The notes beneath the pieces are model-generated. The model made no database searches, was not told the origin of the DNA, and was given only the letters and a program-made list of their open reading frames with translations. Below are positions 1 through 64,000 of a DNA stretch of 64,000 nucleotides, piece by piece; the first letter of the stretch is position 1, and each line of letters opens with the position of its first letter. A program made the translations under genes and the position numbers. The DNA is taken from contig JAFRER010000011.1 of assembly GCA_017434755.1 (NCBI GenBank), forward strand, positions 51,589 through 115,588, read 5' to 3'. Origin of the DNA: Oscillospiraceae bacterium (GTDB lineage Bacteria > Bacillota > Clostridia > Oscillospirales > Oscillospiraceae).

Positions 1-219
1 GTGACAGGCCTCGGGATGGGATTTGCGTCCTTTCTCGGGGGAGTTGCCGAACTCATCATGCGGGTGACATTCTCGCTTTTCCTCGCTCCCGTGATCGGCT
101 ACGCGGCACTGGCCCTGACCGGCCCCGCGGCATGGTTCCCGTGTGCCGTGATGATGTTCGTTCTGTTTTACGTCAGAATGAGGAAGATCGAAGAGAAGGG
201 TCTGCCGGAAACTGTCTGA
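1..219 (+). CDS. MATE family efflux transporter, C-terminal fragment (cut by window edge)
   Basis: The last 72 residues of a multidrug/toxin extrusion (MATE) type membrane antiporter, which exports organic cations using an ion gradient. Two hydrophobic helices are visible (about residues 18-40 and 43-58), followed by a short basic tail (RMRKIEEK), as in the last two helices of MATE proteins. The reading frame is open to the first base, so the GTG at position 1 is probably internal and the gene starts outside the window. A complete MATE gene lies at 48661. The family call rests on a short tail and is moderate. Confidence 0.6.
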   Translation: MTGLGMGFASFLGGVAELIMRVTFSLFLAPVIGYAALALTGPAAWFPCAVMMFVLFYVRMRKIEEKGLPETV

Positions 220-288
220 AATTGTGCTGTTTATACAAAACACCGCGGATCCGGAGAAAATCATTCGGTCAAAATCATGCCTGATCGG

Positions 289-318
289 TTGACATCGGAT
301 CTGATTCGGTGCTATATT
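289..318 (+). promoter_or_regulatory. Promoter of the sugar ABC operon
   Basis: TTGACA at 289-294 and TATATT at 313-318 are separated by 18 bases, a good sigma-A type promoter. It predicts a leader of about 145 bases before the start at 470. Confidence 0.65.
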
Positions 319-418
319 TAGCTTAGATTATCATATCATTTAAGTATTTGTTTAATGAATTAGAACGTTGATTATTCACTTTATGGCCTGTTTCATGAAT
401 CGGTTTCTTTTTGTAAAT

Positions 419-438
419 AAAACGGCATGCGCCGTTTT
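419..438. promoter_or_regulatory. Inverted repeat in the leader of the sugar-binding protein gene
   Basis: AAAACGGC and GCCGTTTT flank an ATGC centre, a perfect 8-base inverted repeat. It lies between the promoter at 289 and the Shine-Dalgarno site at 458. It could be a repressor operator or a leader hairpin; there is no strong T-tract, so a simple terminator is less likely. Confidence 0.4.
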
Positions 439-469
439 AAATATCAAACACATAAATGGAGGAAAAGAA

Positions 470-1522
470 ATGAAGAAAACCCTGGCAATCATTCTTGCGG
501 TCATTATGATCGCGGCAGTATTCGCGGGCTGCGGCAAATCCGCATCCGGCGGTGCTGTTAAAGTGGCAGTTCTCGTTCCGAATGCCGACCACGGCTGGAC
601 AGGCGCTGTCATGACCTATGCGCAGGAGCATGCGAAAGAAATCAGCGCCGGCGGAAAATACAACGTCACGGTGATCACTTCCACGGATGCCACCAACCAG
701 ATCCAGCAGGTGGAAGACCTCATAGCGAACAAGACCGCTACCCATGTTGTCATCCTCCCGCAGGACAACTCCCTTGAAGCCACGATGAAGAAGCTCGCCG
801 CCAGCGGCATCCCCTTCACCATGTTCGACCGTGTCATCGACTCCGTTGCTGACAGCGCAGTTGCCGCCGTCAAGGGCGACAACAACGGCATAGGTGCGGA
901 GACCGCAAAACGCTTTATCGAAAAGGGAATGAAGCCCGGCGACAAGATCCTCATCATCCCCGGTGACAACTCGTCCGTTCCCACCATGCGCAACGACGGC
1001 TTCTTCGCCGTCCTGAAAGAGAACGGCTGGTCCGATGATCAGATCGCAGCCATCGAATCCACCGACTACACCGGCTGGAGCCGCGCAAAAGGCCATGAGC
1101 TCTTCGTCAACTGGCTCGACTCCAACACGGTCGACACCATCAAGAACACCAAGTGGATCTTCACGCACGACGATGAGATCGCCATGGGCATGCTCGAGGC
1201 TCTGAAATCCGACGAGATCAGCGCCGAGAAGAAGCAGGCCTTCTATGATGCGGGTGTCCATCTCGGAACCTCTTCCGGACTGAACGAGATCTACTCCGTC
1301 CTTAAGGGCATCCACCAGAAAGACTACACCGCTGAAGTCGCCGGCCTTGCCGACCTCTTCTCCGTGACCTATGACCCTGCAATGATTAAGATCGCTATTG
1401 ATGATATGATCACCTCTATTGAGGGCGGAACTGTTCCCAAGGATCACGTCATCCCCGTTTCCGTTGTCGATGCCAGCAATGTTGACCAGTTCCAGGGCTT
1501 CGGCGACGCAGTATCCAAGTAA
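470..1522 (+). CDS. Sugar ABC transporter substrate-binding lipoprotein (RbsB/MglB type)
   Basis: Extracytoplasmic sugar-binding protein of a CUT2-type importer, 350 residues. The N-terminus is a lipoprotein signal: MKK, a hydrophobic stretch, then a lipobox ending FAGC with Cys21 as the lipidated residue. The mature part reads as a type I periplasmic-binding fold (VAVLVPNADHGWTGAV near the start, a TDATNQIQQVEDLIANK region, FDRVIDS in the middle). ATG 470 is chosen over an in-frame start at 368 because GGAGG at 458-462 sits 7 bases upstream and the signal peptide begins there. It is the first gene of an operon with the ATPase (1608) and permease (3106). The ligand cannot be read from sequence; a pentose or hexose is likely. 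Confidence 0.85.
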   Translation: MKKTLAIILAVIMIAAVFAGCGKSASGGAVKVAVLVPNADHGWTGAVMTYAQEHAKEISAGGKYNVTVITSTDATNQIQQVEDLIANKTATHVVILPQDNSLEATMKKLAASGIPFTMFDRVIDSVADSAVAAVKGDNNGIGAETAKRFIEKGMKPGDKILIIPGDNSSVPTMRNDGFFAVLKENGWSDDQIAAIESTDYTGWSRAKGHELFVNWLDSNTVDTIKNTKWIFTHDDEIAMGMLEALKSDEISAEKKQAFYDAGVHLGTSSGLNEIYSVLKGIHQKDYTAEVAGLADLFSVTYDPAMIKIAIDDMITSIEGGTVPKDHVIPVSVVDASNVDQFQGFGDAVSK

Positions 1523-1546
1523 TATCACAGCCGCTTAGATCTTGAT

Positions 1547-1575
1547 TTCGCGGGCATCTTTACGGTGCCCGCGAA
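1547..1575 (+). promoter_or_regulatory. Intercistronic hairpin after the binding-protein gene
   Basis: TTCGCGGGCATC and GTGCCCGCGAA form a strong stem without a T-tract. Its place just after the binding-protein gene fits an mRNA-stabilising or attenuating hairpin that keeps the binding protein in excess over the membrane parts. This role is inferred. Confidence 0.5.
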
Positions 1576-1607
1576 TACTTGAAAGATGAAATGGAAGGAG
1601 AACCGTC

Positions 1608-3113
1608 ATGGAACTGCTTAAGATGACGGATATAAGCAAATCGTTCTCCGGCGTTACCGTTCTTTCCCACGTGGATTTCAGCGTGGAAAAGGGCGAGGTG
1701 CATGCCCTTCTCGGTGAAAACGGAGCGGGAAAATCCACCTTGATGAATATTCTCGCGGGCGTGCATCAGCGCGATTCGGGCCAGATCGTTTTTGACGGCG
1801 AGGTCATGGAGGATATTTCCGTCCAAAAGACCGAGCAGGCCGGTATCGCGTTCGTCCATCAGGAGCTCAACCTGTTCAACGACCTCAAAGTATACGAGAA
1901 CATGTTCCTCCGCAAAGAGATCCTGACAAAGCTGCATACGCTCAACAAAAGCGCCATGATCGCCAGGGCGAGGGAGCTGTTTGAATCAATGGGGGTGGAT
2001 ATCGAGCCGGATGTCCTCGTTTCCGAGCTTGAACCGAGCAAAAAGCAGATCCTGGAGATCTCGAAGGCGATCTTTGCCAATGCCAAGCTGATCATCCTCG
2101 ACGAGCCCACGACCTCTCTGAACAACAACGAGATCGACCACCTGTTCGGGATCGTCCGCCGGCTCAAGGAACAGGGAAAGTCCTTTATCTTCATTTCCCA
2201 CAAGATGAACGAGATTTTTACCATTGCGGATACCTATACGGTCCTCCGCAACGGATGCTTTATAAATGCCGGCAGGATCGCCGACACTTCCCCCGAGGAA
2301 GTGACACGCATGATGGTCGGCAACAGCTTTTCCGCCGAAGGAGTCTATCAGAAGCGTGAACTCGGTGACGTGGTGCTTTCGCTTGAACACGCCACCGGAC
2401 AGGGCTTCGAGGACGTCAGTTTTCAGGTGAGAAAAGGGGAGGTCCTCGGAATGACCGGTCTGAAAGGGGCCGGCGTCAGCCAGACGATGCAGACCATATT
2501 CGGCGCAAGACCGCTGCTTGGCGGAAAGATACTCATCAACGGCAAGGAGATCAAGCACGAGAACATCCATTTGGCCATGACGGAAAAGGTCGGAATGATC
2601 CCTTCAAACAGGAAGGAAAACTCCATTATCCCGGACTTCTCGCTCCTTGAAAACAACTATGTTTCCGAGCATACCCTCAGCTCCCGCAGGCAGTATATAA
2701 ACAAAAAGAAAGAGCTTGCGATCTTCGAAAAACACAAACAGGCGCTGAATATCAAAGCGAACAGCCCGGATGATTCGATCCTTTCTCTGTCCGGCGGAAA
2801 CCAGCAGAAAGTGATCCTTGCCAGATGGCTCACGACCCAGGCGGATATCCTGCTGCTGGACAATCCGACACAGGGCATCGACGTCGGCGCCAAAGCCGAG
2901 ATCTACAAGCTGATCATGGATCTTGCCGATCAGGGGAAGACGATCCTGGTCAATACGCTTGAAATACCGGAGATACAGAAGATAGCGGACCGCTGTGCGG
3001 TGTTCTATCACGGACATATCCAGACCATACTTCCGCGTGAGGAAATCAATGAGGAACTTGTAATGCTTTATGCCACGAACGTCAGGCAGGCAACGGAGGA
3101 GCAAAATGGATAA
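1608..3113 (+). CDS. Sugar ABC transporter ATP-binding protein, two ABC domains (RbsA/MglA type)
   Basis: Cytoplasmic energising subunit, 501 residues, the usual length for CUT2 double ATPases. The first domain has Walker A GENGAGKST at 36-44 and Walker B LIILDEPTTS. The second domain has a degenerate P-loop region (GMTGLKGAGVSQ) but an intact signature LSGGNQQK and Walker B ILLLDNPTQGID. This asymmetry is normal for the family. It follows the binding protein after a hairpin, and its 3' end overlaps the permease start by 8 bases, implying translational coupling. Confidence 0.9.
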   Translation: MELLKMTDISKSFSGVTVLSHVDFSVEKGEVHALLGENGAGKSTLMNILAGVHQRDSGQIVFDGEVMEDISVQKTEQAGIAFVHQELNLFNDLKVYENMFLRKEILTKLHTLNKSAMIARARELFESMGVDIEPDVLVSELEPSKKQILEISKAIFANAKLIILDEPTTSLNNNEIDHLFGIVRRLKEQGKSFIFISHKMNEIFTIADTYTVLRNGCFINAGRIADTSPEEVTRMMVGNSFSAEGVYQKRELGDVVLSLEHATGQGFEDVSFQVRKGEVLGMTGLKGAGVSQTMQTIFGARPLLGGKILINGKEIKHENIHLAMTEKVGMIPSNRKENSIIPDFSLLENNYVSEHTLSSRRQYINKKKELAIFEKHKQALNIKANSPDDSILSLSGGNQQKVILARWLTTQADILLLDNPTQGIDVGAKAEIYKLIMDLADQGKTILVNTLEIPEIQKIADRCAVFYHGHIQTILPREEINEELVMLYATNVRQATEEQNG

Positions 3114-4110
3114 CAAGACAGTCAAAACGAAAAAATCGATCGGGACGATCGCCAGCAACTACAGCTTCGTTCTCATCGCGCTCGGTATCTTTATAGCATA
3201 CCTGATCGTTAACGGCGGAGCCACCACCTGGAGCGGCGTGATGAATATCCTCCGGCACTCGGCAGTGGTCGGCATCATCGCTTTCGGTATGGGCCTTGCC
3301 ATCATAACCGGCGGCATCGATCTTTCCGTCGGCTCCATGCTGTGCCTTGTTTCAAGCTTCGGCGTGGTGGTGTTCAACGCGACGGGCAGCATCTTTGTCA
3401 CACTGCTTTTCACGCTCGCGGCCGGAGCGCTCTGCGGCGCGATCAACGGCGTGCTGATCGGCTATGCCAAGATGCCGGCCTTCATCGTGACGCTCGCAAC
3501 GATGCTGATCTACAGGTCGGTAGCCCAGTATTATCTGCGTACAACGGGCGTATCGATCTACAACATGAACGGCACGCTCTCCAGATACAACGCGTTCTAC
3601 GGCTTCGGTCAGGCGAAGTTTCTTACGGTCCCGCTGGTCGGGATCGTGCTGATCCTGGTTACCGTGCTGATGGTGTTCATGGCAACGAACACCAAGTTCG
3701 GCAAAACCATCTATGCCGTCGGAAGCAACGAGAGAGCGGCGCTGCTGGCCGGTATCCATGTAGACAAGACGAGGGTGCTCGTATACGTTATCTGCGGTCT
3801 CCTCTGCGGACTGAGCGCATTCCTCTGGATGGCGATGAACGGTTCCGTTGACCCGGCTACCCTGGGCAAGAGCAACGAGATGTACGCCATTGCGGCCGTC
3901 GTCATAGGCGGCATCAGCATGGCCGGCGGAAAAGGCAGACTGCTCGGCGTGCTCTTCGGCGCCATGAGCTACACGATCATCGACAAGATCATCGCTTCTC
4001 TGGGTGTGGATGCTCTCATCAACGACACCATCAAGGGGACGATCCTCCTGCTGGCGGTATTCATCCAGATCATGCTTCCGCTCCTGCGCAGCAGAGCAAA
4101 GGCGAAATGA
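3106..4110 (+). CDS. Sugar ABC transporter permease (RbsC type)
   Basis: Integral membrane permease of the CUT2 importer, 334 residues with about eight to ten hydrophobic segments. The motifs GIDLSVGSM and IGGISMAGGKG are typical of RbsC/MglC/XylH-type permeases. ATG 3106 is chosen because GGAGGA at 3095-3100 is well placed and the upstream in-frame codons lie inside the ATPase gene. It overlaps the ATPase by 8 bases and the next gene by 4 (ATGA). A single permease gene implies a homodimeric channel, unlike the two-permease system at 16100-20949. Confidence 0.88.
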   Translation: MDNKTVKTKKSIGTIASNYSFVLIALGIFIAYLIVNGGATTWSGVMNILRHSAVVGIIAFGMGLAIITGGIDLSVGSMLCLVSSFGVVVFNATGSIFVTLLFTLAAGALCGAINGVLIGYAKMPAFIVTLATMLIYRSVAQYYLRTTGVSIYNMNGTLSRYNAFYGFGQAKFLTVPLVGIVLILVTVLMVFMATNTKFGKTIYAVGSNERAALLAGIHVDKTRVLVYVICGLLCGLSAFLWMAMNGSVDPATLGKSNEMYAIAAVVIGGISMAGGKGRLLGVLFGAMSYTIIDKIIASLGVDALINDTIKGTILLLAVFIQIMLPLLRSRAKAK

Positions 4111-5333
4111 ACGGGGAGCGGCTTTCCGGTTCGAAAAAACTGCTGATAGCCCTGTGCTTCGTGATGTATTTGCTCTACGGCATGTACTTCGGCGGCTTCG
4201 GAGCAAATTCAGGCAATATGATGGCCTTTTTCGGGATAAGCGAATCCCGGCAGGGCATGATCATGACGGTGCAGTCGATCGGCTGCATCGTCATGGCAGT
4301 TATACTGGGAGTCATCGGCGAGCGTGTCAACAAGCTGAAGGGCCTGCTCCTCGGTGTGCTCGTGATGGGCCTGGCCGGCATACTCATCGGCACGATCCCG
4401 GCATTCCGGGCGCAGGGGAGCGGCTACGGCACGATGCTGTGCTTTTCCGTGATCGGCGGTATCGGCTATATCACGATCGACCTTTTGATGAACGGTGCGG
4501 TCGCTGATGTGTTCAGAGAGAAAAAGTCCACGCTGCTTCCTCTGGTCCACGCCTTTTACGGCGGGGGATCCATGCTCGCGCCTCTGTTCGTATCGATGCT
4601 GGCGGACCCTTCAAAACCGGCCAGTTTTTCGGTTCCTTATCTTGTGACGGGATGCTGCGCGGTCATCCTGGGGATCGTGTTCTTTACCTGCGTCAGAAAG
4701 GTGACCCCGGACACGCTGTACGCGGATATGGCACCGATAAGGGCGAGAGCCGCAGCCAATCCGTTCGAGGTGTTCCGGGATATACGGGCCTGGCAGTATT
4801 TTCTCTGCTGTTTTCTTTATCTGAGTTTTCAGACCGGTCTTGTCGCCTGGCTCCCCCGGTTCTTTGAAGTCCGGCTCGGTACGCCGTATGAGACCGCCAA
4901 CAGCATGCTGACGCTGTATTTCCTCGGCGCGCTGGTCATACGGCTGATCTCGCCTGCAGTCTACAGACGTTTGTCCGCCAGGATCTACTATCTGCTCAGC
5001 ATCAGTGCGTCTGTCGCGGTGTTCGCGGTGTTCCTGCTGCTTCCGTCCGCGCCGCTGATGCTTCTGCGGCTGCTTCTTGTTGTGACGGGGCTCCTGCAGG
5101 GGATAGCGGTCCCGAGCCTTCAGCTTCTGGTTACAGACGATTTTGCCGACAGAACGGCATCGGCCTCTTCGGCGATCGTCCTCGGGGTCTCTCTCTCCGC
5201 GCTTCTTGCGCCGGTCATCATGGGCGCCATCATAGAATCAGCGGGATATCTTGCTTCCATGTGGTTCATAACCGTGCTTCTGGCGCTTTCGGTCGCTGTT
5301 CTTGTTACGGTGAAGCATAAAGCGACGGAATAA
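4107..5333 (+). CDS. MFS transporter (sugar-type), last gene of the ABC operon
   Basis: Major facilitator protein of 408 residues with about 12 hydrophobic segments. An early loop GERVNKLKG after the second helix corresponds to the family's conserved inter-helix motif. The start codon overlaps the permease stop (ATGA), so it is translated with the ABC genes. A secondary carrier inside an ABC sugar operon could import a related sugar or export a product or excess sugar. The substrate is unknown. A terminator follows at 5350. Confidence 0.75.
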   Translation: MNGERLSGSKKLLIALCFVMYLLYGMYFGGFGANSGNMMAFFGISESRQGMIMTVQSIGCIVMAVILGVIGERVNKLKGLLLGVLVMGLAGILIGTIPAFRAQGSGYGTMLCFSVIGGIGYITIDLLMNGAVADVFREKKSTLLPLVHAFYGGGSMLAPLFVSMLADPSKPASFSVPYLVTGCCAVILGIVFFTCVRKVTPDTLYADMAPIRARAAANPFEVFRDIRAWQYFLCCFLYLSFQTGLVAWLPRFFEVRLGTPYETANSMLTLYFLGALVIRLISPAVYRRLSARIYYLLSISASVAVFAVFLLLPSAPLMLLRLLLVVTGLLQGIAVPSLQLLVTDDFADRTASASSAIVLGVSLSALLAPVIMGAIIESAGYLASMWFITVLLALSVAVLVTVKHKATE

Positions 5334-5349
5334 ATGACACTTATATCGC

Positions 5350-5396
5350 AAAGTCCCTGATGTGCCTGAAAGCGCATCAGGGACTTTTTGTCGTTT
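5350..5396 (+). terminator. Rho-independent terminator of the sugar ABC operon
   Basis: The 13-base stem AAAGTCCCTGATG / CATCAGGGACTTT is followed by TTTTTGTCGTTTT. Confidence 0.85.
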
Positions 5397-5485
5397 TAGT
5401 CAAAAATACGTCTGAAAATTGTGTAATATTGCCAATTATGTTCCACTTTTGACAATCTAAAGTTGCCGTATCGTCCAAATAGCTG

Positions 5486-5514
5486 TTGACTGCGGGCCGC
5501 GCGGAGATTATAAT
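5486..5514 (+). promoter_or_regulatory. Promoter of the small protein/flavin reductase operon
   Basis: TTGACT at 5486-5491 and a perfect TATAAT at 5509-5514 with a 17-base spacer: a near-consensus, probably strong promoter. Transcription would start near 5521, about 70 bases before the start codon at 5590. Confidence 0.8.
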
Positions 5515-5589
5515 AACGGTTAAGATGTGACTGGTATGCTCTATAACAGTCCTTTTTCATGAATACCAATTTGGAGGAGAGAAAAATAC

Positions 5590-5817
5590 ATGAAGAAGAA
5601 ATCAAGCCTGAAGAAGAAAGCAAAGAAACTGCTTGTCCTCGTCTGCCTGGGTGGAGTGGGCTACCTTCTCGTAAAGCTGCTCAAGACTGACGCAGCAAAG
5701 GAAAAGCTTTTCAACATCCTCGGCGAAGACACCTACCTCGCGATCGAAGACAAAGCCTATCTGCTCGGCGATCTGCTGATGTGGCCGATCGACTTTGTCA
5801 GAGCACTTCTTCCGTGA
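5590..5817 (+). CDS. Small single-pass membrane protein of unknown function
   Basis: 75 residues. A very basic N-terminus (MKKKSSLKKKAKK) leads into one hydrophobic segment at about 13-30, then a charged stretch and a second moderately hydrophobic C-terminal part (LLMWPIDFVRALL) that could lie along the membrane. GGAGGAGA stands just upstream of the ATG. It is 37 bases from the large flavin reductase gene and shares its promoter. I do not recognise the family. The layout suggests a membrane tether or assembly factor for the reductase, which is inference only. A similar small gene sits in the dehydratase operon at 63563. Confidence 0.7.
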   Translation: MKKKSSLKKKAKKLLVLVCLGGVGYLLVKLLKTDAAKEKLFNILGEDTYLAIEDKAYLLGDLLMWPIDFVRALLP

Positions 5818-5854
5818 TTTGAGCGGAAAATTAAAATTGTAAAGGAGTTATTTG

Positions 5855-7915
5855 ATGAATCCGAAATACGAGCCTCTATTTACACCGTTCAAAATCGGAG
5901 ATGTAGAGATCCCTAACCGCATTGTTCAGTGCTCCATGGGCGGAACCACGCTGTTCGGCTGGCTGGAGCCCTCCCACTTCGACCTTGAAGGCGCAGACTT
6001 CCTGCTCAAGAGAGCAAAAGACGGCGTCGGCCTTGTCCTTCCCGGCATGCAGGTCATCCGCGATACCATGGGAAGAAAATGGCTTGACTCCAACCGTCAG
6101 ATGTACCGTGTGCTGAAACCCTACATGGACGAGTACCACAAGACCGGCAGCAAGCTGTTCATCCAGCTGGCCGGCGGCTTCGGCCGTTCCATGGCGGTCA
6201 CTCCCTGGATGGCGGCCCTTGCCAGAAACGATCTTCTCAACAAGCTCGCAAGCCCGATCGTCGACGTTCAGTACGCCTGCGCTTCCGCTTCCGCCACGCC
6301 CAACCGCTGGGCCGATAACCTCACCTCCCGTCCCTTCACCGTAGAAGAGATCCAGGAGATGGTATGGCACTTCGGCGCCACCGCGAAGAAGCTCCGCGAG
6401 GCCGGCATCGACGGCGTTGAGATCCACGCCGTCCACGAAGGCTACAACCTCGACCAGTTCGCCATTGCGAACATGAACTTCCGTACCGACCAGTACGGCG
6501 GATCCCTTGAGAACCGTCTCCGTTTCGCGACCGAGATCGTTCAGGAGATCCACAAGCAGGCCGGCGACGACTTCCCGGTATCTCTCCGTTACTCCGTACG
6601 CTCCTGCACCAAGGGCTGGAGAAAGGGCGCAATGCCCGGCGAGGAGTTCGAGGAGTTTGGCCGTGACATGGCAGAGTCCGAGAAGGCGGTCAAGATCCTG
6701 CAGGATGCCGGATACGCCTTCCTCAACTGCGACAACGGCACCTACGATGCCTGGTACTGGGCTCATCCGCCTCAGTACATGCCGGACAACTGCAACCTTG
6801 CAGATGTTGAGCACATCCGTCAGTTCATAGATATCCCCGTAGCCTGCGCAGGCCGTATGGATCCTGTCAAGGCCGCCGAGGAGATCGCCGCCGGACGTCT
6901 CGACGCAGTTGCGATTGCCCGTCAGAACCTCGTCGATGAAAACTGGATCACCAAGATCAAACAGGGCCGTGAAGACGAGATCCGTCCCTGCATCCGCTGC
7001 CACAACGGCTGCTTCAACTTCTCCAAGGCTGCCGGCACCGAAAACATGCAGGCTCTCGGCGATTCTCTGCACCTTGCACGCTGCGCTCTGAACCCGCCCA
7101 CCATGCAGCACAACCGTTATAAGATCGTTCCCACCAAGAACCCGAAGAAGGTCGCCATCGTCGGCGGCGGCGTCGGCGGTATGGAATCCGCTCTTGTTCT
7201 CAAGAAACGCGGCCACAACCCAGTCATCTTCGAGAAAGAGGACAAGCTCGGCGGTCTGTTCCTGACTGCTTCGGCCATGACCTTCAAGGAGAACGACAAG
7301 CAGCTGCTCAAGTGGTATGAGGATGAGATAAAGAGATACGGCATCGAGGTCCGGTTCAACAGCGAGATCAAGGATGTCAACGAACTTCTCAAGAGCTTTG
7401 ACGAAGTGATCGTCGCCACCGGCTCCGTTCCCAGAAACATGCCTCAGATCAAGGGCTTCGAGAAGACCCGCTCCTTCCGCGAACTGCTCCGCGAGAAGTC
7501 TGTTGAAGGCGACAAGATCGTCTTCCTCGGCGGCGGCCAGTCCTCCTGCGAAGCGGCATACGATCTCGTCCTTGCCGGCAAGCACCCGATCATAGTCGAG
7601 TACGGCAACGACCTCGTTGCGGCCCAGGCGACCTGCCTTGCCAATACGTCCTTCCTGCGTGACGCTATGGAATACCACAAGGTCCCCGTGTATCTGCACA
7701 GCACCATCACCGAGATCGGAGACGGCTACTGCGTGATCAAGACTCCGGATGACGCGTTCACCCAGGAGTGCGATGCGGTCGTCAACGGCGTCGGATTCGT
7801 TCCCGCTCCTCTGGGAGAGAAGGGTGCGCATATCCACCGCGTCGGTGACTGCGTTGCGATAGGCAACCTGCGTACCGTCGTATGGCGCGCATGGGATGTC
7901 TGCATGAGGATCTGA
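5855..7915 (+). CDS. FMN/FAD/4Fe-4S enoate reductase (2,4-dienoyl-CoA reductase/BaiCD family)
   Basis: 686 residues, the normal size for this family, which reduces activated C=C bonds with NAD(P)H. Domain 1 (about 1-370) is an Old Yellow Enzyme TIM barrel with the HAVHEGYNLDQF and RTDQYGGSLENR motifs around the FMN site. A Cys cluster follows (CIRCHNGCF, then a later Cys) for the 4Fe-4S centre. Domain 2 (about 425-686) has dinucleotide motifs VAIVGGGVGGMES and IVFLGGGQSSCEAA for FAD and NAD(P). ATG 5855 follows AAAGGAG. It is co-transcribed with the small protein at 5590. Substrates in relatives include 2-enoates, dienoyl-CoA and bile-acid intermediates; the one here is not readable. Confidence 0.85.
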   Translation: MNPKYEPLFTPFKIGDVEIPNRIVQCSMGGTTLFGWLEPSHFDLEGADFLLKRAKDGVGLVLPGMQVIRDTMGRKWLDSNRQMYRVLKPYMDEYHKTGSKLFIQLAGGFGRSMAVTPWMAALARNDLLNKLASPIVDVQYACASASATPNRWADNLTSRPFTVEEIQEMVWHFGATAKKLREAGIDGVEIHAVHEGYNLDQFAIANMNFRTDQYGGSLENRLRFATEIVQEIHKQAGDDFPVSLRYSVRSCTKGWRKGAMPGEEFEEFGRDMAESEKAVKILQDAGYAFLNCDNGTYDAWYWAHPPQYMPDNCNLADVEHIRQFIDIPVACAGRMDPVKAAEEIAAGRLDAVAIARQNLVDENWITKIKQGREDEIRPCIRCHNGCFNFSKAAGTENMQALGDSLHLARCALNPPTMQHNRYKIVPTKNPKKVAIVGGGVGGMESALVLKKRGHNPVIFEKEDKLGGLFLTASAMTFKENDKQLLKWYEDEIKRYGIEVRFNSEIKDVNELLKSFDEVIVATGSVPRNMPQIKGFEKTRSFRELLREKSVEGDKIVFLGGGQSSCEAAYDLVLAGKHPIIVEYGNDLVAAQATCLANTSFLRDAMEYHKVPVYLHSTITEIGDGYCVIKTPDDAFTQECDAVVNGVGFVPAPLGEKGAHIHRVGDCVAIGNLRTVVWRAWDVCMRI

Positions 7916-7954
7916 TGCTGTCAGGCTTCTGACAGCGGACTGCTGAAACATAAG

Positions 7955-8007
7955 GCTCCCCCTGTGATGGACAGAGCTTCTCTGTCGCACAGGGGGAGCA
8001 TCCTTTT
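7955..8007 (+). terminator. Terminator after the enoate reductase gene
   Basis: A long stem GCTCCCCCTGTG / CACAGGGGGAGC with an inner ACAGA/TCTGT helix, followed by TCCTTTTT. Confidence 0.85.
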
Positions 8008-8058
8008 TGCATTTATGAATAGGAGGCGGCCGGTATTCGTCCCTTTACGGCCTGCTGT

Positions 8059-8904
8059 TCAGAATATGGGAAGAATGTTTGCGAGGATCCCGAACAAGAC
8101 GCCCGAGACATACAGCATCAGCAGGGTAACGTATTTCTCGCTGCTTTTCCGGTCCATCCGGAACAGAACCAGCAGGCCTACGCCGGAACCGGTGAGAAGG
8201 CCGGAGAGCATGGCTCCCGCGCTCATGCTGCCCTGCAGATACAGCTGGGTGATGACCACGCTTGCGGCGCAGTTGGGGATCAGGCCGATCAGGCCGGCGA
8301 GGAATTCCCCGATAACGGGCCTGTTCAGGATGAAGCGGCTGATCGTATCGGGCCCGACGTATTCGATAACGAAGGAAAGAACGAGGTTAACGAGCAGAAG
8401 GAAACCGGCGATCTTCAATGTGTGGATAACAGCGGATTTGAAGATCCCATCTTCGCACTTGCAGCCTTCCTGCTCGCACATCTCGTGTATGTGACGCTCC
8501 TTCACGAGACCGAAGCGTTTGTCGATGAGATCGATGGTCATGCCGGCGATGATGGCGGCGAGGACCTTGTAAGCAAGCACCTTCAGGATGAATCCGGCGG
8601 GCGCGGAACTGGAGATGAGTATGGGGAGCATCTCGTCCGATGTGGAGAGGAAGACAGCGAGCAGCGTTCCTCTTGTGACCAGTCCGCTCACATACAGGTT
8701 GGCTGTGGCGGCGGAAAAACCGCACTGGGGGATCACCCCGAGCGCAGCTCCGAGAACAGGCCCGAGCCTTCCGGCACGGTGGACGATCTCTACGGTCTTT
8801 TCCTCGGCCTTCGCCTCTATGAATTCTATAATGAGATACGCGGCAAACAGAAAAGGCAGCGTTTTCAGCGTATCCAGCAATGCCTCTTTTATAATATCGA
8901 GCAA
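8059..8904 (-). CDS. Putative multi-TM heavy-metal/arsenic exporter (ArsP_2-like permease)
   Basis: 281-residue polytopic membrane protein with two similar halves, each with a polar signature inside a helix: GVIPQCGFSAATANLYVSG and GLIPNCAASVVITQLYLQG. This matches the putative 10-TM heavy-metal exporter family (Pfam ArsP_2), often annotated as arsenic efflux or manganese transporter. A central cytoplasmic loop with CEQEGCKCEDG could bind metal. The start is a TTG at 8904 preceded by GAGGTG. It is monocistronic and divergent from galT. The exact ion is unknown. Confidence 0.7.
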   Translation of the reverse strand: MLDIIKEALLDTLKTLPFLFAAYLIIEFIEAKAEEKTVEIVHRAGRLGPVLGAALGVIPQCGFSAATANLYVSGLVTRGTLLAVFLSTSDEMLPILISSSAPAGFILKVLAYKVLAAIIAGMTIDLIDKRFGLVKERHIHEMCEQEGCKCEDGIFKSAVIHTLKIAGFLLLVNLVLSFVIEYVGPDTISRFILNRPVIGEFLAGLIGLIPNCAASVVITQLYLQGSMSAGAMLSGLLTGSGVGLLVLFRMDRKSSEKYVTLLMLYVSGVLFGILANILPIF

Positions 8905-8947
8905 GTGAACACCTCATAAGCAGTCGAAATCGGGATAAAACGATTTG

Positions 8948-8976
8948 AGTATAACCGCGACAAGAAGTTTTGTAAA
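8948..8976 (-). promoter_or_regulatory. Promoter of the metal exporter-like gene
   Basis: On the minus strand TTTACA (8971-8976) and TATACT (8948-8953) with a 17-base spacer. Confidence 0.6.
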
Positions 8977-8995
8977 CCGAAAAGTAAAAATCGAC

Positions 8996-9023
8996 TTGAG
9001 TTTTTTACCATTAATAATATAAT
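8996..9023 (+). promoter_or_regulatory. Promoter of galT
   Basis: TTGAGT at 8996-9001 and TATAAT at 9018-9023 with a 16-base spacer. It is back to back with the exporter promoter. Confidence 0.55.
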
Positions 9024-9064
9024 CTGATTAAGTATCACAGAATAAGCGACAGGGAAGGAACAAC

Positions 9065-10546
9065 ATGGCCGATACGTATTCACTGATAAAAGCACTGACG
9101 GACTACGCCGTATCCGCCGGGCTCATCGCGGATGACGACAGGGTCTTCTGCACGAACGCGCTTCTCGATATCACGAAATCCGTTCCGTCCTCATCGGAAG
9201 GCGCTGTTCCGGAGGGCCTTCACGGCATTCTGGATGCCCTTGTGGAGGACGCGGCCGCCAGAGGGATCATCGAGGACGATATCGAGAGCCGGGATCTGTT
9301 CGATACGAGGCTGATGGCCGCGGTGACGCCTTTCCCCCGGGAGGTGAGACGGGTCTTCCGCGAGAAATATGCGGTCAGTCCCGAGACGGCCACGGACTGG
9401 TTCTATTCATTCTCCAAGGCGACGAACTACATCCGCACGGACAGGATAAAGAAAGACAGGAAGTGGACCTACAGCGGGAAATACGGCACGCTGGACATAA
9501 CTATCAATCTTGCCAAACCGGAGAAGGATCCAAGAGCCATAGCGAAAGCAAGGAACACGGATTCGGCCAAATACCCGCTCTGCCAGCTGTGTGTGGAAAA
9601 CGAGGGCTTTGCGGGAAAGATCGGACATCCCGCAAGAGGAAACCACAGGCTCATCCCGCTGACGCTCAACGGGGAGAGCTGGTTCCTGCAGTATTCGCCT
9701 TATTCCTATTACAACGAGCACTGCATTGCGCTCAATGAAAAGCACATTCCCATGAAGGTGGACAGGGCCTCTTTCGTCAGGCTGCTGGATTTTGTCGAAC
9801 TGTTCCCGCACTATTTCATCGGCTCCAATGCCGATCTGCCCATTGTCGGAGGTTCCATACTCAGCCACGATCACTTCCAGGGCGGCCGATACGAGTTTGC
9901 CATGGCCAGAGCAGAGGTGGAGGAAGAGATCCGGTTTGACGGGTTCGAGGATATAAGTGCCGGAATAGTGGCTTGGCCAATGTCCGTGATACGTCTGAAG
10001 TCGGCTGATAAAACACGGCTTGCGGATCTTGCGGACAGGATCCTCTGCTCCTGGAGAGCCTACAGCGATCCCTCGGCTTTCATTTTTGCCGAGACGGAAG
10101 GGGAAGGGCACAATACGATAACTCCCATCGCGAGAAGAAGGGGAGAACTTTTTGAACTTGACCTTGTCCTGCGCAATAACATTACGACGGAGGAGCATCC
10201 GCTGGGAGTGTTCCACCCGCATGCGGAACTTCACCACATAAAAAAGGAGAACATAGGGCTGATCGAGGTCATGGGCCTGGCAGTGCTGCCCTCGAGGCTC
10301 AAGAACGAACTGGATGAAATAAAGGAGGTCCTCATATCCGGCGGGACACCGGAAGCCAGGCTTGCCGCCCATGCCGACTGGATCGCAGAGCTTCGGGAAA
10401 AGTACACATTCGATGCGGAAAACGCCGGAATGATCCTACAAAACGAGGTCGGCGCCGTATTTGAGAGAGTTCTTGAGGATGCAGGAGTCTTTAAGCGGAC
10501 ACCGGAGGGGAAAGCGGCGTTCCGGCGGTTCATTTCGAGTTTCTGA
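9065..10546 (+). CDS. galT: UDP-glucose--hexose-1-phosphate uridylyltransferase, class II
   Basis: Leloir-pathway enzyme that swaps UMP between UDP-glucose and galactose-1-phosphate through a uridylyl-histidine intermediate. At 493 residues it matches the Gram-positive class II GalT (GalT2), longer than the E. coli type. Visible motifs are PARGNHRLIP and the catalytic-site region GGSILSHDHFQGG with its His-x-His pair. No galK or galE is adjacent; the gene stands alone with its own promoter and a shared terminator. The ATG at 9065 follows GGAAGGAA. Confidence 0.92.
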   Translation: MADTYSLIKALTDYAVSAGLIADDDRVFCTNALLDITKSVPSSSEGAVPEGLHGILDALVEDAAARGIIEDDIESRDLFDTRLMAAVTPFPREVRRVFREKYAVSPETATDWFYSFSKATNYIRTDRIKKDRKWTYSGKYGTLDITINLAKPEKDPRAIAKARNTDSAKYPLCQLCVENEGFAGKIGHPARGNHRLIPLTLNGESWFLQYSPYSYYNEHCIALNEKHIPMKVDRASFVRLLDFVELFPHYFIGSNADLPIVGGSILSHDHFQGGRYEFAMARAEVEEEIRFDGFEDISAGIVAWPMSVIRLKSADKTRLADLADRILCSWRAYSDPSAFIFAETEGEGHNTITPIARRRGELFELDLVLRNNITTEEHPLGVFHPHAELHHIKKENIGLIEVMGLAVLPSRLKNELDEIKEVLISGGTPEARLAAHADWIAELREKYTFDAENAGMILQNEVGAVFERVLEDAGVFKRTPEGKAAFRRFISSF

Positions 10547-10552
10547 AACAGC

Positions 10553-10589
10553 GGAAAAAAACAAAGCAGTACCGAAAGGTACTGCTTTG
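10553..10589. terminator. Bidirectional terminator between galT and the glpK operon
   Basis: Perfect stem CAAAGCAGTACC / GGTACTGCTTTG with a GAAA loop. On the minus strand it is followed by seven T residues (A run at 10555-10561), so it mainly serves the glpK operon. For galT the T-tract is weak. Confidence 0.85.
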
Positions 10590-10599
10590 ATCATTTGTG

Positions 10600-11010
10600 T
10601 CAACCCAGCTTAAACCCGAGAAACCGTGGCTTGAAACCTTCCATATACAGTTCGTATGTCCCGACCTGGTACCGTTCTTTCGGATACCTGTCACCATACA
10701 GGCGGCATAGCTCATAGGCAACGATTTTGCCGTTAGAAGAGGCGAGCGACATGGCCATGGGGTTGAAAAACATGCAGATCAGCATCTTGTCTGTATCCCG
10801 GGCCCGCCGGATCTTGTATCCCCGTTTGTTGGAAGCCCAGTCACGCTCCAGTTTCTCGAGAAGCTCCGCAGCGGAAGCGGCCGGATCTTCAAGCGCGGTT
10901 ATTACCGGCTCGCCTGCCGCTTTGTATTCCTCAAAGTGCGAAGGATAATCGTTTCTGGTAAAGTATTTCAGCCAGTCTCTATAGTTTGCGATCAGATCAT
11001 ACAGTTCCAT
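10600..11010 (-). CDS. Conserved-looking hypothetical protein coupled to glpK
   Basis: 136 residues, soluble, rich in Tyr, Trp and charged residues (starts MELYDLIANYRDW; later MLICMFFNPMAMSL). No signal peptide, membrane segment or motif that I recognise. ATG 11010 is chosen over ATG 11016 because the GGAG in the last codons of glpK lies about 7 bases before it but directly abuts the earlier ATG. It begins 2 bases after the glpK stop, so it is almost certainly translated from the same mRNA. A link to glycerol use is suggested only by position. Confidence 0.7.
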   Translation of the reverse strand: MELYDLIANYRDWLKYFTRNDYPSHFEEYKAAGEPVITALEDPAASAAELLEKLERDWASNKRGYKIRRARDTDKMLICMFFNPMAMSLASSNGKIVAYELCRLYGDRYPKERYQVGTYELYMEGFKPRFLGFKLG

Positions 11011-11012
11011 TG

Positions 11013-12518
11013 TCATTCTCCTTCATCACTGTCGTCTGCCCAGATAAGGGCGCATCTGACAGCCTTGTGCCAGCCTTTGAGAAGCTCTTTGCGCCGGGCT
11101 TCGTTCATCTTTCTGGTGAATACATGATCCACTGCCCAGTTGCTGCGGATATCGTCAAGACTCTCCCAGTAACCGGTGGCCAGCCCGGCAAGATAAGCAG
11201 CACCGAGTGCGGTTGTCTCGATGCATTCTGGCCGTATTACGGCGCAGTCCGTGATATCGGATTGAAACTGCATAAGGAAATCGTTCGCGCATGCACCGCC
11301 GTCCACTTTCAGGGTGGTGATCTCTATGCCACTGTCCTGCTCCATGGCCTTGCAGATATCATAGGTCTGATAGGCAAGGCTTTCAAGTGTTGCGCGGACA
11401 AGGTGAGAGCGCCCGAAACCGCGTGTGATGCCGGTTATCATTCCGCGGCAGCTCTGGCTCCAGTAGGGTGCGCCGAGTCCTGTGAAGGCTGGTACCACAT
11501 ATGCTCCTGCTGAATCCTCCACGCTTCTGGCATATCGTTCGCTGTCTACTGCGAGTGATATCACCTTTAGCTCGTCCCGCAGCCACTGAATTGCCGCGCC
11601 TGCTACGAATATGCTTCCCTCAAGGGCGTATTCGACATGATCCTTGAAACCGACCGCTATGGTCGTCACAAGTCCGTTCTTACTGTCAACCGGTTCCAAA
11701 CCGGTATTCATCAGAAGGAAGCAGCCTGTTCCGTAAGTGTTTTTCATATCACCTGGCTTGAAGCAGCATTGCCCGAAAAGCGCGCACTGCTGATCGCCTG
11801 CGGCGCCCGCGATGGGAATAGTGCCGCCGTACAGTTCGAACTCGGTGATGCCGTAAACGCAGCTTGATGGCTTTACCTTAGGCAGGATGCAGCGGGGAAT
11901 GTCAAGCATCTCAAGCAGTTCGTCATCCCAGCTGAGAGTATGGATGTTGTACAGCATCGTGCGGCTTGCGTTGGTAACATCGGTCACATGTACTCGTCCC
12001 GCTGTAAGCTTCCATATGAGCCATGTATCGATCGTACCAAAAAGTAGTTGACCGGCATTGGCTTTCTCACGGGCACCCGGTACATTGTCCAAAAGCCATT
12101 TGATTTTCGAACCAGAAAAATATGCATCAGGCACGAGACCCGTTTTGGCTCGTATAGTATCGCTCAGACCGCGTTTTACCAGATCGTCTATAATTCCGGA
12201 CGTACGGCGGCACTGCCACACGATAGCGTTGGCTATCGGCTCTCCCGTAACGCGGTCCCATAGGACGGTAGTCTCACGCTGGTTTGTTATGCCGATCGCT
12301 TCAATATCTGCAGCTGTAACCTGGAGTTTATCCATTGCTGCACGGGATACTTCCAGCGTGGTGTCCCAGATTTCCATGGCGTTGTGCTCCACCCAGCCCG
12401 GCTTCGGGAATATCTGCCGGAATTCCTTTTGGACGGATGAACAAATGTTTCCTGACTTATCGAATAGAATGCAGCGTGAACTGGTGGTTCCCTGATCCAG
12501 CGACATGATATACTTCAT
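11013..12518 (-). CDS. glpK: Glycerol kinase
   Basis: Phosphorylates glycerol to sn-glycerol-3-phosphate with ATP in the cytosol. 501 residues, the family's usual length. FGGY-kinase motifs are clear: the N-terminal phosphate loop [39 protein letters not shown] and the C-terminal GLGAPYW and [15 protein letters not shown] regions. Metabolic partners such as glpF or a glycerol-3-phosphate oxidase/dehydrogenase are not next to it. Its own near-consensus promoter lies at 12566-12594, and a 136-residue unknown protein follows immediately. Confidence 0.95.
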
Positions 12519-12565
12519 TTGATTGGCCCTTTCCGAAAAATTCTTTGATGATATGTGATATATAG

Positions 12566-12594
12566 AGTATAACCGAGAATTGAAATGCAGTCAA
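12566..12594 (-). promoter_or_regulatory. Promoter of glpK
   Basis: On the minus strand TTGACT (12589-12594) and TATACT (12566-12571), spacer 17 bases. Confidence 0.75.
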
Positions 12595-12636
12595 CGAACG
12601 AAAAACAGTAGTTTTTTTCCAGATCGATGATATAAT

Positions 12637-12672
12637 AATAACTATACATGAAAAAATAACTATACATGAAAA
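12637..12672. repeat. Perfect 18-bp tandem duplication before the pyrimidine-nucleoside phosphorylase gene
   Basis: AATAACTATACATGAAAA occurs twice in direct tandem (12637-12654 and 12655-12672). A TATAAT at 12631-12636 just upstream is a candidate -10 box, so the repeat would lie in the first bases of the mRNA or overlap the transcription start. Confidence 0.85.
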
Positions 12673-12691
12673 GCGATTGGAGATGATCAGC

Positions 12692-13996
12692 GTGCTGATG
12701 ACAGACCTTATTGCTGCCAAACGAGACGGAAGAGAGCTTTCTACCGAGCAGATACAATTCATGATTAACAACTTCACATCCGGGAGCATTCCGGATTACC
12801 AGATGGCTTCCATGTGCATGGCAATACTATTCAGAGGTATGAACGACCGAGAGATCCTGGATCTCACACTTGCAATGGAAAGATCGGGCGACATCCTCGA
12901 TCTGTCGGGAATAAAGGGTGTCAAGGCCGATAAGCATTCCACCGGAGGAGTGGGGGACAAAACCACACTTGTCCTGTGCCCGATGATAGCAGCCCTCGGA
13001 GTCAAATTTGCGAAAATGTCCGGACGCGGGCTCGGACACACAGGCGGAACAATAGACAAGCTTGAGAGCTTTCCCGGCTTTACTACTGCAATAAGCGAAG
13101 AGCAATTCATCTCAAATGTAAACAGGATAGGGATAGCTATAGCTGGTCAGACTGGCAACCTTGTCCCTGCAGATAAAAAAATGTATGCGCTGAGAGATGT
13201 AACGGGAACCGTGCCATCTGTTCCGTTGATTGTAAGTAGTATCATGTCAAAGAAACTTGCTGCAGGAGCAGATGTGATAGTGCTTGACGTAAAATGCGGA
13301 GAGGGCTCCTTCATGAAGACAAAGGCGGATGCCGAAAAGCTTGCATCACAGCTTGTTCGGGTCGGAAAACTTGCCGGCAAAAAGGTCACTGCCGTCATCA
13401 CGGATATGGATGAACCGCTCGGATATGCCGTGGGTAATGCACTTGAAGTAAAAGAGGCGATCGCAGCGCTTAACGGTGCTGAATGCGGAGAGCTTATGAA
13501 CCTTTGTCTGACCCTCGGATCCTATATCCTTATTGATGCAGGGATGACGGACAAGGAGGAAGAAGCGCGATCAATGCTCCGCCGGACGGTGGAGGACGGC
13601 AGCGCACTGAAAAAGCTTGTGGAACTGGTGGAGGCCCAGGGGGGCGATCCGGCTGCCGTATATGATACCTCGCGTCTGCCTGATGCACCTGTTAAGATGG
13701 ATGTGCGCAGCAGCAGCAAAGGCTATGTGAAGCATATCGCTGCGGAGAATGTGGGACTGGTGTCCATGCATCTCGGAGGAGGAAGGATAACCAAGGATAG
13801 CGAGATAGATCTCTCGGTCGGTGTGGTGCTTAATAAGAAGGTAGGGGACCATGTTGACGAGGGAGAGGTCCTTGGTACTGTTCACGCCACAAATGAAGAG
13901 GCAGCGGCGAAAGCGGCGGATGAACTGCGGGCCTGCTATTTCCTGACCGAGCGGAAAGGCAGAAAAGAAAAGTTCGTTAAAGCCGTTGTAAGATAA
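12692..13996 (+). CDS. pdp: Pyrimidine-nucleoside phosphorylase
   Basis: Splits uridine, thymidine or deoxyuridine with phosphate into the base and (deoxy)ribose-1-phosphate. 434 residues. The family signature SGRGLGHTGGTIDKLESFPG and the phosphate-binding KHSTGGVGDKTTL are present. GTG 12692 is chosen because GGAGA at 12679-12683 is 8 bases upstream and the protein then begins at the position where Bacillus Pdp begins (VLMTDLI against MRMVDII). A longer TTG start and ATG 12698 are possible. It is followed after 49 bases by the isomerase-like pair A1/B1, suggesting a joint role in nucleoside-sugar use. Confidence 0.9.
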   Translation: MLMTDLIAAKRDGRELSTEQIQFMINNFTSGSIPDYQMASMCMAILFRGMNDREILDLTLAMERSGDILDLSGIKGVKADKHSTGGVGDKTTLVLCPMIAALGVKFAKMSGRGLGHTGGTIDKLESFPGFTTAISEEQFISNVNRIGIAIAGQTGNLVPADKKMYALRDVTGTVPSVPLIVSSIMSKKLAAGADVIVLDVKCGEGSFMKTKADAEKLASQLVRVGKLAGKKVTAVITDMDEPLGYAVGNALEVKEAIAALNGAECGELMNLCLTLGSYILIDAGMTDKEEEARSMLRRTVEDGSALKKLVELVEAQGGDPAAVYDTSRLPDAPVKMDVRSSSKGYVKHIAAENVGLVSMHLGGGRITKDSEIDLSVGVVLNKKVGDHVDEGEVLGTVHATNEEAAAKAADELRACYFLTERKGRKEKFVKAVVR

Positions 13997-14045
13997 AAAC
14001 GGACAACGGTCTTGAGCAATAAAATACATAATAGGAGGGAAATGA

Positions 14046-14966
14046 ATGAATAAGTATTCCTATATGAACCATTGGATGATGCAGTCTCCGCAGGGACTTA
14101 CCTCACCGGATGTGAGACGGTCCTATATGGACCTGTATCTGAAGCAGATCGCGGCTCTGGGATTCAGCGGACTGGACATCTTTTCCTTTACGATCGATAA
14201 ATTTGCACGCATGTTCGGTTCCTTTATCAAGTTTGAGGAGTATCTGAAAGACCTGGGATTTGAAAAGGTGTCCGGGATCTTCAACGCATACATCGGCGAC
14301 AATAAAGCGCTGCTCCCGCATGTAAGGGAATGCCATGATGCGATCTTCCAAGATTTTGAGGAAGCCTGCATCAAGGCGGAGGGAACGGGTGTGGAGACAT
14401 TCATTGCCATGCCTGCCGCCAGCTACTGTTACTGCGAACCCGTAACGGATGAAAAGATCAGGAATCTGGCCGAGCTGTGGAACAGGGTAGGGGAGATGAC
14501 ATTGACGAAATACGGCATTCATCTCTCCATGCACCATGAGTTCTGGTGCGGACTGCGCGAGATCGAAGCGATACGGAAATTCTACCGCTGGACAGACCCA
14601 CGTTACGTTTATTTCTTCTGCGATACGGCGCAGCACAGGATCGCAGGGGTGGATCCGGCACAGCTTTACGACGAACTGCATGAGAGGACCTGGGGATTCC
14701 ATCTGAAAGATACGCGCGACACGGACTTCGAGTATTATCGTCTTCCGCCGGACACGGAACTGATGGTCCCCGATGTTCCCCGCTGGTTTTTTGAAGCGGG
14801 GGAAGGGATCGTTGATTTTCCCGCCGTATACAGGAAGATGAAAGAGCATAACTATGATGGATGGATCAGCGTTGAGCACGATAAGGCTGAAATAGGCGGC
14901 GGGAACTTCTCGGAGTGTACCGGCGTATCGGCATGGTATATTCGAAATGTGCTGCAGAAGATCTGA
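14046..14966 (+). CDS. Sugar phosphate isomerase/epimerase-like TIM-barrel protein A1 (catalytically intact)
   Basis: 306-residue xylose-isomerase-like (AP endonuclease 2 family) TIM barrel, the fold of IolE, hydroxypyruvate isomerase and ketose 3-epimerases. The four metal-ligand positions of this fold are present: Glu165 (HHEFWCGL), Asp193 (FFCDTAQH), His219 (WGFHLKDT) and Glu277 (WISVEHD). GGAGGG precedes the ATG. It lies between pdp and B1, and has a close paralogue A2 at 23246 with the same motifs. The reaction is probably isomerisation, epimerisation or dehydration of a keto-sugar or inosose-like compound; the substrate is unknown. Confidence 0.8.
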   Translation: MNKYSYMNHWMMQSPQGLTSPDVRRSYMDLYLKQIAALGFSGLDIFSFTIDKFARMFGSFIKFEEYLKDLGFEKVSGIFNAYIGDNKALLPHVRECHDAIFQDFEEACIKAEGTGVETFIAMPAASYCYCEPVTDEKIRNLAELWNRVGEMTLTKYGIHLSMHHEFWCGLREIEAIRKFYRWTDPRYVYFFCDTAQHRIAGVDPAQLYDELHERTWGFHLKDTRDTDFEYYRLPPDTELMVPDVPRWFFEAGEGIVDFPAVYRKMKEHNYDGWISVEHDKAEIGGGNFSECTGVSAWYIRNVLQKI

Positions 14967-14980
14967 GGGAGGTATATGCA

Positions 14981-15958
14981 ATGGCTATTAAGTGGGCTTA
15001 TTCCCTAAATGCGTGGGATAATGAAGAGAATTCCGTCCGAAAGGATAGAAATGAGCGTACGTTCAAGGTGATAGCTGCTGCGGGGTTTAAAGGCATTGAG
15101 ATGCAGATCGGCAGCGGCCGGTGGAAACCGCTGGGGCGTCCTCTGATCATCAGCCAGATCTACGGAGGGACTAAAGAGTTTGATACGTATCTGAAGGATC
15201 TGGGGATCGAACAGATCGTTGCCTGGGACTATGATCCTGGAATGATGTCAGGCGAGGAAAATGTATTCGGAAGAGATCCTTCCGAGCCTGCTCAGCATGA
15301 GGGGATCGTCGCGGCTCTGGAGCAGTTTGCCGCCTTCCTCGGGGAAGTGGGATCGAAGTATCTGGTTATAAGGCCGATGTGTTCCTACTGGCAGACGGCG
15401 CCGGTAACAGAAGAAAAGATCGCAGCTGCCGCGGCATGCTGGAACAAAGTGGGAAAGATGACTTCCCGATACGGAGTGAAAGTGCTGCTGCGCTTTGACT
15501 GGTTCTGCGCGGCCAACGATCGCCGCGCGATCGACAAACTGATGGCGGAGACCGATCCGGAGCTTGTCGGGCTTTGCCTGAATACCGGTGAGCTCGCGAT
15601 AGTGGAGATCGACCCGATAGAACTCTATGAGGCTTATGCAGACAGAGTCGGACTGCTGCAGTTCAAGGATGTCCGTGTTACGGATTCCCTTCAGGAGTAT
15701 AAAAAGCCCTTTGCAGAAGAGATTATCAAAAACGGCGGCGAACGCGGCATCGACCGCTGGTTCTGGGAGATGGGACGCACGGAGTGCCCCGGCCTGGTGG
15801 ACTTTCCCACTATGATGAAAGCGGTCAGAGCCCACGGCTATGACGGATGGATCGTTGTGGAAAGCGACCAGTCTGCCGACCCGCCCGCAAGCGTCCTGTT
15901 CAACAGTTGGTATGTACAGAATGTGCTTGATCCGGACTGGAAGCTGAAGAAGCTTTAA
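14981..15958 (+). CDS. Sugar isomerase/epimerase-like TIM-barrel protein B1 (degenerate metal site)
   Basis: 325 residues, same fold as A1 and 14 bases downstream of it. At the four metal-ligand positions it has Asp173 (RFDWFCAAN), Asn201 (LNTGEL), Gln227 (LLQFKDV) and Glu294 (VVESDQ), so only the last Glu is unchanged. The scaffold and the C-terminal DPPASVLFN tail are well kept and match B2 at 24204. This suggests a structural or regulatory partner of A1, or an enzyme with a changed mechanism. ATG 14981 follows GAGGGAGG. A strong terminator follows at 16018. Confidence 0.75.
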   Translation: MAIKWAYSLNAWDNEENSVRKDRNERTFKVIAAAGFKGIEMQIGSGRWKPLGRPLIISQIYGGTKEFDTYLKDLGIEQIVAWDYDPGMMSGEENVFGRDPSEPAQHEGIVAALEQFAAFLGEVGSKYLVIRPMCSYWQTAPVTEEKIAAAAACWNKVGKMTSRYGVKVLLRFDWFCAANDRRAIDKLMAETDPELVGLCLNTGELAIVEIDPIELYEAYADRVGLLQFKDVRVTDSLQEYKKPFAEEIIKNGGERGIDRWFWEMGRTECPGLVDFPTMMKAVRAHGYDGWIVVESDQSADPPASVLFNSWYVQNVLDPDWKLKKL

Positions 15959-16017
15959 GAGGCGTTCCGCTTTTACGGGTCCGGTCATCCCGGTACCTTC
16001 AGCTCCTATAGAAAATG

Positions 16018-16059
16018 AACCGGCCTCCGAATGATCGTTATATCATTCGGAGGCCGGTT
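16018..16059. terminator. Strong bidirectional terminator between B1 and the minus-strand ABC operon
   Basis: An 18-base perfect stem AACCGGCCTCCGAATGAT / ATCATTCGGAGGCCGGTT with a 6-base loop separates the convergent operons. The T-tracts on both sides are short, but the stem is very stable. Confidence 0.75.
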
Positions 16060-16099
16060 TCAGTACATATAAGGAGCTTGCTCGAATCCCTGTTCCGGA

Positions 16100-17095
16100 T
16101 CAGCCCTCCTGTTTTGCTGCCTGCCTGCGAAGCTTTATTCTTCTGATGGCATCGCCGGCACTCTCTCTGTTTGCAGAGATCAGCATGACAAAGAGAAGGA
16201 AGAAGCCGGTAACAAAATCCTGGATCGTCGTCGGCAGTCCGGCGGCCATCAGACCGTTGAAGATAATGGCCATTCCAAGTTCGCCGACCAGAATGTTCAC
16301 TAAGAAATTATCATAGATACGGTTCAGTTCGATACCGATAAGCACGCCCATCATGGGCTTGAATACCATGGGAAGGCTGCCCATGGACATTTTTGCGGCA
16401 ATGGTGTTCGAATAGCATACCTGAAGGATCGCAGCAAAACCAAAGAAGAAACCGCATACCGTATAGCAGAGGAACTTGACCTTGATGGGCTTGATGCCGA
16501 GACTCTTTGCCACGACTTCGTTGTTTCCGATCGCTCTGACATGACTGCCGAAAGCAGTATTGTAGAAGATCAGCAGGAACAGGATGCCCAGTATGGCGAT
16601 TATCACGAAGTTGTACGGTACCTTGCCGATAAAGCCAAGAGACTTATCGAGATCCATCTTTCCCTTGCCGCCGGCAATCCAGCGTCCAATAACCTCAAGG
16701 ATCAGGCACATGCCGAGGGAGATGACCATCGAAGGAATACGAAGCAAGGCGAATACGGCACCTTTCAGCAAACCGGTCAGAACGCCTGTTACGATGCAGC
16801 CGATAATGAAACCGGGCATGCCAAAGGTTTTGCTGAACTGGACACCGACGATACCGATAAGAATGATCTGGGCACCGGCAGACAGTTCCATCATGCCGGC
16901 CTTCATCAAAAAACACATACCGTAGCCGATGGCCATGGGGATCATGCTCTGATTCAGTATGACCAGGATGCTGTTAGGCCCGAAACCGGGAGTGGCGACC
17001 CAGAAGATCACAAACAGTATCACGGGGATGGCAGCCATCCACAGGAACTTCTTTATACCGCCGGCCAGCTTGCTTCCGAACGAATTCGTATTCAT
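16100..17095 (-). CDS. Sugar ABC transporter permease 2 (RbsC/LsrD-like)
   Basis: 331-residue polytopic permease of the CUT2 family. Helices are evident throughout, with MKAGMMELSAGAQIILIG as the counterpart of the usual GIDLSVG region and AIGNNEVVAKSLGI as the conserved cytoplasmic loop. It is the last gene of the minus-strand operon, after the binding protein. The operon also has a different permease at 18456, so the channel is probably a heterodimer as in Lsr-type importers. GGAG precedes the ATG. Confidence 0.82.
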   Translation of the reverse strand: MNTNSFGSKLAGGIKKFLWMAAIPVILFVIFWVATPGFGPNSILVILNQSMIPMAIGYGMCFLMKAGMMELSAGAQIILIGIVGVQFSKTFGMPGFIIGCIVTGVLTGLLKGAVFALLRIPSMVISLGMCLILEVIGRWIAGGKGKMDLDKSLGFIGKVPYNFVIIAILGILFLLIFYNTAFGSHVRAIGNNEVVAKSLGIKPIKVKFLCYTVCGFFFGFAAILQVCYSNTIAAKMSMGSLPMVFKPMMGVLIGIELNRIYDNFLVNILVGELGMAIIFNGLMAAGLPTTIQDFVTGFFLLFVMLISANRESAGDAIRRIKLRRQAAKQEG

Positions 17096-17179
17096 GACAA
17101 TTCACTACTCCTTAATGTCGGTCGCGATGATTTGGTAAAAAAACAATCAGAATGAAGAAGTGCTTTTAATGATTCCGGG

Positions 17180-17212
17180 ATATCCGGACCGGAGAGTGTC
17201 CGGTCCGGATAT
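17180..17212 (-). promoter_or_regulatory. Intercistronic hairpin after the second binding-protein gene
   Basis: ATATCCGGACCGG and CCGGTCCGGATAT form a 13-base stem with a 7-base loop and no T-tract. It has the same position relative to the binding-protein gene as the hairpin at 1547. Confidence 0.55.
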
Positions 17213-17222
17213 GAATTTAAGA

Positions 17223-18404
17223 TCAGCCGCCGTGGCGCGCTGCGAGATCGGCCATGCTGTAGCTGTCAGCAACTTCCTGAACTTTTGCAATTCCAGTGCC
17301 GAGGAGCAGCTCCTGGCATTCGTCGATGTGGTAGAGGGGATCGCCAGTGAGTGCGAGATCCTGATATGCTTTTGCATCAGCAGCAGACTCAAGATAGAGG
17401 AAGGGGCAAACGACCGTGACGGGCTTTCCGCCGTCAAGGGGAGTGCCAATGATGGCGTTGGTCACGATGACGGAGCAGAGAGCACGGTCAGGCATGCAGT
17501 GGCCGCCGCAAAGGGCAACTGCAATACCGTTCTCAAAGCTGCTTTCCATATCGGTACCGAAGTCGCAGGAACCGAGGAACACCTTGCCGACCTTGTTGTT
17601 GCTGACTATTGCGTCTTCAAGAGCCTCGAAAACACCGGATGTCTGGCAGGAGAGCATCATGATTCCGTCAAGACCGTCGATCGTGGCCATCCAGCTTTCG
17701 GCAGCAGCTGCTGCGTCACTGGCCTGAGCGGGGGAACGAAGCTCGCCGACGACTTCAACACCGGCTTTCGCAAAGGCGTCTCTCATACCGGCCTCGCGGG
17801 CTTCGGCAGTGGTGTCACCCTTCTGGATGCTGATGAAGGCAACCTTTTTGATGCCCTTTTCAGCCATGAGGTTTGCAACATAGTATCCGGCGTCGTACTC
17901 ATTCTCAACGGTGTTGCCGGCGTAGTAGGGGCATGCTTCAACGATCGCTTTCACTTCGGGATCGTTAATGGAGCGGAAGGTGAGCGCGAAGTAAACACCG
18001 GCGTCACCGCAGAGCTTTGCAACGGTGGGGAGCATGGAGTCAGCGGAGGGAGTGAACATGAGGCCTGCAACGCCTGCGCTGATGGCAGACTCGATTGCAG
18101 TGATGGTCTCATCGGCGTCGGATCCGCCTTCAACGAATACCATCTCACCGCCGGCTGCCTCAACAACAGCAGCGGCGTTGTTATACATACCCTGGCTGCT
18201 GGCGTCGGCGATCGGGAAATCGATATAGGCGACTTTGAACTTGGGGGCAGAGGATTCGGTGCTTGCAGCAGCAGGGGCGCTGCCGGACTGCGTGGTTCCG
18301 GAAGCGGCGGGCTGCTCAGTGGTGGCTGCGGTGGTGCTTCCGCATCCGGAGAAGAGCGCAACTGCAAAAACGAGCGCTAAGAGCAATGCGATGTACTTTT
18401 TCAT
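17223..18404 (-). CDS. Sugar ABC transporter substrate-binding lipoprotein
   Basis: 393 residues. The lipoprotein signal (MKKYIALLLA..., lipobox LFSGC, Cys21) is followed by a Ser/Thr/Ala/Pro-rich linker to about residue 52 and then a type I periplasmic-binding fold (FKVAYIDFPIADASSQGM; DETITAIESAISAGV). The start at 18404 is preferred to 18419 because AAGGGA is well placed only for it. The gene lies between two permease genes, so the order is ATPase, permease, binding protein, permease. The ligand is probably the sugar or derivative processed by the A/B proteins on either side, an inference from context. Confidence 0.85.
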   Translation of the reverse strand: MKKYIALLLALVFAVALFSGCGSTTAATTEQPAASGTTQSGSAPAAASTESSAPKFKVAYIDFPIADASSQGMYNNAAAVVEAAGGEMVFVEGGSDADETITAIESAISAGVAGLMFTPSADSMLPTVAKLCGDAGVYFALTFRSINDPEVKAIVEACPYYAGNTVENEYDAGYYVANLMAEKGIKKVAFISIQKGDTTAEAREAGMRDAFAKAGVEVVGELRSPAQASDAAAAAESWMATIDGLDGIMMLSCQTSGVFEALEDAIVSNNKVGKVFLGSCDFGTDMESSFENGIAVALCGGHCMPDRALCSVIVTNAIIGTPLDGGKPVTVVCPFLYLESAADAKAYQDLALTGDPLYHIDECQELLLGTGIAKVQEVADSYSMADLAARHGG

Positions 18405-18455
18405 TTCTTTCCCTTTCATAAAGATGATTTATTTAATCCACGGATCAGTGGTGGA

Positions 18456-19424
18456 TTACTTGATGAAGGCAACCGTCTTTCTGTTGAATGTAAGGGCAAC
18501 GGCAGCAAGGAAGATCACGCCGCGAACAAACTGCTGGACCAGGACGTCAAGGCTGACGACATTCATGCCGTTCGTCAGGACGGTCATGGTCAGTCCGCCG
18601 ATGATCGCCGCCCGGAATTTTGCGCTGGTGCCGCCGGTAATGGGCATTCCGCCAAGAAATAGAGAGAGCATACAATCCATTTCAAAGCCGTCTCCCGTGC
18701 CGGATGTGGAGGTGCCTGTCCGGATAAGGCTGAAGAATGCCAGGAAGCCGGCCATCACGCCCGTGATCATATAGGCCGTCATCTTCACATTCGCGATGTT
18801 GATGCCGGACTGCCTTGCTGCCGTCTCATTCGAGCCGACTGCACGGCAGCGCTTGCCGAGCTTGCCGTATTCAAATACGATATAACCTATTGCAACAACC
18901 ACTATAAGAGTTATGAGCCTGAGCCAGGTGCTGTCCCAATTGAGCATCGAATAGGGAACGCTGGCTGAACCGCCGCCGAGGATGGTGTCAAGCAGACCGC
19001 CCAGCATGAACGACATCGACAGAGTTGTTATAAATGCATTTACATGCAGTTTTGCATGAACGAATCCGTTGACCAGACCGATAACGGCTCCGACCAGAAG
19101 CGTGACGAATACAGCGGGAGGGCCGAATGCCTTGGCAGATATGGCACCGATCGCGGCGCACAGGCCGATCGCGGATCCGTAGGACAGATCGATGGCTCCC
19201 TGTGAAATAACGAACGCCAGGGCCGATGCACCAAGGATCATGCGGAATGCTTCTGTCAGAATGGTCTTCAGATTCCTCGCAGCGAGAAGCCTTCCGCCGC
19301 TCCAGACGGAAAACAGAACAACAATGATGAAAAGAGCGACAAAGGGATACAGCTTCATCGCAACACTTTTTACAGTATTGGCTGATATCCTTTTTTCTTC
19401 TGCTGTCTTAACTGTCTCGTTCAT
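18456..19424 (-). CDS. Sugar ABC transporter permease 1 (RbsC/LsrC-like)
   Basis: 322-residue CUT2 permease with motifs QGAIDLSYGSAIG and LGGMPITGGTSAKF, the counterparts of GIDLSVGS and GGxSxxGG. It is clearly different from the permease at 16100, so the transporter has two distinct membrane subunits. ATG 19424 follows GGTGGTGAG; an upstream TTG at 19442 is in frame but less likely. It lies directly after the ATPase gene. Confidence 0.82.
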   Translation of the reverse strand: MNETVKTAEEKRISANTVKSVAMKLYPFVALFIIVVLFSVWSGGRLLAARNLKTILTEAFRMILGASALAFVISQGAIDLSYGSAIGLCAAIGAISAKAFGPPAVFVTLLVGAVIGLVNGFVHAKLHVNAFITTLSMSFMLGGLLDTILGGGSASVPYSMLNWDSTWLRLITLIVVVAIGYIVFEYGKLGKRCRAVGSNETAARQSGINIANVKMTAYMITGVMAGFLAFFSLIRTGTSTSGTGDGFEMDCMLSLFLGGMPITGGTSAKFRAAIIGGLTMTVLTNGMNVVSLDVLVQQFVRGVIFLAAVALTFNRKTVAFIK

Positions 19425-19443
19425 TTTCTCACCACCCAACAAA

Positions 19444-20949
19444 TCATATCATATAATTGATCAGGTCGCTTTCCTTGAGATCCGGATTTCTCGGGAACTC
19501 ACCGGAAATGAGGCCGTCTTTGATGATCAGGATCCTGTCGCTCATTCCTATAACCTCGGGAAGCTCTTCGGAGATCATGATGATCGCCTTGCCCTGCGCT
19601 TTCAGTTCAGAAAGCAGCTGATAGATGGCGGCTTTAACACCTACGTCGATTCCTCTGGTCGGGCAGTCGAGAATGAACACATCCGCGTGGAAGCCGAGCC
19701 ATTTTGCCACGGCGACCTTCTGCTTGTTGCCTCCGGAAAGGTACATGACGAACTGGTTCATGTTATCCATCTTGATCTGCAGTTCGTTTGTCCAGGTGTT
19801 TACCAGATCCTTTTCCTTCTTATTGGAAATAAGACCGAGGCCGTTGGCCAGCTTGTTAAGAGAGGCGATACAGATATTGTCCCGGATGCTCATAACGGAA
19901 AACAGCGCTTCCTGGTCTCTGTTCTTTGAAATGTAAGCAAAATCGTTTTTTATGGCATCCGTGTTTTTCTTTATGCGTTTTCCGTAGCCGGTCTCAACGC
20001 TGCCGAGATCGGGTTTATCAAGCCCGAAAAGGATCCTGCCGAGATCGTGCATGCCGCAGTCGGCAAGTCCTCCGACGCCCAGAATCTCGCCCTTATGCAG
20101 ATCGAAGGAGATATCCCTGAGACAGCCGAGAGCAAGGTTCCTTGCCCTGAGGGCCACCTCATCGCTGAAGCTGCCGTCGTAATCGTTGCGATAGAAGTTG
20201 TCTTCGATCTCACGGCCGACCATCTGGCGCTTGATACCGAGACTGGTGAAATCCTTTTTCTCCATCTCGGCGACCTTGTGACCGTCGCGGAGGATCGAGA
20301 TCCTGTCGCATACTTCCATGATTTCATCAATATCGTGGGAGATGAAGATCACGGCTCTTCCGGAATCCCGGATGCTGTTGATGACGCTGTAAAGAATGTC
20401 TCTTCCTCTTTTGCCGAGCGTGGTGGAAGTCTCGTCGATGATGAGGATCTTCGGATCCGCATACACGGCGCGGGCGATCTCGACCAGTTTCCTGTCTTCA
20501 AATACGAGCTTTCCGGCAAGAGTCGACACATTTATATGCGTAACGCCGATATTTTCGAGGGCTTTTTTAGCCGCCTTCTTCATTTGGGCGTTGTTGACGA
20601 CGGGACCTGTGGCAAACTGCTTTTCTTCACCGATAAAGATATTGGCGGCAACGGAAAGATCCTCAAAGGTGGCCTGTTCCTGCGTGACCATGCAGATCCC
20701 TTCAGCGGTGGCTGCGATAACGTCCGGCGGGGAATAGGGCTGTCCCTCAAGGTACATTTCTTCCTGATCGCCTTTCTGGATACGGGCAATGATCGTGGTC
20801 AAAGTGGACTTTCCGGAACCGTTTTCACCGATAAGGCCTACGACCTCGCCTGCATATACATCAAGGCTGACGTCGACAAGGGCCTTTGTGGGGCCGAAGG
20901 ATTTGTACATGTTTTTCGCCTGAAACAGCAGTTTCTTCTCATCAGACAT
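19444..20949 (-). CDS. Sugar ABC transporter ATP-binding protein, two ABC domains
   Basis: 501 residues, RbsA/LsrA type. The first domain has Walker A GENGSGKST and Walker B ILIIDETSTTLGKRG, in which the usual DEPT is DETS. The second domain has the degenerate nucleotide loop typical of the family (GVGGLADCGMHDL), signature LSGGNKQK and Walker B VFILDCPTRGIDVG. ATG 20949 is chosen for its GGAGGG site; the frame is open about 50 codons further upstream without a good site. It is the first gene of the operon, with a consensus promoter at 21077-21105. Confidence 0.88.
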   Translation of the reverse strand: MSDEKKLLFQAKNMYKSFGPTKALVDVSLDVYAGEVVGLIGENGSGKSTLTTIIARIQKGDQEEMYLEGQPYSPPDVIAATAEGICMVTQEQATFEDLSVAANIFIGEEKQFATGPVVNNAQMKKAAKKALENIGVTHINVSTLAGKLVFEDRKLVEIARAVYADPKILIIDETSTTLGKRGRDILYSVINSIRDSGRAVIFISHDIDEIMEVCDRISILRDGHKVAEMEKKDFTSLGIKRQMVGREIEDNFYRNDYDGSFSDEVALRARNLALGCLRDISFDLHKGEILGVGGLADCGMHDLGRILFGLDKPDLGSVETGYGKRIKKNTDAIKNDFAYISKNRDQEALFSVMSIRDNICIASLNKLANGLGLISNKKEKDLVNTWTNELQIKMDNMNQFVMYLSGGNKQKVAVAKWLGFHADVFILDCPTRGIDVGVKAAIYQLLSELKAQGKAIIMISEELPEVIGMSDRILIIKDGLISGEFPRNPDLKESDLINYMI

Positions 20950-21076
20950 TTCTTTTGACCCTCCAAAAAAAGCACAGACGGCTTTATTGCTTGAACTCGT
21001 TTTTTTGGTGAAAAAGAATTCTTGTTTTATCTGCCACTGTGCATTAAAAAGACGTTTGAAATTGCTCTCTAAGTTA

Positions 21077-21105
21077 ATAATAGATGGTCGCAAAGGAAAT
21101 GTCAA
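21077..21105 (-). promoter_or_regulatory. Promoter of the two-permease sugar ABC operon
   Basis: On the minus strand TTGACA (21100-21105) and TATTAT (21077-21082), spacer 17 bases. The leader to the start at 20949 is about 120 bases. Confidence 0.8.
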
Positions 21106-21263
21106 TATAAATTTTTATCTTTTTCTAAGAATCATAAAAAGCTTTTCGGATCGGGATTTTGTCAAAAAACGTTGATATTCAATTAATTTAAATGCCGGAC
21201 CATCTGGATGGCGATTAATAATAACGGAATTAAAGAAACTTTTTATGGGACTTAAAATTACTG

Positions 21264-21292
21264 TTGACAAAAGGTTTTCCCTGTACTATTTT
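21264..21292 (+). promoter_or_regulatory. Promoter of the VOC gene
   Basis: TTGACA at 21264-21269 and TATTTT at 21287-21292, spacer 17 bases. Confidence 0.65.
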
Positions 21293-21359
21293 AAAAACAG
21301 GTAGGATTCTCTGAAAAACAGTTGTTATTATGAAATGCGACAGGAAAAGGAGATTAAAA

Positions 21360-21833
21360 ATGGATACTCAGTTTGCCAAATTCCTGCAGATAGGGATCAT
21401 CGTCGAGAACATCGATGAAGCGATCAAACACTATGCAGAGTACGGTATCGGACCCTGGAGAATGGGCGGGATCGACAACAAAGTATTCCCGGAGATCATC
21501 GTGAACGGGAAAAAAGGTGTTGAAATCTGCACGCGCAATGCTTTTATCAACATGTACGGCTTTGAACTGGAACTCATCGAACCGGTCTCCGCGAGCCCCT
21601 ATAAGACCTGGCTTGAAGAGCACGGCCCCGGTATCCACCATATCGCCGTCATCACCCGGGATCCATTCGAAAAAGTCATTGAGGAGCATAAAGCTCTTAC
21701 CGGCAAGGATCCCTGGCTCTGGTGCAAGGAAGCCAACATCGGCATGGAATTTGCCTATCTTGATCTTTGCAAAGAGCTCGGTCTTTTCGTTGAGATCTAC
21801 AACGAGGATAAGACCGGCGGTCTCGAGGCATAG
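21360..21833 (+). CDS. VOC (glyoxalase/methylmalonyl-CoA epimerase-like) protein
   Basis: 157 residues with two beta-alpha-beta-beta-beta modules of the vicinal oxygen chelate fold. Likely metal ligands are Gln10 (FLQIGIIV), Glu71 (FELELIEP), His93 or His94 (GIHHIAVI) and Glu145 (GLFVEIY), an arrangement like methylmalonyl-CoA epimerase. ATG 21360 follows AAAGGAGA. It is divergent from the sugar ABC operon and upstream of the ROK and A2/B2 genes. A role in epimerising or isomerising a sugar-derived keto compound is plausible; the substrate is unknown. Confidence 0.8.
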   Translation: MDTQFAKFLQIGIIVENIDEAIKHYAEYGIGPWRMGGIDNKVFPEIIVNGKKGVEICTRNAFINMYGFELELIEPVSASPYKTWLEEHGPGIHHIAVITRDPFEKVIEEHKALTGKDPWLWCKEANIGMEFAYLDLCKELGLFVEIYNEDKTGGLEA

Positions 21834-21883
21834 TACTGAGCGGTATATCTTATCATTTTAATCCGTAATATTCTGCAGTTTAG

Positions 21884-21930
21884 CGGCAGCTGTCTTCCCA
21901 TCCGGCATCAGGATCCGAACGCAGCTGCCG
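21884..21930. promoter_or_regulatory. Inverted repeat upstream of the ROK regulator gene
   Basis: CGGCAGCTG at 21884-21892 and its exact complement CAGCTGCCG at 21922-21930 are spaced by 29 bases. It may be a hairpin ending the VOC transcript or a bipartite operator for the ROK protein. Confidence 0.35.
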
Positions 21931-22001
21931 TTCATAAAAAAACGATCGTCACAGTCAGCAGTTCTTCTTTTATTATTCTTTTCAAAGAGGTTTGAACAGA
22001 C

Positions 22002-23198
22002 GTGAGACTGCATAGTACTTCAGAGATACGCAGGCAGAATGCTTTTCATATCGTCAGGGAGGTCATCGATCATCCTGACAACACCGTTTCCGACATTTCC
22101 CGGAAGTACGGCATCAGTGTTGCCACGGTCTCCAGCATCATATCGATCCTCCGAAACGACGGCCTTCTTGTCCTGAGCGGTGAGAAAGCCTCCACCGGCG
22201 GCCGGAAGGCGCTTCTTTATTCGATCAATCCGGAATATGCATATTTCGTCGGGATCAGTATCACGGTGCATACGGTCAAATCCGTTTTGATCCGGATGGA
22301 CGGGCTTGTACTGAAGCAGACCTTCCTTTACCGGACATTTGAAGACACAAAGGAGTACTGTGATTTTATTTACGATCTTTACCTTCGGACGGCGGAAGGC
22401 GTAAAAGAACCGTCCGCTGTTGTGCTGTCTTTTCCCGGGCGTTTCGATAAGGATACCTCTGTCATCACCAGAGATGACGGTTTCGTCGTGGATGTTTTCA
22501 ACATTGAAAAGATCCTGTTCTGCTTCCGGGATGTAAAAGGTTTTTCCGTATGCGACGCATCGAAATTCAGCGCGCTTCCGATGCTGCAGACAAATCCGGA
22601 TCTGAACGACTGTGTCTTCGTCTCGATAAACAGGGCCATCTCCGGAACGATCATACGCGACGGGCATCTGTTTCCCCTGAGTAAAAGCGACTGCAATTTC
22701 GGAAAGATGATCGTCGGAGCGGAATCCTGTCCTGATAAAAAGCCCGCGTTCCGGTCTTTCGCTGCCTGCTGCTCGGCGAGCCATATTGTCGATACGCTGA
22801 AATCACTGGGCCTTGAGAACATCGTTATGGAAAATGCCGGGGATCCGGGGGTCAGCCGGTATTCCGGATTCTTCAGAGAGATTCGCGAAGGGAACAGAAT
22901 GTTCCAAAGACTGTGGGATGTTTATCTCTTTAATCTTGCGGCGGGGCTGAACAACATTTATGCCATGTTCGGACTCCCGATCGTTATCAGCGGTGACATG
23001 GCCAACAAGATTTCCGGTTTTTCCGATGAGCTCCACGCGCATCTTTCCGCACTGAATGCGGACATTACCCGAGACAGCATTTCCTTCAGCGAGACCGGCC
23101 TCTTTGACGATCCGATCGGCGCCGCGCTGAAAGCAAGGTACGATCTGCTGGAGGAGCTCGTCCTGCAGGCCTCGAACAGAAGATCAGCAGAAGAATAA
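22002..23198 (+). CDS. ROK family transcriptional regulator (NagC/XylR type) with degenerate sugar-kinase site
   Basis: 398 residues. A winged helix-turn-helix at about 20-75 (TVSDISRKYGISVATVSSII) precedes a ROK domain. The ROK phosphate loop, normally D-x-G-x-T, reads VGISITVHTVK, without the Asp. The CxCGxxGCxE zinc motif is also not recognisable (AESCPDKKPAFRSF). It is thus a sensor or regulator, not a kinase. The GTG start is preceded by AAAGAGG. It heads A2 and B2 with 47 bases between, and probably controls these genes and the divergent ABC operon, a neighbourhood inference. Confidence 0.8.
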   Translation: MRLHSTSEIRRQNAFHIVREVIDHPDNTVSDISRKYGISVATVSSIISILRNDGLLVLSGEKASTGGRKALLYSINPEYAYFVGISITVHTVKSVLIRMDGLVLKQTFLYRTFEDTKEYCDFIYDLYLRTAEGVKEPSAVVLSFPGRFDKDTSVITRDDGFVVDVFNIEKILFCFRDVKGFSVCDASKFSALPMLQTNPDLNDCVFVSINRAISGTIIRDGHLFPLSKSDCNFGKMIVGAESCPDKKPAFRSFAACCSASHIVDTLKSLGLENIVMENAGDPGVSRYSGFFREIREGNRMFQRLWDVYLFNLAAGLNNIYAMFGLPIVISGDMANKISGFSDELHAHLSALNADITRDSISFSETGLFDDPIGAALKARYDLLEELVLQASNRRSAEE

Positions 23199-23245
23199 TC
23201 CTGTTTAACAATACGATCATCAGCAATTTAAAAGGAGGGCCAGAT

Positions 23246-24199
23246 ATGAACAACATCAAGTATTCCTACATGGATCACTGGGAGATCCATACGGCGGCGG
23301 GGCTGACCGCGCCCGGCTGCCGCCGGACCTACCTTGAGCGCTACCTCAAGGAACTCAGAGCGCTCGGGTATGTCGGACTCGACACCTTCGCCGCCCGCCT
23401 GCCGTATTACGGCAGACTCGTTGCCGGTAAAAACGGGACACCCGTTGATTTCGAGAACTATCTCAAAGATCTCGGGTTCGAAAGACTGGTCAGCATGTTC
23501 CTGGATTTCATAGGGAACAACCCTGCGGAGCGGATCGCCGATCCGGCCTGCCATGACCAGATTTTCAACAAGTTCCGCGCGGCCTGTGAGATGGCAAAGG
23601 GCACCGGGATCGACACCTTCATCGTTATGCCCGCATGCCAGTACTTCTACACCGATCCGGTTACCGAGGACCACATAAAGCATACCGCCGATTTCTGGAA
23701 CCGGACGGGCAAGATGATGTTGGAGGACTATGGTATCCATGCGGCATGCCATCATGAGTTCTGGTGCGGACTTCGCGATAAATGGGCGATCGATCTGTTC
23801 TATGAGCTCACAGACCCGAAGTATGTATGGTATTTCTGCGACACGGCCCAGCATGTCATAGCCGGCGTGGATCCGGTGGCGCTTTATGAACAGCTGCACG
23901 ACAGGACCTGGGGATTCCACCTGAAAGACACGAAGAACACCGATCCGAAAGCATACCGCATCCCTCCCGATGCCGAGTGCATGGCGGAAGATGTGGAGCG
24001 CTGGTTCTATGAGGCCAACGGAGAAGGCCTGTGTGATTTCCCCGCACTCTACAGAGCGATCAAAAAGTACGGTTACAGCGGCTGGATCAGCAGCGAGCAT
24101 GATAAAGCCGAGTTTGAAGGAAAGAGCTTTGCCGACTGCACGGCCCAGGGAGTATGGTATATCAAGCATGTGCTCGATCCTATCCTGAAGGAGGGTTAA
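23246..24199 (+). CDS. Sugar phosphate isomerase/epimerase-like TIM-barrel protein A2 (catalytically intact)
   Basis: 317 residues, paralogue of A1 with long shared motifs (HHEFWCGLR, CDTAQH, TWGFHLKDT). Metal-ligand positions are intact: Glu171, Asp199, His225 and Glu284. Compared with A1 it has a short insertion near residues 58-66. AAAGGAGGG precedes the ATG. It follows the ROK gene and is 4 bases from B2, so A2 and B2 are probably made together and may form a complex. The substrate is unknown. Confidence 0.8.
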   Translation: MNNIKYSYMDHWEIHTAAGLTAPGCRRTYLERYLKELRALGYVGLDTFAARLPYYGRLVAGKNGTPVDFENYLKDLGFERLVSMFLDFIGNNPAERIADPACHDQIFNKFRAACEMAKGTGIDTFIVMPACQYFYTDPVTEDHIKHTADFWNRTGKMMLEDYGIHAACHHEFWCGLRDKWAIDLFYELTDPKYVWYFCDTAQHVIAGVDPVALYEQLHDRTWGFHLKDTKNTDPKAYRIPPDAECMAEDVERWFYEANGEGLCDFPALYRAIKKYGYSGWISSEHDKAEFEGKSFADCTAQGVWYIKHVLDPILKEG

Positions 24200-24203
24200 G
24201 AAG

Positions 24204-25163
24204 ATGGCGATGAAATGGGCTTATTCGATCAATGCATGGAATATCACGGCCAATTCCGCGCGCAAGCAGCATAACGAGAGAAATTTCAAAACCATAGTGG
24301 CAGGCGGGCTGGACTGCATCCAGATGAAGATCGCCACCTACCGCATGAAGCCGCTGGGCAGGCCGCTCATAATCAGCCAGGTCTACGGCGGAGTAAAAGA
24401 GTTCGACGAGTATCTGAAAAACATCGGCATCAAACAGATCGCTGGCTGGGATTACGATCCGACGGCGCCCTATGCCGAAGAGAACTGCGACGGCCGTGAC
24501 CCTACGGATCCCGCGCAGCACGAAGGGATCGTCGATGCGCTTGTCCAGTTTGCCGAGTTTCTGAAGACCGTCGGCGGTGACAACTTCTGCGTACGGCCGA
24601 TGGGCGCATTGTGGCGTGCCGGCGAAGTGACCGACGAAAAACTGAAGGCAGTCGCGGAGTGCTGGAACAAGGTCGGCCGGATGAGCGCACAATACGGCGT
24701 CAAAGTGATCCTGGACCCCGACTTCCTTTGCGCTGCGAACAGCCTGCATGCAATAGACGTGCTCATGGCGAACACCGACAAAGAGAATGTGTTCCTCGCG
24801 ATCGATACGGCGGCGCTTGCACTGGTGGGCATCGATCCCGTTGAAGTGTATGAAAAATATGCCGATCGTGTCGCGATGCTGCGGCTCGAGCAGGTGTTTA
24901 CCACCGACGAGCTCAATGAGCGTGCCCAGCCTTTTGCGGAGGATATCCTCAGCACAGGCGGTGAACGGGGTCTTTCCAGATGGTTCTGGGAAATGGGGGC
25001 TCCGGAGGGAGAAGGTCTTGTCGATTTCCCGAAACTGATCTCCGCGGCGAAGAACGGAGGCTTTGACGGCTGGTGCGTGGTCTGCACCACGCAGTCCGAA
25101 GATCCTTCCGCCTCGGTGCTTTTCAATGAATGGTATGTGGAGAACGTTCTGAAGAAGATCTGA
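24204..25163 (+). CDS. Sugar isomerase/epimerase-like TIM-barrel protein B2 (degenerate metal site)
   Basis: 319 residues, paralogue of B1 (shared MKWAYS, LGRPLIISQ, GRDP and AQHEGIV motifs). At the four metal-ligand positions it has Asp173 (DPDFLCAAN), Asp201 (AIDTAAL), Arg227 (AMLRLEQV) and Cys294 (CVVCTTQS). B1 and B2 thus differ from the ligand set in different ways: B2 keeps the Asp that B1 lost, and B1 keeps the Glu that B2 lost. This argues for loss of metal catalysis while the scaffold is conserved. It is followed by a terminator at 25180. Confidence 0.75.
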   Translation: MAMKWAYSINAWNITANSARKQHNERNFKTIVAGGLDCIQMKIATYRMKPLGRPLIISQVYGGVKEFDEYLKNIGIKQIAGWDYDPTAPYAEENCDGRDPTDPAQHEGIVDALVQFAEFLKTVGGDNFCVRPMGALWRAGEVTDEKLKAVAECWNKVGRMSAQYGVKVILDPDFLCAANSLHAIDVLMANTDKENVFLAIDTAALALVGIDPVEVYEKYADRVAMLRLEQVFTTDELNERAQPFAEDILSTGGERGLSRWFWEMGAPEGEGLVDFPKLISAAKNGGFDGWCVVCTTQSEDPSASVLFNEWYVENVLKKI

Positions 25164-25179
25164 AGATCGATTTGACAAT

Positions 25180-25224
25180 AAAGGACCCGGAGCGGCTGCT
25201 GTCAGTCGCTTCGGGTCCTTTTCC
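25180..25224 (+). terminator. Terminator of the ROK-A2-B2 operon
   Basis: AAAGGACCCGgAGCG pairs with CGCTtCGGGTCCTTT, followed by TTTTCC. Confidence 0.8.
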
Positions 25225-25390
25225 TATGTCTGAAGGTCCGGGGATACCGGTCAGCTGTATGTATCAGCGGGATTGCTTTCCGGATCGAAATCCTCCGTCT
25301 CTCCGGCTTTCATACGGTTGACCCGGTCCCTGAGGCGGCGCAGTTCCCGGCTCTCTTTTTCAGGGGATCTGTTCCTATCAGGTGCCTTTC

Positions 25391-26218
25391 TCAGGAAAGA
25401 GCATGCGTGCTCAGGTATTCAAATACAGCACTTGCTCCGGCGCCGTTAAGGCTTACTCCGTCGGATGCTGCATATTCTTCCAGGAGCCATCCGTCGGCGC
25501 AGACAGCCGATGCGGTGTCGGCGTACCAGACGGCTGTATCCGTGCAGACGGTCTTCAGCCATTGGTTCGCCAGATAGACCTTCTCCGGTGTTATGTTTCC
25601 GTCGTATGCTTCGGTGACGGACGAAATGCTGCAGCAGATGATCCTGGTGGACGGGGACTGGCTGAGCACGGAGTTGATCAGAGCTCTGTATCCCGTGATG
25701 AAGCTCTCTTCGCTGATGTCCGGCAGCCCGTCTTTCCCGATCAGGATGACCAGAATATCCGGCTTGGTGATCATAGCTGCATTTGATGCGCTGACCGTTG
25801 AGCCGTCGCCCGGAAAACGGACGCCTGCCGCGTACAGATCGTTCATATCCACGGCGCCTTCCGATCCGAGCCAGACCTTCGAAGGATCGGCACCGTAGGT
25901 CACGACGGCGGTGTTGCGGCTGTCACAGAGGAAGGTGAGGGAAGTGATATATTCCTGTCCGCGGTCCCTGGTCTTTTCCAGCTCGTTCAGCACGCCGGCC
26001 TGGGCGGAAACGGAAGCGGATGACGGAGCGGAAAGATCGGCTTTGCTCTCTTTTTTCGATGCACCGGAAGACGCTCCGAGCTCGACCACCGGAACGACCC
26101 GCTCGCCTGCATACGGATTGACGAGGCAGTAGATCACGCCCACAAGGACGGCGAGCAGGGCTATGAGTATAAGCAAGGCCCATATGACATTTTTGAATTT
26201 AACGATAGTATCCAGCAT
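25391..26218 (-). CDS. Membrane-anchored SGNH/GDSL-hydrolase-like protein with altered catalytic residues
   Basis: 275 residues: a membrane anchor at about 11-32, a low-complexity Ser/Ala/Lys linker to about 75, then a domain resembling SGNH hydrolases outside the membrane. The nucleophile block reads LTFLCDSRN, so GDS is CDS with Ser100 kept. The block III region reads VILIGKDGL, where an Asn is usual. The C-terminal D-x-x-H block reads SDGVSLNG (253-258), where the catalytic His is replaced by Ser256. It may be inactive, or use a different mechanism in cell-envelope work. It lies downstream of the EF-G-like gene beyond a terminator. Confidence 0.6.
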   Translation of the reverse strand: MLDTIVKFKNVIWALLILIALLAVLVGVIYCLVNPYAGERVVPVVELGASSGASKKESKADLSAPSSASVSAQAGVLNELEKTRDRGQEYITSLTFLCDSRNTAVVTYGADPSKVWLGSEGAVDMNDLYAAGVRFPGDGSTVSASNAAMITKPDILVILIGKDGLPDISEESFITGYRALINSVLSQSPSTRIICCSISSVTEAYDGNITPEKVYLANQWLKTVCTDTAVWYADTASAVCADGWLLEEYAASDGVSLNGAGASAVFEYLSTHALS

Positions 26219-26235
26219 GGCGTTTCACTTCCGAT

Positions 26236-26262
26236 AAAACAAGGCGGGGCAGCGGCCCCGCC
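26236..26262 (-). terminator. Terminator after the EF-G-like gene
   Basis: On the minus strand GGCGGGGC-CGCT-GCCCCGCC is followed by TTGTTTT. Confidence 0.8.
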
Positions 26263-26283
26263 ATATTGTCTGAATGTGTGGGA

Positions 26284-28296
26284 TCAAGCCTCTGCTTCGG
26301 CAAGAGCCTTGGCTTCGTCGATGACTTTCTGCTGAACATTGCCGGGAGCTTCCTCATAGCGGACGAACTTGCAGGTGAAGGAGCCGGCGCCCTGTGTCAT
26401 GGAGCGGAGATCGATCTGGTAGGTGGACATTTCAGCCATGGGGACCTCGGCCTCGATGGTCGTCATGCCCTCCTCGGCGGGAAGGTTTCCCATCATGGTG
26501 CCGCGGCGCTTGGAGTTGATGTCACCGATAATGGCGCCCTGGAACTCATCGGGGATCGTCACGAAGAGCTGACCGATGGGCTCGAGGATGGTGGGTTTGG
26601 CCTTGGGGATGCCGTCCTGATAGGCGAGACGGGCTGCGGTCTGGAATGCCATGTCGTTGGAGTCGACGGGGTGATACTGGCCGTCGTACAGGGTGGCCTT
26701 GAGGCCGACGAGAGGATAACCGGCAAGAACACCCTTCTGGACCGCATTGCGGAGACCCTTTTCAACGGAGGGGAAGAAGTTCTTGGGAACGGCGCCGCCG
26801 AACACTTCCTCGGCGAAGATCATGTCATCCTGCTCCTCCTGGGGCTCGAAGCGGATCCATACATCACCGAACTGGCCGGAACCGCCGGACTGTTTCTTGT
26901 GACGGCCGTGGGCCTCGACCTTGCCCTTGATCTTCTCTCTGTAAGCGACTCTGGCGGGAAGAAGCTCGGTCTCGACATTGAAGTTGTTTTTGAGCTTGGA
27001 GCAGAGAACGTCGATCTGGATGTCTCCGGCTCCGGAAATGACCATCTGATGGGTCTCGGCGTTGTTGACGAGCGTGAAGGAGATATCTTCCTCGTTGAGC
27101 TTGGCAAGTCCGCCGGCGACCTTGTCGTCCTGGCCCTTGGTCTTGGGAGCGATGGCCATGGAGTAGCAGGGCTCGGGGATCGCGATCGCGGGAAGCTCGA
27201 TATCATCCTTGGAATCGGAAACAGTGTCGCCGGTCTTCCAGTCCATCTTTCCGATGGCGACTATATCGCCGCAGCATGCCTCGGTGACTTCCGTGCTCTT
27301 CTTGCCGCACATGCTGTACAGACGGCCGAGCTTGTCGGTGCTGGAGGTGCGGGAGTTGCGGAGGCTCGCGCCGGCAACGATCTTGCCGGACAGCACCTTG
27401 ACAAAGCTGTATTTGCCGAACTTGTCGGAGATGGTCTTGAATACGAAGCCGAGAACGCTGCCGTCTTTGTATTCGGGAGCGGGGCAGTAATCGGAGATGC
27501 CCTGAAGAATGGCAACGGTGCCGAGATTGCTCATGGCGTCACTGGCAAAAACGGGGACAACGGCGCGCTCTTTCACACCGACCTTGAGTCCTTCGATGAT
27601 ATCGGCCTCATCGAGTTCCATATTCTCGAAGTATTTTTCCATGAGCTCTTCAGTGGCTCCGGCGGCGGCTTCCATCAGCTGCTCGCGAAGCTCGGAGGCT
27701 CTGCCGGCATCGGCTGCGGGGACATCGACCTTGTCCGCCTTTGCGCCGCTGGTCTTATACGCGACATTGTGCACGAGGTCGATAACACCGGAACCGTCGC
27801 TCATCGGGATGGTAACAGGGCAGACGATGCTGCCGTATTTTCCCTCGAGAGTGGAAAGCGCCTTGAAATAATCACCGTGCTCCTCGAGGCACTTGGAGAT
27901 GACGAACATGACGGGGATGCCGGCGGCCTTCAGGTATTTCCAGCAGCGCTGGGTACCGACCGAGACAGACTCCGCGATATCCTTTGCCGCGCAGACGATC
28001 ACACCGGTCTCAACGACGCGGATCGCGGCAAGAGCCTCCGCCTCAAAGTCAAAATAACCGGGGCAGTCCAGAACGTTGATCTTGTTCCCGCCGAAGCTGA
28101 TGGGAGCAAGGCTGGAAGAGATGGTGATCTGACGCTTGATCTCTTCAGCGTCATAATCAAGGGCTGTGTTTCCGTCTGCGACTTTACCCTGACGGTCTAC
28201 GGCGCCGGTGCAGAACAGCATGCTTTCCGCCAGACTGGTCTTGCCGTTGTTGCCGTGGCCGAGAAGCGCAATGTTGCGAATGTTTTTGGTTTCCAT
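26284..28296 (-). CDS. Elongation factor G-like translational GTPase (EF-G paralogue)
   Basis: 670 residues with the EF-G/ribosomal-protection domain plan. G1 is GHGNNGKT (13-20), the switch I Thr is near 58, and G3 is DCPG (77-80). The G4 motif, normally NKxD, reads ISKCLEE at 133-139, so the guanine-specifying Asp is missing. It resembles the EF-G2-type paralogues of Firmicutes more than housekeeping FusA, which would normally sit with rpsL, rpsG and tuf, none of which is here. Its role may be in ribosome recycling, stress or protection. GAGGAA precedes the ATG. Confidence 0.8.
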   Translation of the reverse strand: METKNIRNIALLGHGNNGKTSLAESMLFCTGAVDRQGKVADGNTALDYDAEEIKRQITISSSLAPISFGGNKINVLDCPGYFDFEAEALAAIRVVETGVIVCAAKDIAESVSVGTQRCWKYLKAAGIPVMFVISKCLEEHGDYFKALSTLEGKYGSIVCPVTIPMSDGSGVIDLVHNVAYKTSGAKADKVDVPAADAGRASELREQLMEAAAGATEELMEKYFENMELDEADIIEGLKVGVKERAVVPVFASDAMSNLGTVAILQGISDYCPAPEYKDGSVLGFVFKTISDKFGKYSFVKVLSGKIVAGASLRNSRTSSTDKLGRLYSMCGKKSTEVTEACCGDIVAIGKMDWKTGDTVSDSKDDIELPAIAIPEPCYSMAIAPKTKGQDDKVAGGLAKLNEEDISFTLVNNAETHQMVISGAGDIQIDVLCSKLKNNFNVETELLPARVAYREKIKGKVEAHGRHKKQSGGSGQFGDVWIRFEPQEEQDDMIFAEEVFGGAVPKNFFPSVEKGLRNAVQKGVLAGYPLVGLKATLYDGQYHPVDSNDMAFQTAARLAYQDGIPKAKPTILEPIGQLFVTIPDEFQGAIIGDINSKRRGTMMGNLPAEEGMTTIEAEVPMAEMSTYQIDLRSMTQGAGSFTCKFVRYEEAPGNVQQKVIDEAKALAEAEA

Positions 28297-28426
28297 GTAT
28301 TATTCCTCTCTATAATAATATGCAGTTTTAAAGATGATCCTTAAGATCGGAGATGCTTATAGAACAGTAACCAATTTATTATACATAAATAATCGGTCTT
28401 TGGCAATAAAAGAATTGGGATGAAGG

Positions 28427-30886
28427 TCAGCTTTGCTGTCGTTTGATCTGCCTGCGCAGGGAAAGAAAGCTGATAAGCGGGATGGGGATTGCGAAAATAA
28501 GCATCAGCACCAGCATGGTGACGGGTGTGACGGAGCCCGAGATGAGCAGACTGAAAAGCGTGAACAGGATACCGACCGCGGTCCCGGCAACGGAGATCCA
28601 GGTATTGGCTTTCACCGCAAGGTACATAGACCGGCCGGCGTCCGCCATATCCACGAGCGGGCCGAGCGTTTCCCTGCATACCACGGCGGCGATCCTGCTT
28701 TCGCCGGAGGCCTTTGTGGCAGAGATCTCGAATCTCTCGAGATAGGGGGGGAAATCATAGCCGTCCGTTGCGATATCGAAAAGCCGGCGGAGCATTTCCG
28801 GGGTGATGTTGAAATCCCGGATGGCGAAAATGGCGTGCCGGTTGGAACTGATGAGTTCCGTGAGCGCTTTGCGCACCCTCTTCATCGGCGTGTACCGGAT
28901 GCCGAAGATCCCGTAGAGCACGCCGTCGATGGCGAGAAGGATGCTGTTCTTGTCCACGAGCCGGTACGGCACCCGCACGTTCATGAGCCGCATAAGGTCA
29001 ACGTTGCCGCAGAGGACCCGCTCGCCCTCGATGATCCCCTTGATGCCGCCGGAGGGCAGGAATTCGATGTTTTCGATCTTGAATTTCCGGCCGCCGTTTT
29101 TCCGCATCATATCGATGAAGCATTCGGAAGTGGCCATTCCGGTCGGGGCCATCATGCTTCCGGCGTAGCTTATGATCTTCCGGCTGTCGGCATCTGAAAA
29201 GATGCGTATGGAGGAGATCTCCACGGACCCTTTCGGGAAGATGTCCCTGTCGGTGACGATGATGTCCTTGCACTGGCCGATATCACAAAGCCCGGACCAG
29301 CCGGCAATGGCGGCGCCGGAGGAAAAGATCCTCATGGAACCGGCAAAGTAGGGGAGCGCAAAACTCAAAAGCGCCATGAAGGGGACGGAGGAGGAGATGA
29401 ACGCGGCAAAAACGAATACGGTATCGGAATAGGATTTTTTGACTGCCGTGATGAGCAGGGTGAAGAGGAGACAGGCTGCAAGAATGAACGGCGTGAGCTT
29501 TATGTACAGATCCTCATCCAGCGGGGTCTCCTCCGACCTGCGGACAAAACCCTTGAGCGGACGGAGGGACTTGAGAACGGTCTTTCTTCCGTTCCGGCCT
29601 TTCTCAGCTGTTGCGGCATAGACCGTCTTTCCTATGGCAGGGACGCGAAGCGCTTTCCGGAGCGCTCTTGCACTCACCAGTGAAGACAGGAGCACGCCCA
29701 GCAGGGAAAGGGAGGAGATGACGCAGAACGGCAGATGGGGACTGACGGAGGAAGACCGGACGACCATAAGTCCGTCCAGAGAGGTCAGAACACAGGACAG
29801 CACGGCGAGAAAGTCGATCCCGCCGCGGATGGTGAACACATTCAGAAGGGCGTTCGTCACCACGTCAAGAGAAAGGAGCATGATGGTGAACTGGAGCAGG
29901 ATGAGCATCGCGGATGCGATACGGATGTCCTTCAGCAGACCGAGAACGGGCAGGCCGGAACTGATCCAGAGCATAATGAGCCAGAGGAGGAGCCCTATCC
30001 GGAAACGGAGCCGGATGGACTGTGAAAACGATCCGTAATACTTTGAAGCGTCGAGAGGCTTGAGCTCTTTTCCGAGTTCCTCATCCGATTCGATCGGGTC
30101 GAGAGAACCCTCATACGTTCTGCGGCGATGGATCTTGTAAAACAGAGAGGCGAACATTCCGCTGATATAGCCGCCGAAGGTGGAAGGGACCATCTTCGCG
30201 TCACTGTCATACGCGGAAGCGTGTTCATCGTCAAAGGGATATTCATCCGCATCGATCTCCGAATACGGGATGCTGTAGCTGGTGAACTCATCATAGTGGA
30301 CCGAGTCGCTCTCTCTTATTTTCGACTCCGTCTCCATTTCAGACAGCTGCTGTTTGCGCTTGTCTTTCCTTTTTCTCCGGATACCGGCTTTTACGCTCTT
30401 TTTTCTGCGCCGGCTGAACTCGTTATGGGGTTCCGAATAGACAGAGTCGTTCTCGAGTTCAACATCCTGCACGGGAGGAAAATACTCCTCATCGGGCTCA
30501 ACGGGGACTTCCTCGCCGGCGTACAGAACGGAAGGCTCCTGCTGCTTCCCGTCGACGCTGAAGCGGCGGTCGATATCCTCGTGGTCCGGCGGGGGAATGG
30601 AAATATCCTCGGAAATGTTGAGAAAATCCTTATCCTTTACAGAGTCGAGATACGCCCGGATCTCCGCCGCTGTCGGAAACCGCTCGGATTGCTGGATCGA
30701 CCCGTCGGGGGTGACGGGGACATCCTCCTGGACCTGCTCTATGGGAAGATCGAAAGAAGCGGGATCCGGGATATAAGACTCCTCCGGTTCGGAGTCTGCA
30801 TAGTCGTTTTCGGAATGAAACTCCGCCAGGATGTCCTCCAGAGACAGTTCGCTGTCTTCTATGCTGTTTTCAAATAAATCCGACAT
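28427..30886 (-). CDS. Degenerate P-type-ATPase-like membrane protein with long acidic N-terminus
   Basis: 819 residues. Residues 1 to about 230 are acidic and proline-rich, probably disordered, with a very basic patch (SRRRKKSVKAG...RRKRKDKRKQQ). Transmembrane helices lie at about 295-405, 460-525 and the last 70 residues, as in P-type pumps. A cytoplasmic HAD-like domain sits between them. The invariant DKTGT is replaced by DRDIF at about 546-550 and GDGxND is not visible, so ion pumping by the usual phospho-enzyme is unlikely. ATG 30886 is chosen; an upstream TTG is in frame. It lies 46 bases after rlmB. Confidence 0.65.
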   Translation of the reverse strand: MSDLFENSIEDSELSLEDILAEFHSENDYADSEPEESYIPDPASFDLPIEQVQEDVPVTPDGSIQQSERFPTAAEIRAYLDSVKDKDFLNISEDISIPPPDHEDIDRRFSVDGKQQEPSVLYAGEEVPVEPDEEYFPPVQDVELENDSVYSEPHNEFSRRRKKSVKAGIRRKRKDKRKQQLSEMETESKIRESDSVHYDEFTSYSIPYSEIDADEYPFDDEHASAYDSDAKMVPSTFGGYISGMFASLFYKIHRRRTYEGSLDPIESDEELGKELKPLDASKYYGSFSQSIRLRFRIGLLLWLIMLWISSGLPVLGLLKDIRIASAMLILLQFTIMLLSLDVVTNALLNVFTIRGGIDFLAVLSCVLTSLDGLMVVRSSSVSPHLPFCVISSLSLLGVLLSSLVSARALRKALRVPAIGKTVYAATAEKGRNGRKTVLKSLRPLKGFVRRSEETPLDEDLYIKLTPFILAACLLFTLLITAVKKSYSDTVFVFAAFISSSVPFMALLSFALPYFAGSMRIFSSGAAIAGWSGLCDIGQCKDIIVTDRDIFPKGSVEISSIRIFSDADSRKIISYAGSMMAPTGMATSECFIDMMRKNGGRKFKIENIEFLPSGGIKGIIEGERVLCGNVDLMRLMNVRVPYRLVDKNSILLAIDGVLYGIFGIRYTPMKRVRKALTELISSNRHAIFAIRDFNITPEMLRRLFDIATDGYDFPPYLERFEISATKASGESRIAAVVCRETLGPLVDMADAGRSMYLAVKANTWISVAGTAVGILFTLFSLLISGSVTPVTMLVLMLIFAIPIPLISFLSLRRQIKRQQS

Positions 30887-30932
30887 ATCATCAATTGTTC
30901 CGCCGAAAAAACGGCACTGGTTCAAAAAGGCA

Positions 30933-31685
30933 TCAGAGGCGCTGTCTGAGCACCTCGTACATCACGATCGCTGCGGCGTTGCTCGCGTTGAGCGATCCGA
31001 CCTCGCCGCGCATCGGAAGACTCACGATAAAATCACATTTTTCTCTGACAAGGCGGCCCATTCCGTCTCCTTCCGAGCCGATCACAAGAGCGAGCGGGCC
31101 GGAAAAGTCCGTGTTCCACAGAGCGGAGCTCCCGTCCGCCGCGGTGCCGTATATCCATACGCCCCGTGACTTCAGCTCTTCCAGAGCAGCGGGGATGTTC
31201 GACACTCTGGCGATGAGCATATGCTCTGCCGCTCCGGCGGACGCCTTGTCCACAACGGCGGTCAGTCCCGCACTTCTGCGTTTGGGGATGATCACACCGT
31301 GGGCGCCGGCGCATTCGGCGCTTCTTATGATGGCGCCGAGGTTGTGTCCGTCGCTTATCTCATCGCAGACGATGATAAAAGGGGCCTCGCTGCGCTCTTC
31401 GGCAAGCCGGAAAATGTCATCCACCGAGCAGTATTCCTTCACGGCGGCAACAGCTATCACGCCCTGATGGGAATGGGTGCTGCTCATGAAATCCAGCTTG
31501 CGCCGGTCGCATTCCACCACCGGGACCCCGAGGTCCCTTGCGCGGGAGGCGATGTGGCCGAGCGTGCTGTCGGTCTCCCCCCGGGCGATGAATACCTTGT
31601 CTATGCTTCTTCCGGCGCGCAGCGCCTCGATAACGGCGTTGCGGCCCTCTATGGTTTCGTTGTTCAGCTTGCTGTTGTCCGGCAT
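30933..31685 (-). CDS. rlmB: 23S rRNA (guanosine-2'-O)-methyltransferase, TrmH/RlmB family
   Basis: SPOUT-class RNA methyltransferase, 250 residues, that methylates a ribose of 23S rRNA (G2251 in E. coli) with S-adenosylmethionine. The substrate-binding domain starts at RNAVIEALRAG. The knot motifs are GHNLGAIIRSAECAG, LVIGSEGDGMG and SLPMRGEVGSLNASNAAAI. GAGGAT precedes the ATG. First gene of a minus-strand group with the degenerate P-type-ATPase-like gene. Confidence 0.88.
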   Translation of the reverse strand: MPDNSKLNNETIEGRNAVIEALRAGRSIDKVFIARGETDSTLGHIASRARDLGVPVVECDRRKLDFMSSTHSHQGVIAVAAVKEYCSVDDIFRLAEERSEAPFIIVCDEISDGHNLGAIIRSAECAGAHGVIIPKRRSAGLTAVVDKASAGAAEHMLIARVSNIPAALEELKSRGVWIYGTAADGSSALWNTDFSGPLALVIGSEGDGMGRLVREKCDFIVSLPMRGEVGSLNASNAAAIVMYEVLRQRL

Positions 31686-31787
31686 GATATCCTCGTATGG
31701 GTAGATTTACGCATAATAAGACGAATAGAATAATATCATAAAGCGGAGAAAACTCAAGGTCTTATTTTTCCCGAAGCTAAAAAAACA

Positions 31788-31816
31788 TGGACTTTGAAGG
31801 GCATTTAGCGTATATT
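31788..31816 (+). promoter_or_regulatory. Candidate promoter directly before the rhomboid-like gene
   Basis: TGGACT at 31788-31793 and TATATT at 31811-31816, spacer 17 bases. Transcription would begin near 31823, almost at the ATG at 31826, so the mRNA would be nearly leaderless. No Shine-Dalgarno site is visible there. Confidence 0.4.
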
Positions 31817-31825
31817 AGTAGCGTT

Positions 31826-32698
31826 ATGAAAAAGAAGATCGATATTTTCTGCTACCGGCATCCGAATTTCGGAATAAAAAACCTCATGCGCTATATCATC
31901 ATAGCGAATGCGGTCATATGGATCCTCCAGTTCTTCAAGCCGGGGATCCTGGATTATATGGTGTTCGATCCGAGCCGGATCCTGCAGGGAGAGGTGTGGA
32001 GACTCGTCTCCTTCATGTTCATCCCGGTCAGTACGGGCTTCCTGGCGCTGATCGCTTTCTATTTTTACTATATGATCGGGAATATCCTCGAGGTAAAGTG
32101 GGGAAGCGGCCGCTTCACGATCTACTTCTTTACCGGTGTACTGCTGACGATCCTGTACGGATTCATCGTTTATTTCGTTACGGGCGGGAGATATGTGCCC
32201 GAGGCCTATCAGATAGATGCGCAGTTCATTTATCTTTCCATGTTCTTTTCCTTTGCGGCGCTTTTTCCCGATATGCAGGTGCTCCTGTTCTTCATACTCC
32301 CGATAAAGATCAAATGGCTCGCCCTGATCGACGCGGTGATCTTCCTTTACAGCATTGTCACAACACGCTTTCCGTTCAATCTTCTTCCCGTGATCGCGGT
32401 GCTGAATTTCCTCATCTTCTGCTGGGATGACGTCCTGTACGGCATTAAGAGGCTGATCGGAAGAATAAAGAGTTTCTTTCGCAGAAGAAAGAATCCGCAG
32501 AACACCGTCAGCTTCAAACAGGAGGCGCAGAAGATCCGGAAAGCGCAGGAGGGCAGCCTGTATAACCATAAATGCTGTGTCTGCGGCAGAACGGACACGG
32601 ATCATCCGGAGCTCGAATTCCGGTACTGCTCGAAATGCGCCGGATATCACTGCTTCTGCCAGGACCACATAAACAGCCACATCCATTTCACCGAGTAA
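31826..32698 (+). CDS. Rhomboid-like membrane protein without visible catalytic residues, C-terminal zinc-ribbon-like domain
   Basis: About 290 residues with five to six helices. The first half carries rhomboid hallmarks: GEVWRLVSFMFIP before helix 2 and MIGNILEVKWGSGRF after it. The catalytic GxSG of helix 4 and the helix 6 His are not found, so it may be a pseudoprotease. After about residue 230 a basic linker leads to a Cys/His-rich tail (CCVCGRT, YCSKCAGYHCFCQDH), probably a zinc ribbon. The start is uncertain: ATG 31826 is preferred because a candidate promoter overlaps the alternative ATG at 31787. Confidence 0.65.
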   Translation: MKKKIDIFCYRHPNFGIKNLMRYIIIANAVIWILQFFKPGILDYMVFDPSRILQGEVWRLVSFMFIPVSTGFLALIAFYFYYMIGNILEVKWGSGRFTIYFFTGVLLTILYGFIVYFVTGGRYVPEAYQIDAQFIYLSMFFSFAALFPDMQVLLFFILPIKIKWLALIDAVIFLYSIVTTRFPFNLLPVIAVLNFLIFCWDDVLYGIKRLIGRIKSFFRRRKNPQNTVSFKQEAQKIRKAQEGSLYNHKCCVCGRTDTDHPELEFRYCSKCAGYHCFCQDHINSHIHFTE

Positions 32699-32727
32699 TA
32701 TCATAATGAACACGGAAGTATTCAATC

Positions 32728-34740
32728 ATGCCATCTAAGCACATAAGTCAGAACGACAAAACGACCGGGAGCAATCCGCACGGCGGGAACAGGAGCGGTT
32801 CCGGACAGAGCGGATACCGATCTCCCGCTCCGGCGGCAAGAAACAGTGCCGCGGCGCACAGCCCTGTCCGGCAGAGCCCGGCTCCGGCACCGCAGCCGAA
32901 GAAGAAGAAAAAGAAAAGCGGCGAGGGTGTGTTTGCAAACATCCTCAGGCTTCTCGGAGTCCTTCTCCTGCTGTTCCTTGTGATGGTGCTCTCCATCATC
33001 GTGATAAAGGACTACAGGGGAAGAAAGGCCGCCGGTTCAGACGGGGGAGCCGGGACGATCGCGGCATCCTCCTCCGGCAGCGCGGCCTCCGGTTCCGCCG
33101 GGCCTGTTTCATCGGACAGCGGGGCGGAAACGGCGGGGACGGAAACGGGAGACCCGGAGACGGTCCTGCCGCCCGAGCCCGAATACGTCTTCGAGCCGCA
33201 TGCCGTGGACAGCACGGAACCATCGGTTTATGTGGATTTTACCGGCATCCAGGTGAACAACGCCGAGCTCGAGGACCTGTCGGATTACAGCAGCCCCTAT
33301 GAGCCCATCAGCTTTGACAAAGGCAAGGATTATACCGGCGTAAAGGGGATCGTCACGTTCCGCGGGGACAATTTCCGCTCCGGAGCCTCCTACGGCAGGA
33401 CACAGGCTCTTTCCGGCAGAAAGTTCGGCTCCGGATGGGAGATCTCGACAGGCACCCTCACGGACTATAACGGCAACGTGTGGACCGGAAGCGGCTGGAC
33501 AGGGCAGCCCCTTGTCGCCCGGTGGCCCAAATCCACCAGAGCGGTCATGACCTCCATGTATGACTGGGCGAGGGAACAGGACGATCTCGTGGAAGTGATC
33601 TACGCCACGATGGACGGCAAGGTCTATTTCCTTGAGCTCTCCACCGGAAAGGCGACCCGCAGGCCGCTGAATATGGGAATAACCTATAAGGGCGGCGGAG
33701 CGCTCGATCCGCGCGGTTATCCGATCCTCTACCTGGGCGGCGGCGTGCGCAACATGGACGGCCGCTGCAACGTCTCGATCGTGAACCTCATCGACTGCAC
33801 CGTCATGTACAAGTTCGGCGACGGCGATCCTTATGCGCTTCGTGACTGGAGGATGTTCGACTCGTCCGCCATCGTCGATGCCGAAACGGATCAGCTTATC
33901 CAGCCGGGTGAAAACGGACTCGTCTATATCATCCACCTGAACACGCAGTATGATGAGGCAGCAGGGACCCTTTCGATAAACCCCGACAATGTGGTCAAAT
34001 GGAGATATCATAACAGACGCTGGACAGGCAATTACAATACACCCGGAAAATACTGGCTCGGGATGGAATCCAGCTGTGTAGCCTACGGGGGATATCTTTA
34101 TCTCAATGACAACGGCGGCCTGCTCATGTGTCTGGATCTGAACACCCTCGAACTCGTGTGGGTGCAGGACATCCTCGATGATTCGAACTGTTCTCCCGTT
34201 ATGGATCTCGAAAACGGGCATCCTTATCTGTATGTGAGCACCTCGTATCACTACGGATGGAGGAGCTCCGGAAAGGAGACCGTTCCGGTCTGGAAGATAG
34301 ACGCGGAGACCGGCGAGATCATCTGGCGGGTTGACTTTACCTGCTATTCCGAGAGCGGCGTCTCGGGCGGCGTACAGGGGACGCTGGCGATCGATGATAC
34401 GAGCATCTACGTGCCCGTTGCACGGACCGGCAGCAGCGCCAACGCCGGGCTGCTGGTCTCACTCGACAAAAAGACCGGCGAGACCAACTGGGAATACAGC
34501 ACGAACATCTACAGCTGGGGATCTCCGATCCGCTTCGATGACAGCGTGGGGAAGAAGTATCTGATCTATAACACCGGATACAGCAGCACGGGTTACGTAT
34601 ATCTGATGAATGCGGAGACCGGCGAGGTGTACGACAGCCGCAATCTCAACGGAAACGTGGAGGCTTCCGGCATCGTGTTTGAAAACTGGCTGGTGATCGG
34701 TCACCGCTCCTGCAGGATCTACGGCATACCGCTGACATGA
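32728..34740 (+). CDS. Membrane-anchored PQQ-like beta-propeller protein
   Basis: 670 residues. A Ser/Pro/Lys-rich cytoplasmic tail (1 to about 65, with PKKKKKKSGEG) is followed by one transmembrane helix (about 72-93), an extracytoplasmic low-complexity Ala/Gly/Ser/Glu linker (about 100-155), and a propeller of repeated units such as KVYFLELSTGK, LLMCLDLNTLELVW, KIDAETGEIIWRV and LVSLDKKTGETNWEY. These are typical of PQQ-binding-like quinoprotein repeats, but cofactor binding cannot be concluded. Likely a surface scaffold or sensor. It follows the rhomboid-like gene by 29 bases. Confidence 0.75.
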   Translation: MPSKHISQNDKTTGSNPHGGNRSGSGQSGYRSPAPAARNSAAAHSPVRQSPAPAPQPKKKKKKSGEGVFANILRLLGVLLLLFLVMVLSIIVIKDYRGRKAAGSDGGAGTIAASSSGSAASGSAGPVSSDSGAETAGTETGDPETVLPPEPEYVFEPHAVDSTEPSVYVDFTGIQVNNAELEDLSDYSSPYEPISFDKGKDYTGVKGIVTFRGDNFRSGASYGRTQALSGRKFGSGWEISTGTLTDYNGNVWTGSGWTGQPLVARWPKSTRAVMTSMYDWAREQDDLVEVIYATMDGKVYFLELSTGKATRRPLNMGITYKGGGALDPRGYPILYLGGGVRNMDGRCNVSIVNLIDCTVMYKFGDGDPYALRDWRMFDSSAIVDAETDQLIQPGENGLVYIIHLNTQYDEAAGTLSINPDNVVKWRYHNRRWTGNYNTPGKYWLGMESSCVAYGGYLYLNDNGGLLMCLDLNTLELVWVQDILDDSNCSPVMDLENGHPYLYVSTSYHYGWRSSGKETVPVWKIDAETGEIIWRVDFTCYSESGVSGGVQGTLAIDDTSIYVPVARTGSSANAGLLVSLDKKTGETNWEYSTNIYSWGSPIRFDDSVGKKYLIYNTGYSSTGYVYLMNAETGEVYDSRNLNGNVEASGIVFENWLVIGHRSCRIYGIPLT

Positions 34741-34752
34741 TGAAGGGATCCG

Positions 34753-34794
34753 CGCGGGACAGGATGCAGAAGCGTCCTGTCCCGCGTGTTTTTC
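34753..34794 (+). terminator. Terminator after the beta-propeller gene
   Basis: Perfect 12-base stem CGCGGGACAGGA / TCCTGTCCCGCG followed by TGTTTTTCTTT. Confidence 0.9.
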
Positions 34795-34829
34795 TTTCTA
34801 AAAAAGCTTTGTGAAACGTATATACATGT

Positions 34830-34858
34830 TTGACAATAACAGCCGTTGATAGTATTAT
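34830..34858 (+). promoter_or_regulatory. Promoter of nfnAB
   Basis: TTGACA at 34830-34835 and TATTAT at 34853-34858, spacer 17 bases. Confidence 0.8.
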
Positions 34859-34909
34859 AAATTTGTTGAATTCTTTAATTATTTAAGGATCATATAAAGG
34901 AGAGCAATC

Positions 34910-35776
34910 ATGTATAAAGTAGTTCAAAAGCGCTTTCTCAATGACGCGAAGACTATCTGCCTCTTCGAGATCGATGCGCCGCTGATCGCACGCCATGCGC
35001 AGGCCGGCCAGTTCGTGATCTTCCGTCTCGATGAGCAGGGTGAGCGCGTCCCGGTATCTGTCGCAGGGTATGACAGGGAAAAGGGCACGGTCACGGTCAT
35101 GGTCCAGGCTGCCGGCCGCACCACGAAGATGCTCCATACGGTTGAGGAGGGCGACTACATTACGGATATAGTCGGACCTCTCGGAAAAGCAACGGAGATG
35201 GAAGGCCTCAGCAAGGTCTGCGTGGTCGGCGGAGGCGTCGGCTGCGCCATCGCCTATCCGATCGCAAAAGAGATGCATGAGAAAGGGATCGATGTTACGT
35301 TCATCGCCGGCTTCCGCAGCGCGGACATCGTCATTCTCAAGGAAGAGCTGAAGGCTGCCTCGAACAAGCTCATCATCTGCACGGATGACGGGACCTACGG
35401 CCCCAAAGGCTTCACCACGCAGTTCCTCAAGGAGGAGATCGAAGCCAATATCGCGGAAGGCAAGCCCCAGTTTGACAGAGTCATCGCCATCGGGCCGGAC
35501 ATCATGATGAAGTTCCTCGCGGATGTCACCAGACCTTACGGGATCAAGACCATCATCTCTCTCGACCCGATCATGGTCGACGGCACGGGAATGTGCGGAG
35601 GCTGCCGCGTCATTGTAGGCGGCCAGACCAAGTTCGCCTGCGTCGACGGACCTGACTTCGATGCTCACGAAGTCGACTTTGACACGCTCCTCAAGCGCGC
35701 CGCATTCTATCAGGAAGAACAGGAAGAAGCTGCCAAGCACATCTGCAGGATGACAGGAGGAAAGCGCAATGGCTAA
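34910..35776 (+). CDS. nfnA: NADH-dependent ferredoxin:NADP+ oxidoreductase subunit A
   Basis: 288 residues, small FAD and 2Fe-2S subunit of the electron-bifurcating transhydrogenase that couples NADH, ferredoxin and NADPH. The N-terminal FAD domain has RVPVSVAGYD. The NAD domain has VCVVGGGVGCAIAYP. The C-terminal Cys motif DGTGMCGGCR with a later KFACVDGPDFD binds 2Fe-2S. AAAGGAGAG precedes the ATG. The stop overlaps the nfnB start by 8 bases. The family also includes sulfide dehydrogenase and PyrK-like proteins, but the pairing with a GltD-like subunit supports Nfn. Confidence 0.88.
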   Translation: MYKVVQKRFLNDAKTICLFEIDAPLIARHAQAGQFVIFRLDEQGERVPVSVAGYDREKGTVTVMVQAAGRTTKMLHTVEEGDYITDIVGPLGKATEMEGLSKVCVVGGGVGCAIAYPIAKEMHEKGIDVTFIAGFRSADIVILKEELKAASNKLIICTDDGTYGPKGFTTQFLKEEIEANIAEGKPQFDRVIAIGPDIMMKFLADVTRPYGIKTIISLDPIMVDGTGMCGGCRVIVGGQTKFACVDGPDFDAHEVDFDTLLKRAAFYQEEQEEAAKHICRMTGGKRNG

Positions 35777-37163
35777 TATGAGAATGGACAAAAACCCGAT
35801 GCCTGAGCAGGATCCCAAGGTAAGGGTCACGAATTTCGACGAGGTCGCTCTCGGCTACCCGCTGGAGGCGGCGATGGACGAGGCAGCCAGATGCCTCAAC
35901 TGCAAGAATCCCCAGTGCCGCACCGGATGCCCCGTCAGCGTAAGGATCCCCGAGTTCATCGAGAAGCTGGTTGCGGGCGATCTTGACGGCGCATACGACA
36001 TCATCACCTCCACGAACTCCCTCCCCGCTGTCTGCGGCCGTGTCTGCCCGCAGGAGAAGCAGTGCGAATCCAAGTGTGTCAGGGGCATCAAGGGCCAGAG
36101 CGTTGCCATCGGGCGTCTCGAGCGTTTTGTAGCGGATTACCATATGAACAAGCCCGACAAGGCCGCGCCAGCGGTCCCGCCCAGCAACGGCCACAAGATC
36201 GCGGTCATCGGTTCCGGTCCTGCCGGACTGACCTGCGCAGGAGACCTGCGAAAGATGGGGTACGATGTGGATGTATTCGAAGCCTTCCACAAATCCGGCG
36301 GCGTTCTCGTATACGGCATACCCCAGTTCCGTCTCCCGAAGGAGATCGTCGCGGCCGAGATCGACAACCTCAAGGCCATGGGCGTGAAGATCATCAACAA
36401 CGCCATCATCGGCAAGTCCATCACGGTGGATGAGCTGTTCGAAGACGGATACGAGGCTGTCTTCATCGGCTCCGGCGCCGGACTTCCCCAGTTCCTCCAC
36501 ATTCCCGGCGAGAACTACCTCGGTGTCTATTCCGCCAACGAGATCCTTACCCGTACGAACCTCATGAAGGCCTACCGCGATGATTACGACACGCCTATCA
36601 AGAAATTCAACCGTGTCGCGGTCGTCGGCGCCGGCAACGTTGCGATGGACGCTTCGCGTGTCGCAAAACGTCTCGGAGCGGAGCATGTCTATATCTGCTA
36701 CCGCCGCGGCAGAGACGAGCTTCCCGCCCGTCTGGAGGAAGTCGAGCATGCCGAAGCCGAAGGGATCGAGTTCAACCTGCTCAACAACCCCTGCGCCATC
36801 CATGCGGATGAGACCGGCCATGTCTGCGGTATCGAGATGATCCGGCAGGAACTCGGCGAGCCGGATGAGAAGGGCAGACGCAGTCCTGTCGCGATCCCCG
36901 GCAGCAACTGGGTCCTCGATGTCGATACGGTCATCATCGCCATCGGCACCAGTCCGAACCCGCTGATCCGCAACACGACCGAAGGACTCACCTTCACGCG
37001 CAAGGGCGGTATCGAGGCTGACGAGAACGGCGCGACCGCACGCGAAGGCGTTTTTGCCGGCGGCGATGCAGTCACCGGCTCCGCAACGGTCATCATGGCG
37101 ATGGGCGCCGGCAAGACCGGAGCAAAGAGCATAGACGAATATATAAAGAGCAAATCCAAATAA
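35769..37163 (+). CDS. nfnB: NADH-dependent ferredoxin:NADP+ oxidoreductase subunit B (GltD-like)
   Basis: 464 residues. The N-terminal Cys motifs CLNCKNPQCRTGCPV and CGRVCPQEKQCESKCVRG bind two 4Fe-4S clusters. FAD and NADPH domains follow with VIGSGPAGLTCAGDL and VVGAGNVAMDASR. The C-terminal GGDAVTGSATVIMAMGAGK closes the FAD site. It would hold the bifurcating FAD of the NfnAB complex. It is often annotated as glutamate synthase small subunit, but no large subunit is present and nfnA overlaps it, so Nfn is the better call. Confidence 0.88.
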   Translation: MANMRMDKNPMPEQDPKVRVTNFDEVALGYPLEAAMDEAARCLNCKNPQCRTGCPVSVRIPEFIEKLVAGDLDGAYDIITSTNSLPAVCGRVCPQEKQCESKCVRGIKGQSVAIGRLERFVADYHMNKPDKAAPAVPPSNGHKIAVIGSGPAGLTCAGDLRKMGYDVDVFEAFHKSGGVLVYGIPQFRLPKEIVAAEIDNLKAMGVKIINNAIIGKSITVDELFEDGYEAVFIGSGAGLPQFLHIPGENYLGVYSANEILTRTNLMKAYRDDYDTPIKKFNRVAVVGAGNVAMDASRVAKRLGAEHVYICYRRGRDELPARLEEVEHAEAEGIEFNLLNNPCAIHADETGHVCGIEMIRQELGEPDEKGRRSPVAIPGSNWVLDVDTVIIAIGTSPNPLIRNTTEGLTFTRKGGIEADENGATAREGVFAGGDAVTGSATVIMAMGAGKTGAKSIDEYIKSKSK

Positions 37164-37188
37164 AAGAGTTTCCATAGAGAAATAAGGA

Positions 37189-37223
37189 ACAGGCAGGTCT
37201 TACAAGACCTGCCTGTTTGCTTG
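37189..37223. terminator. Terminator after nfnB
   Basis: ACAGGCAGGTCT pairs with AGACCTGCCTGT across a 4-base loop, followed by TTGCTT. It also lies just beyond the convergent gene ending at 37236. Confidence 0.75.
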
Positions 37224-37235
37224 CCTCAGGCTCTC

Positions 37236-39230
37236 TTACAGCATGCTGGAGCCTCCGGTGACGATCCAGCAGGCGAGTATCGCGGCGGTGAAGGCGCCTG
37301 TGTAGACATTTCCCGTGCGGCGGTAGGTATAGGTGCCTATGATGCTGTAGACCAGGATCTGCGGCACGAACAGGATCAGCAGGGACATAAACGGACCGCC
37401 GAATGTGAAGCCGAAGAGAAGATCGGCGCCGGGCCCGATGCCCATGAAGAAAGGAATGTACTCGAGGAGCACGATGAGGATCGCGCCGCCTGTCAGCATG
37501 AGCATGTTCGGAAGCCACGCGGCGAGGAAAGCGCCGAAGCCCTTTCTGTAGACCGCCTTTCTGCGCGAGTAGGCGATGGCGTTGCTGTAGCTGAGAAGGA
37601 AGAAGAGGAGATAAATGAGGATATATACGAAAAACTGAATGAGCCTCTGCTTCGTGAAGGGCTTGAAGAACGGCCAGATGAAACGGAAGTCGAGATCAAA
37701 CAGGGCTGTGAACAGAGATGTGAGAATATAGATCATTCCTGTCATGCAGACAGCAAGAAGGAGGGACCTGAAAAGAGTACCCCAGGAAACACGGTCGGGG
37801 GTCTGTTCGGAAGCAAGGCCTCTGTTATACAGGCTTGCATCCAGGCCTTTCTTTTTTGCAGAAGACCGCTGAACAGCAGCCATGATGATCATGATGATCA
37901 CAAGCAGTCCGAAGTAGGAAAGGAAACCGTTGCCTACGGTCATCCGGAAAACGCTTTCAGGCAGCGGGAGAAGACCGTGCCCGAGCTGTGTCATGAAAGG
38001 GTAGGTCAATCCGGAAAGGAGCATGGTCACAACAGCTCCTTTCCACCATTGGCCCGCCGTTTTCACGCTTTTCACAGGAGGAAGAGGCGTGGCGGATTTA
38101 TCAAAGAAGGGAATTGTCAGCAGCAGCTCCATGAGAGGAAGCATCGCAGCGAGAGCAAAGAGCATGGCCGCCACAACAAGGAGCTCCTTGATCATAGCTA
38201 TCTGATCGTACGGATCAAGTTCAAAATCCGTTCCGAATGAGGAAGCAAACCAACTAAGAGCAGTTGCAAGGCCCTGCCTGTTGTGGGTCGTGAGACGGTG
38301 GTTCGTGTACAGGAGCTCGATCCTGCGTGCGCTTCCGTCCTCGAAATTCCCGAAAGTCGTGTTCCAGGCGGCGCTGTCTGCATCCGTTCCGAGGAATTCC
38401 GTGCGAAGATCGGATCTGAGCAGGCTGTCGTCCACATTCATCTCATAATCTCTGAAATAGCTGAATTCGTCATACTTTGCCTGAAGAAGCAATACATTGT
38501 TGAAATGGATGGCGGGATCGTAAACACTGTCCCGGAACAGTTCACCGCACTGCAGGACCGTGGCCCGGGGTTCGATTTCCGTGCCTGAATATGCAGCGGC
38601 AACAGACCAGGATGACCAGGTGCCCATCGAATGGCCGCTCACAGCCATTCTGGAGCAGTCAGTAAACGGGAGATCAGCAAGAAACGCATAAGCATACACA
38701 CCGCCGGCCGAACTGTCGCCTATCTCACTGCCGTCGCTGCCTTTGCTGTAACGGTCGTTGAAAAAACTGAGGTTTGAGAAATTCATCATCAGCTTATAGC
38801 GGTTCTGTCCGTTGATGGCAACATAGGTGCCGTCGGCTTCACTGTCATTTCCGTAGTTTACGGTGACTTTATGATCTACGTAACCGCGGTTAATAAGCCC
38901 GATATCCGTGCTTCCGTGACCGTATTCATCAAGTGACATTACCACAATGCCGCGTCTTGCAAGTTCAATGGAATATGCCGCGCAGGTCTCAGCATCGTTC
39001 TGGTAGCCATGCAGAAGAAGGACCGCCGGTGCAGGAGAATTCTCGGTGGCTGATTCTGGTACGTATAGCTTATAGGAAAGCATGCCTAGATCGGTATCGA
39101 AGAACTCTCTGCTTATCCTGACTTTTCCGCCGTCAGTCTGGATGCGGTTGGCAAATAACATGCAAAGCAGGATGAGTATCAATAAAACTGCAAGAGCGAT
39201 TACATACTTTTTTCTGCTTCCAGTGGACAT
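37236..39230 (-). CDS. Alpha/beta hydrolase with multi-pass membrane C-terminal domain
   Basis: 664 residues. An N-terminal anchor (about 9-28) places a hydrolase domain outside the cell: oxyanion-type LLLHGYQND (72-79), the nucleophile elbow GHSMG (199-203, Ser201) and a probable late His near YTNHRLTTHNRQG. From about residue 345 onward there are around eight hydrophobic helices. The substrate is unknown; a lipid, cell-wall or secreted ester or peptide is possible. GGAGG precedes the ATG. It stands alone on the minus strand, converging with nfnAB. Confidence 0.72.
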   Translation of the reverse strand: MSTGSRKKYVIALAVLLILILLCMLFANRIQTDGGKVRISREFFDTDLGMLSYKLYVPESATENSPAPAVLLLHGYQNDAETCAAYSIELARRGIVVMSLDEYGHGSTDIGLINRGYVDHKVTVNYGNDSEADGTYVAINGQNRYKLMMNFSNLSFFNDRYSKGSDGSEIGDSSAGGVYAYAFLADLPFTDCSRMAVSGHSMGTWSSWSVAAAYSGTEIEPRATVLQCGELFRDSVYDPAIHFNNVLLLQAKYDEFSYFRDYEMNVDDSLLRSDLRTEFLGTDADSAAWNTTFGNFEDGSARRIELLYTNHRLTTHNRQGLATALSWFASSFGTDFELDPYDQIAMIKELLVVAAMLFALAAMLPLMELLLTIPFFDKSATPLPPVKSVKTAGQWWKGAVVTMLLSGLTYPFMTQLGHGLLPLPESVFRMTVGNGFLSYFGLLVIIMIIMAAVQRSSAKKKGLDASLYNRGLASEQTPDRVSWGTLFRSLLLAVCMTGMIYILTSLFTALFDLDFRFIWPFFKPFTKQRLIQFFVYILIYLLFFLLSYSNAIAYSRRKAVYRKGFGAFLAAWLPNMLMLTGGAILIVLLEYIPFFMGIGPGADLLFGFTFGGPFMSLLILFVPQILVYSIIGTYTYRRTGNVYTGAFTAAILACWIVTGGSSML

Positions 39231-39368
39231 ATTTCTTTACCTCCTTCAGATTTGTCAGTTAAACAATTATGGCAATATTTTACATTTTTACTGGAATTAT
39301 CGCAAATAAAACAGAGTCTGCGCTGTCCACAAAAACTGACGATAAGTTTTATTCAAAATGACGAATAA

Positions 39369-39398
39369 AACATGTCCCTGAATAAACAGGGACATGTT
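39369..39398 (-). terminator. Terminator of the fchA-folD operon
   Basis: On the minus strand AACATGTCCCTG and CAGGGACATGTT form a perfect stem followed by TTATTC. Confidence 0.85.
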
Positions 39399-39423
39399 AA
39401 TACAAACGGTAATGAGAGGTTTC

Positions 39424-40275
39424 CTAATCAGCGCTGAGGATCTCTGCGGCCGTAACAAGGTTTTTGGCAAGGATCGAACCGGCAATAACGCCGATCCCTC
39501 CGGGAACGGGCGTGATCGCGGAGACGATCCCGCTCACTTCCTCAAAGGCGACGTCTCCGAGGAGCTCCCCGTCCGGCCCGGCCGTTATACCCACATCGAT
39601 GACAGTCTGCCCGGCTCTGACATGATCGGCGGTGATCAGTCCGGGCCTGCCTGCGGCAGAGATGAGTATGTCCGCTCTTCTGCATTCGCCTGCGAGATCT
39701 TCGGTATCCGAATGACAGATCGTGACGGTCGCGTCCCTTGCAAGCAGGAGCATGGAAAGAGGTCTGCCGACGACAAGGCTTCGCCCTACGACGCACACCC
39801 GCCTGCCCTTTATGCCGATCCCGTAATAGTCGAGCAGTTCGATGCAGGAGCCCGGCGCGCAGGGAGAGAAGCCGGCCTCTCCGAGAAACACCGCGGAGAT
39901 CGAATCACCGGTCACCCCGTCCACGTCTTTCAGCGGAGCGATGCTGCTGCAGATGAGTCTGCTGCGGATATGGCCGGGGAGAGGCAGGAGCACGATGCAG
40001 CCGTGAATGAGAGGATCTGCGTTGATGCGCTCTATTGCGGAAAGCAGTTCTGATTCCGGGATGTCCTCTTTAAAAGCGAAGCACTGGACATCCATGCCCA
40101 GATTTTCCAGCCTGCGGACGGCGGTGCGCTCATAGGCGGTCTGGCTGCCGTTCTGGCCGACCCGTACGATGGCGAGAGCAGGATAGACGCCTCTTCTCGT
40201 CAACCGGTCAACGCGACCGTGCACATCTTCGGATATTGCCTCGGCGACCGGTCTTCCGTAAAGGATTCGAGCCAT
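39424..40275 (-). CDS. folD: Methylenetetrahydrofolate dehydrogenase (FolD family) lacking cyclohydrolase Lys and Gln
   Basis: 283 residues. FolD normally oxidises 5,10-methylene-THF with NADP+ and hydrolyses the methenyl product. The dinucleotide loop CVVGRSLVVGRPLS, the KDVDG block (116-120) and ITPVPGGIG are intact. In the catalytic strip the usual Y-V-x-x-K reads Tyr48-E-R-T-Ala52, so the essential Lys is Ala. In the usual D-G-I-L-V-Q-L-P-L-P the Gln is Leu96. These residues drive the cyclohydrolase step, so this protein is probably dehydrogenase-only. The partner gene fchA overlaps it by one base and could supply the missing step. Confidence 0.88.
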   Translation of the reverse strand: MARILYGRPVAEAISEDVHGRVDRLTRRGVYPALAIVRVGQNGSQTAYERTAVRRLENLGMDVQCFAFKEDIPESELLSAIERINADPLIHGCIVLLPLPGHIRSRLICSSIAPLKDVDGVTGDSISAVFLGEAGFSPCAPGSCIELLDYYGIGIKGRRVCVVGRSLVVGRPLSMLLLARDATVTICHSDTEDLAGECRRADILISAAGRPGLITADHVRAGQTVIDVGITAGPDGELLGDVAFEEVSGIVSAITPVPGGIGVIAGSILAKNLVTAAEILSAD

Positions 40276-40904
40276 CAGAGCACCTCCGCGGATCTGTCCG
40301 GGAAAAGGCCGGCCGTGAAAGCGTCGGTCCTATCGCAGATCGCTGCCGTGATCCCGGCCGATTCGGCTCCGATGAGCCCGGCATCCGGAGTGCCTTTTAT
40401 CAGTCCGGTATTTGCGGCTATGGTCGCCGCGCAGCACTTTGCCGAGGCGGAGCAGAGAAGGGCGGCGCATCTGACGTCGGAGAGGATGCTTCTGCTGACG
40501 CTGCCTCCGATCCTGCCGAGTATCGAACTGACCTTATCCAGACAGTGCAGCATGTCGAGCGGGGCCCTGCATGCGAGCAACACGGCGTTATGCCGTTTCT
40601 GCTCGAAACCTTCGCTGTCTTTCGGAGCCTTGTACAGATCCGAAAGAGGAGCGAAGCCCTCCGCATCGGCGTCGATCAGGGACAGCAGTTCACCGCACAG
40701 TGTTTTCAGCTCTTCCGCTGCGGCGATCATCTCGTCACGCACAGCGGAATACCGGCCGTTTTCAGAAGTGGCAAGGGCCGCCATCGAAAGGAGCGAGGAA
40801 GAAAGCGCCGCTGCGAGAGCGGCTGCCGCTCCGCCTCCGGGAGCAGGGGAAGCCGAGGAAAGCTCCGTTATGAAACTGCTTATGGGCAGGTCAGATGAAG
40901 GCAT
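40275..40904 (-). CDS. fchA: Methenyltetrahydrofolate cyclohydrolase / cyclodeaminase family protein
   Basis: 209 residues, all-helical FTCD C-terminal family. The signature SPAPGGGAAAAL at 19-30 is followed by the long helices typical of FchA and formiminotransferase cyclodeaminase. It probably converts 5,10-methenyl-THF to 10-formyl-THF. AGAAGGA precedes the ATG. Its stop overlaps the folD start (TGATG), so both are made together. No histidine-degradation genes are near, which favours cyclohydrolase over cyclodeaminase. This matches the loss of cyclohydrolase residues in FolD. Confidence 0.78.
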   Translation of the reverse strand: MPSSDLPISSFITELSSASPAPGGGAAAALAAALSSSLLSMAALATSENGRYSAVRDEMIAAAEELKTLCGELLSLIDADAEGFAPLSDLYKAPKDSEGFEQKRHNAVLLACRAPLDMLHCLDKVSSILGRIGGSVSRSILSDVRCAALLCSASAKCCAATIAANTGLIKGTPDAGLIGAESAGITAAICDRTDAFTAGLFPDRSAEVL

Positions 40905-41023
40905 AGATCATGAATCCTTCTTTCATTCGGAATTAGTAAACCCGGATCCGGTCGTGTACCGATCCTGAAACAGAGAGGATCGGCCGTATCGCAGATCGGA
41001 AAGAATATGCTGAACGGTCGTTT

Positions 41024-42304
41024 TCAGGAGCGTACTTTCTCACGCATGAACTTCTCCGCCTTTTCATAGATGCTTTCCGCTTCCTCACCGATGAAGAAGC
41101 GACTGTCTTCGTAGAGCACTCTGCCGTTTACCATGGTGAGTCTGACGTTTTCCTTTGAACCGGCATACACGAGATTGACGGGCAGATTGTTGAGCGGTCT
41201 CATGTTCGGCCTGTGGAGATCCATAACGGTCAGATCGGCCTTTTTGCCGGCGGCGATTCCGTCGCAGTCATCCAGGCCCATGCACCGGGCGCCGCTGACA
41301 CAGGCCATTTTAAGGACATCTGCCGCAGGGCATGCGGTGGGATCGTTTTCAAGATATTTCTGGAGCGTGCTCACAAGATACATCTCCCGGAACATATCCA
41401 GCGCATTGTTGCTGGCCGCACTGTCCGTGCCTATGGCAACGCTGATGCCCGCGCGCAGCATCGCGGCGACCGGTGCGATCCCGCTTGAAAGCTTGAGATT
41501 GGATGAGGGGCAGGTCACGGCGTGAAGGTTTTTCTTCGCAAACAGATCGATATCCCCGTCGCTCATCCAGACGCAGTGATACCCGCCGCCGCCGAACCGG
41601 AAGAAACCGAGGCTGTCGAGAAACTGCGGGGGAGTCATTCCGTAACGGGACAGGCATCCTTCGACTTCGCCCTTTGTTTCGCACAGATGTGTCCAACAGG
41701 GCTCCCGGTATTTTTCCGCGAGCGAGACCATGTATTTCAGCCGTTCAAGGCCGGTGGTGTATTCGGCGTGGATGCCGAGTCTGTAGGAAACAAGACCGGC
41801 GCCGAAGCCGTTCAGTTTCAGATAGTCACGCTCTATATCCGCGGGATCTCTGTCGAAATCATTCATCGCGGAGCAGATCACGGCCCGGAAGCCGCTGTCG
41901 GCACAGGCGCGGGAAAATGCTTCCGAATGGTTGTACATATCGAATACGGCGGTCGTACCGGAGGAGAGGTATTCCAGAATGCTGAGCCTGGTTATGTTAT
42001 ATACGGCCTCATCGTCCAGCTTCGCCTCGTTCGGCCAGCAGGATTCCCGGAGCCAGAGATCCAGAGGCCGGTCATCTGCGAGCGAGCGCAGGAAGTTCAT
42101 GGGGCTGTGGGTATGCGCATTCTTGAAACCCGGCATGAGCAGGTCACCGTTGAGATCGATCTCCCGGTCGAAACAGGAGCCTTCAGAGGCTTTGCGGGGA
42201 CCGGCATACACGATGCGTTCCCCGTCAACGTGCACCTCGTCATCCGCGACGACAGGACCCGATCGGGTGAAGTACAGAACTTTTCCGTTGTAAAATCTGA
42301 TCAT
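41024..42304 (-). CDS. Amidohydrolase / S-adenosylhomocysteine (5-methylthioadenosine) deaminase-like
   Basis: 426 residues, metal-dependent deaminase of the MtaD/TrzA/ATZ group. Metal and catalytic motifs are FKNAHTHSPM (His64, His66), the Glu and His regions CWTHLCETKGEVEG and YHCVWMSDGD, and the final IGTDSAASNN Asp. Relatives deaminate S-adenosylhomocysteine, methylthioadenosine, guanine or related purines. GGAGA precedes the ATG. No adjacent gene narrows the substrate. Confidence 0.8.
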   Translation of the reverse strand: MIRFYNGKVLYFTRSGPVVADDEVHVDGERIVYAGPRKASEGSCFDREIDLNGDLLMPGFKNAHTHSPMNFLRSLADDRPLDLWLRESCWPNEAKLDDEAVYNITRLSILEYLSSGTTAVFDMYNHSEAFSRACADSGFRAVICSAMNDFDRDPADIERDYLKLNGFGAGLVSYRLGIHAEYTTGLERLKYMVSLAEKYREPCWTHLCETKGEVEGCLSRYGMTPPQFLDSLGFFRFGGGGYHCVWMSDGDIDLFAKKNLHAVTCPSSNLKLSSGIAPVAAMLRAGISVAIGTDSAASNNALDMFREMYLVSTLQKYLENDPTACPAADVLKMACVSGARCMGLDDCDGIAAGKKADLTVMDLHRPNMRPLNNLPVNLVYAGSKENVRLTMVNGRVLYEDSRFFIGEEAESIYEKAEKFMREKVRS

Positions 42305-42413
42305 AACCGATTCTCCGTAAGAACTGCAATTATCAGCAACATATTATCACGCAATAGATCTGTTGGCAAACAGTTTTGCCCGGATGAGCGTTCGGGGGAG
42401 ATGTTTATTTGGT

Positions 42414-42442
42414 TTGCTTTTTTTCCGCTGATAGTGTATACT
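42414..42442 (+). promoter_or_regulatory. Promoter of the flippase gene
   Basis: TTGCTT at 42414-42419 and TATACT at 42437-42442, spacer 17 bases. Confidence 0.5.
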
Positions 42443-42511
42443 GTTAAAACCTTAAATTATGTAAATCACTTTTCGGATATATACCCCATCTCCTTGTGAG
42501 GAATGTACTGT

Positions 42512-44128
42512 ATGGACAATAAAGACAGAACAAAAGGCCAGAATTATTTTTATGGCGCCGCGATCCTGACTGCCGGCGTCATAATCATGAAGATCCTCGG
42601 GGCCTTGTATAAGATCCCCGTTGCAAACATTATAGGCGATGACGGATATTCGATGTTCATCCAGACCTACAGCGTCTATAATGTTTTCCTTACGCTTTCC
42701 ACGGCGGGCCTTCCCGTGGCGCTCTCGCGGCTCATATCCGAAGCAAATGCCGAGAACAGGCCCATGCAGGCCAGAGCGACCTTCCGGGTGGCCATGAAGA
42801 CATTTCTGGTCATCGGTGTTTTCTGTTCGCTGATCATGCTGTTCTTCCCCGAACTGATAGCAGGACTGATCCTTCACAATCCCGACGCGGCTGCCAGCAT
42901 CCGGATGATGGCGCCCTCTGTTCTGCTCGTCTGTCTGGTATCCGGATACAGAGGATACTGTCAGGGCTTCGGAAACATGATCCCCACGACCATCGGGCAG
43001 GTGCTCGAGGTGCTTGCAAAAGTGGTGATCGGCCTTGTTCTGGCCGCCGTGATCATGAAATCGGGCGGAAGCAAGGCGGAAGGATCAGCCGGAGCTATTT
43101 TCGGGGTCACGGCGGGATCTGCCGTTGCGCTGATCTTCATGGTGATCTATAAAAGGGCCTATTATAAGGATACCCCGCTGGAAGATCCGGATATACCCGA
43201 CAGTGAGGGAAGGATCCTGAGAAGGTTCCTGCGGATCGGAATACCCATCGCACTCGGTGCTTCGGCGCTTTCCATCATCAATCTTATCGATTCCGGCATA
43301 TGCATGGCAAGGCTCCAGTCCGGCGCCGGCTGCGGGCTCAAAGAGGCACAGACGCTTTACGGCGTGTACGGGGAAGCGCAGACGCTTTACAATCTTCCCG
43401 CGGCATTCATTACGCCGCTGACCATTTCGGTCGTTCCGGCCATCGCCGCGGCGAATGTAAGAGGGGAAAACGACAAGGCCACGAAAATTTCCGAAGATTC
43501 GATGCGTATAGCGGCTGCAGTGTGTCTTCCGATGGGAGTCGGGCTCGCGGTGCTTTCCACGCCTATCATGCGCGTGATCTACCGGGGCAGCCATGACTCC
43601 GGGCCGGGACTGCTGGCCATACTCGGCGTGACATCCTTTTTCGTCTGCATGGTCCTTATGGAGAACGCGATCCTTCAGGCTTCCGGCAGAGAGAAATTCA
43701 CGATGATCACGCTCGTGACGGGCGGTCTGATCAAGATCACCGTAAACTGGTTCCTTGTGGCAGATCCGCGGATCAACGTATACGGAGCGGCGATCGGCTC
43801 TCTGATCAGTTATGTGGTCATGTCCGTGATGAATTTCGTTTTCATGTGCTATGCCCTTGATAAGAATCCGAAGGTTTTCAACATTCTGAAAGGTCCGATC
43901 CTGGCAAGCGCGGCAATGGGGCTGTGCGCATGGCTGCTGTACTTCCTTATATCCAGGATAATGGGAGAACTGTCCTGGTCGCATTATGTGGTGGCCATGA
44001 TCGCGGCGATGATCGTCGGCGTGGGAGTTTATGCCGTTGCGGCGATCAAGCTCAAAGCGATAACGGCGGAAGATATGAACCTTATTCCGAAAGGCGAAAA
44101 AATCTCAAAACTGTTACATTTGCGCTGA
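42512..44128 (+). CDS. Polysaccharide/lipid II flippase-like protein (SpoVB/YabM, MOP superfamily)
   Basis: 538 residues with about 14 helices. The start NYFYGAAILTAGVIIMKILGALYKIP is characteristic of SpoVB/MurJ-like MOP exporters, which flip lipid-linked cell-wall or polysaccharide precursors. ATG 42512 is used because GAGGA at 42498-42502 is 9 bases upstream; the ATG at 42503 abuts it. It is followed by hup and rqcP, an order that recalls Bacillus yabM-mazG-yabO (rqcP), with mazG absent. Confidence 0.8.
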   Translation: MDNKDRTKGQNYFYGAAILTAGVIIMKILGALYKIPVANIIGDDGYSMFIQTYSVYNVFLTLSTAGLPVALSRLISEANAENRPMQARATFRVAMKTFLVIGVFCSLIMLFFPELIAGLILHNPDAAASIRMMAPSVLLVCLVSGYRGYCQGFGNMIPTTIGQVLEVLAKVVIGLVLAAVIMKSGGSKAEGSAGAIFGVTAGSAVALIFMVIYKRAYYKDTPLEDPDIPDSEGRILRRFLRIGIPIALGASALSIINLIDSGICMARLQSGAGCGLKEAQTLYGVYGEAQTLYNLPAAFITPLTISVVPAIAAANVRGENDKATKISEDSMRIAAAVCLPMGVGLAVLSTPIMRVIYRGSHDSGPGLLAILGVTSFFVCMVLMENAILQASGREKFTMITLVTGGLIKITVNWFLVADPRINVYGAAIGSLISYVVMSVMNFVFMCYALDKNPKVFNILKGPILASAAMGLCAWLLYFLISRIMGELSWSHYVVAMIAAMIVGVGVYAVAAIKLKAITAEDMNLIPKGEKISKLLHLR

Positions 44129-44185
44129 TTTTGCCCGTTTTTTCAAAAAAACATCGCATATTTGCGCTCAGCCGGCAAATTATAC

Positions 44186-44214
44186 TTGATAATCGCTAAA
44201 AGATATGATACATT
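44186..44214 (+). promoter_or_regulatory. Candidate promoter of hup
   Basis: TTGATA at 44186-44191 and TACATT at 44209-44214, spacer 17 bases, about 105 bases before the start. Confidence 0.4.
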
Positions 44215-44325
44215 GCAATACGACATTTTTGACGCAGTCGAATGTCAGATACGGGAAGACACCTTCCGGATATAGGGTGTGCCTGTATGCCCGGCAGCTG
44301 CCGGAAAACTTTTAGGAGGAATAAC

Positions 44326-44601
44326 ATGAACAAATCCGAACTCGTAGCTGCTGTTGCAGCAAAGGCCGGCCTTTCCAAGAAAGACGGCGAGAAGGCAGTC
44401 AATGCTGCTTTCGAAGCGATCACCGAAGCACTCGTCAAGGGCGACAAGGTCCAGCTCGTTGGTTTTGGCTCTTTCGAGACCAAGGCACGCAATGCACGCG
44501 TCGGCCGCAACCCCAGAACCAAGGAAGAGATCAGCATCCCCGCGACCCGCGTTGCTTCCTTCAAGGCCGGCAAGGCTCTCAAGGACGCAGTTGCAAAGTA
44601 A
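44326..44601 (+). CDS. hup: DNA-binding protein HU
   Basis: 91 residues, histone-like nucleoid protein that bends and wraps DNA as a dimer. It begins MNKSELVAAVAAKAGLSKKD, has the HU core VQLVGFGSFETK, the beta-arm signature GRNPRTKEEISIPA and a C-terminal helix PATRVASFKAGKALKDAV. ATG 44326 follows AGGAGGAATAAC; upstream in-frame codons have no site. It is followed by a strong terminator. Confidence 0.97.
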   Translation: MNKSELVAAVAAKAGLSKKDGEKAVNAAFEAITEALVKGDKVQLVGFGSFETKARNARVGRNPRTKEEISIPATRVASFKAGKALKDAVAK

Positions 44602-44612
44602 TATCTTCTGTT

Positions 44613-44650
44613 GAATAAAAAAGAGCCGCCGTAGCGGCTCTTTTTTATTC
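44613..44650 (+). terminator. Terminator after hup
   Basis: GAATAAAAAAGAGCCGC-CGTA-GCGGCTCTTTTTTATTC is a perfect stem with T-tracts on both strands. Confidence 0.95.
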
Positions 44651-44683
44651 AGACGATCCTTTGATTCCGTTTCGGAGAATGAT

Positions 44684-44938
44684 ATGAGACTTGATAAATT
44701 CCTGAAAGTATCCAGGATCATAAAGCGCCGGACTCTGGCCAATGAAGCATGCGATGCGGGAAAAGTCCGGGTGAACGGAAAGCCCGTGAAAGCCGGCTTT
44801 CAGGTGAAGCCGGGGGATGTCGTGGAACTGATGCTTGCGCAGAGGACTGTGAAAGTAGAGGTGCTCTCACTGGACGAGAACCCCGGGAAAGCGGATGCAG
44901 CTGCCATGTACAGAGCATTGCAGACGGAAGGAGACTGA
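44684..44938 (+). CDS. rqcP: S4-domain RNA-binding protein RqcP (YabO family)
   Basis: 84 residues, S4 RNA-binding fold. It begins MRLDKFLKVSRIIKRRTLAN and has KVRVNGKPVKAGFQVKPGD, close to Bacillus YabO/RqcP. RqcP helps RqcH move C-terminal alanine tails on stalled 50S ribosomes. In sporulating relatives yabP and yabQ follow; here an oxidoreductase follows 2 bases after the stop, so those genes are not in this place. Confidence 0.88.
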   Translation: MRLDKFLKVSRIIKRRTLANEACDAGKVRVNGKPVKAGFQVKPGDVVELMLAQRTVKVEVLSLDENPGKADAAAMYRALQTEGD

Positions 44939-44940
44939 AG

Positions 44941-45912
44941 ATGGTCGCATTTACGCCGGTGAAAATCGGCGCTCTTGTTGTGAAGAACCGGCTTGTCATG
45001 CCCCCGATGCATACAGGGAAATCCGTCGGAGGGCATGTAACGGAAGAGATGGTGCGCTATTACGGAAAACGGGCCCTTTTCAGCTCTCCGGGAATCATCC
45101 TGACAGAGCACAGTTTTATTACGTCGGGCGGCATGGCCTCCGAAACGCAGCTTTCGATCGCATCAGATGAACTGATCGATGACCACATCCGGCTGACGGA
45201 TGCGATCCACGAGGGCGGCAGCCTTGCCTTTGTTCAGCTGAATCATGCCGGCAGCAACGGCATCGGGGACTGTGTTTCGGCGAGTGAGATCTTCAATCCG
45301 AGAAGCGAACGCAAACGCAGGCCGAGAGCACTTCCGGCGGAAGAGATACGATCGCTTGAGAAAGCGTATGCCACCGCTGCCGGACGCGCCGTAAAGGCCG
45401 GGTATGACGGAGTCGAGATACACTCTGCTCACGGATATCTGCTCAACCAGTTTTATTCCCCCCTGACCAACGAGCGCACAGACATGTTCGGAGGCAGTCT
45501 TGAAAACAGGCTGCGGTTCCTGCTGGAGACGGTCCGTGAGGTAAGGGCTGTCACAGGAGATGATGTGCCGCTGGCTGTCCGGCTCGGAGGATGCGACTAT
45601 CTGTCCGGAGGAGCAACGGAAGAGGATGCGGTCAATGCCTCACTGCTGCTGGAAAAAGCCGGAGTCGATCTGCTTGACATCTCCGGAGGAATGTGCGGAT
45701 TCATCGTGAAAGGCCTTTCCGGACCGGGGTATTTTTCCTCCATGACGGAAAAGATAAAGAAGGCCGTCCGTATCCCCGTTCTGCTTACCGGGGGCGTCAC
45801 AACGGCCGCAGAGGCCGAGAAGCTGCTGAAGGAGGGGAAAGCCGATCTCATCGGGATCGGACGCGCGCTTATGAAAGATGCCCGCTGTCTGGAAGCGGAT
45901 CCGAACGGCTGA
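44941..45912 (+). CDS. NADH:flavin oxidoreductase (Old Yellow Enzyme family)
   Basis: 323 residues, a single FMN-binding TIM barrel, shorter than the multidomain enzyme at 5855. Motifs are NRLVMPPMHTG at the start, VQLNHAGS, the active-site EIHSAHGYLLNQFYSPLTN and RTDMFGGSLENRLRF, and a phosphate loop IGIGRALMKD near the end. It reduces an activated alkene or similar substrate with NAD(P)H. ATG 44941 follows GAAGGAGA inside the rqcP end, so it is co-translated with rqcP, though no functional link is evident. Confidence 0.85.
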   Translation: MVAFTPVKIGALVVKNRLVMPPMHTGKSVGGHVTEEMVRYYGKRALFSSPGIILTEHSFITSGGMASETQLSIASDELIDDHIRLTDAIHEGGSLAFVQLNHAGSNGIGDCVSASEIFNPRSERKRRPRALPAEEIRSLEKAYATAAGRAVKAGYDGVEIHSAHGYLLNQFYSPLTNERTDMFGGSLENRLRFLLETVREVRAVTGDDVPLAVRLGGCDYLSGGATEEDAVNASLLLEKAGVDLLDISGGMCGFIVKGLSGPGYFSSMTEKIKKAVRIPVLLTGGVTTAAEAEKLLKEGKADLIGIGRALMKDARCLEADPNG

Positions 45913-45914
45913 AA

Positions 45915-45952
45915 GAAAAACAGAGACCGGATGTCATCCGGGTCTCTGTCCT
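45915..45952. terminator. Bidirectional terminator between the flavin reductase and GNAT genes
   Basis: CAGAGACCGGAT-GTC-ATCCGGGTCTCTG is a stem with one bulged G. The minus strand has TTTTTC after it, so it best serves the GNAT gene. Confidence 0.7.
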
Positions 45953-45968
45953 TTATAAAATACTGTTT

Positions 45969-46421
45969 TCAGCGGTGGATATACATCCTTGACGGCTCCG
46001 CTTCTCCGTCACTCTGTGCCATGCACAGAAATACCCACCCGTAGCGCTCGTAGAATCCGGTGTGATCGGTCAGCAGATACAGCGGAGAAAATCCCTTTGT
46101 CCGCATGTCCTCCACCGCCATGGTCAGCAGCCGTCCGGCGATCCCTTTGCCGCGGTGATCTTTTTCCGTATAGACGGCACAGACATTGGGGGCAAGGTCC
46201 TTCCTGTCATGGAAGTCGTTCTCAATGATCCCCAGACCGCCGGCGATCGCATCGCCGGAAAGGCACAGATACCATCCGTACGGACTGTCTCCGGCAAGGC
46301 AGGCATCCATGCATTCCAGATATGCGTTTTCCGGCACGCCCCATTTTTCATGGAACCATGCAGCCGCTTTATCTTTCAGACAGGGGCATTCCCGCAATTC
46401 GATAAATCGGTATCCGTTCAT
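45969..46421 (-). CDS. GNAT family N-acetyltransferase
   Basis: 150 residues. The acetyl-CoA pyrophosphate loop HRGKGIAGRLL follows VCAVYTEKD, and the C-terminal GFYERYGWVF is typical of GNAT enzymes. It transfers an acetyl group from acetyl-CoA to an amine; the substrate is unknown. GGAGG precedes the ATG. Another small minus-strand gene lies upstream at 46512. Confidence 0.85.
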   Translation of the reverse strand: MNGYRFIELRECPCLKDKAAAWFHEKWGVPENAYLECMDACLAGDSPYGWYLCLSGDAIAGGLGIIENDFHDRKDLAPNVCAVYTEKDHRGKGIAGRLLTMAVEDMRTKGFSPLYLLTDHTGFYERYGWVFLCMAQSDGEAEPSRMYIHR

Positions 46422-46511
46422 TCTGCTTTACCTCCGATGGCTTTAGGATGCATCAGGGGACGGCTGTTTTTCAGATCGATGCATTTTCTCACTGTCGCAG
46501 AACAGGATCGG

Positions 46512-46850
46512 TCAGTTCCGTGTTTTCAGGTTCTTTAAGGCGTCCGCATTGTTCCCGGTTATTGCGCGGAGATCTCTGCAGTCATTCATTTCGGCGCAGT
46601 TCCCGCATGTTTCGACGCCTTTTCTCAAAGCGCACTGCCTGATCGGACACAGAGAATCGCAATAGGGTGTTTTTACACCGTCGATGCGGCAGCCGCTGCA
46701 GCTGATCATTTCGGGAGTGATCTCAACTCCGTTCAGATCTGACCAGAGCCTTGCGACTTTCTCCCGCAGATCGTTATCATCCCTGACTGTTGCGATCCTG
46801 GCATCACATTTCTCGCAGTCCAGCCCGCAGTATGCTATGAACCGGTTCAT
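46512..46850 (-). CDS. DUF3795-type cysteine-rich protein
   Basis: 112 residues with paired cysteines: YCGLDCEKCDA at the start, ISCSGCRIDG, CDSLCPIRQCAL and ETCGNCAEMNDC. This is the DUF3795 layout, a presumed metal- or Fe-S-binding small protein of anaerobes whose function is not known. GAGGAGG precedes the ATG. Confidence 0.8.
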   Translation of the reverse strand: MNRFIAYCGLDCEKCDARIATVRDDNDLREKVARLWSDLNGVEITPEMISCSGCRIDGVKTPYCDSLCPIRQCALRKGVETCGNCAEMNDCRDLRAITGNNADALKNLKTRN

Positions 46851-47033
46851 ATCGGCCTCCTCGAGTCATCGGTTTGTTTCGTTCACTATAATAATAATAG
46901 ACACAAAGCAACCTGTAAACACTTTTTATTCATGCAGTCGCACCGGAAAACTGCTGTTATTCTTCCAATCATACAGGAATGCTTTCTTTGCTTTTACTCT
47001 GCTGACCTGAATACGGAACGGAGGGCCGGCGTT

Positions 47034-47414
47034 ATGGATAAAAAACTAATCATCGGTTTGCTGCTGTTTGCGGTATTGATGCTTGTTGACAAGATCATTT
47101 TTCCCGGAGCGGCTCCGGGTTGGACGGCATTTCTGCTGGAGGCGGTCGCGCTGATCCTGATCGTAACAGGCGCTGTTCGGACAGGAAAGAGATACAGGGA
47201 GCGAGGAGAAGAAGATCTGTCAGCTGCAATTCCCTTTGATCCCGAGAAACAGGAGGCTGTTATACACTGTTCCATCTGCAGCGGAGAGAAGACGGCGGGA
47301 TTTAAAGACCGCGAAACCGGACACTTTGTTGAAGTGATGCTCATCAACTCACCGGAGGACGAGAAAAAGTTTAAAAAAATCTATAAGCTCGAAGACGTAA
47401 AGACCGAATACTGA
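47034..47414 (+). CDS. Small membrane protein of unknown function
   Basis: 126 residues. Two hydrophobic helices (about 5-20 and 30-47) are followed by a soluble C-terminal half with one C-x-x-C (HCSICSGEKTAGF), which may bind metal. ATG 47034 follows GGAGGG with 8-9 bases spacing. I do not recognise the family. The gene precedes the flavin-fold gene at 47447 by 32 bases. Confidence 0.6.
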   Translation: MDKKLIIGLLLFAVLMLVDKIIFPGAAPGWTAFLLEAVALILIVTGAVRTGKRYRERGEEDLSAAIPFDPEKQEAVIHCSICSGEKTAGFKDRETGHFVEVMLINSPEDEKKFKKIYKLEDVKTEY

Positions 47415-47446
47415 TTAACAACAGGCTCTTCTTAAGGAGGTGGAAC

Positions 47447-47922
47447 ATGTTCAGGGAATTGCTGAGAAAAAACAGAAGCTGTCAGAGGACGAGTGCATTC
47501 GTTTGCTTAAAAGTGAGCTGCGCGGTGTTCTTTCCGTGATCGGAGATGACGGATATCCGTATGGAATGCCTATAAACCACTATTATTGCGAAGAAAACGG
47601 AAAAATCTATTTCCACGGCGGTGGAAAAGGACATAAGATTGATGCACTGAAGAGAGACCCCAAAGCATCTTTCTGCGTATATGACGGTGGCTTCCGAAAG
47701 GAAGGGGAATGGGCGCTCAATATAAAATCGGTGATCGTCTTCGGGCACATTGAGTTCGTGGAGGATCAGGATACCATCTGCAGGCTTGCGGATAAACTGA
47801 GCCGGAAATTCACGGATGATGATTCCTATATCAAGGAAGAGATAAAACGCGCCGGATCCAGAACGCTGATGTTCGCACTGGTTCCGGAATATATATCCGG
47901 AAAGCTCGTAAAAGAGGCTTGA
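47447..47922 (+). CDS. Pyridoxamine 5'-phosphate oxidase-like FMN-binding protein with a -1 frameshift
   Basis: Split-barrel flavin-binding family, about 157 residues if read through. AAGGAGG at 47434-47440 is placed for ATG 47447, whose frame gives MFRELLRKN and then runs into unrelated sequence. The remaining protein (QKLSEDECIRLL onward, including GYPYGMPINHYY and GGGKGHKIDALKRDPKASF) is in the -1 frame, with no usable start of its own; a GTG at 47440 lies inside the Shine-Dalgarno site. The frames meet at A-AAA-AAC (47467-47473), a canonical slippery heptamer. It could be programmed, polymerase slippage, a recent mutation or an assembly error. Confidence 0.75.
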
Positions 47923-47933
47923 AGACCGCAATA

Positions 47934-47975
47934 AATGAACCCGCCTGATTATTCGGACAGGCGGGTTCATTTTCG
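47934..47975. terminator. Bidirectional terminator
   Basis: AATGAACCCGCCTG pairs with CAGGCGGGTTCATT, followed by TTTCG. It separates the frameshifted gene from the convergent thermonuclease gene. Confidence 0.85.
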
Positions 47976-47981
47976 TATTAT

Positions 47982-48530
47982 CTACTTGAAGAAGCCGCTT
48001 CCCCAGAATCCGGCCTTCTCACGTTTCGCCTGCCGTTCAAGCTCCGAGAATCGCGAGGAATAACGCAGGTTCGGCTCTATGGGAAGCGTGAGCGCCATGC
48101 CGTTTTCCAGGAGAACATCTTCCAGCATGGTCTCTCCCTCATCAAGCCAGACATATGCGAGCGTACGGCCGTAACGGTCCTCTCGCTGCTCATCGTATTC
48201 GAGCCATACCTTGCGACCTTCCAGACAGTCGTGCAGCCAGAGCGAGACCTCCATGCCTTCCGGTGTGTTTTTGCTCTGATCGCGGTTGACGCTCTCAGGG
48301 GTATCGATCCCAATCATCCGTATGGTCGTCTCCGTATTGCCGATAAGAACGGAGATCGTATCGCCGTCATATACTTTCATAACGCGGCAGGGACCCTCGA
48401 GCGGCCCCTGCTTTGTCCTTTCCGTGAACAGCAGGACGGCTGCCGCCGCGGCAAGGAGGAGAAGAAGGATCGCAATAAGGATCAGCGTCAGGGCTCTTTT
48501 GTGTTTTGTTCGGGTCTTTTTGTATTTCAT
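47982..48530 (-). CDS. Thermonuclease-like (SNase) nuclease, secreted or membrane-anchored
   Basis: 182 residues. A basic N-terminus and one hydrophobic helix (about 13-35) export or anchor the protein. The staphylococcal-nuclease fold follows: RVMKVYDGDTISV, IRMIGIDTPE and DRYGRTLAYVW supply the calcium-site Asp residues and the catalytic Arg and Glu. It degrades DNA or RNA outside the cell with calcium. The C-terminal KREKAGFWG is typical. GGAAG precedes the ATG. Confidence 0.88.
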   Translation of the reverse strand: MKYKKTRTKHKRALTLILIAILLLLLAAAAAVLLFTERTKQGPLEGPCRVMKVYDGDTISVLIGNTETTIRMIGIDTPESVNRDQSKNTPEGMEVSLWLHDCLEGRKVWLEYDEQREDRYGRTLAYVWLDEGETMLEDVLLENGMALTLPIEPNLRYSSRFSELERQAKREKAGFWGSGFFK

Positions 48531-48562
48531 CGGCAGCTTCCGTAATGAATGAATTGTTTGAC

Positions 48563-48592
48563 TTGTAAACAGGCGGAGCGGGGTGATAGAAT
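48563..48592 (+). promoter_or_regulatory. Candidate promoter of the MATE gene
   Basis: TTGTAA at 48563-48568 and TAGAAT at 48587-48592, spacer 18 bases; a weak match. Confidence 0.3.
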
Positions 48593-48660
48593 AATGACCG
48601 ATCAGGGTCGCGGAGAAGAATGGCCGCAGATTACGAACTATTGCAGAAAGACAGACCGAT

Positions 48661-50064
48661 ATGGGAAAAACGCCGATAGATAAAAACGAGCTGTTCGCGA
48701 GAATTCCGGTAGGGAAAGCACTTGTGACCCTTGCCGTACCGACGGTGATAAGTCAGCTGATAAGTCTGATCTACAACATGGTGGATGCCTTTTATATAGG
48801 ACGGACCGGCAATTCGTTTATGATGGCGGCAACCACGATCACACTTCCGGTGATGCTCCTGAATATATCCTTCGGCAATCTGTTCGGCATCGGCGGCGGA
48901 AGCCATGTCGCGAGACTGCTCGGTGCCGGGAACACGGATGACGCCAGACGGGTGAGCGCCTTCAGCGTATACGGGGCTGCGGCGACGGGACTGCTTTATT
49001 CAGTGCTGGTGGGCCTTTTTCTCGACCCGCTGCTCAGATTTCTCGGAGCATCGGATAATACACTGGAATATGCGCACAGCTATGGGATGATAGTGGTCGT
49101 GATAGGCACGCTTCCGATCCTGCTCCAGATGGTCCTTTCGCATCTTCTGCGGAACAGCGGCTATTCGGCGCAGGCGAGTGTGGGACTGAGCGGCGGCGGG
49201 ATACTGAACATGATCCTGGATCCCATCTTCATGTTCGTCCTGCTTCCGAAAGGTATGGAAGTGACCGGCGCGGCGATCGCAACCACGATCTCAAACACGG
49301 CAGGATGCATCTACCTTATTACTGCCTACAGGAAAGCCTCCGGAACCGCTCCGCTGAGTCTTTCGCCTGCTGAAGCGGGATCCGTCGGAAAAGAAAATAT
49401 CAAAGCGGTGTTTTCCGTCGGCGTCCCGTCGGCGATTCTGACAGGACTGTTTGACGTCGCGAATGTCTGCGCGAATATGATCGCGGCGGCGCACAGCGAT
49501 CTGGTCGTGGCGGGGCTGGGCATCGTGATGAAGATAGAGAGGCTTCCGAATGCGGTGAATGTGGGAATATGTCAGGGCATGCTGCCGATCGTGGCGTTCA
49601 ATTATTCATCGGGCGATCATGTACGGATGAGAGCGGCGATCCGGACTGCGAGAAAAGCAGGTCTTCTGGTTTCGTTTATCTGCATTGCGGCATTTGAAGT
49701 ATTTGCCGGACCGCTCTCCCGGATGTTCCTCAGCACCACAGCCGGGGATTCCGCGACGGCTCTCATAACAGTGGCCTATGCCGCGGCATTTCTCCGGATA
49801 AGTTGTCTTGCCGCGCCTGTACAGTTCATCAATTACAATTCGTCTTACTGCATGCAGGCCCTCGGAGACGGGAAGAGCACCATGCTCCACGCATTCGTTC
49901 GCGAACTGGTCTTCTATATCCCGCTCATGTTCCTGCTCGACAGGTTTTTCGGGGAACCCGGACTGGCGGCGGCGCTGCCGGCCGGAGAGACGCTCGGCGC
50001 TCTGCTTGCGCTGTTTCTTCTGCGGCGAAGCATCCGGCGGCGCAGCGATCCCGTTTCGGGGTGA
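48661..50064 (+). CDS. MATE family efflux transporter
   Basis: 467 residues with 12 helices in two homologous halves. It begins IPVGKALVTLAVPTVISQLISLIYNMVDAFYIGR, of which the YNMVDAFYIGR part is the helix 1-2 hallmark. FGIGGGSHVARLLGAG is the family loop, and the second half repeats as NVGICQGMLPIVAFNYSSG. It exports cationic toxins or drugs using an ion gradient. No regulator is adjacent. A terminator follows at 50097. Confidence 0.9.
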   Translation: MGKTPIDKNELFARIPVGKALVTLAVPTVISQLISLIYNMVDAFYIGRTGNSFMMAATTITLPVMLLNISFGNLFGIGGGSHVARLLGAGNTDDARRVSAFSVYGAAATGLLYSVLVGLFLDPLLRFLGASDNTLEYAHSYGMIVVVIGTLPILLQMVLSHLLRNSGYSAQASVGLSGGGILNMILDPIFMFVLLPKGMEVTGAAIATTISNTAGCIYLITAYRKASGTAPLSLSPAEAGSVGKENIKAVFSVGVPSAILTGLFDVANVCANMIAAAHSDLVVAGLGIVMKIERLPNAVNVGICQGMLPIVAFNYSSGDHVRMRAAIRTARKAGLLVSFICIAAFEVFAGPLSRMFLSTTAGDSATALITVAYAAAFLRISCLAAPVQFINYNSSYCMQALGDGKSTMLHAFVRELVFYIPLMFLLDRFFGEPGLAAALPAGETLGALLALFLLRRSIRRRSDPVSG

Positions 50065-50096
50065 TGCCTGTTTTTCCGGAGGGATCCGTTGATTAA

Positions 50097-50127
50097 AAAA
50101 CCGCAGCGTTTGCTGCGGTTTTCTTTA
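50097..50127. terminator. Bidirectional terminator
   Basis: AAAACCGCAGC-GTTT-GCTGCGGTTTT followed by CTTT, with A residues before it for the minus strand. Confidence 0.9.
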
Positions 50128-50135
50128 TCGTCTGA

Positions 50136-50549
50136 TCAGATGATGTGTGCTTTGACTGCATCCGGCATGTTTTCGGATTCGGCGGATATGCTGATGACAA
50201 AATCCACATTCTCTTTTTCCGAGAAGCGCTCGAGCCAGAGGATGAAGGCTTCGAGAGAGGATTCGGATCTGTCTTTGACAAGCTTGTAGAAGTTATCGAT
50301 GAAAATGTGCGTGATGTCGTAGTTTCCGGAGTGGATCCCGCAGATAAGCCCCTTGAGAAACTCATAAGAACCGATGTCGTAGGCGCCGGCTTCGATAAGT
50401 CTGGCCTGATAGGGGATATCGTATGTGAGCTTGCGCTCCTTTTCGATGCATACGACATCACCGTTTCCTTCGTTAACGGCATCTATTACAAGATCGACAA
50501 GCTGCTTTGTCTTTCCGGAACCTTTGAGGCCCATGATCAGTTTTACCAT
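50136..50549 (-). CDS. Small P-loop ATPase-like protein of unknown function
   Basis: 137 residues. Walker A is MGLKGSGKTKQ near the N-terminus and a Walker B-like THIFIDNFYK lies at about 82-91. The size is that of a bare nucleotide-binding core. Lys-binding and Asp positions are intact, so nucleotide binding is likely. I recognise no specific family beyond small Clostridial P-loop proteins. GAAGGAGAG precedes the ATG. It stands alone between mate and pgi. Confidence 0.65.
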   Translation of the reverse strand: MVKLIMGLKGSGKTKQLVDLVIDAVNEGNGDVVCIEKERKLTYDIPYQARLIEAGAYDIGSYEFLKGLICGIHSGNYDITHIFIDNFYKLVKDRSESSLEAFILWLERFSEKENVDFVISISAESENMPDAVKAHII

Positions 50550-50676
50550 GCTCCGCTCTCCTTCATATGATTGTCTTGTATGTCCTGGAATCTCTGCGTT
50601 TCAAGCTTAACACGTTTGAATGGCGCGCGCAAGAATGAAAAGGTAAAGAAGGGGTAAAAAAAGTGTTAAGCCTCCG

Positions 50677-51954
50677 TCAGACCGCACCGGGCTTGCCGAG
50701 CATGCGGAACATGTTCTTTTTATATGCCTCGACACCGGGCTGATTGAACGGATTCACGCCGGACATATAACCGCTTATGCCGCATGCAAGCTCAAAGAAA
50801 CAGACGAGAGAGGCAAGCCCTTCCTCGTTCCGTTTTTTCACGCTTACGGTCATGCAGGGCACACCGCCGGAGATGTGGGCTTCCATAACGGCGTCTTCTA
50901 TAACACGTCCGATCTCGCCGAGATCTCTTCCGGCCAGATAATTGAGACCGTCGGCATTCGAGCTTACAAACGGGACTTCCATAAACGTCATGCATTCATC
51001 GAACCGGACAACGGTCTCCATAAGGATCCGTTCACCATCCTGGATATACTGGCCCATGGAGTGGAGATCCGCGGTGAACTCGACGGAAGCGGGGAATATC
51101 CCGATCTTGTCCTTGCCCTCGCTCTCACCGTACAGCTGCTTCCACCACTCCGCCATCCAGCGGAATTTGGGATCGAAGCAGGCCAGAAGTTCCACCTTCT
51201 TGCCTGATGCATAGAGGTTCTGCCTTGCGGCGGCATACTGCCAGGCCGGGTTGCTTTCGCTCCGCTCGTCAAGAGCCTTGAACTCTTTGACCGCGCAGTC
51301 TATCACTTTTCTCACGTCGATCCCGGCGACTGCCATAGGCAGGAGACCCACTGCGGAGAACACACTGTAGCGTCCGCCGACGTCATCGGGCACAACGAAG
51401 CTCTCCCAGCCGTTTGCATCGGCAAGGGATTTCAGAACGCCTCTTTTCGCATCGGTGGTCGCGAAGATATGATCGTTTGCCTCGTCTCCGTATTTGGCGG
51501 AGAGGATATCCCTGAATATCCGGAAGGAGACGGCCGGTTCGAGCGTTGTGCCGGACTTGGAGATGACGTTCACATCAAAGTCGCGGTCCGCAAGCTGTCC
51601 GATAATGTCATAAAGATAATCGGGATTGACGCCGTTGCCCGCGAACAGCACTCTCGTGTCACCGGGACCGGGATTCGGCCTGAGAAACTCTATAGCGCCT
51701 TTTGCCCCCAGATATGATCCGCCTATGCCGATCACGACGAGCACCGAAGATCTTGAACGGATCTTCTCAGCTGCCGCAACGATCCTGTCAAGCTCAGTCT
51801 CCCTGATTTTGGCGGGAAGTTCAGGCCATCCGAGGAAATCGGCGCCGGCACCGCTGCGCTCGGCAAGGACCTTATGGGCGGCTTCCGCTGCGGAATAATC
51901 CGGTCCGTTTCCGGTGAAGAAGGCCTTTGCTCCGGATAGATCTACTTTGACCAT
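50677..51954 (-). CDS. pgi: Glucose-6-phosphate isomerase
   Basis: 425 residues, glycolytic interconversion of glucose-6-phosphate and fructose-6-phosphate. The SIS sugar-binding motifs are VIGIGGSYLGAKGAIEFL and VISKSGTTLEPAVSFRIF, with the C-terminal GVNPFNQPGVEAYKKNMF signature. The length is that of the Gram-positive group. AGGAGA precedes the ATG. It has its own promoter at 52004-52031. Confidence 0.95.
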   Translation of the reverse strand: MVKVDLSGAKAFFTGNGPDYSAAEAAHKVLAERSGAGADFLGWPELPAKIRETELDRIVAAAEKIRSRSSVLVVIGIGGSYLGAKGAIEFLRPNPGPGDTRVLFAGNGVNPDYLYDIIGQLADRDFDVNVISKSGTTLEPAVSFRIFRDILSAKYGDEANDHIFATTDAKRGVLKSLADANGWESFVVPDDVGGRYSVFSAVGLLPMAVAGIDVRKVIDCAVKEFKALDERSESNPAWQYAAARQNLYASGKKVELLACFDPKFRWMAEWWKQLYGESEGKDKIGIFPASVEFTADLHSMGQYIQDGERILMETVVRFDECMTFMEVPFVSSNADGLNYLAGRDLGEIGRVIEDAVMEAHISGGVPCMTVSVKKRNEEGLASLVCFFELACGISGYMSGVNPFNQPGVEAYKKNMFRMLGKPGAV

Positions 51955-52003
51955 AGTTCTGCTTTCTCCTGTTCTGTTATTCTTTTATTATACCTGAAAA
52001 CTT

Positions 52004-52031
52004 ATTATAGTCTGTTTTGAGTTGAATTCAA
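52004..52031 (-). promoter_or_regulatory. Promoter of pgi
   Basis: On the minus strand TTGAAT (52026-52031) and TATAAT (52004-52009), spacer 16 bases. Confidence 0.55.
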
Positions 52032-52236
52032 GCCTCGTGTTTTTCTATCCGGTTTACAAAATTATGCATATTCTGTTATCAAAAATGAATCAATAAACTA
52101 TTTGTTTCTGAATTGTAAACCGATTTACGGACCTTCTGAACATTTTCAACAGACTTTTCAACAGCTGAAAAATGAATACTGAAAGATTTTGAAGGATATT
52201 TGATTTACATAATGTGATTATTCGTCGATTTCATTA

Positions 52237-52265
52237 TTGACGCTGGGCACAGTCGATAGTAAAAT
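52237..52265 (+). promoter_or_regulatory. Promoter of the AI-2E transporter gene
   Basis: TTGACG at 52237-52242 and TAAAAT at 52260-52265, spacer 17 bases. Confidence 0.65.
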
Positions 52266-52318
52266 GAAAATTCGAAAAGGAAACACAGTCTTGGACGTCC
52301 GAAAACGGAGAAACTGAA

Positions 52319-53632
52319 ATGAGAAGAAAATTCAGATGGGATAAGAAATATCTGCACTGGGGAGTCACGGCATTTTGCGTGATCGCCTGTGCCATTCTGT
52401 TTTTTATGGCGCTCACGTATATTCCCGTCATAGGGGAGGCGCTGGGAAAATTCTTCCGCATCCTCAGCCCGTTCGTTTGGGGACTTGTCCTTACGTATCT
52501 TCTCGCTCCGCTGATGAAAAAGCTGGAAAGGAAGGTCCTCCTCCCGCTGGCGCGCAGGCTGTTCAAAAAGAATAAAAAGAATTCGGGAGAAAGACTTGCC
52601 AGAGCGCTTTCCGTTCTCGTTTCCGAAATAGTCCTTCTCGCGATACTCACCCTGCTGGTATATCTGATCATTCCCGAACTGTACAACAGCATTGAAAAAA
52701 TCGTTTCCAACATCGTTTTGAACGGCGATTCCTATATCAACACCGTGAGCACATGGGTGGATAAACGGCTGGCGGACAATCCCGTGATCGAGGAATATGT
52801 TTCAACTGCTCTGAAAAACTTCAACGAAGGATTGGTCGACTGGCTGCAGACTACCGTGCTTCCGGGCATGGCAAATATCGTCAGCAGCGTTGCCGGCGGT
52901 CTGTATGTGTTCCTGAGAGGTCTTTACAATCTGGTGGTGGGGATCATCGTATCCGCCTATATCCTCGGCAATCTCGAGAAAGTCGGGGCCGGATTCAAGC
53001 GTCTCATCTACTGCATATTCACGGTGGAGGCTGCCGACAAGATCTATGAAGGAATACGATTTGCGGATAAGACATTCATGGGATTCATTTCGGGAAAACT
53101 GCTCGATTCCGCGATAATAGGTCTGATCTGCTACATTTTCTGCGCCATTACCGGTATGCCCAGCGCTCTGCTCGTGAGCGTGATCGTCGGCGTTACGAAT
53201 ATCATTCCATTCTTCGGACCGCTGATCGGCGCCGTTCCTTCCGCGCTGATCATCCTGCTCTATCCCGCCCCGGTCAAATGCCTGATCTTTATCATTTTCA
53301 TTATCGTTCTTCAGCAGGTCGACGGAAATTTCATAGGACCGAAGATCCTGGGCAACTCCACAGGCGTCAGCGGCTTCTGGGTGCTGTTCTCCATCATACT
53401 CGGTGCCGGACTCTTTGGCTTCTGGGGGATGCTGCTCGGCGTTCCGGTGTTCGTCGTCATCTATACGCTCATAAACAGCCTGATCAGCCGCAAACTCAAG
53501 CGGAGCGATCTCCCGGTTGAGACAGAGGATTATCTGGATATCGAGAGGATCGATCCGGTTACAAGGGAGATCGTGAGGAGCCCGGCGGATGACCGGGGGA
53601 TCGCCGCCGGTCCCGGGACCGGTCAGGAATGA
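52319..53632 (+). CDS. AI-2E family transporter (YdbI/PerM-like)
   Basis: 437 residues. Two N-terminal helices, a soluble middle part (about 120-190) with VNTVSTWVDKRL-type amphipathic sequence, then about five helices carrying the family signature VVLQQVDGNFIGPKILGNSTGVSGFWVL. Members are implicated in export of autoinducer-2 or act as sodium/proton antiporters; the substrate is not established here. The 3' end overlaps the convergent cysteine desulfurase gene by 10 bases. Confidence 0.88.
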   Translation: MRRKFRWDKKYLHWGVTAFCVIACAILFFMALTYIPVIGEALGKFFRILSPFVWGLVLTYLLAPLMKKLERKVLLPLARRLFKKNKKNSGERLARALSVLVSEIVLLAILTLLVYLIIPELYNSIEKIVSNIVLNGDSYINTVSTWVDKRLADNPVIEEYVSTALKNFNEGLVDWLQTTVLPGMANIVSSVAGGLYVFLRGLYNLVVGIIVSAYILGNLEKVGAGFKRLIYCIFTVEAADKIYEGIRFADKTFMGFISGKLLDSAIIGLICYIFCAITGMPSALLVSVIVGVTNIIPFFGPLIGAVPSALIILLYPAPVKCLIFIIFIIVLQQVDGNFIGPKILGNSTGVSGFWVLFSIILGAGLFGFWGMLLGVPVFVVIYTLINSLISRKLKRSDLPVETEDYLDIERIDPVTREIVRSPADDRGIAAGPGTGQE

Positions 53633-54753
53633 GCAAGGCTTTTCCAGGCCTCGCGTATCCCTTCGCAAAGAGCCGTGACATCCTCCCCGGTCGTATATCT
53701 GGACAGACCGATCCGTATGGACCCGTCGATCGATCTGGGATCGACCCCCATAGCTTCGAGCACGTGGCTCCGCCCGCCCTTTTTGCAGGCGGAGCTTTTT
53801 GATACATAGATCTCTCTGGCTTCCAGATAGTTCATAAGCACTTCGCTTTTCAGACCGGGGAGAGAGATGTTCAGGATATGGGGAGCGCCGCCGCCGTTGA
53901 TCGTTACGGACGGTACGGAAGAGGAAACGGAACGGATGATCTCGTCCCGAAAACCGTACATTCTCTGAGAATACTCTTCGAACTGAGCTGCTGCAGCATC
54001 GCATGCGGCGGCGAAAGCGGCGATCTGGGGAAGGGCCTCGGTGCCCGCCCGCCGGCCATCCTCCTGCCCGCCGCCGATGATATATGGTTTTAAACGCAGC
54101 CCTTTCCGGATGTATAATGCGCCGATCCCTTTCGGAGCGTGTATCTTGTGGCCGCTGATGCTGATCAGGTCAGCTCCGAGCGAGGCCGCCCGGAACGGGA
54201 CCTTCAGGAAGGCCTGCACCGCATCGGTATGCAGCAGGGCACTGCTCCCGGCGTCTTTTATCGCACGGGCCGCGGCGGAAATATCCGTGACGGATCCGGT
54301 CTCATTGTTTACCAGCATGAGGGAAACGAGGACCGTATCGGGCCGGAGGGCGGACCGGAGCGAATCGATGCTGACCGAGCCGGAGGGATCCGGCTTGAGA
54401 CGGGTGATCTCAAATCCTCTGCGCTCAAGCTCATCCAGCGATTTTCTGACGGCATCGTGTTCCGCTTCGGAGCTGATCACATGCAGGCCTTTTCTGCGCA
54501 TGCTCTCAGTTCCCGCGATCACTGCCCAGTTGTCGCTTTCCGTACCGCAGGAAGTGAATACGAGCTCGGACTGCCCGCAGCCGAGAGCCGAAGCGATCCT
54601 CTTTCTGGAGGAATCCAGCAGAGCCCGTGCATTCCGGCCTGAAGCATGCGTGGAGCTCGGATTCCCGTATGTGACGGTCATGGCACGGACGGCTGCCTCG
54701 GCTGCCTCATCACATACACGCGTGGTGGCGGCGTTGTCAAGATAATGTTCCAT
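53623..54753 (-). CDS. Cysteine desulfurase (NifS/IscS family)
   Basis: 376 residues, PLP enzyme that takes sulfur from cysteine for Fe-S clusters and tRNA thiolation. It begins MEHYLDNAATTRVC. The PLP Lys lies in ISISGHKIHAPKGIGAL, and the substrate-cofactor loop GGGQEDGRRAGTE is present. The persulfide Cys is in VSKSSACKKGG. ATG 54753 is used because homologues begin there; the frame is open further upstream but without homology. It is divergent from mtaB, which needs sulfur for tRNA methylthiolation, so the pair may be linked. Confidence 0.9.
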   Translation of the reverse strand: MEHYLDNAATTRVCDEAAEAAVRAMTVTYGNPSSTHASGRNARALLDSSRKRIASALGCGQSELVFTSCGTESDNWAVIAGTESMRRKGLHVISSEAEHDAVRKSLDELERRGFEITRLKPDPSGSVSIDSLRSALRPDTVLVSLMLVNNETGSVTDISAAARAIKDAGSSALLHTDAVQAFLKVPFRAASLGADLISISGHKIHAPKGIGALYIRKGLRLKPYIIGGGQEDGRRAGTEALPQIAAFAAACDAAAAQFEEYSQRMYGFRDEIIRSVSSSVPSVTINGGGAPHILNISLPGLKSEVLMNYLEAREIYVSKSSACKKGGRSHVLEAMGVDPRSIDGSIRIGLSRYTTGEDVTALCEGIREAWKSLAHS

Positions 54754-54768
54754 AATCAGCCTTTCAAG

Positions 54769-54814
54769 ATAGCAGGAGTACAATATGAAATATAGCAGGA
54801 GTACAATATGAAAT
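54769..54814 (+). repeat. Perfect 23-bp tandem duplication spanning the mtaB ribosome site and start
   Basis: ATAGCAGGAGTACAATATGAA plus AT is repeated exactly at 54769-54791 and 54792-54814. Each copy has a Shine-Dalgarno AGGAG and an ATG. The first ATG (54785) opens an 8-codon reading frame, MKYSRSTI, whose TGA overlaps the real mtaB ATG at 54808. Confidence 0.9.
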
Positions 54815-56097
54815 ACATTATATCCACTCTCGGCTGCAAGGTCAATCAGTATGAATCGCAGGCGATGGAGGCCCTTCTTGCGGAGAGAGGCCATATATGC
54901 GCCGCTCCGGGAGAGCCGGCGGATGCCGTGATCGTCAACACGTGCGCGGTAACCGCCGAGAGCGGAAGAAAATCCCGACAGCTCATCAGACGGCTGAAAG
55001 AGGAACATCCCGGAGCCGCAGTAGCGGTCTGCGGCTGTTATTCCCAGCTTTCACCCGCGGATGTATCGTCCCTCGGCGCGGATATCGTTTTCGGATCGGC
55101 TGACAGGAAAGGATTCATCGATGCCGTCGAGAGAGCGGTGCTGTCCGGAGAGAGAATGCAGGAGGTCGATGATCCGTTTCACAGAAAGCAGTTTGAGGAT
55201 CTTCCTTCCGGGGCGGTCTCCGGAAGGACCCGTGCCATGCTGAAGATACAGGATGGCTGTGTCAATTTCTGCTCTTACTGCATAATCCCTTATACCAGAG
55301 GAGGACTTCGGTCCCTTCCGCCTGAGAGGGCTGCGGAGGAGACGGCGAAGCTGAGGGATCACGGATTCGGGGAGCTTGTTCTGACCGGGATCGAGATCGC
55401 CTCCTACGGAGTCGATCTTCCGGGAAAACCGGCGCTGGCTGACCTCATCTGTACGGTCGCCGACCATGCCGGTGAGATGAGGATCAGGCTCGGTTCCCTT
55501 GAGCCGACCGTGATCACGGAACAGTTCTGCAGGCAGATCCGGGATACCGGGAAAATGTGCAGACATTTTCATCTCTCGCTACAGTCCGGGTGCGACAGGA
55601 CGCTGAAGGCGATGAACAGAAAATACGATACAGCCGGCTTTTATGAAAAGATCGTCATGCTCAGGGAGTTTTTCCCGAATTGCGGCATTACCGCGGATCT
55701 CATAACCGGCTTTCCGGGGGAGAGCGACAGCGACCATCTGCAGACGATCCGGTTCATAGAAAAGTGCGCCTTTTCGGCCATGCATGTTTTCCCGTATTCA
55801 AGAAGACCCGGCACACCGGCGGACAGGATGCCGGATCAGTGCACGAATGCCGTCAGAAATGCGCGTGCCCGTGAGGCCGCCCGGGTCGCCGCCGGAATGA
55901 AGCTTGCGTTTCTGGATTCCCAGATAGGGCTTACGCTTCCCGTGCTGTTCGAAAGCGGAGGGGATGAGGAAACAGCCATCGGTCACAGTGACAATTATCT
56001 TCTCGTGCGTGCTCCGGGCACTGACCTCAGAGGGAAGATCCGGCAGGTAAGGATACGGGAAAGAAAAGATGAAATTCTTTATGGTGTGATTGACTAA
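54808..56097 (+). CDS. mtaB: tRNA t6A37 methylthiotransferase
   Basis: 429 residues, radical-SAM enzyme that converts t6A37 to ms2t6A in tRNAs reading ANN codons. The N-terminal UPF0004 domain has STLGCKVNQYES with VNTCAV and CGCYSQ, supplying three Cys for the auxiliary cluster. The radical-SAM cluster motif is CVNFCSYCIIPYTRG. A C-terminal TRAM-like region ends the protein. The start follows the second copy of a 23-base duplication. Confidence 0.92.
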   Translation: MKYIISTLGCKVNQYESQAMEALLAERGHICAAPGEPADAVIVNTCAVTAESGRKSRQLIRRLKEEHPGAAVAVCGCYSQLSPADVSSLGADIVFGSADRKGFIDAVERAVLSGERMQEVDDPFHRKQFEDLPSGAVSGRTRAMLKIQDGCVNFCSYCIIPYTRGGLRSLPPERAAEETAKLRDHGFGELVLTGIEIASYGVDLPGKPALADLICTVADHAGEMRIRLGSLEPTVITEQFCRQIRDTGKMCRHFHLSLQSGCDRTLKAMNRKYDTAGFYEKIVMLREFFPNCGITADLITGFPGESDSDHLQTIRFIEKCAFSAMHVFPYSRRPGTPADRMPDQCTNAVRNARAREAARVAAGMKLAFLDSQIGLTLPVLFESGGDEETAIGHSDNYLLVRAPGTDLRGKIRQVRIRERKDEILYGVID

Positions 56098-56196
56098 TCC
56101 TCCAAAATACTATATATTGATTCAGTTAAAATGCCGAGTACATATTTCCGTCATTCGGCATTTCCATATGATCTGGTAAACAGCAGGTATCGTCTG

Positions 56197-57285
56197 ATGA
56201 AAGAAAGAGTGTTCAACTTTGCCGCGGGGCCGTCCGTTCTGCCCCTTGAAGTGCTTGAGAAAGCGAGAGATGAACTCGTGTCCTACGGGGACAGCGGCAT
56301 GTCCGTTATGGAGATGACGCACAGAGGCAAAGATTTTGCCGGGATATTCCAAAAAGCAAAATCTCTGTTCCGGGAAGTCCTTTCCGTACCCGATACGCAT
56401 GAGATCCTTTTCCTTCAGGGCGGTGCCACGCTGCAGTTTGCATCCATCCCGATGAACCTTCTTCGCGGCGGGACCGCGGATTATGCCGTTACCGGCGTGT
56501 TTTCCGGAAAAGCGGCGCGTGAGGCTGAAAAGTACGGAAAAGTCAATCTCGCCTGCGATATGTCCGCCTCGGGATTTGACCGGATCCCGGATCAGAGGGA
56601 TCTTGAGACCTCGGAGGATGCATCTTACTTCTATTACTGTGCCAACAATACCATCTACGGAACGGAATGGCATTATGTTCCGGAGGTATCCTCTGCGCTC
56701 GTCTGTGACATGTCTTCCGACATTCTCTCCTGTCCGGTCGATGTTTCACGCTACGGGCTGATCTATGCCGGTGCACAGAAAAACATCGCGCCTGCGGGAC
56801 TTACCGTGGTGGTGATCGACAGAACGCTTGCCGGCAGGCACTTGGATATCACGCCGGAAGTGATGCGGTATGATGCTCTCATCAAAAATGATTCCATGCT
56901 CAATACGCCGCCGTGCTGGTGCATTTATATGCTGACGCTCGAACTGGAATGGCTGAAGAGACAGGGCGGCGTCACCGCGATGGACGAACTGAGGCGGGTT
57001 CGGTCCGGAATGATCTACGATGTTCTTGATAACAGCGGTTTTTATATTTCAATGGCGGAACCCGGTTCCCGCAGCTTTATGAACGTCACGTTCCGGACTC
57101 CTTCCGCCGAACTGGACAGCAGATTTGTTTCGGAGGCGGAAAGGGAAGGCCTTGTCAACCTGAAGGGACACCGGACTACCGGCGGGATCCGCGCGTCGCT
57201 TTATAATGCGATGCCGCCTGAAGGTGCCGCCGCACTCGCTGATTATATGAAGAGATTCGAGGCACAGAACAGATGTTTCAGATAA
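56197..57285 (+). CDS. serC: Phosphoserine aminotransferase
   Basis: 362 residues, the usual length. It makes phosphoserine from 3-phosphohydroxypyruvate and glutamate. It begins VFNFAAGPSVLP, has FLQGGATLQFA and the PLP-Lys motif YAGAQKNIAPAGL, and ends with HRTTGGIRASLYNAMP. ATG 56197 is chosen over 56131 because the family starts there and AGCAGG is suitably placed. The stop overlaps the serA start by 13 bases. Confidence 0.95.
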   Translation: MKERVFNFAAGPSVLPLEVLEKARDELVSYGDSGMSVMEMTHRGKDFAGIFQKAKSLFREVLSVPDTHEILFLQGGATLQFASIPMNLLRGGTADYAVTGVFSGKAAREAEKYGKVNLACDMSASGFDRIPDQRDLETSEDASYFYYCANNTIYGTEWHYVPEVSSALVCDMSSDILSCPVDVSRYGLIYAGAQKNIAPAGLTVVVIDRTLAGRHLDITPEVMRYDALIKNDSMLNTPPCWCIYMLTLELEWLKRQGGVTAMDELRRVRSGMIYDVLDNSGFYISMAEPGSRSFMNVTFRTPSAELDSRFVSEAEREGLVNLKGHRTTGGIRASLYNAMPPEGAAALADYMKRFEAQNRCFR

Positions 57286-58436
57286 AGACCATAAACAATA
57301 TTTCGGAGACGGGGATCGAATTCCTTAAGAAAAAGGGCTTTTCCGTCCATCCGTATACCGTGGCTCCCGATGCCATCCTCGTGCGCAGCGAAAACCTGCA
57401 CGGAACGGTTTTCAACAGGGAGCTCCTGGCGATCGCGAGAGCAGGCTCCGGCTATAACAATATTCCGATTGAAGACTGCGCGGAAAAAGGCATCGTTGTC
57501 TTCAACAGTCCCGGAGCGAATGCAGAGGCGGTCAAAGAGCTTGAGCTCTGCTCTCTCGTGATGGCTTCGAGAGATGTTCTCGGCAGCATCGAATGGGTCA
57601 GGTCCATTGCCGACGAAGGCGATGCCATCACCGGACTTGTTGAGAAAAACAAGGGCAGCTTCACCGGCCCGGAACTCATGGGCAAAACCATCGGGGTCCT
57701 GGGGCTCGGAGCAGTAGGCGCGCTTGTGGCGAATGCCGCCGTTGATCTTGAGATGGAAGTGCACGGTTATGATCCCTTCATGTCGGTGGATGCGGCGTGG
57801 AGACTGTCAAGAAGCGTCATTCGCTCGGACACGCTGGATGAAGTGCTCTCCTGCAGCGATTATATAAGCCTGAACGTGCCGTATAACGACGAGACCTTCC
57901 ACATGATCTCCGACGCCGAGTTTTCCAAGATGAAAAACGGTGTGAGGATCATAAATGAGTCCAGAGCGGAAGTGGTCGACGATGATGCCATGATCAGAGC
58001 GATCGAATCGGGAAAGGTCGCCAGATATGTGACGGATTTTCCGAACACAAAGCTGCTCAGAACGCCGAATGTGATCGCCATGCCGCATCTCGGCGCCTGC
58101 ACGCCGGAGAGTGAGGAGCGCTGCTCCTATATGGCGGCCAATCAGCTTTATGATTATCTGGTGAACGGGAACATAAAGAATTCGGTCAATCTGCCTGACG
58201 CATCTCTCAACCGGATGGGTGTATGCAGGCTTTGCGTCATCCACAGAAACGTTCCCCGCATGATCACGGGTATCCTGGATTTTATCAGCGCCAGGAATAT
58301 CAACGTTGAGCACATGATCAACAAGCCGAGGGACAAATATGCCTATACGATCGTTGACCTTGCCGAGTGGATCGACGACAGGACTGCCGAGAGCATCCGT
58401 GCGATGGATGATGTTTTGAGGGTAAGAGTGATATGA
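57273..58436 (+). CDS. serA: D-3-phosphoglycerate dehydrogenase with ACT domain
   Basis: 387 residues. First step of serine synthesis. The NAD loop is IGVLGLGAVGALVANAA. The catalytic Arg lies in RIINESRAEVV and the His in VIAMPHLGACTPES; the clade-specific VTDFPNTKLL replaces the more common Glu motif and is normal for this Clostridial form. A C-terminal ACT domain (about 315-387, CRLCVIHRNVPRMITGI) suggests feedback by serine. It overlaps serC and the next gene (ATGA). Confidence 0.92.
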   Translation: MFQIKTINNISETGIEFLKKKGFSVHPYTVAPDAILVRSENLHGTVFNRELLAIARAGSGYNNIPIEDCAEKGIVVFNSPGANAEAVKELELCSLVMASRDVLGSIEWVRSIADEGDAITGLVEKNKGSFTGPELMGKTIGVLGLGAVGALVANAAVDLEMEVHGYDPFMSVDAAWRLSRSVIRSDTLDEVLSCSDYISLNVPYNDETFHMISDAEFSKMKNGVRIINESRAEVVDDDAMIRAIESGKVARYVTDFPNTKLLRTPNVIAMPHLGACTPESEERCSYMAANQLYDYLVNGNIKNSVNLPDASLNRMGVCRLCVIHRNVPRMITGILDFISARNINVEHMINKPRDKYAYTIVDLAEWIDDRTAESIRAMDDVLRVRVI

Positions 58437-58915
58437 AGAAGCTGTTCAACTGGTGTGTCAATTTCATCAGGACGCTGGACTGGGCAGAAGTGTTCCGGTA
58501 CTTTGTCGTCGGCGTTTGTACAACGGTACTGAATATTTTCATATTCTGGCTTCTTGGGAAAAAACTCGGGTTAAATGAACATGTTTCCAATATCGTTGCC
58601 TGGATCCTGTCTACGCTGTTTGCCTTTGTTACAAACTGCTTCATCGTGTTCCGGATCAAGCCGAAAAACATTGGGGAACTGTTCAGATTCATGCTTTCGT
58701 TCTACGGTGAGCGGATTTTCACGCTGGGTGTGGAAGAACTGCTTATCCTGATATTTATCACGCTTCTTCATCTTCCGAGGATGCCTGTCAAATTTGTGAC
58801 CACATGCATTACCATCGCGCTGAACTATCTGTTGAGCAAGTTTGTAGTCTTTCACGTGAAAGAGGAAAAAAGCGACGATGCAGACGCTGAAGATGACGGA
58901 AAAACTGTATTATAG
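58433..58915 (+). CDS. GtrA family membrane protein
   Basis: 160 residues with four helices, the GtrA layout: FRYFVVGVCTTVLNIFIFWLL at the start and VKFVTTCITIALNYLLSKFVVF at the end. GtrA proteins take part in moving polyprenyl-linked sugars or in cell-surface polysaccharide synthesis. It overlaps serA by 4 bases and the next gene by 38 bases. A link to serine synthesis is not obvious. Confidence 0.88.
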   Translation: MKKLFNWCVNFIRTLDWAEVFRYFVVGVCTTVLNIFIFWLLGKKLGLNEHVSNIVAWILSTLFAFVTNCFIVFRIKPKNIGELFRFMLSFYGERIFTLGVEELLILIFITLLHLPRMPVKFVTTCITIALNYLLSKFVVFHVKEEKSDDADAEDDGKTVL

Positions 58916-60056
58916 CGACAGCCATCTCTTTTCCTTCCATGCCGCTGTGCTTGCATGCACCGGCTCGGAAGACGGCGGCTTTCTGGCGGTTCTGGACAGG
59001 ACCGCGTTTTTCCCCGAAGGAGGGGGACAGCGGGCCGATACGGGAACGATAGCGGGGATCCGGGTCACGCATGTGTTCGAGAAGGACGGCGTGATCTTCC
59101 ACAGATGCAGCGGACCGGTCGATGCATGCCCGGACGCCCTGTGCGAAGTGGACCGCGAGCAGAGGCTGCGGAGGATGCAGAACCATTCGGGGGAACATGT
59201 TCTCTCCGGTCTGATCTACAGGCGTTTCGGCTATTCGAACGTGGGCTTTCACATGGGAGAGCGCTGCATGACGATCGATTTCAGCGGTGAACTGTCGGAT
59301 TCAGACCTTGCCGGGATCGAAAAGGCTGCCAATGAAAAGATCAGGGATAACATCCCTGTAACGGCTTATTTCCCGAGCCCGGAGGAACTTGCCGCAACCG
59401 AATACAGAAGCAAGCTCGATCTCACGGAGAATGTACGGCTCGTGAAGATAGACGGCTGTGACATCTGTGCCTGCTGTGCTCCGCATGTCTCGGCCACCGG
59501 AGAGATCGGATCGATAAAGATCCTTTCCTCCATGCGTCATCGCGGGGGAACACGCATCGAAGCCGTATGCGGCATGGATGCGCTGGATCATTTCAGGCTC
59601 AAACAGGAGAATGCGGAAAAGATCTCCGCTCTGCTTTCCGCAAAGCAGGATGAGATCGGTTCTGCCGTGGAAAGGCTGCTGCGTTTGTCAGAAGAACAGA
59701 AACTGAAGATCGCCGCTCTCAGCATGGACTGCGCTTCCCTGAAAGCGGAGTCGGTTGCCGATACGGAAGGGAATATCTGCCTGTTTGAGGATCTGCTTGA
59801 CGATATTGCGATTAGGGAACTGGTGAATCGGTTATCCGGAAAATGCAGGGGTATGGCAGGCGTTTTTTCCGGAGACGATCAGACCGGGTACAGGTATATA
59901 ATCGGGAGTTCAAACGCGGATCTCAGAAGCTGTGCCAAAGCGATCAACGCCGGGATAGAAGGAAAAGGGGGCGGATCGGCATCCATGATCCAGGGACACA
60001 GCGCCTCCTGCGCACAGAAGATAAGAGACTTTTTCAATGCTTTCAAATTAAACTGA
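58878..60056 (+). CDS. Alanyl-tRNA editing protein (AlaX type, with DHHA1 domain)
   Basis: 392 residues. It resembles the editing half of AlaRS without the synthetase: a beta-barrel N-terminus (RTAFFPEGGGQRADTG), zinc-binding MQNHSGEHVLSG and CDICACCAPHVSATGEIG, a helical coiled-coil (about 235-300) and a C-terminal DHHA1 domain (IEGKGGGSASMIQG). It clears Ser or Gly from mischarged tRNA-Ala. The neighbouring serine genes could be relevant, since serine raises mischarging; that is inference. The ATG at 58878 lies inside the gtrA end. Confidence 0.88.
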   Translation: MQTLKMTEKLYYSDSHLFSFHAAVLACTGSEDGGFLAVLDRTAFFPEGGGQRADTGTIAGIRVTHVFEKDGVIFHRCSGPVDACPDALCEVDREQRLRRMQNHSGEHVLSGLIYRRFGYSNVGFHMGERCMTIDFSGELSDSDLAGIEKAANEKIRDNIPVTAYFPSPEELAATEYRSKLDLTENVRLVKIDGCDICACCAPHVSATGEIGSIKILSSMRHRGGTRIEAVCGMDALDHFRLKQENAEKISALLSAKQDEIGSAVERLLRLSEEQKLKIAALSMDCASLKAESVADTEGNICLFEDLLDDIAIRELVNRLSGKCRGMAGVFSGDDQTGYRYIIGSSNADLRSCAKAINAGIEGKGGGSASMIQGHSASCAQKIRDFFNAFKLN

Positions 60057-60085
60057 TTATGAATGATAATTGAAAGGAGAACACC

Positions 60086-60541
60086 ATGAAGAAGTTTTTA
60101 CAGGAATTCAAAGACTTCGCCGTGAAGGGCAACATGATCGATATGGCCATCGGCGTCATCATCGGCGGTGCGTTCACGGCTCTGGTGACAGCTTTTACCG
60201 GAAATATCGTCAACCCGCTGCTGTCGCTGATCCCCGGCATCGATAATCTGGACAATTCACTGAAGATCGTGATCCATGAAGCAACGGTGGATGCCGCCGG
60301 TGAACCGGTGGAAGAAGTCGCCATCAAATTCGGCGCTTTCATCTCTGCCATCATCACCTTCCTGATCCTGGCGCTGATCGTATTCCTCATTGTCAAGGCG
60401 ATCAACAAGGCCCGCACGGTCGGCAAATCGAAAGAGCCTGCCGAGCCTGCGGCTCCCACCACCAAGGTCTGCCCGTACTGCAGGAGCGAGATAGCCATCG
60501 AAGCCACCCGCTGCCCGCACTGCACCTCGGAGCTGTCCTGA
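60086..60541 (+). CDS. mscL: Large-conductance mechanosensitive channel with C-terminal zinc ribbon
   Basis: 151 residues. MscL opens under membrane tension to release solutes in osmotic downshock. The first helix KGNMIDMAIGVIIGGAFTAL and the second ISAIITFLILALIVFLIVKA are clear. After the usual charged helix there is an added tail with CPYCRSEI and RCPHCTSEL, two CxxC pairs forming a probable zinc ribbon, seen in some Firmicutes MscL. AAAGGAGAA precedes the ATG. Confidence 0.94.
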   Translation: MKKFLQEFKDFAVKGNMIDMAIGVIIGGAFTALVTAFTGNIVNPLLSLIPGIDNLDNSLKIVIHEATVDAAGEPVEEVAIKFGAFISAIITFLILALIVFLIVKAINKARTVGKSKEPAEPAAPTTKVCPYCRSEIAIEATRCPHCTSELS

Positions 60542-60557
60542 GCTGTCCTGAAATCTG

Positions 60558-60597
60558 CCGCAATTCGGTCATTCTGACGAATTGCGGCTTTTTTTAT
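60558..60597 (+). terminator. Terminator after mscL
   Basis: CCGCAATTCG pairs with CGAATTGCGG, followed by CTTTTTTTAT. Confidence 0.9.
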
Positions 60598-60612
60598 CGG
60601 TATTAATCACAA

Positions 60613-60641
60613 TTGACACGCAGAAACCGAATTGTTAAAAT
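60613..60641 (+). promoter_or_regulatory. Promoter of the 2-hydroxyacyl-CoA dehydratase operon
   Basis: TTGACA at 60613-60618 and TAAAAT at 60636-60641, spacer 17 bases. Confidence 0.75.
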
Positions 60642-60706
60642 ACTCTTTAGTATTGGGATAATATGCCCAGCAGAATCAGCATACTATTTGATTAGGGGGT
60701 TATCTG

Positions 60707-61918
60707 TTGAAAGACCTTAAACATCTCATCTTTTTTGAGAAGCTCCTTCAGGAGGCGAATAACGACCTCGTCAAGCAGGGGAAAGCTGACGGCAACAGAG
60801 CCATCGGCTATACCTGCTATTTCATGCCTGAAGTGCTCCTCGATCTTCCCGGCTGCTTTTCCGTCAGACTGAGAGCACCCGGCTGCACCTCCCCGGACAT
60901 CGCGACCTATTATCTGTCCGGACGCGTTTGCCACTATGCCCGCTCCCTGCTGGAGCGCGCGCTCGAGGGCGGCTATAATTTCCTCGACGCCCAGATGGGG
61001 ACCGAGACCTGCACCGCCACCTGCCGGTTCCAGGAGCATATCCAGCAGAAGCATCTCGACTCCGTGGATGACATGCGGATCATCGACAACGATGATTTCT
61101 TCTGCACGTTTACCGATATCCCGTTCAAAAACACCGAAAACAGCTATCAGCACTTCGAGACGCAGCTTCGCGCCCATGTGCTCGAGCCGCTTCACGAGCA
61201 TTTCGGCATAGACATTTCGGATGAGACTCTTCTCAAGACCATTGAGGATCATAATGAAGTCTGCAGGCTCATCAATGAGATCGGTGATTACCGCAAACTG
61301 GACAATCCGACGATAACCGGGTATGAGTTCCATGTGATCCAGCTCGTCTCTCTTGCCTGCCCGAAATACCTCATTCTTCCGTATCTGCGTGAGACGGCAG
61401 AAGAGATGAAGACACGTGAACCGGACCAGAAGAAGAATTTCCGCTGCAAAGTCGTTCTTGCCGGATCGGAAAACGACGATCCCGATTTCACCAAGCTTGT
61501 GGAAAGCTGCGGCGCTCTTGTCGTATGCGACCGTTTCTGCTACGGAGCCGTTGAAAGCCGCATTCCCATCGAAGTCAAAGAGGGACAGAGTCCTCTTCGC
61601 GCAATCGCGGAGCATTATCTCAAGACCTCCAACTGCCCGCGCTTTATGCCGCAGGACGAAATGCGCGCGCGTAAAAAGAGACTTGCGGATCTGGCGAAAG
61701 AGTATCATGCCGACGGTATCATCATTGCATCCAATAAGTTCTGCGAGTACTGGAGCTATGAGCGCGTAATAGACACCTTCATCCTCAAGCGTGACTACGG
61801 CATCCCCGTTTGCTCGATAGAAAAAGAATATATCAACTCCGCTTCGGGCCAGCTGCGTACACGGTTCCAGGCCTTTGTGGAGAGTATTGAGATCAAGCAG
61901 ATCCAGGAGGGCAACTGA
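60707..61918 (+). CDS. 2-hydroxyacyl-CoA dehydratase / benzoyl-CoA reductase family subunit (403 aa)
   Basis: One subunit of the HgdB/FldC/BcrC superfamily, in which two related subunits hold Fe-S clusters and an ATP-driven activator supplies an electron. Conserved features are YFMPEVLLDLPG near the start, CDRFCYGAVESR and the C-terminal GIIIASNKFCEYWSYE with its cluster Cys. The start is TTG 60707 with AGGGGG 7 bases upstream; no ATG fits. The gene is 2 bases from the next subunit. The substrate is not readable. Confidence 0.82.
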   Translation: MKDLKHLIFFEKLLQEANNDLVKQGKADGNRAIGYTCYFMPEVLLDLPGCFSVRLRAPGCTSPDIATYYLSGRVCHYARSLLERALEGGYNFLDAQMGTETCTATCRFQEHIQQKHLDSVDDMRIIDNDDFFCTFTDIPFKNTENSYQHFETQLRAHVLEPLHEHFGIDISDETLLKTIEDHNEVCRLINEIGDYRKLDNPTITGYEFHVIQLVSLACPKYLILPYLRETAEEMKTREPDQKKNFRCKVVLAGSENDDPDFTKLVESCGALVVCDRFCYGAVESRIPIEVKEGQSPLRAIAEHYLKTSNCPRFMPQDEMRARKKRLADLAKEYHADGIIIASNKFCEYWSYERVIDTFILKRDYGIPVCSIEKEYINSASGQLRTRFQAFVESIEIKQIQEGN

Positions 61919-61920
61919 CT

Positions 61921-63546
61921 ATGGCTAAAATGAATCTTGCTAAAGCGGTAAAGGATTTCTGGTACGGCAAACCGCATACCGCCGAAGAGGGCGGCCGCCG
62001 GCTCGGAGATCTTTATGAGGACAAGACGGGTCTTCTGAAGCACAGAGAGTGGAGAGGCGTAAAGGACACTTTCTACTACATGTATAATATCTGGGGCTAC
62101 AACTATGTGCATATGGTCCTCGATATCCTGAAATACTCCAACAACCCCATCGACTTTTTAAAGGGCACTTTGCGTTATCGCTGGATGGGCCAGACCTATC
62201 TGCCCGTCATCCACTGGTTCGAACGCGGTCTGCAGGGCATGCGCGGCGAAGCGCTTGCCGCCTCCGCCTGGCACTACCGCGCGATGGTCAGCGCTTCGAT
62301 CCATCAGATCTGCAACTTCTTCAATGCGGATACCCGCCTGCACGGCGGAAAGCAGAACAATGCGTACAAACATACGTTCTATGCAAATGAGACGACCTGC
62401 GGGACCCTGTTCTATCCGTGGATGGACGCCGGATACCAGTATATCCCGATGGAGATGATCCCGTACTTCGTCACATGCCATGTCAACAGCCACACGGTCC
62501 TCAACTACATCGACGCGGTCCAGTCTCTCGGTCTCCCGGGTGACCCCTGCCCGATGTGCCAGGCTGAGTCCGGACTGTTCGTGCTGGATGACGTTCCCGA
62601 TTCCGCTCCGCTGATCATCACCTGCAACGAGGCCTGCGATGCATCGGTCTCAACGCATACCCTTCAGGACTGGTTCGCCAACAAGCCTCTGTTCGCATTG
62701 CCGCTTCCCATGCAGTTCGACGATCCGCTGGTCAAAAAATACTGCATGAACGAGATAGAGGAATGCTGGAAGTTCATAGAGGAGCAGACCGGCGTCCCGT
62801 TCAGCTGGGAATCCATGAAGAAGCGCCTCGAGCGCCAGAACAAGCTGCAGCGTGATGAGTGGGAGAAGTGGGAAGTCGCTTCCAAGACCGACTACTATCC
62901 GATCAACGGTGTCGCCCAGGCACTCTTCCGCATCTACTCCACCCAGTACGGTATCCAGGGTGACTTCTGGGAGGAAGCCAGCGAAAAAGTCAAGAAGATC
63001 ATGTACAAGTGCGTCGAGAAGAAGATCAATCCCTTCCCGCAGACCCGCCATCGCGTGATCGCCTGGTCCTGCGCGCCTCTGTATTATTCCAACTGGTGCA
63101 CCTGGGCATACAACTGCTGGGGACTCAACGTTATCATCAATATGGACTCGCTGATGTTCGATATGGAGATTCGCACCGACTCCTACGAGAATATGCTTGA
63201 AGACATGGCGACCTACCATATGTGGGCTCCGATGCGCCGCATGGCGGTCGGCGGCATGCACCATATTTTTGAGCTTTGGGATTATATGAAACGCTTCAAC
63301 TGCGATATGGTCGCCATGTATGACCAGCTGCAGTGCAAAGGCATGCAGGGTGTCCACGGCCTGTTCGAGGACGAATTCAGAAAGAGAAACATCAACGCAT
63401 TCTGGATGCCGCATGCCCTTCCCGACTGCCGTACAGTTTCCCGTGCGGAGATCCGCAGGCAGATAAACGACTATATGACCACGGTCATGCACGAAGAGCC
63501 GCTCGATCCGTCCCTGCTCGACTTTGACGACTCTATGACCTGGTGA
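61921..63546 (+). CDS. 2-hydroxyacyl-CoA dehydratase family subunit, long form (541 aa)
   Basis: The second, larger subunit of the complex. An N-terminal region rich in aromatic residues (about 40-120, with RYRWMGQTYLPVIHWFERG) precedes the family core with CNFFNADTR, NETTCGTLFYPWMD and a Cys-rich CPMCQAE. The late part has VIAWSCAPLYYSNWCTW and MYDQLQCKGMQGVHG. Family subunits are usually about 380-480 residues, so this one is long. GGAGGGCAAC precedes the ATG. It is followed by a small membrane protein and the activator. Confidence 0.82.
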   Translation: MAKMNLAKAVKDFWYGKPHTAEEGGRRLGDLYEDKTGLLKHREWRGVKDTFYYMYNIWGYNYVHMVLDILKYSNNPIDFLKGTLRYRWMGQTYLPVIHWFERGLQGMRGEALAASAWHYRAMVSASIHQICNFFNADTRLHGGKQNNAYKHTFYANETTCGTLFYPWMDAGYQYIPMEMIPYFVTCHVNSHTVLNYIDAVQSLGLPGDPCPMCQAESGLFVLDDVPDSAPLIITCNEACDASVSTHTLQDWFANKPLFALPLPMQFDDPLVKKYCMNEIEECWKFIEEQTGVPFSWESMKKRLERQNKLQRDEWEKWEVASKTDYYPINGVAQALFRIYSTQYGIQGDFWEEASEKVKKIMYKCVEKKINPFPQTRHRVIAWSCAPLYYSNWCTWAYNCWGLNVIINMDSLMFDMEIRTDSYENMLEDMATYHMWAPMRRMAVGGMHHIFELWDYMKRFNCDMVAMYDQLQCKGMQGVHGLFEDEFRKRNINAFWMPHALPDCRTVSRAEIRRQINDYMTTVMHEEPLDPSLLDFDDSMTW

Positions 63547-63562
63547 TCGGAGGAATATGAAT

Positions 63563-63805
63563 ATGAAAAAATGCAAATGCAAACTGGGAAGCAAGCTCGG
63601 TAAGTTCTTACTGAAATTCTGCGGGATATTCGTTGCGCTCAATGCTGTGTTATTCATCGTTTTCTTCTTTGACCTTGACGGCAAGCTGCTGTTCAACGTG
63701 GTGGAGCCCTTCCTGAAGAAACACTATGATGACATGGAACGCAAGGATGTGCTCAAGGAACCCTATGATCTTGACAAATTCCCGAAATACAAGTACGACA
63801 TGTGA
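63563..63805 (+). CDS. Small single-pass membrane protein in the dehydratase operon
   Basis: 80 residues: a basic Cys/Lys-rich head (MKKCKCKLGSKLGK), one helix (about 19-37, CGIFVALNAVLFIVFFF) and a soluble charged tail. ATG 63563 is preferred to 63557 because GGAGG at 63549-63553 is 9 bases before it. It lies between the dehydratase and activator genes. I do not recognise a family. The layout resembles the small protein at 5590, so a membrane-docking role for a redox complex is possible but unproven. Confidence 0.65.
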   Translation: MKKCKCKLGSKLGKFLLKFCGIFVALNAVLFIVFFFDLDGKLLFNVVEPFLKKHYDDMERKDVLKEPYDLDKFPKYKYDM

Positions 63806-63859
63806 TTCGGGCATTTCATAATCTCAGCATTAACTAAACTGTAGGAAAGTGGGAAAAGA

Positions 63860-64000
63860 ATGAAATATTTTGGCGGATGCGACGTAGGATCGACATTTAC
63901 GAAAGCGGTCATCCTGGATGAGACCGGAAAGATGGTGGCGGACACCACGATAAGAAGCAAGATCAACTCGGAACTGAGCGCGATAGCGGCGATGGACGAA
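63860..64000 (+). CDS. Activator of 2-hydroxyacyl-CoA dehydratase, N-terminal fragment (cut by window edge)
   Basis: The first 47 codons of an ASKHA-fold ATPase (HgdC/BcrA/BadF family). It begins MKYFGGCDVGSTFTKAVILD, where DVGSTFTK is the phosphate-binding loop. Such activators use ATP and a 4Fe-4S cluster to send one low-potential electron to the dehydratase. GGGAAAAG precedes the ATG. The gene continues beyond the window. Confidence 0.85.
   Translation, partial: MKYFGGCDVGSTFTKAVILDETGKMVADTTIRSKINSELSAIAAMDE

Follow-up and report, generated by a model that had tools for sequence, protein, structure and literature searches.

Adjacent genes for two TIM-barrel proteins, of which one (A) keeps a predicted metal site and the other (B) is a paralogue that has lost it, occur twice in the window (the whole 64,000-nucleotide stretch of an Oscillospiraceae genome that was analysed) and recur across genomes as pairs. 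On balance, we favour the reading that each pair is a heteromeric 3-keto-glycoside beta-eliminase with a pseudoenzyme subunit, a two-part enzyme with which some gut and soil bacteria probably deglycosylate plant compounds by a non-hydrolytic route. That gut and soil bacteria deglycosylate plant O- and C-glycosides without hydrolysis, by way of 3-keto intermediates, has been recognised only recently.

Results

The two A-B pairs and their metal-site residues

The two pairs and the genes between them are:

14046..14966, forward strand: A1, TIM-barrel protein (306 aa; predicted metal site H163, D193, H219, E277; catalytic position taken by E165)
14981..15958, forward strand: B1, TIM-barrel paralogue (325 aa; ligand positions occupied by R171, N201, Q227, E294)
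16100..20946, reverse strand: ribose-type sugar ABC transporter (two permeases, binding protein and ATPase), between the two pairs
21360..21833, forward strand: VOC (Glyoxalase_4) protein (searched from 21357)
22002..23198, forward strand: NagC/ROK-like regulator upstream of A2 (Pfam winged helix, weak NagC match)
23246..24199, forward strand: A2, TIM-barrel protein (317 aa; predicted full metal site)
24204..25163, forward strand: B2, TIM-barrel paralogue (319 aa; ligand positions occupied by D171, D201, R227, C294), 4 bases behind A2

All four proteins match PF01261 in Pfam, which is the sole match of B1 and B2 at E 0.001, and their matches to the IolE family TIGR04379 are weak (69, 82, 61 and 55 bits against a cut-off of 290). 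A1 and A2 are 54% identical, B1 and B2 59%, and A and B share 27-31%. B1 starts at an ATG behind GGGAGG (the program's list of open reading frames begins it at an upstream GTG, 14915), and a single-chain structure prediction folds it as an intact barrel. Open frames with ribosome sites, together with recurrence in the family, rule out chance or an annotation artefact as the source of the pairs.

The original prediction placed the first metal ligand of A1 at E165. Every residue that it named in the four proteins is present at the number given; nevertheless, the ligand itself lies two residues earlier. In alignments with IolE (3cny) and a 3-keto-glucoside lyase (8tct), their H-x-H motif is placed so that its first His aligns with A1 His163 and its second with Glu165, and all 16 rows of an IolE-like outgroup read H-x-H, D, H-x-K and E at the ligand columns. 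Since His is aligned at this position in IolE, in the lyase and throughout the outgroup, the first ligand of A should be His163, and its predicted ligand set is H163, D193, H219 and E277; the catalytic position is that of E165. In AtOGE, according to the published account, His132 is a ligand and His134 is catalytic (PMC10628242).

With the ligand identity corrected in this way, the contrast originally proposed, a metal site kept in A and degenerate in the adjoining B, holds in 115 homologues (132 domain hits minus 17 that were identical or shorter than 230 aa, the L085 fragment among them; L086 gave no hit in the domain search). His163, Asp193 and His219 are kept in 60/60 A homologues, as is the H-x-E motif, a constancy which is partly one of definition because A was recognised by its residue pattern and B is the rest of the alignment. 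Nevertheless, the set defined by this pattern is separated from the rest by a single branch in each of two trees. Among the 55 B homologues, 54 have lost the first ligand, 43 of them carrying Arg or Lys in its place, while the catalytic position 165 is Glu in 39 and Asp in 14. Of the four ligands, B1 and B2 each retain one, and no obvious replacement metal site, originally named as a refuting case, is found in either. The ligand positions of B vary between subclades, with no set common to all. One subclade (13/55) reads E-D-C-D/E at 165/193/219/277 and might still bind metal, and a single B, from Actinomyces (L040), keeps all four ligands, which counts against the A-B enzyme model. As for the origin of B, the tree needs two changes for B, and the AU test is borderline (p 0.048) against a single B clade.

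Pairing, co-divergence and selection

A family-wide co-occurrence of A and B had been suggested as a check, and an adjoining B was found for 58 of the 60 A genes, the remaining two A being at contig ends. The window's genome contains two further A-B pairs, making four in all. In 298 Lachnospiraceae genomes (at most seven candidates scored per genome), five A and five B genes were found, all of them paired, and no orphan A or B scored above 300 bits; the B profile used there represents B clade I, the window's B belonging to clade II. With a clade II profile, the full-length matches outside the window's genome in 60 relatives (two in G014) also adjoin A. A further scan, yielding 48 loci, relied on active-site peptide patterns and is blind to an A with an altered site, a limit which the profile searches do not share. 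A B without A, another case named as refuting, did not appear in the genome samples searched (at most seven candidates per genome in the Lachnospiraceae). The A/B split is more than chance, given that it recurs in 115 homologues and that the pairing is also seen in genome samples which were not chosen for it. A-B-A arrangements, with one B for two A (as in L072), speak against the A-B enzyme model.

The distance matrices of the A and B partners are correlated (r 0.939 for 53 pairs; the highest value among 2000 permutations was 0.193); against the model, A and B have the same nearest neighbour in their respective trees for only 31 of the 53 pairs. B evolves with a dN/dS near 0.11 (medians from the 38 of 125 close pairs with computable dS), which corresponds to purifying selection and rules out a decaying pseudogene. 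Adjacency, lack of orphans in the genomes searched, correlated distances and purifying selection together give good support to the view that A is obligately paired with a degenerate partner. B is thus a paralogue with lost active-site residues (54/55) that is under selection and co-inherited with an active partner, as would be expected of a pseudoenzyme in a heteromer, and a heteromer with a non-catalytic B is quite likely. Of the obligate A-B unit in the original prediction, then, the pairing with a degenerate partner stands on gene evidence, while the first ligand was misassigned and the inososes that it considered as substrates have become less likely.

Gene neighbourhood

This last change follows from the neighbours of related pairs, which make 3-keto-glycosides likelier substrates than inososes. 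Across 50 A-B loci, a homologue of 2-hydroxy-3-keto-glucal hydratase is present in 15, a Gfo/Idh oxidoreductase in 20 and a GMC enzyme in 5; one or more of the three occur in 25 loci. In Actinomyces the genes run A, B, GMC, Gfo/Idh and hydratase consecutively, and the hydratase homologue of C. scindens matches AtHYD (8ro4) at 2e-50. Within the window's genome, contig 3 carries the end of a hydratase gene followed by XylB-XylA-B3-A3, and contig 7 an identical-looking hydratase end followed by Gfo/Idh, CGDB and a homologue of the alpha subunit of C-glycoside deglycosidases (CGD). Additionally, among 101 genomes of the genus, all five that contain A also have CGDB, which 19 of the 101 carry (Fisher p 1.5e-4).

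Other observations count against the lyase reading: 25 of the 50 loci (many of them incomplete) have neither hydratase, Gfo/Idh nor GMC, and none of the three lies around the window's pairs within 4001-36000. VOC homologues (23/50 loci, including this window) and aldo/keto reductases (19/50) are as common as the pathway genes and have no role that the lyase reading explains; thiolase-like and ChsH2-like genes are also frequent neighbours. Within the window, the ribose-type transporter is the probable importer of the substrate and the NagC/ROK-like gene the probable local regulator. A conserved tie between pair 1 and the nucleoside-phosphorylase-like gene that lies upstream of it was discarded, a homologue (E 1e-15) being present in none of nine loci, one of which ends at A.

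Comparison with known systems

The C-glycoside deglycosidases (DgpBC, DfgAB and CarBC; structures 7bvr, 7exz and 7bvs) resemble A-B in being encoded by two adjacent genes, for a metal TIM barrel and a partner, and in PMC8563793 this partner is described as shaping the active site of the barrel. They share genomes with A-B and lie near some A-B pairs. Their partner is, however, the small CGDB beta-sandwich (PF19906), whereas B is a TIM barrel; an identity of B with this subunit is ruled out, since B1 and B2 match only PF01261 in Pfam at E 0.001. First ligand and base also differ, being E-x-H in the deglycosidases (PMC8563793) and H-x-E in A. At E 0.01 the A profile lists 16 PDB rows, none of them a CGD alpha subunit; a true CGD alpha of the window's genome matches 7bvr at 1e-50.

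The 3-keto-beta-glucopyranoside-1,2-lyases AL1/BT1 (8tcd, 8tcr, 8tcs, 8tct) and AtOGE belong to the superfamily of A and catalyse the reaction proposed for it. The A profile matches 8tct, 8tcs and 8tcd at E 8e-10 to 3e-9, and IolE better, at 1.5e-21. In the 8tct and 8tcs alignment the first ligand is His, as in A; against the lyase reading, these enzymes have H-x-H, with a catalytic His, where A has H-x-E, with Glu. AtOGE, compared here by its description only, is described as a homodimer (PMC10628242), unlike the proposed A-B heteromer. Also against the lyase reading, the inosose dehydratase IolE (3cny, 9zmu) is the nearest solved relative in sequence and fold among the matches listed, although it has H-x-H rather than H-x-E and both A and B fall far below the TIGR04379 cut-off. 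A paired pseudoenzyme for IolE was not found in the literature searched, nor was a TIM-barrel pseudoenzyme partner of the present kind (most subscription journals lay outside the scope of this search). The hydratase AtHYD has a PF01261-type fold, like A and B, and is a pathway neighbour; in A-B operons the AtHYD-type hydratase is a separate protein, its C. scindens homologue having the motif E-x-H.

C. scindens carries two A-B pairs. Its flavonoid O-glucosidase DfgCD (AKC35075.1, AKC35076.1) is a two-gene deglycosylating system which, according to PMC8398226, also occurs in Hungatella and Eisenbergiella, two hosts that are absent from the 48 active-site-pattern A-B loci. Comparing DfgCD by description only, our guess is that it is a hydratase plus a Gfo/Idh enzyme rather than an A-B pair.

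Discussion

Proposed reaction and alternatives

Support for the A-B enzyme model comes from the pairing, the correlation of 0.939, the ligand loss combined with low dN/dS, the predicted intact barrel of B1, the gene context and the match of the A profile to 3-keto-glucoside lyases. In this model, each gene pair would encode one heteromeric enzyme, in which A would be a divalent-metal TIM barrel of IolE-like stock whose second active-site His was replaced by Glu165, and B a paralogue which lost its metal site and was retained as a non-catalytic subunit. A Gfo/Idh or GMC enzyme would oxidise the glycoside beforehand to a 3-keto-glycoside, from which A-B would likely beta-eliminate the aglycone to leave a 2-hydroxy-3-keto-glycal, and a hydratase and a reductase would convert this into free sugar. 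B would most likely complete the active site and read the aglycone, much as the unrelated beta subunit does in the C-glycoside deglycosidases. That A-B is a 3-keto-glycoside lyase is somewhat better than an even prospect.

Conversely, A and B could be separate enzymes for consecutive steps (for instance, elimination followed by hydration or epimerisation) whose genes stay together for co-regulation, with B working without metal or with another site. An Agrobacterium operon offers a precedent, its two sugar phosphate isomerase-like proteins being an eliminase and, as a preliminary assignment, a hydratase according to PMC10628242, and the acidic residue kept at position 165 in most B (Glu 39/55, Asp 14/55) would suit it; yet 15 of the 50 loci have a hydratase homologue besides A and B, and the ligand positions of B vary by subclade without a common site, so that we regard this explanation as unlikely. 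About equally unlikely is a heteromer acting as a dehydratase or epimerase on another keto-ring substrate (an inosose, a keto-acid or an aglycone intermediate). The closeness of A and B to IolE, nearest in sequence and fold among the solved structures listed, and the frequent VOC, aldo/keto reductase, thiolase-like and ChsH2-like neighbours would fit such an enzyme, while the hydratase, Gfo/Idh, GMC and CGD context argues against it and XylA and XylB beside A3-B3 suit the release of xylose. Finally, B as a second metalloenzyme, its metal held by other residues, is improbable: the E-D-C-D/E subclade offers a possible metal set and the Actinomyces B mentioned above has a complete ligand set, but the first ligand is Arg or Lys in 43/55 B, those 13 included, and no residue set is common to the B subclades.

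Should the pair be the eliminase with a pseudoenzyme subunit that we favour, it would be a second kind of two-part lyase, with a dead enzyme copy replacing the beta-sandwich subunit, and a clear case, in Clostridia, Actinomyces and sphingomonads, of a pseudoenzyme retained as an obligate partner, for which the A-B pairs are ready assay targets. More tentatively, and at slightly less than even chances, it may represent a further architecture of 3-keto-glycoside lyase, a metal TIM barrel activated by its own degenerate TIM-barrel paralogue, with B as the faster-evolving, aglycone-reading subunit and with pairs multiplied into arrays. Such arrays would then be a tool kit of rumen and gut bacteria for many plant glycosides; the window's genome has four pairs, and an A-B-A-B-A array is present in a relative.

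Predicted metal site of the A and B proteins

The window carries two pairs of adjacent TIM-barrel genes, in which, by sequence, A has the metal site and its paralogue B has lost it (family-wide positions are numbered by A1, residues of B1 and B2 by their own sequences):

14046-14966, + strand: A1, PF01261 TIM barrel, ribosome site
14981-15958, + strand: B1, PF01261 TIM barrel, ribosome site
23246-24199, + strand: A2, PF01261 TIM barrel, ribosome site
24204-25163, + strand: B2, PF01261 TIM barrel, ribosome site

In a family search, all four are kin of IolE (inosose dehydratase), with scores far under the IolE family cut-off. The gene at 12677-13996, which we take to be pyrimidine-nucleoside phosphorylase-like, lies on the same strand and ends 49 bases upstream of A1; no homologue of it was found in nine related loci.

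The residues that the original prediction cited for the four proteins are all correctly numbered, and its ligands D193, H219 and E277 stand, whereas its first ligand, E165, has to be replaced by His163 in the alignment to solved structures. When aligned with the A profile, both IolE (3cny) and the 3-keto-glucoside lyase 8tct place the first and second His of their H-x-H motif at A1 His163 and Glu165, respectively. In published descriptions, these two positions hold a ligand and a catalytic residue, namely His132 and His134 in the lyase AtOGE (PMC10628242) and Glu147 and His149 in C-glycoside deglycosidase (PMC8563793). Together with the 16/16 IolE-like outgroup rows having H-x-H, D, H-x-K and E at corresponding columns, these alignments and residue pairs indicate His163 as the first ligand, so that the A ligands would be His163, Asp193, His219 and Glu277, and Glu165 would occupy the position of the base. 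At the ligand positions, B1 has R171, N201, Q227 and E294, and B2 has D171, D201, R227 and C294 (one of four unchanged in each).

The 132 domain hits (from 48 loci and others) yielded 115 distinct sequences of at least 230 aa (60 A and 55 B). His163, Glu165, Asp193, His219 and Lys221 occur in 60/60 A and Glu277 in 58/60 (the remaining two end short of that position), a constancy that is partly circular, given that the A set was picked by residue pattern. In two trees (support 0.81; SH-aLRT 91), a single branch divides exactly this pattern-defined set from the other sequences; an AU test is borderline against a single B clade (p 0.048). The first ligand is gone in 54/55 B (Arg 26, Lys 17, Asn 5, Thr 4, Asp 2), while His219 is retained in 15/55, Lys221 in 8/55 and Glu277 in 23/55. 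The single B with four intact ligands belongs to Actinomyces (L040:2846-3892). In this Actinomyces ruminis locus, the first B copy (786-1894) is broken into two frames that overlap, owing to either a frameshift or an error in the assembly, and the second is intact, with all four ligand residues.

Distribution and pairing

The window's genome (2.34 Mb, 27 contigs) holds two extra pairs, A3-B3 (contig 3) and A4-B4 (contig 25). The 48 loci came from scanning genome contigs with the A profile. They lie chiefly in assemblies of Lachnospiraceae and Oscillospiraceae, often of ruminant origin, and also include Catenibacillus scindens, Faecalicatena orotica, Novosphingobium, Sphingomonas and Actinomyces ruminis.

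The family-wide co-occurrence proposed as a check is well supported: 58/60 A have a same-strand B-type match at most 400 bases away; the other two (L012 and L068) are both at contig ends, and the L012 contig retains the initial 45 residues of a B. In profile searches of 298 Lachnospiraceae genomes (sampled evenly across the family to which C. scindens belongs, with that species included), 5 A and 5 B exceeded 300 bits; every one is paired, and 3 genomes carry them all. After these, the A profile dropped to 104 bits, and the B profile to A proteins (at most 122 bits) and then to 76 bits. At the same level, A was found only in the window's genome among 295 genomes of its order, and in 5 of 101 of its genus. 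Four more A genes of the genus (two in G674, one each in G687 and G009) have an adjacent B, and a fifth stretch, L198, is a fragment that lies where its contig ends. In 53 pairs the spacing between the two coding parts, with the stop codon included, is 0-68 bases, or there is an overlap of 12 bases; the order is B-A in 41 and A-B in 12. Arrays were also seen, A-B-A-B-A in L073 (also L191), and A-B-A, with one B for two A, in L072 (also L192).

Partner distances of A and B correlate at 0.939 in the 53 pairs, a value that includes shared species history (permutation maximum 0.193, n=2000), and nearest neighbours agree in 31/53. B changes 1.55 times as fast as A (53 pairs), and its median dN/dS is 0.114, against 0.034 in A (38 comparisons with shared sequences), the ranking being firmer than the values because many dS are near saturation. 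B is conserved, not decaying.

Gene neighbourhood

We surveyed 50 loci (window 4001-36000, L009, L010, L107 and L039-L084), many of them cut by contig ends, and counted VOC in 23, Gfo/Idh in 20, aldo/keto reductase (AKR) in 19, a hydratase homologue in 15, thiolase-like and ChsH2-like genes in 11 each and GMC in 5. At least one of hydratase, Gfo/Idh (some matches weak, 53-91 bits) and GMC is present in 25/50; no homologue of these three was found in window 4001-36000. The C. scindens hydratase homologue matches the solved 2-hydroxy-3-keto-glucal hydratase AtHYD (8ro4) at 2e-50, and the L040 series reads A, B, GMC, Gfo/Idh, hydratase.

On contig 3 of the window's genome, the end of a hydratase gene lies at the contig edge and is followed by XylB, XylA, B3 and A3; on contig 7, an identical-looking end, likewise at the edge, is followed by Gfo/Idh, CGDB (PF19906, the deglycosidase beta subunit) and a homologue of the catalytic CGD alpha (E 1e-50 against 7bvr), so that A3-B3 occupies the deglycosidase's place in the other operon. 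XylA-XylB suggest a xyloside as the A3-B3 substrate. Hydratase fragments lie at the ends of contigs 3, 7, 4 and 12 (L009 end, L163 end, L165 end, L164 start); two of each part are present, probably because the gene has two nearly identical copies at which the assembly broke off.

Thiolase-like and ChsH2-like (zinc ribbon, OB fold) genes lie behind Lachnospiraceae A-B in L049, L050, L056, L060, L061, L062, L066, L067 and others, and presumably resemble steroid side-chain aldolase partners. Additionally, an FAD_binding_2 reductase and NuoF/NuoG-like proteins (Nuo names by reading) adjoin A4-B4 (L010:11485-18129), with a similar set, by reading, behind the G014 pair (L201:11383-16000); it perhaps serves aglycone reduction. 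An FMN reductase adjoins A4-B4 only.

Proposed reaction and known systems

Published work on AtOGE and on C-glycoside systems (PMC10628242, PMC13273386), and on levoglucosan (PMC7676230), describes a route of oxidation, elimination, hydration and reduction. We infer that the A-B pair would act at the elimination step, since the neighbour genes supply the other steps, the A site agrees with that of known lyases except at Glu165, and the aglycone pocket of C-glycoside deglycosidases is formed with the help of a partner subunit. B, which evolves faster and is metal-free judging from its sequence, would take the role of such a partner. The frequent VOC, AKR and thiolase-like neighbours may point to joint action of the pair with an aglycone pathway.

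A-B belongs to none of the named families tested. C-glycoside deglycosidase is defined by its CGDB partner, and B is not of the CGDB family; IolE is recognized by a family-level score and H-x-H, and A has neither. A-B may nevertheless work like a heteromeric 3-keto-glycoside lyase. The A-B pair could conceivably be DfgCD, the two-gene flavonoid O-glucosidase known from C. scindens; the hosts reported for DfgCD fit poorly with those of the 48 A loci.

The window's genome has 4 CGDB genes, and in the genus sample 5/5 A-positive genomes are within the 19/101 CGDB-positive ones (Fisher p 1.5e-4). Among nine A-carrying genomes searched, CGDB is absent from one (G062, Oribacterium, source of L047). 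Open frames adjoining A-B genes, 475-495 aa long (L191:5764-7224, L192:10523-12010, L190:13968-15395), match a CGD alpha query at 86-375 bits and also match CGDB, being apparent natural alpha-beta fusions.
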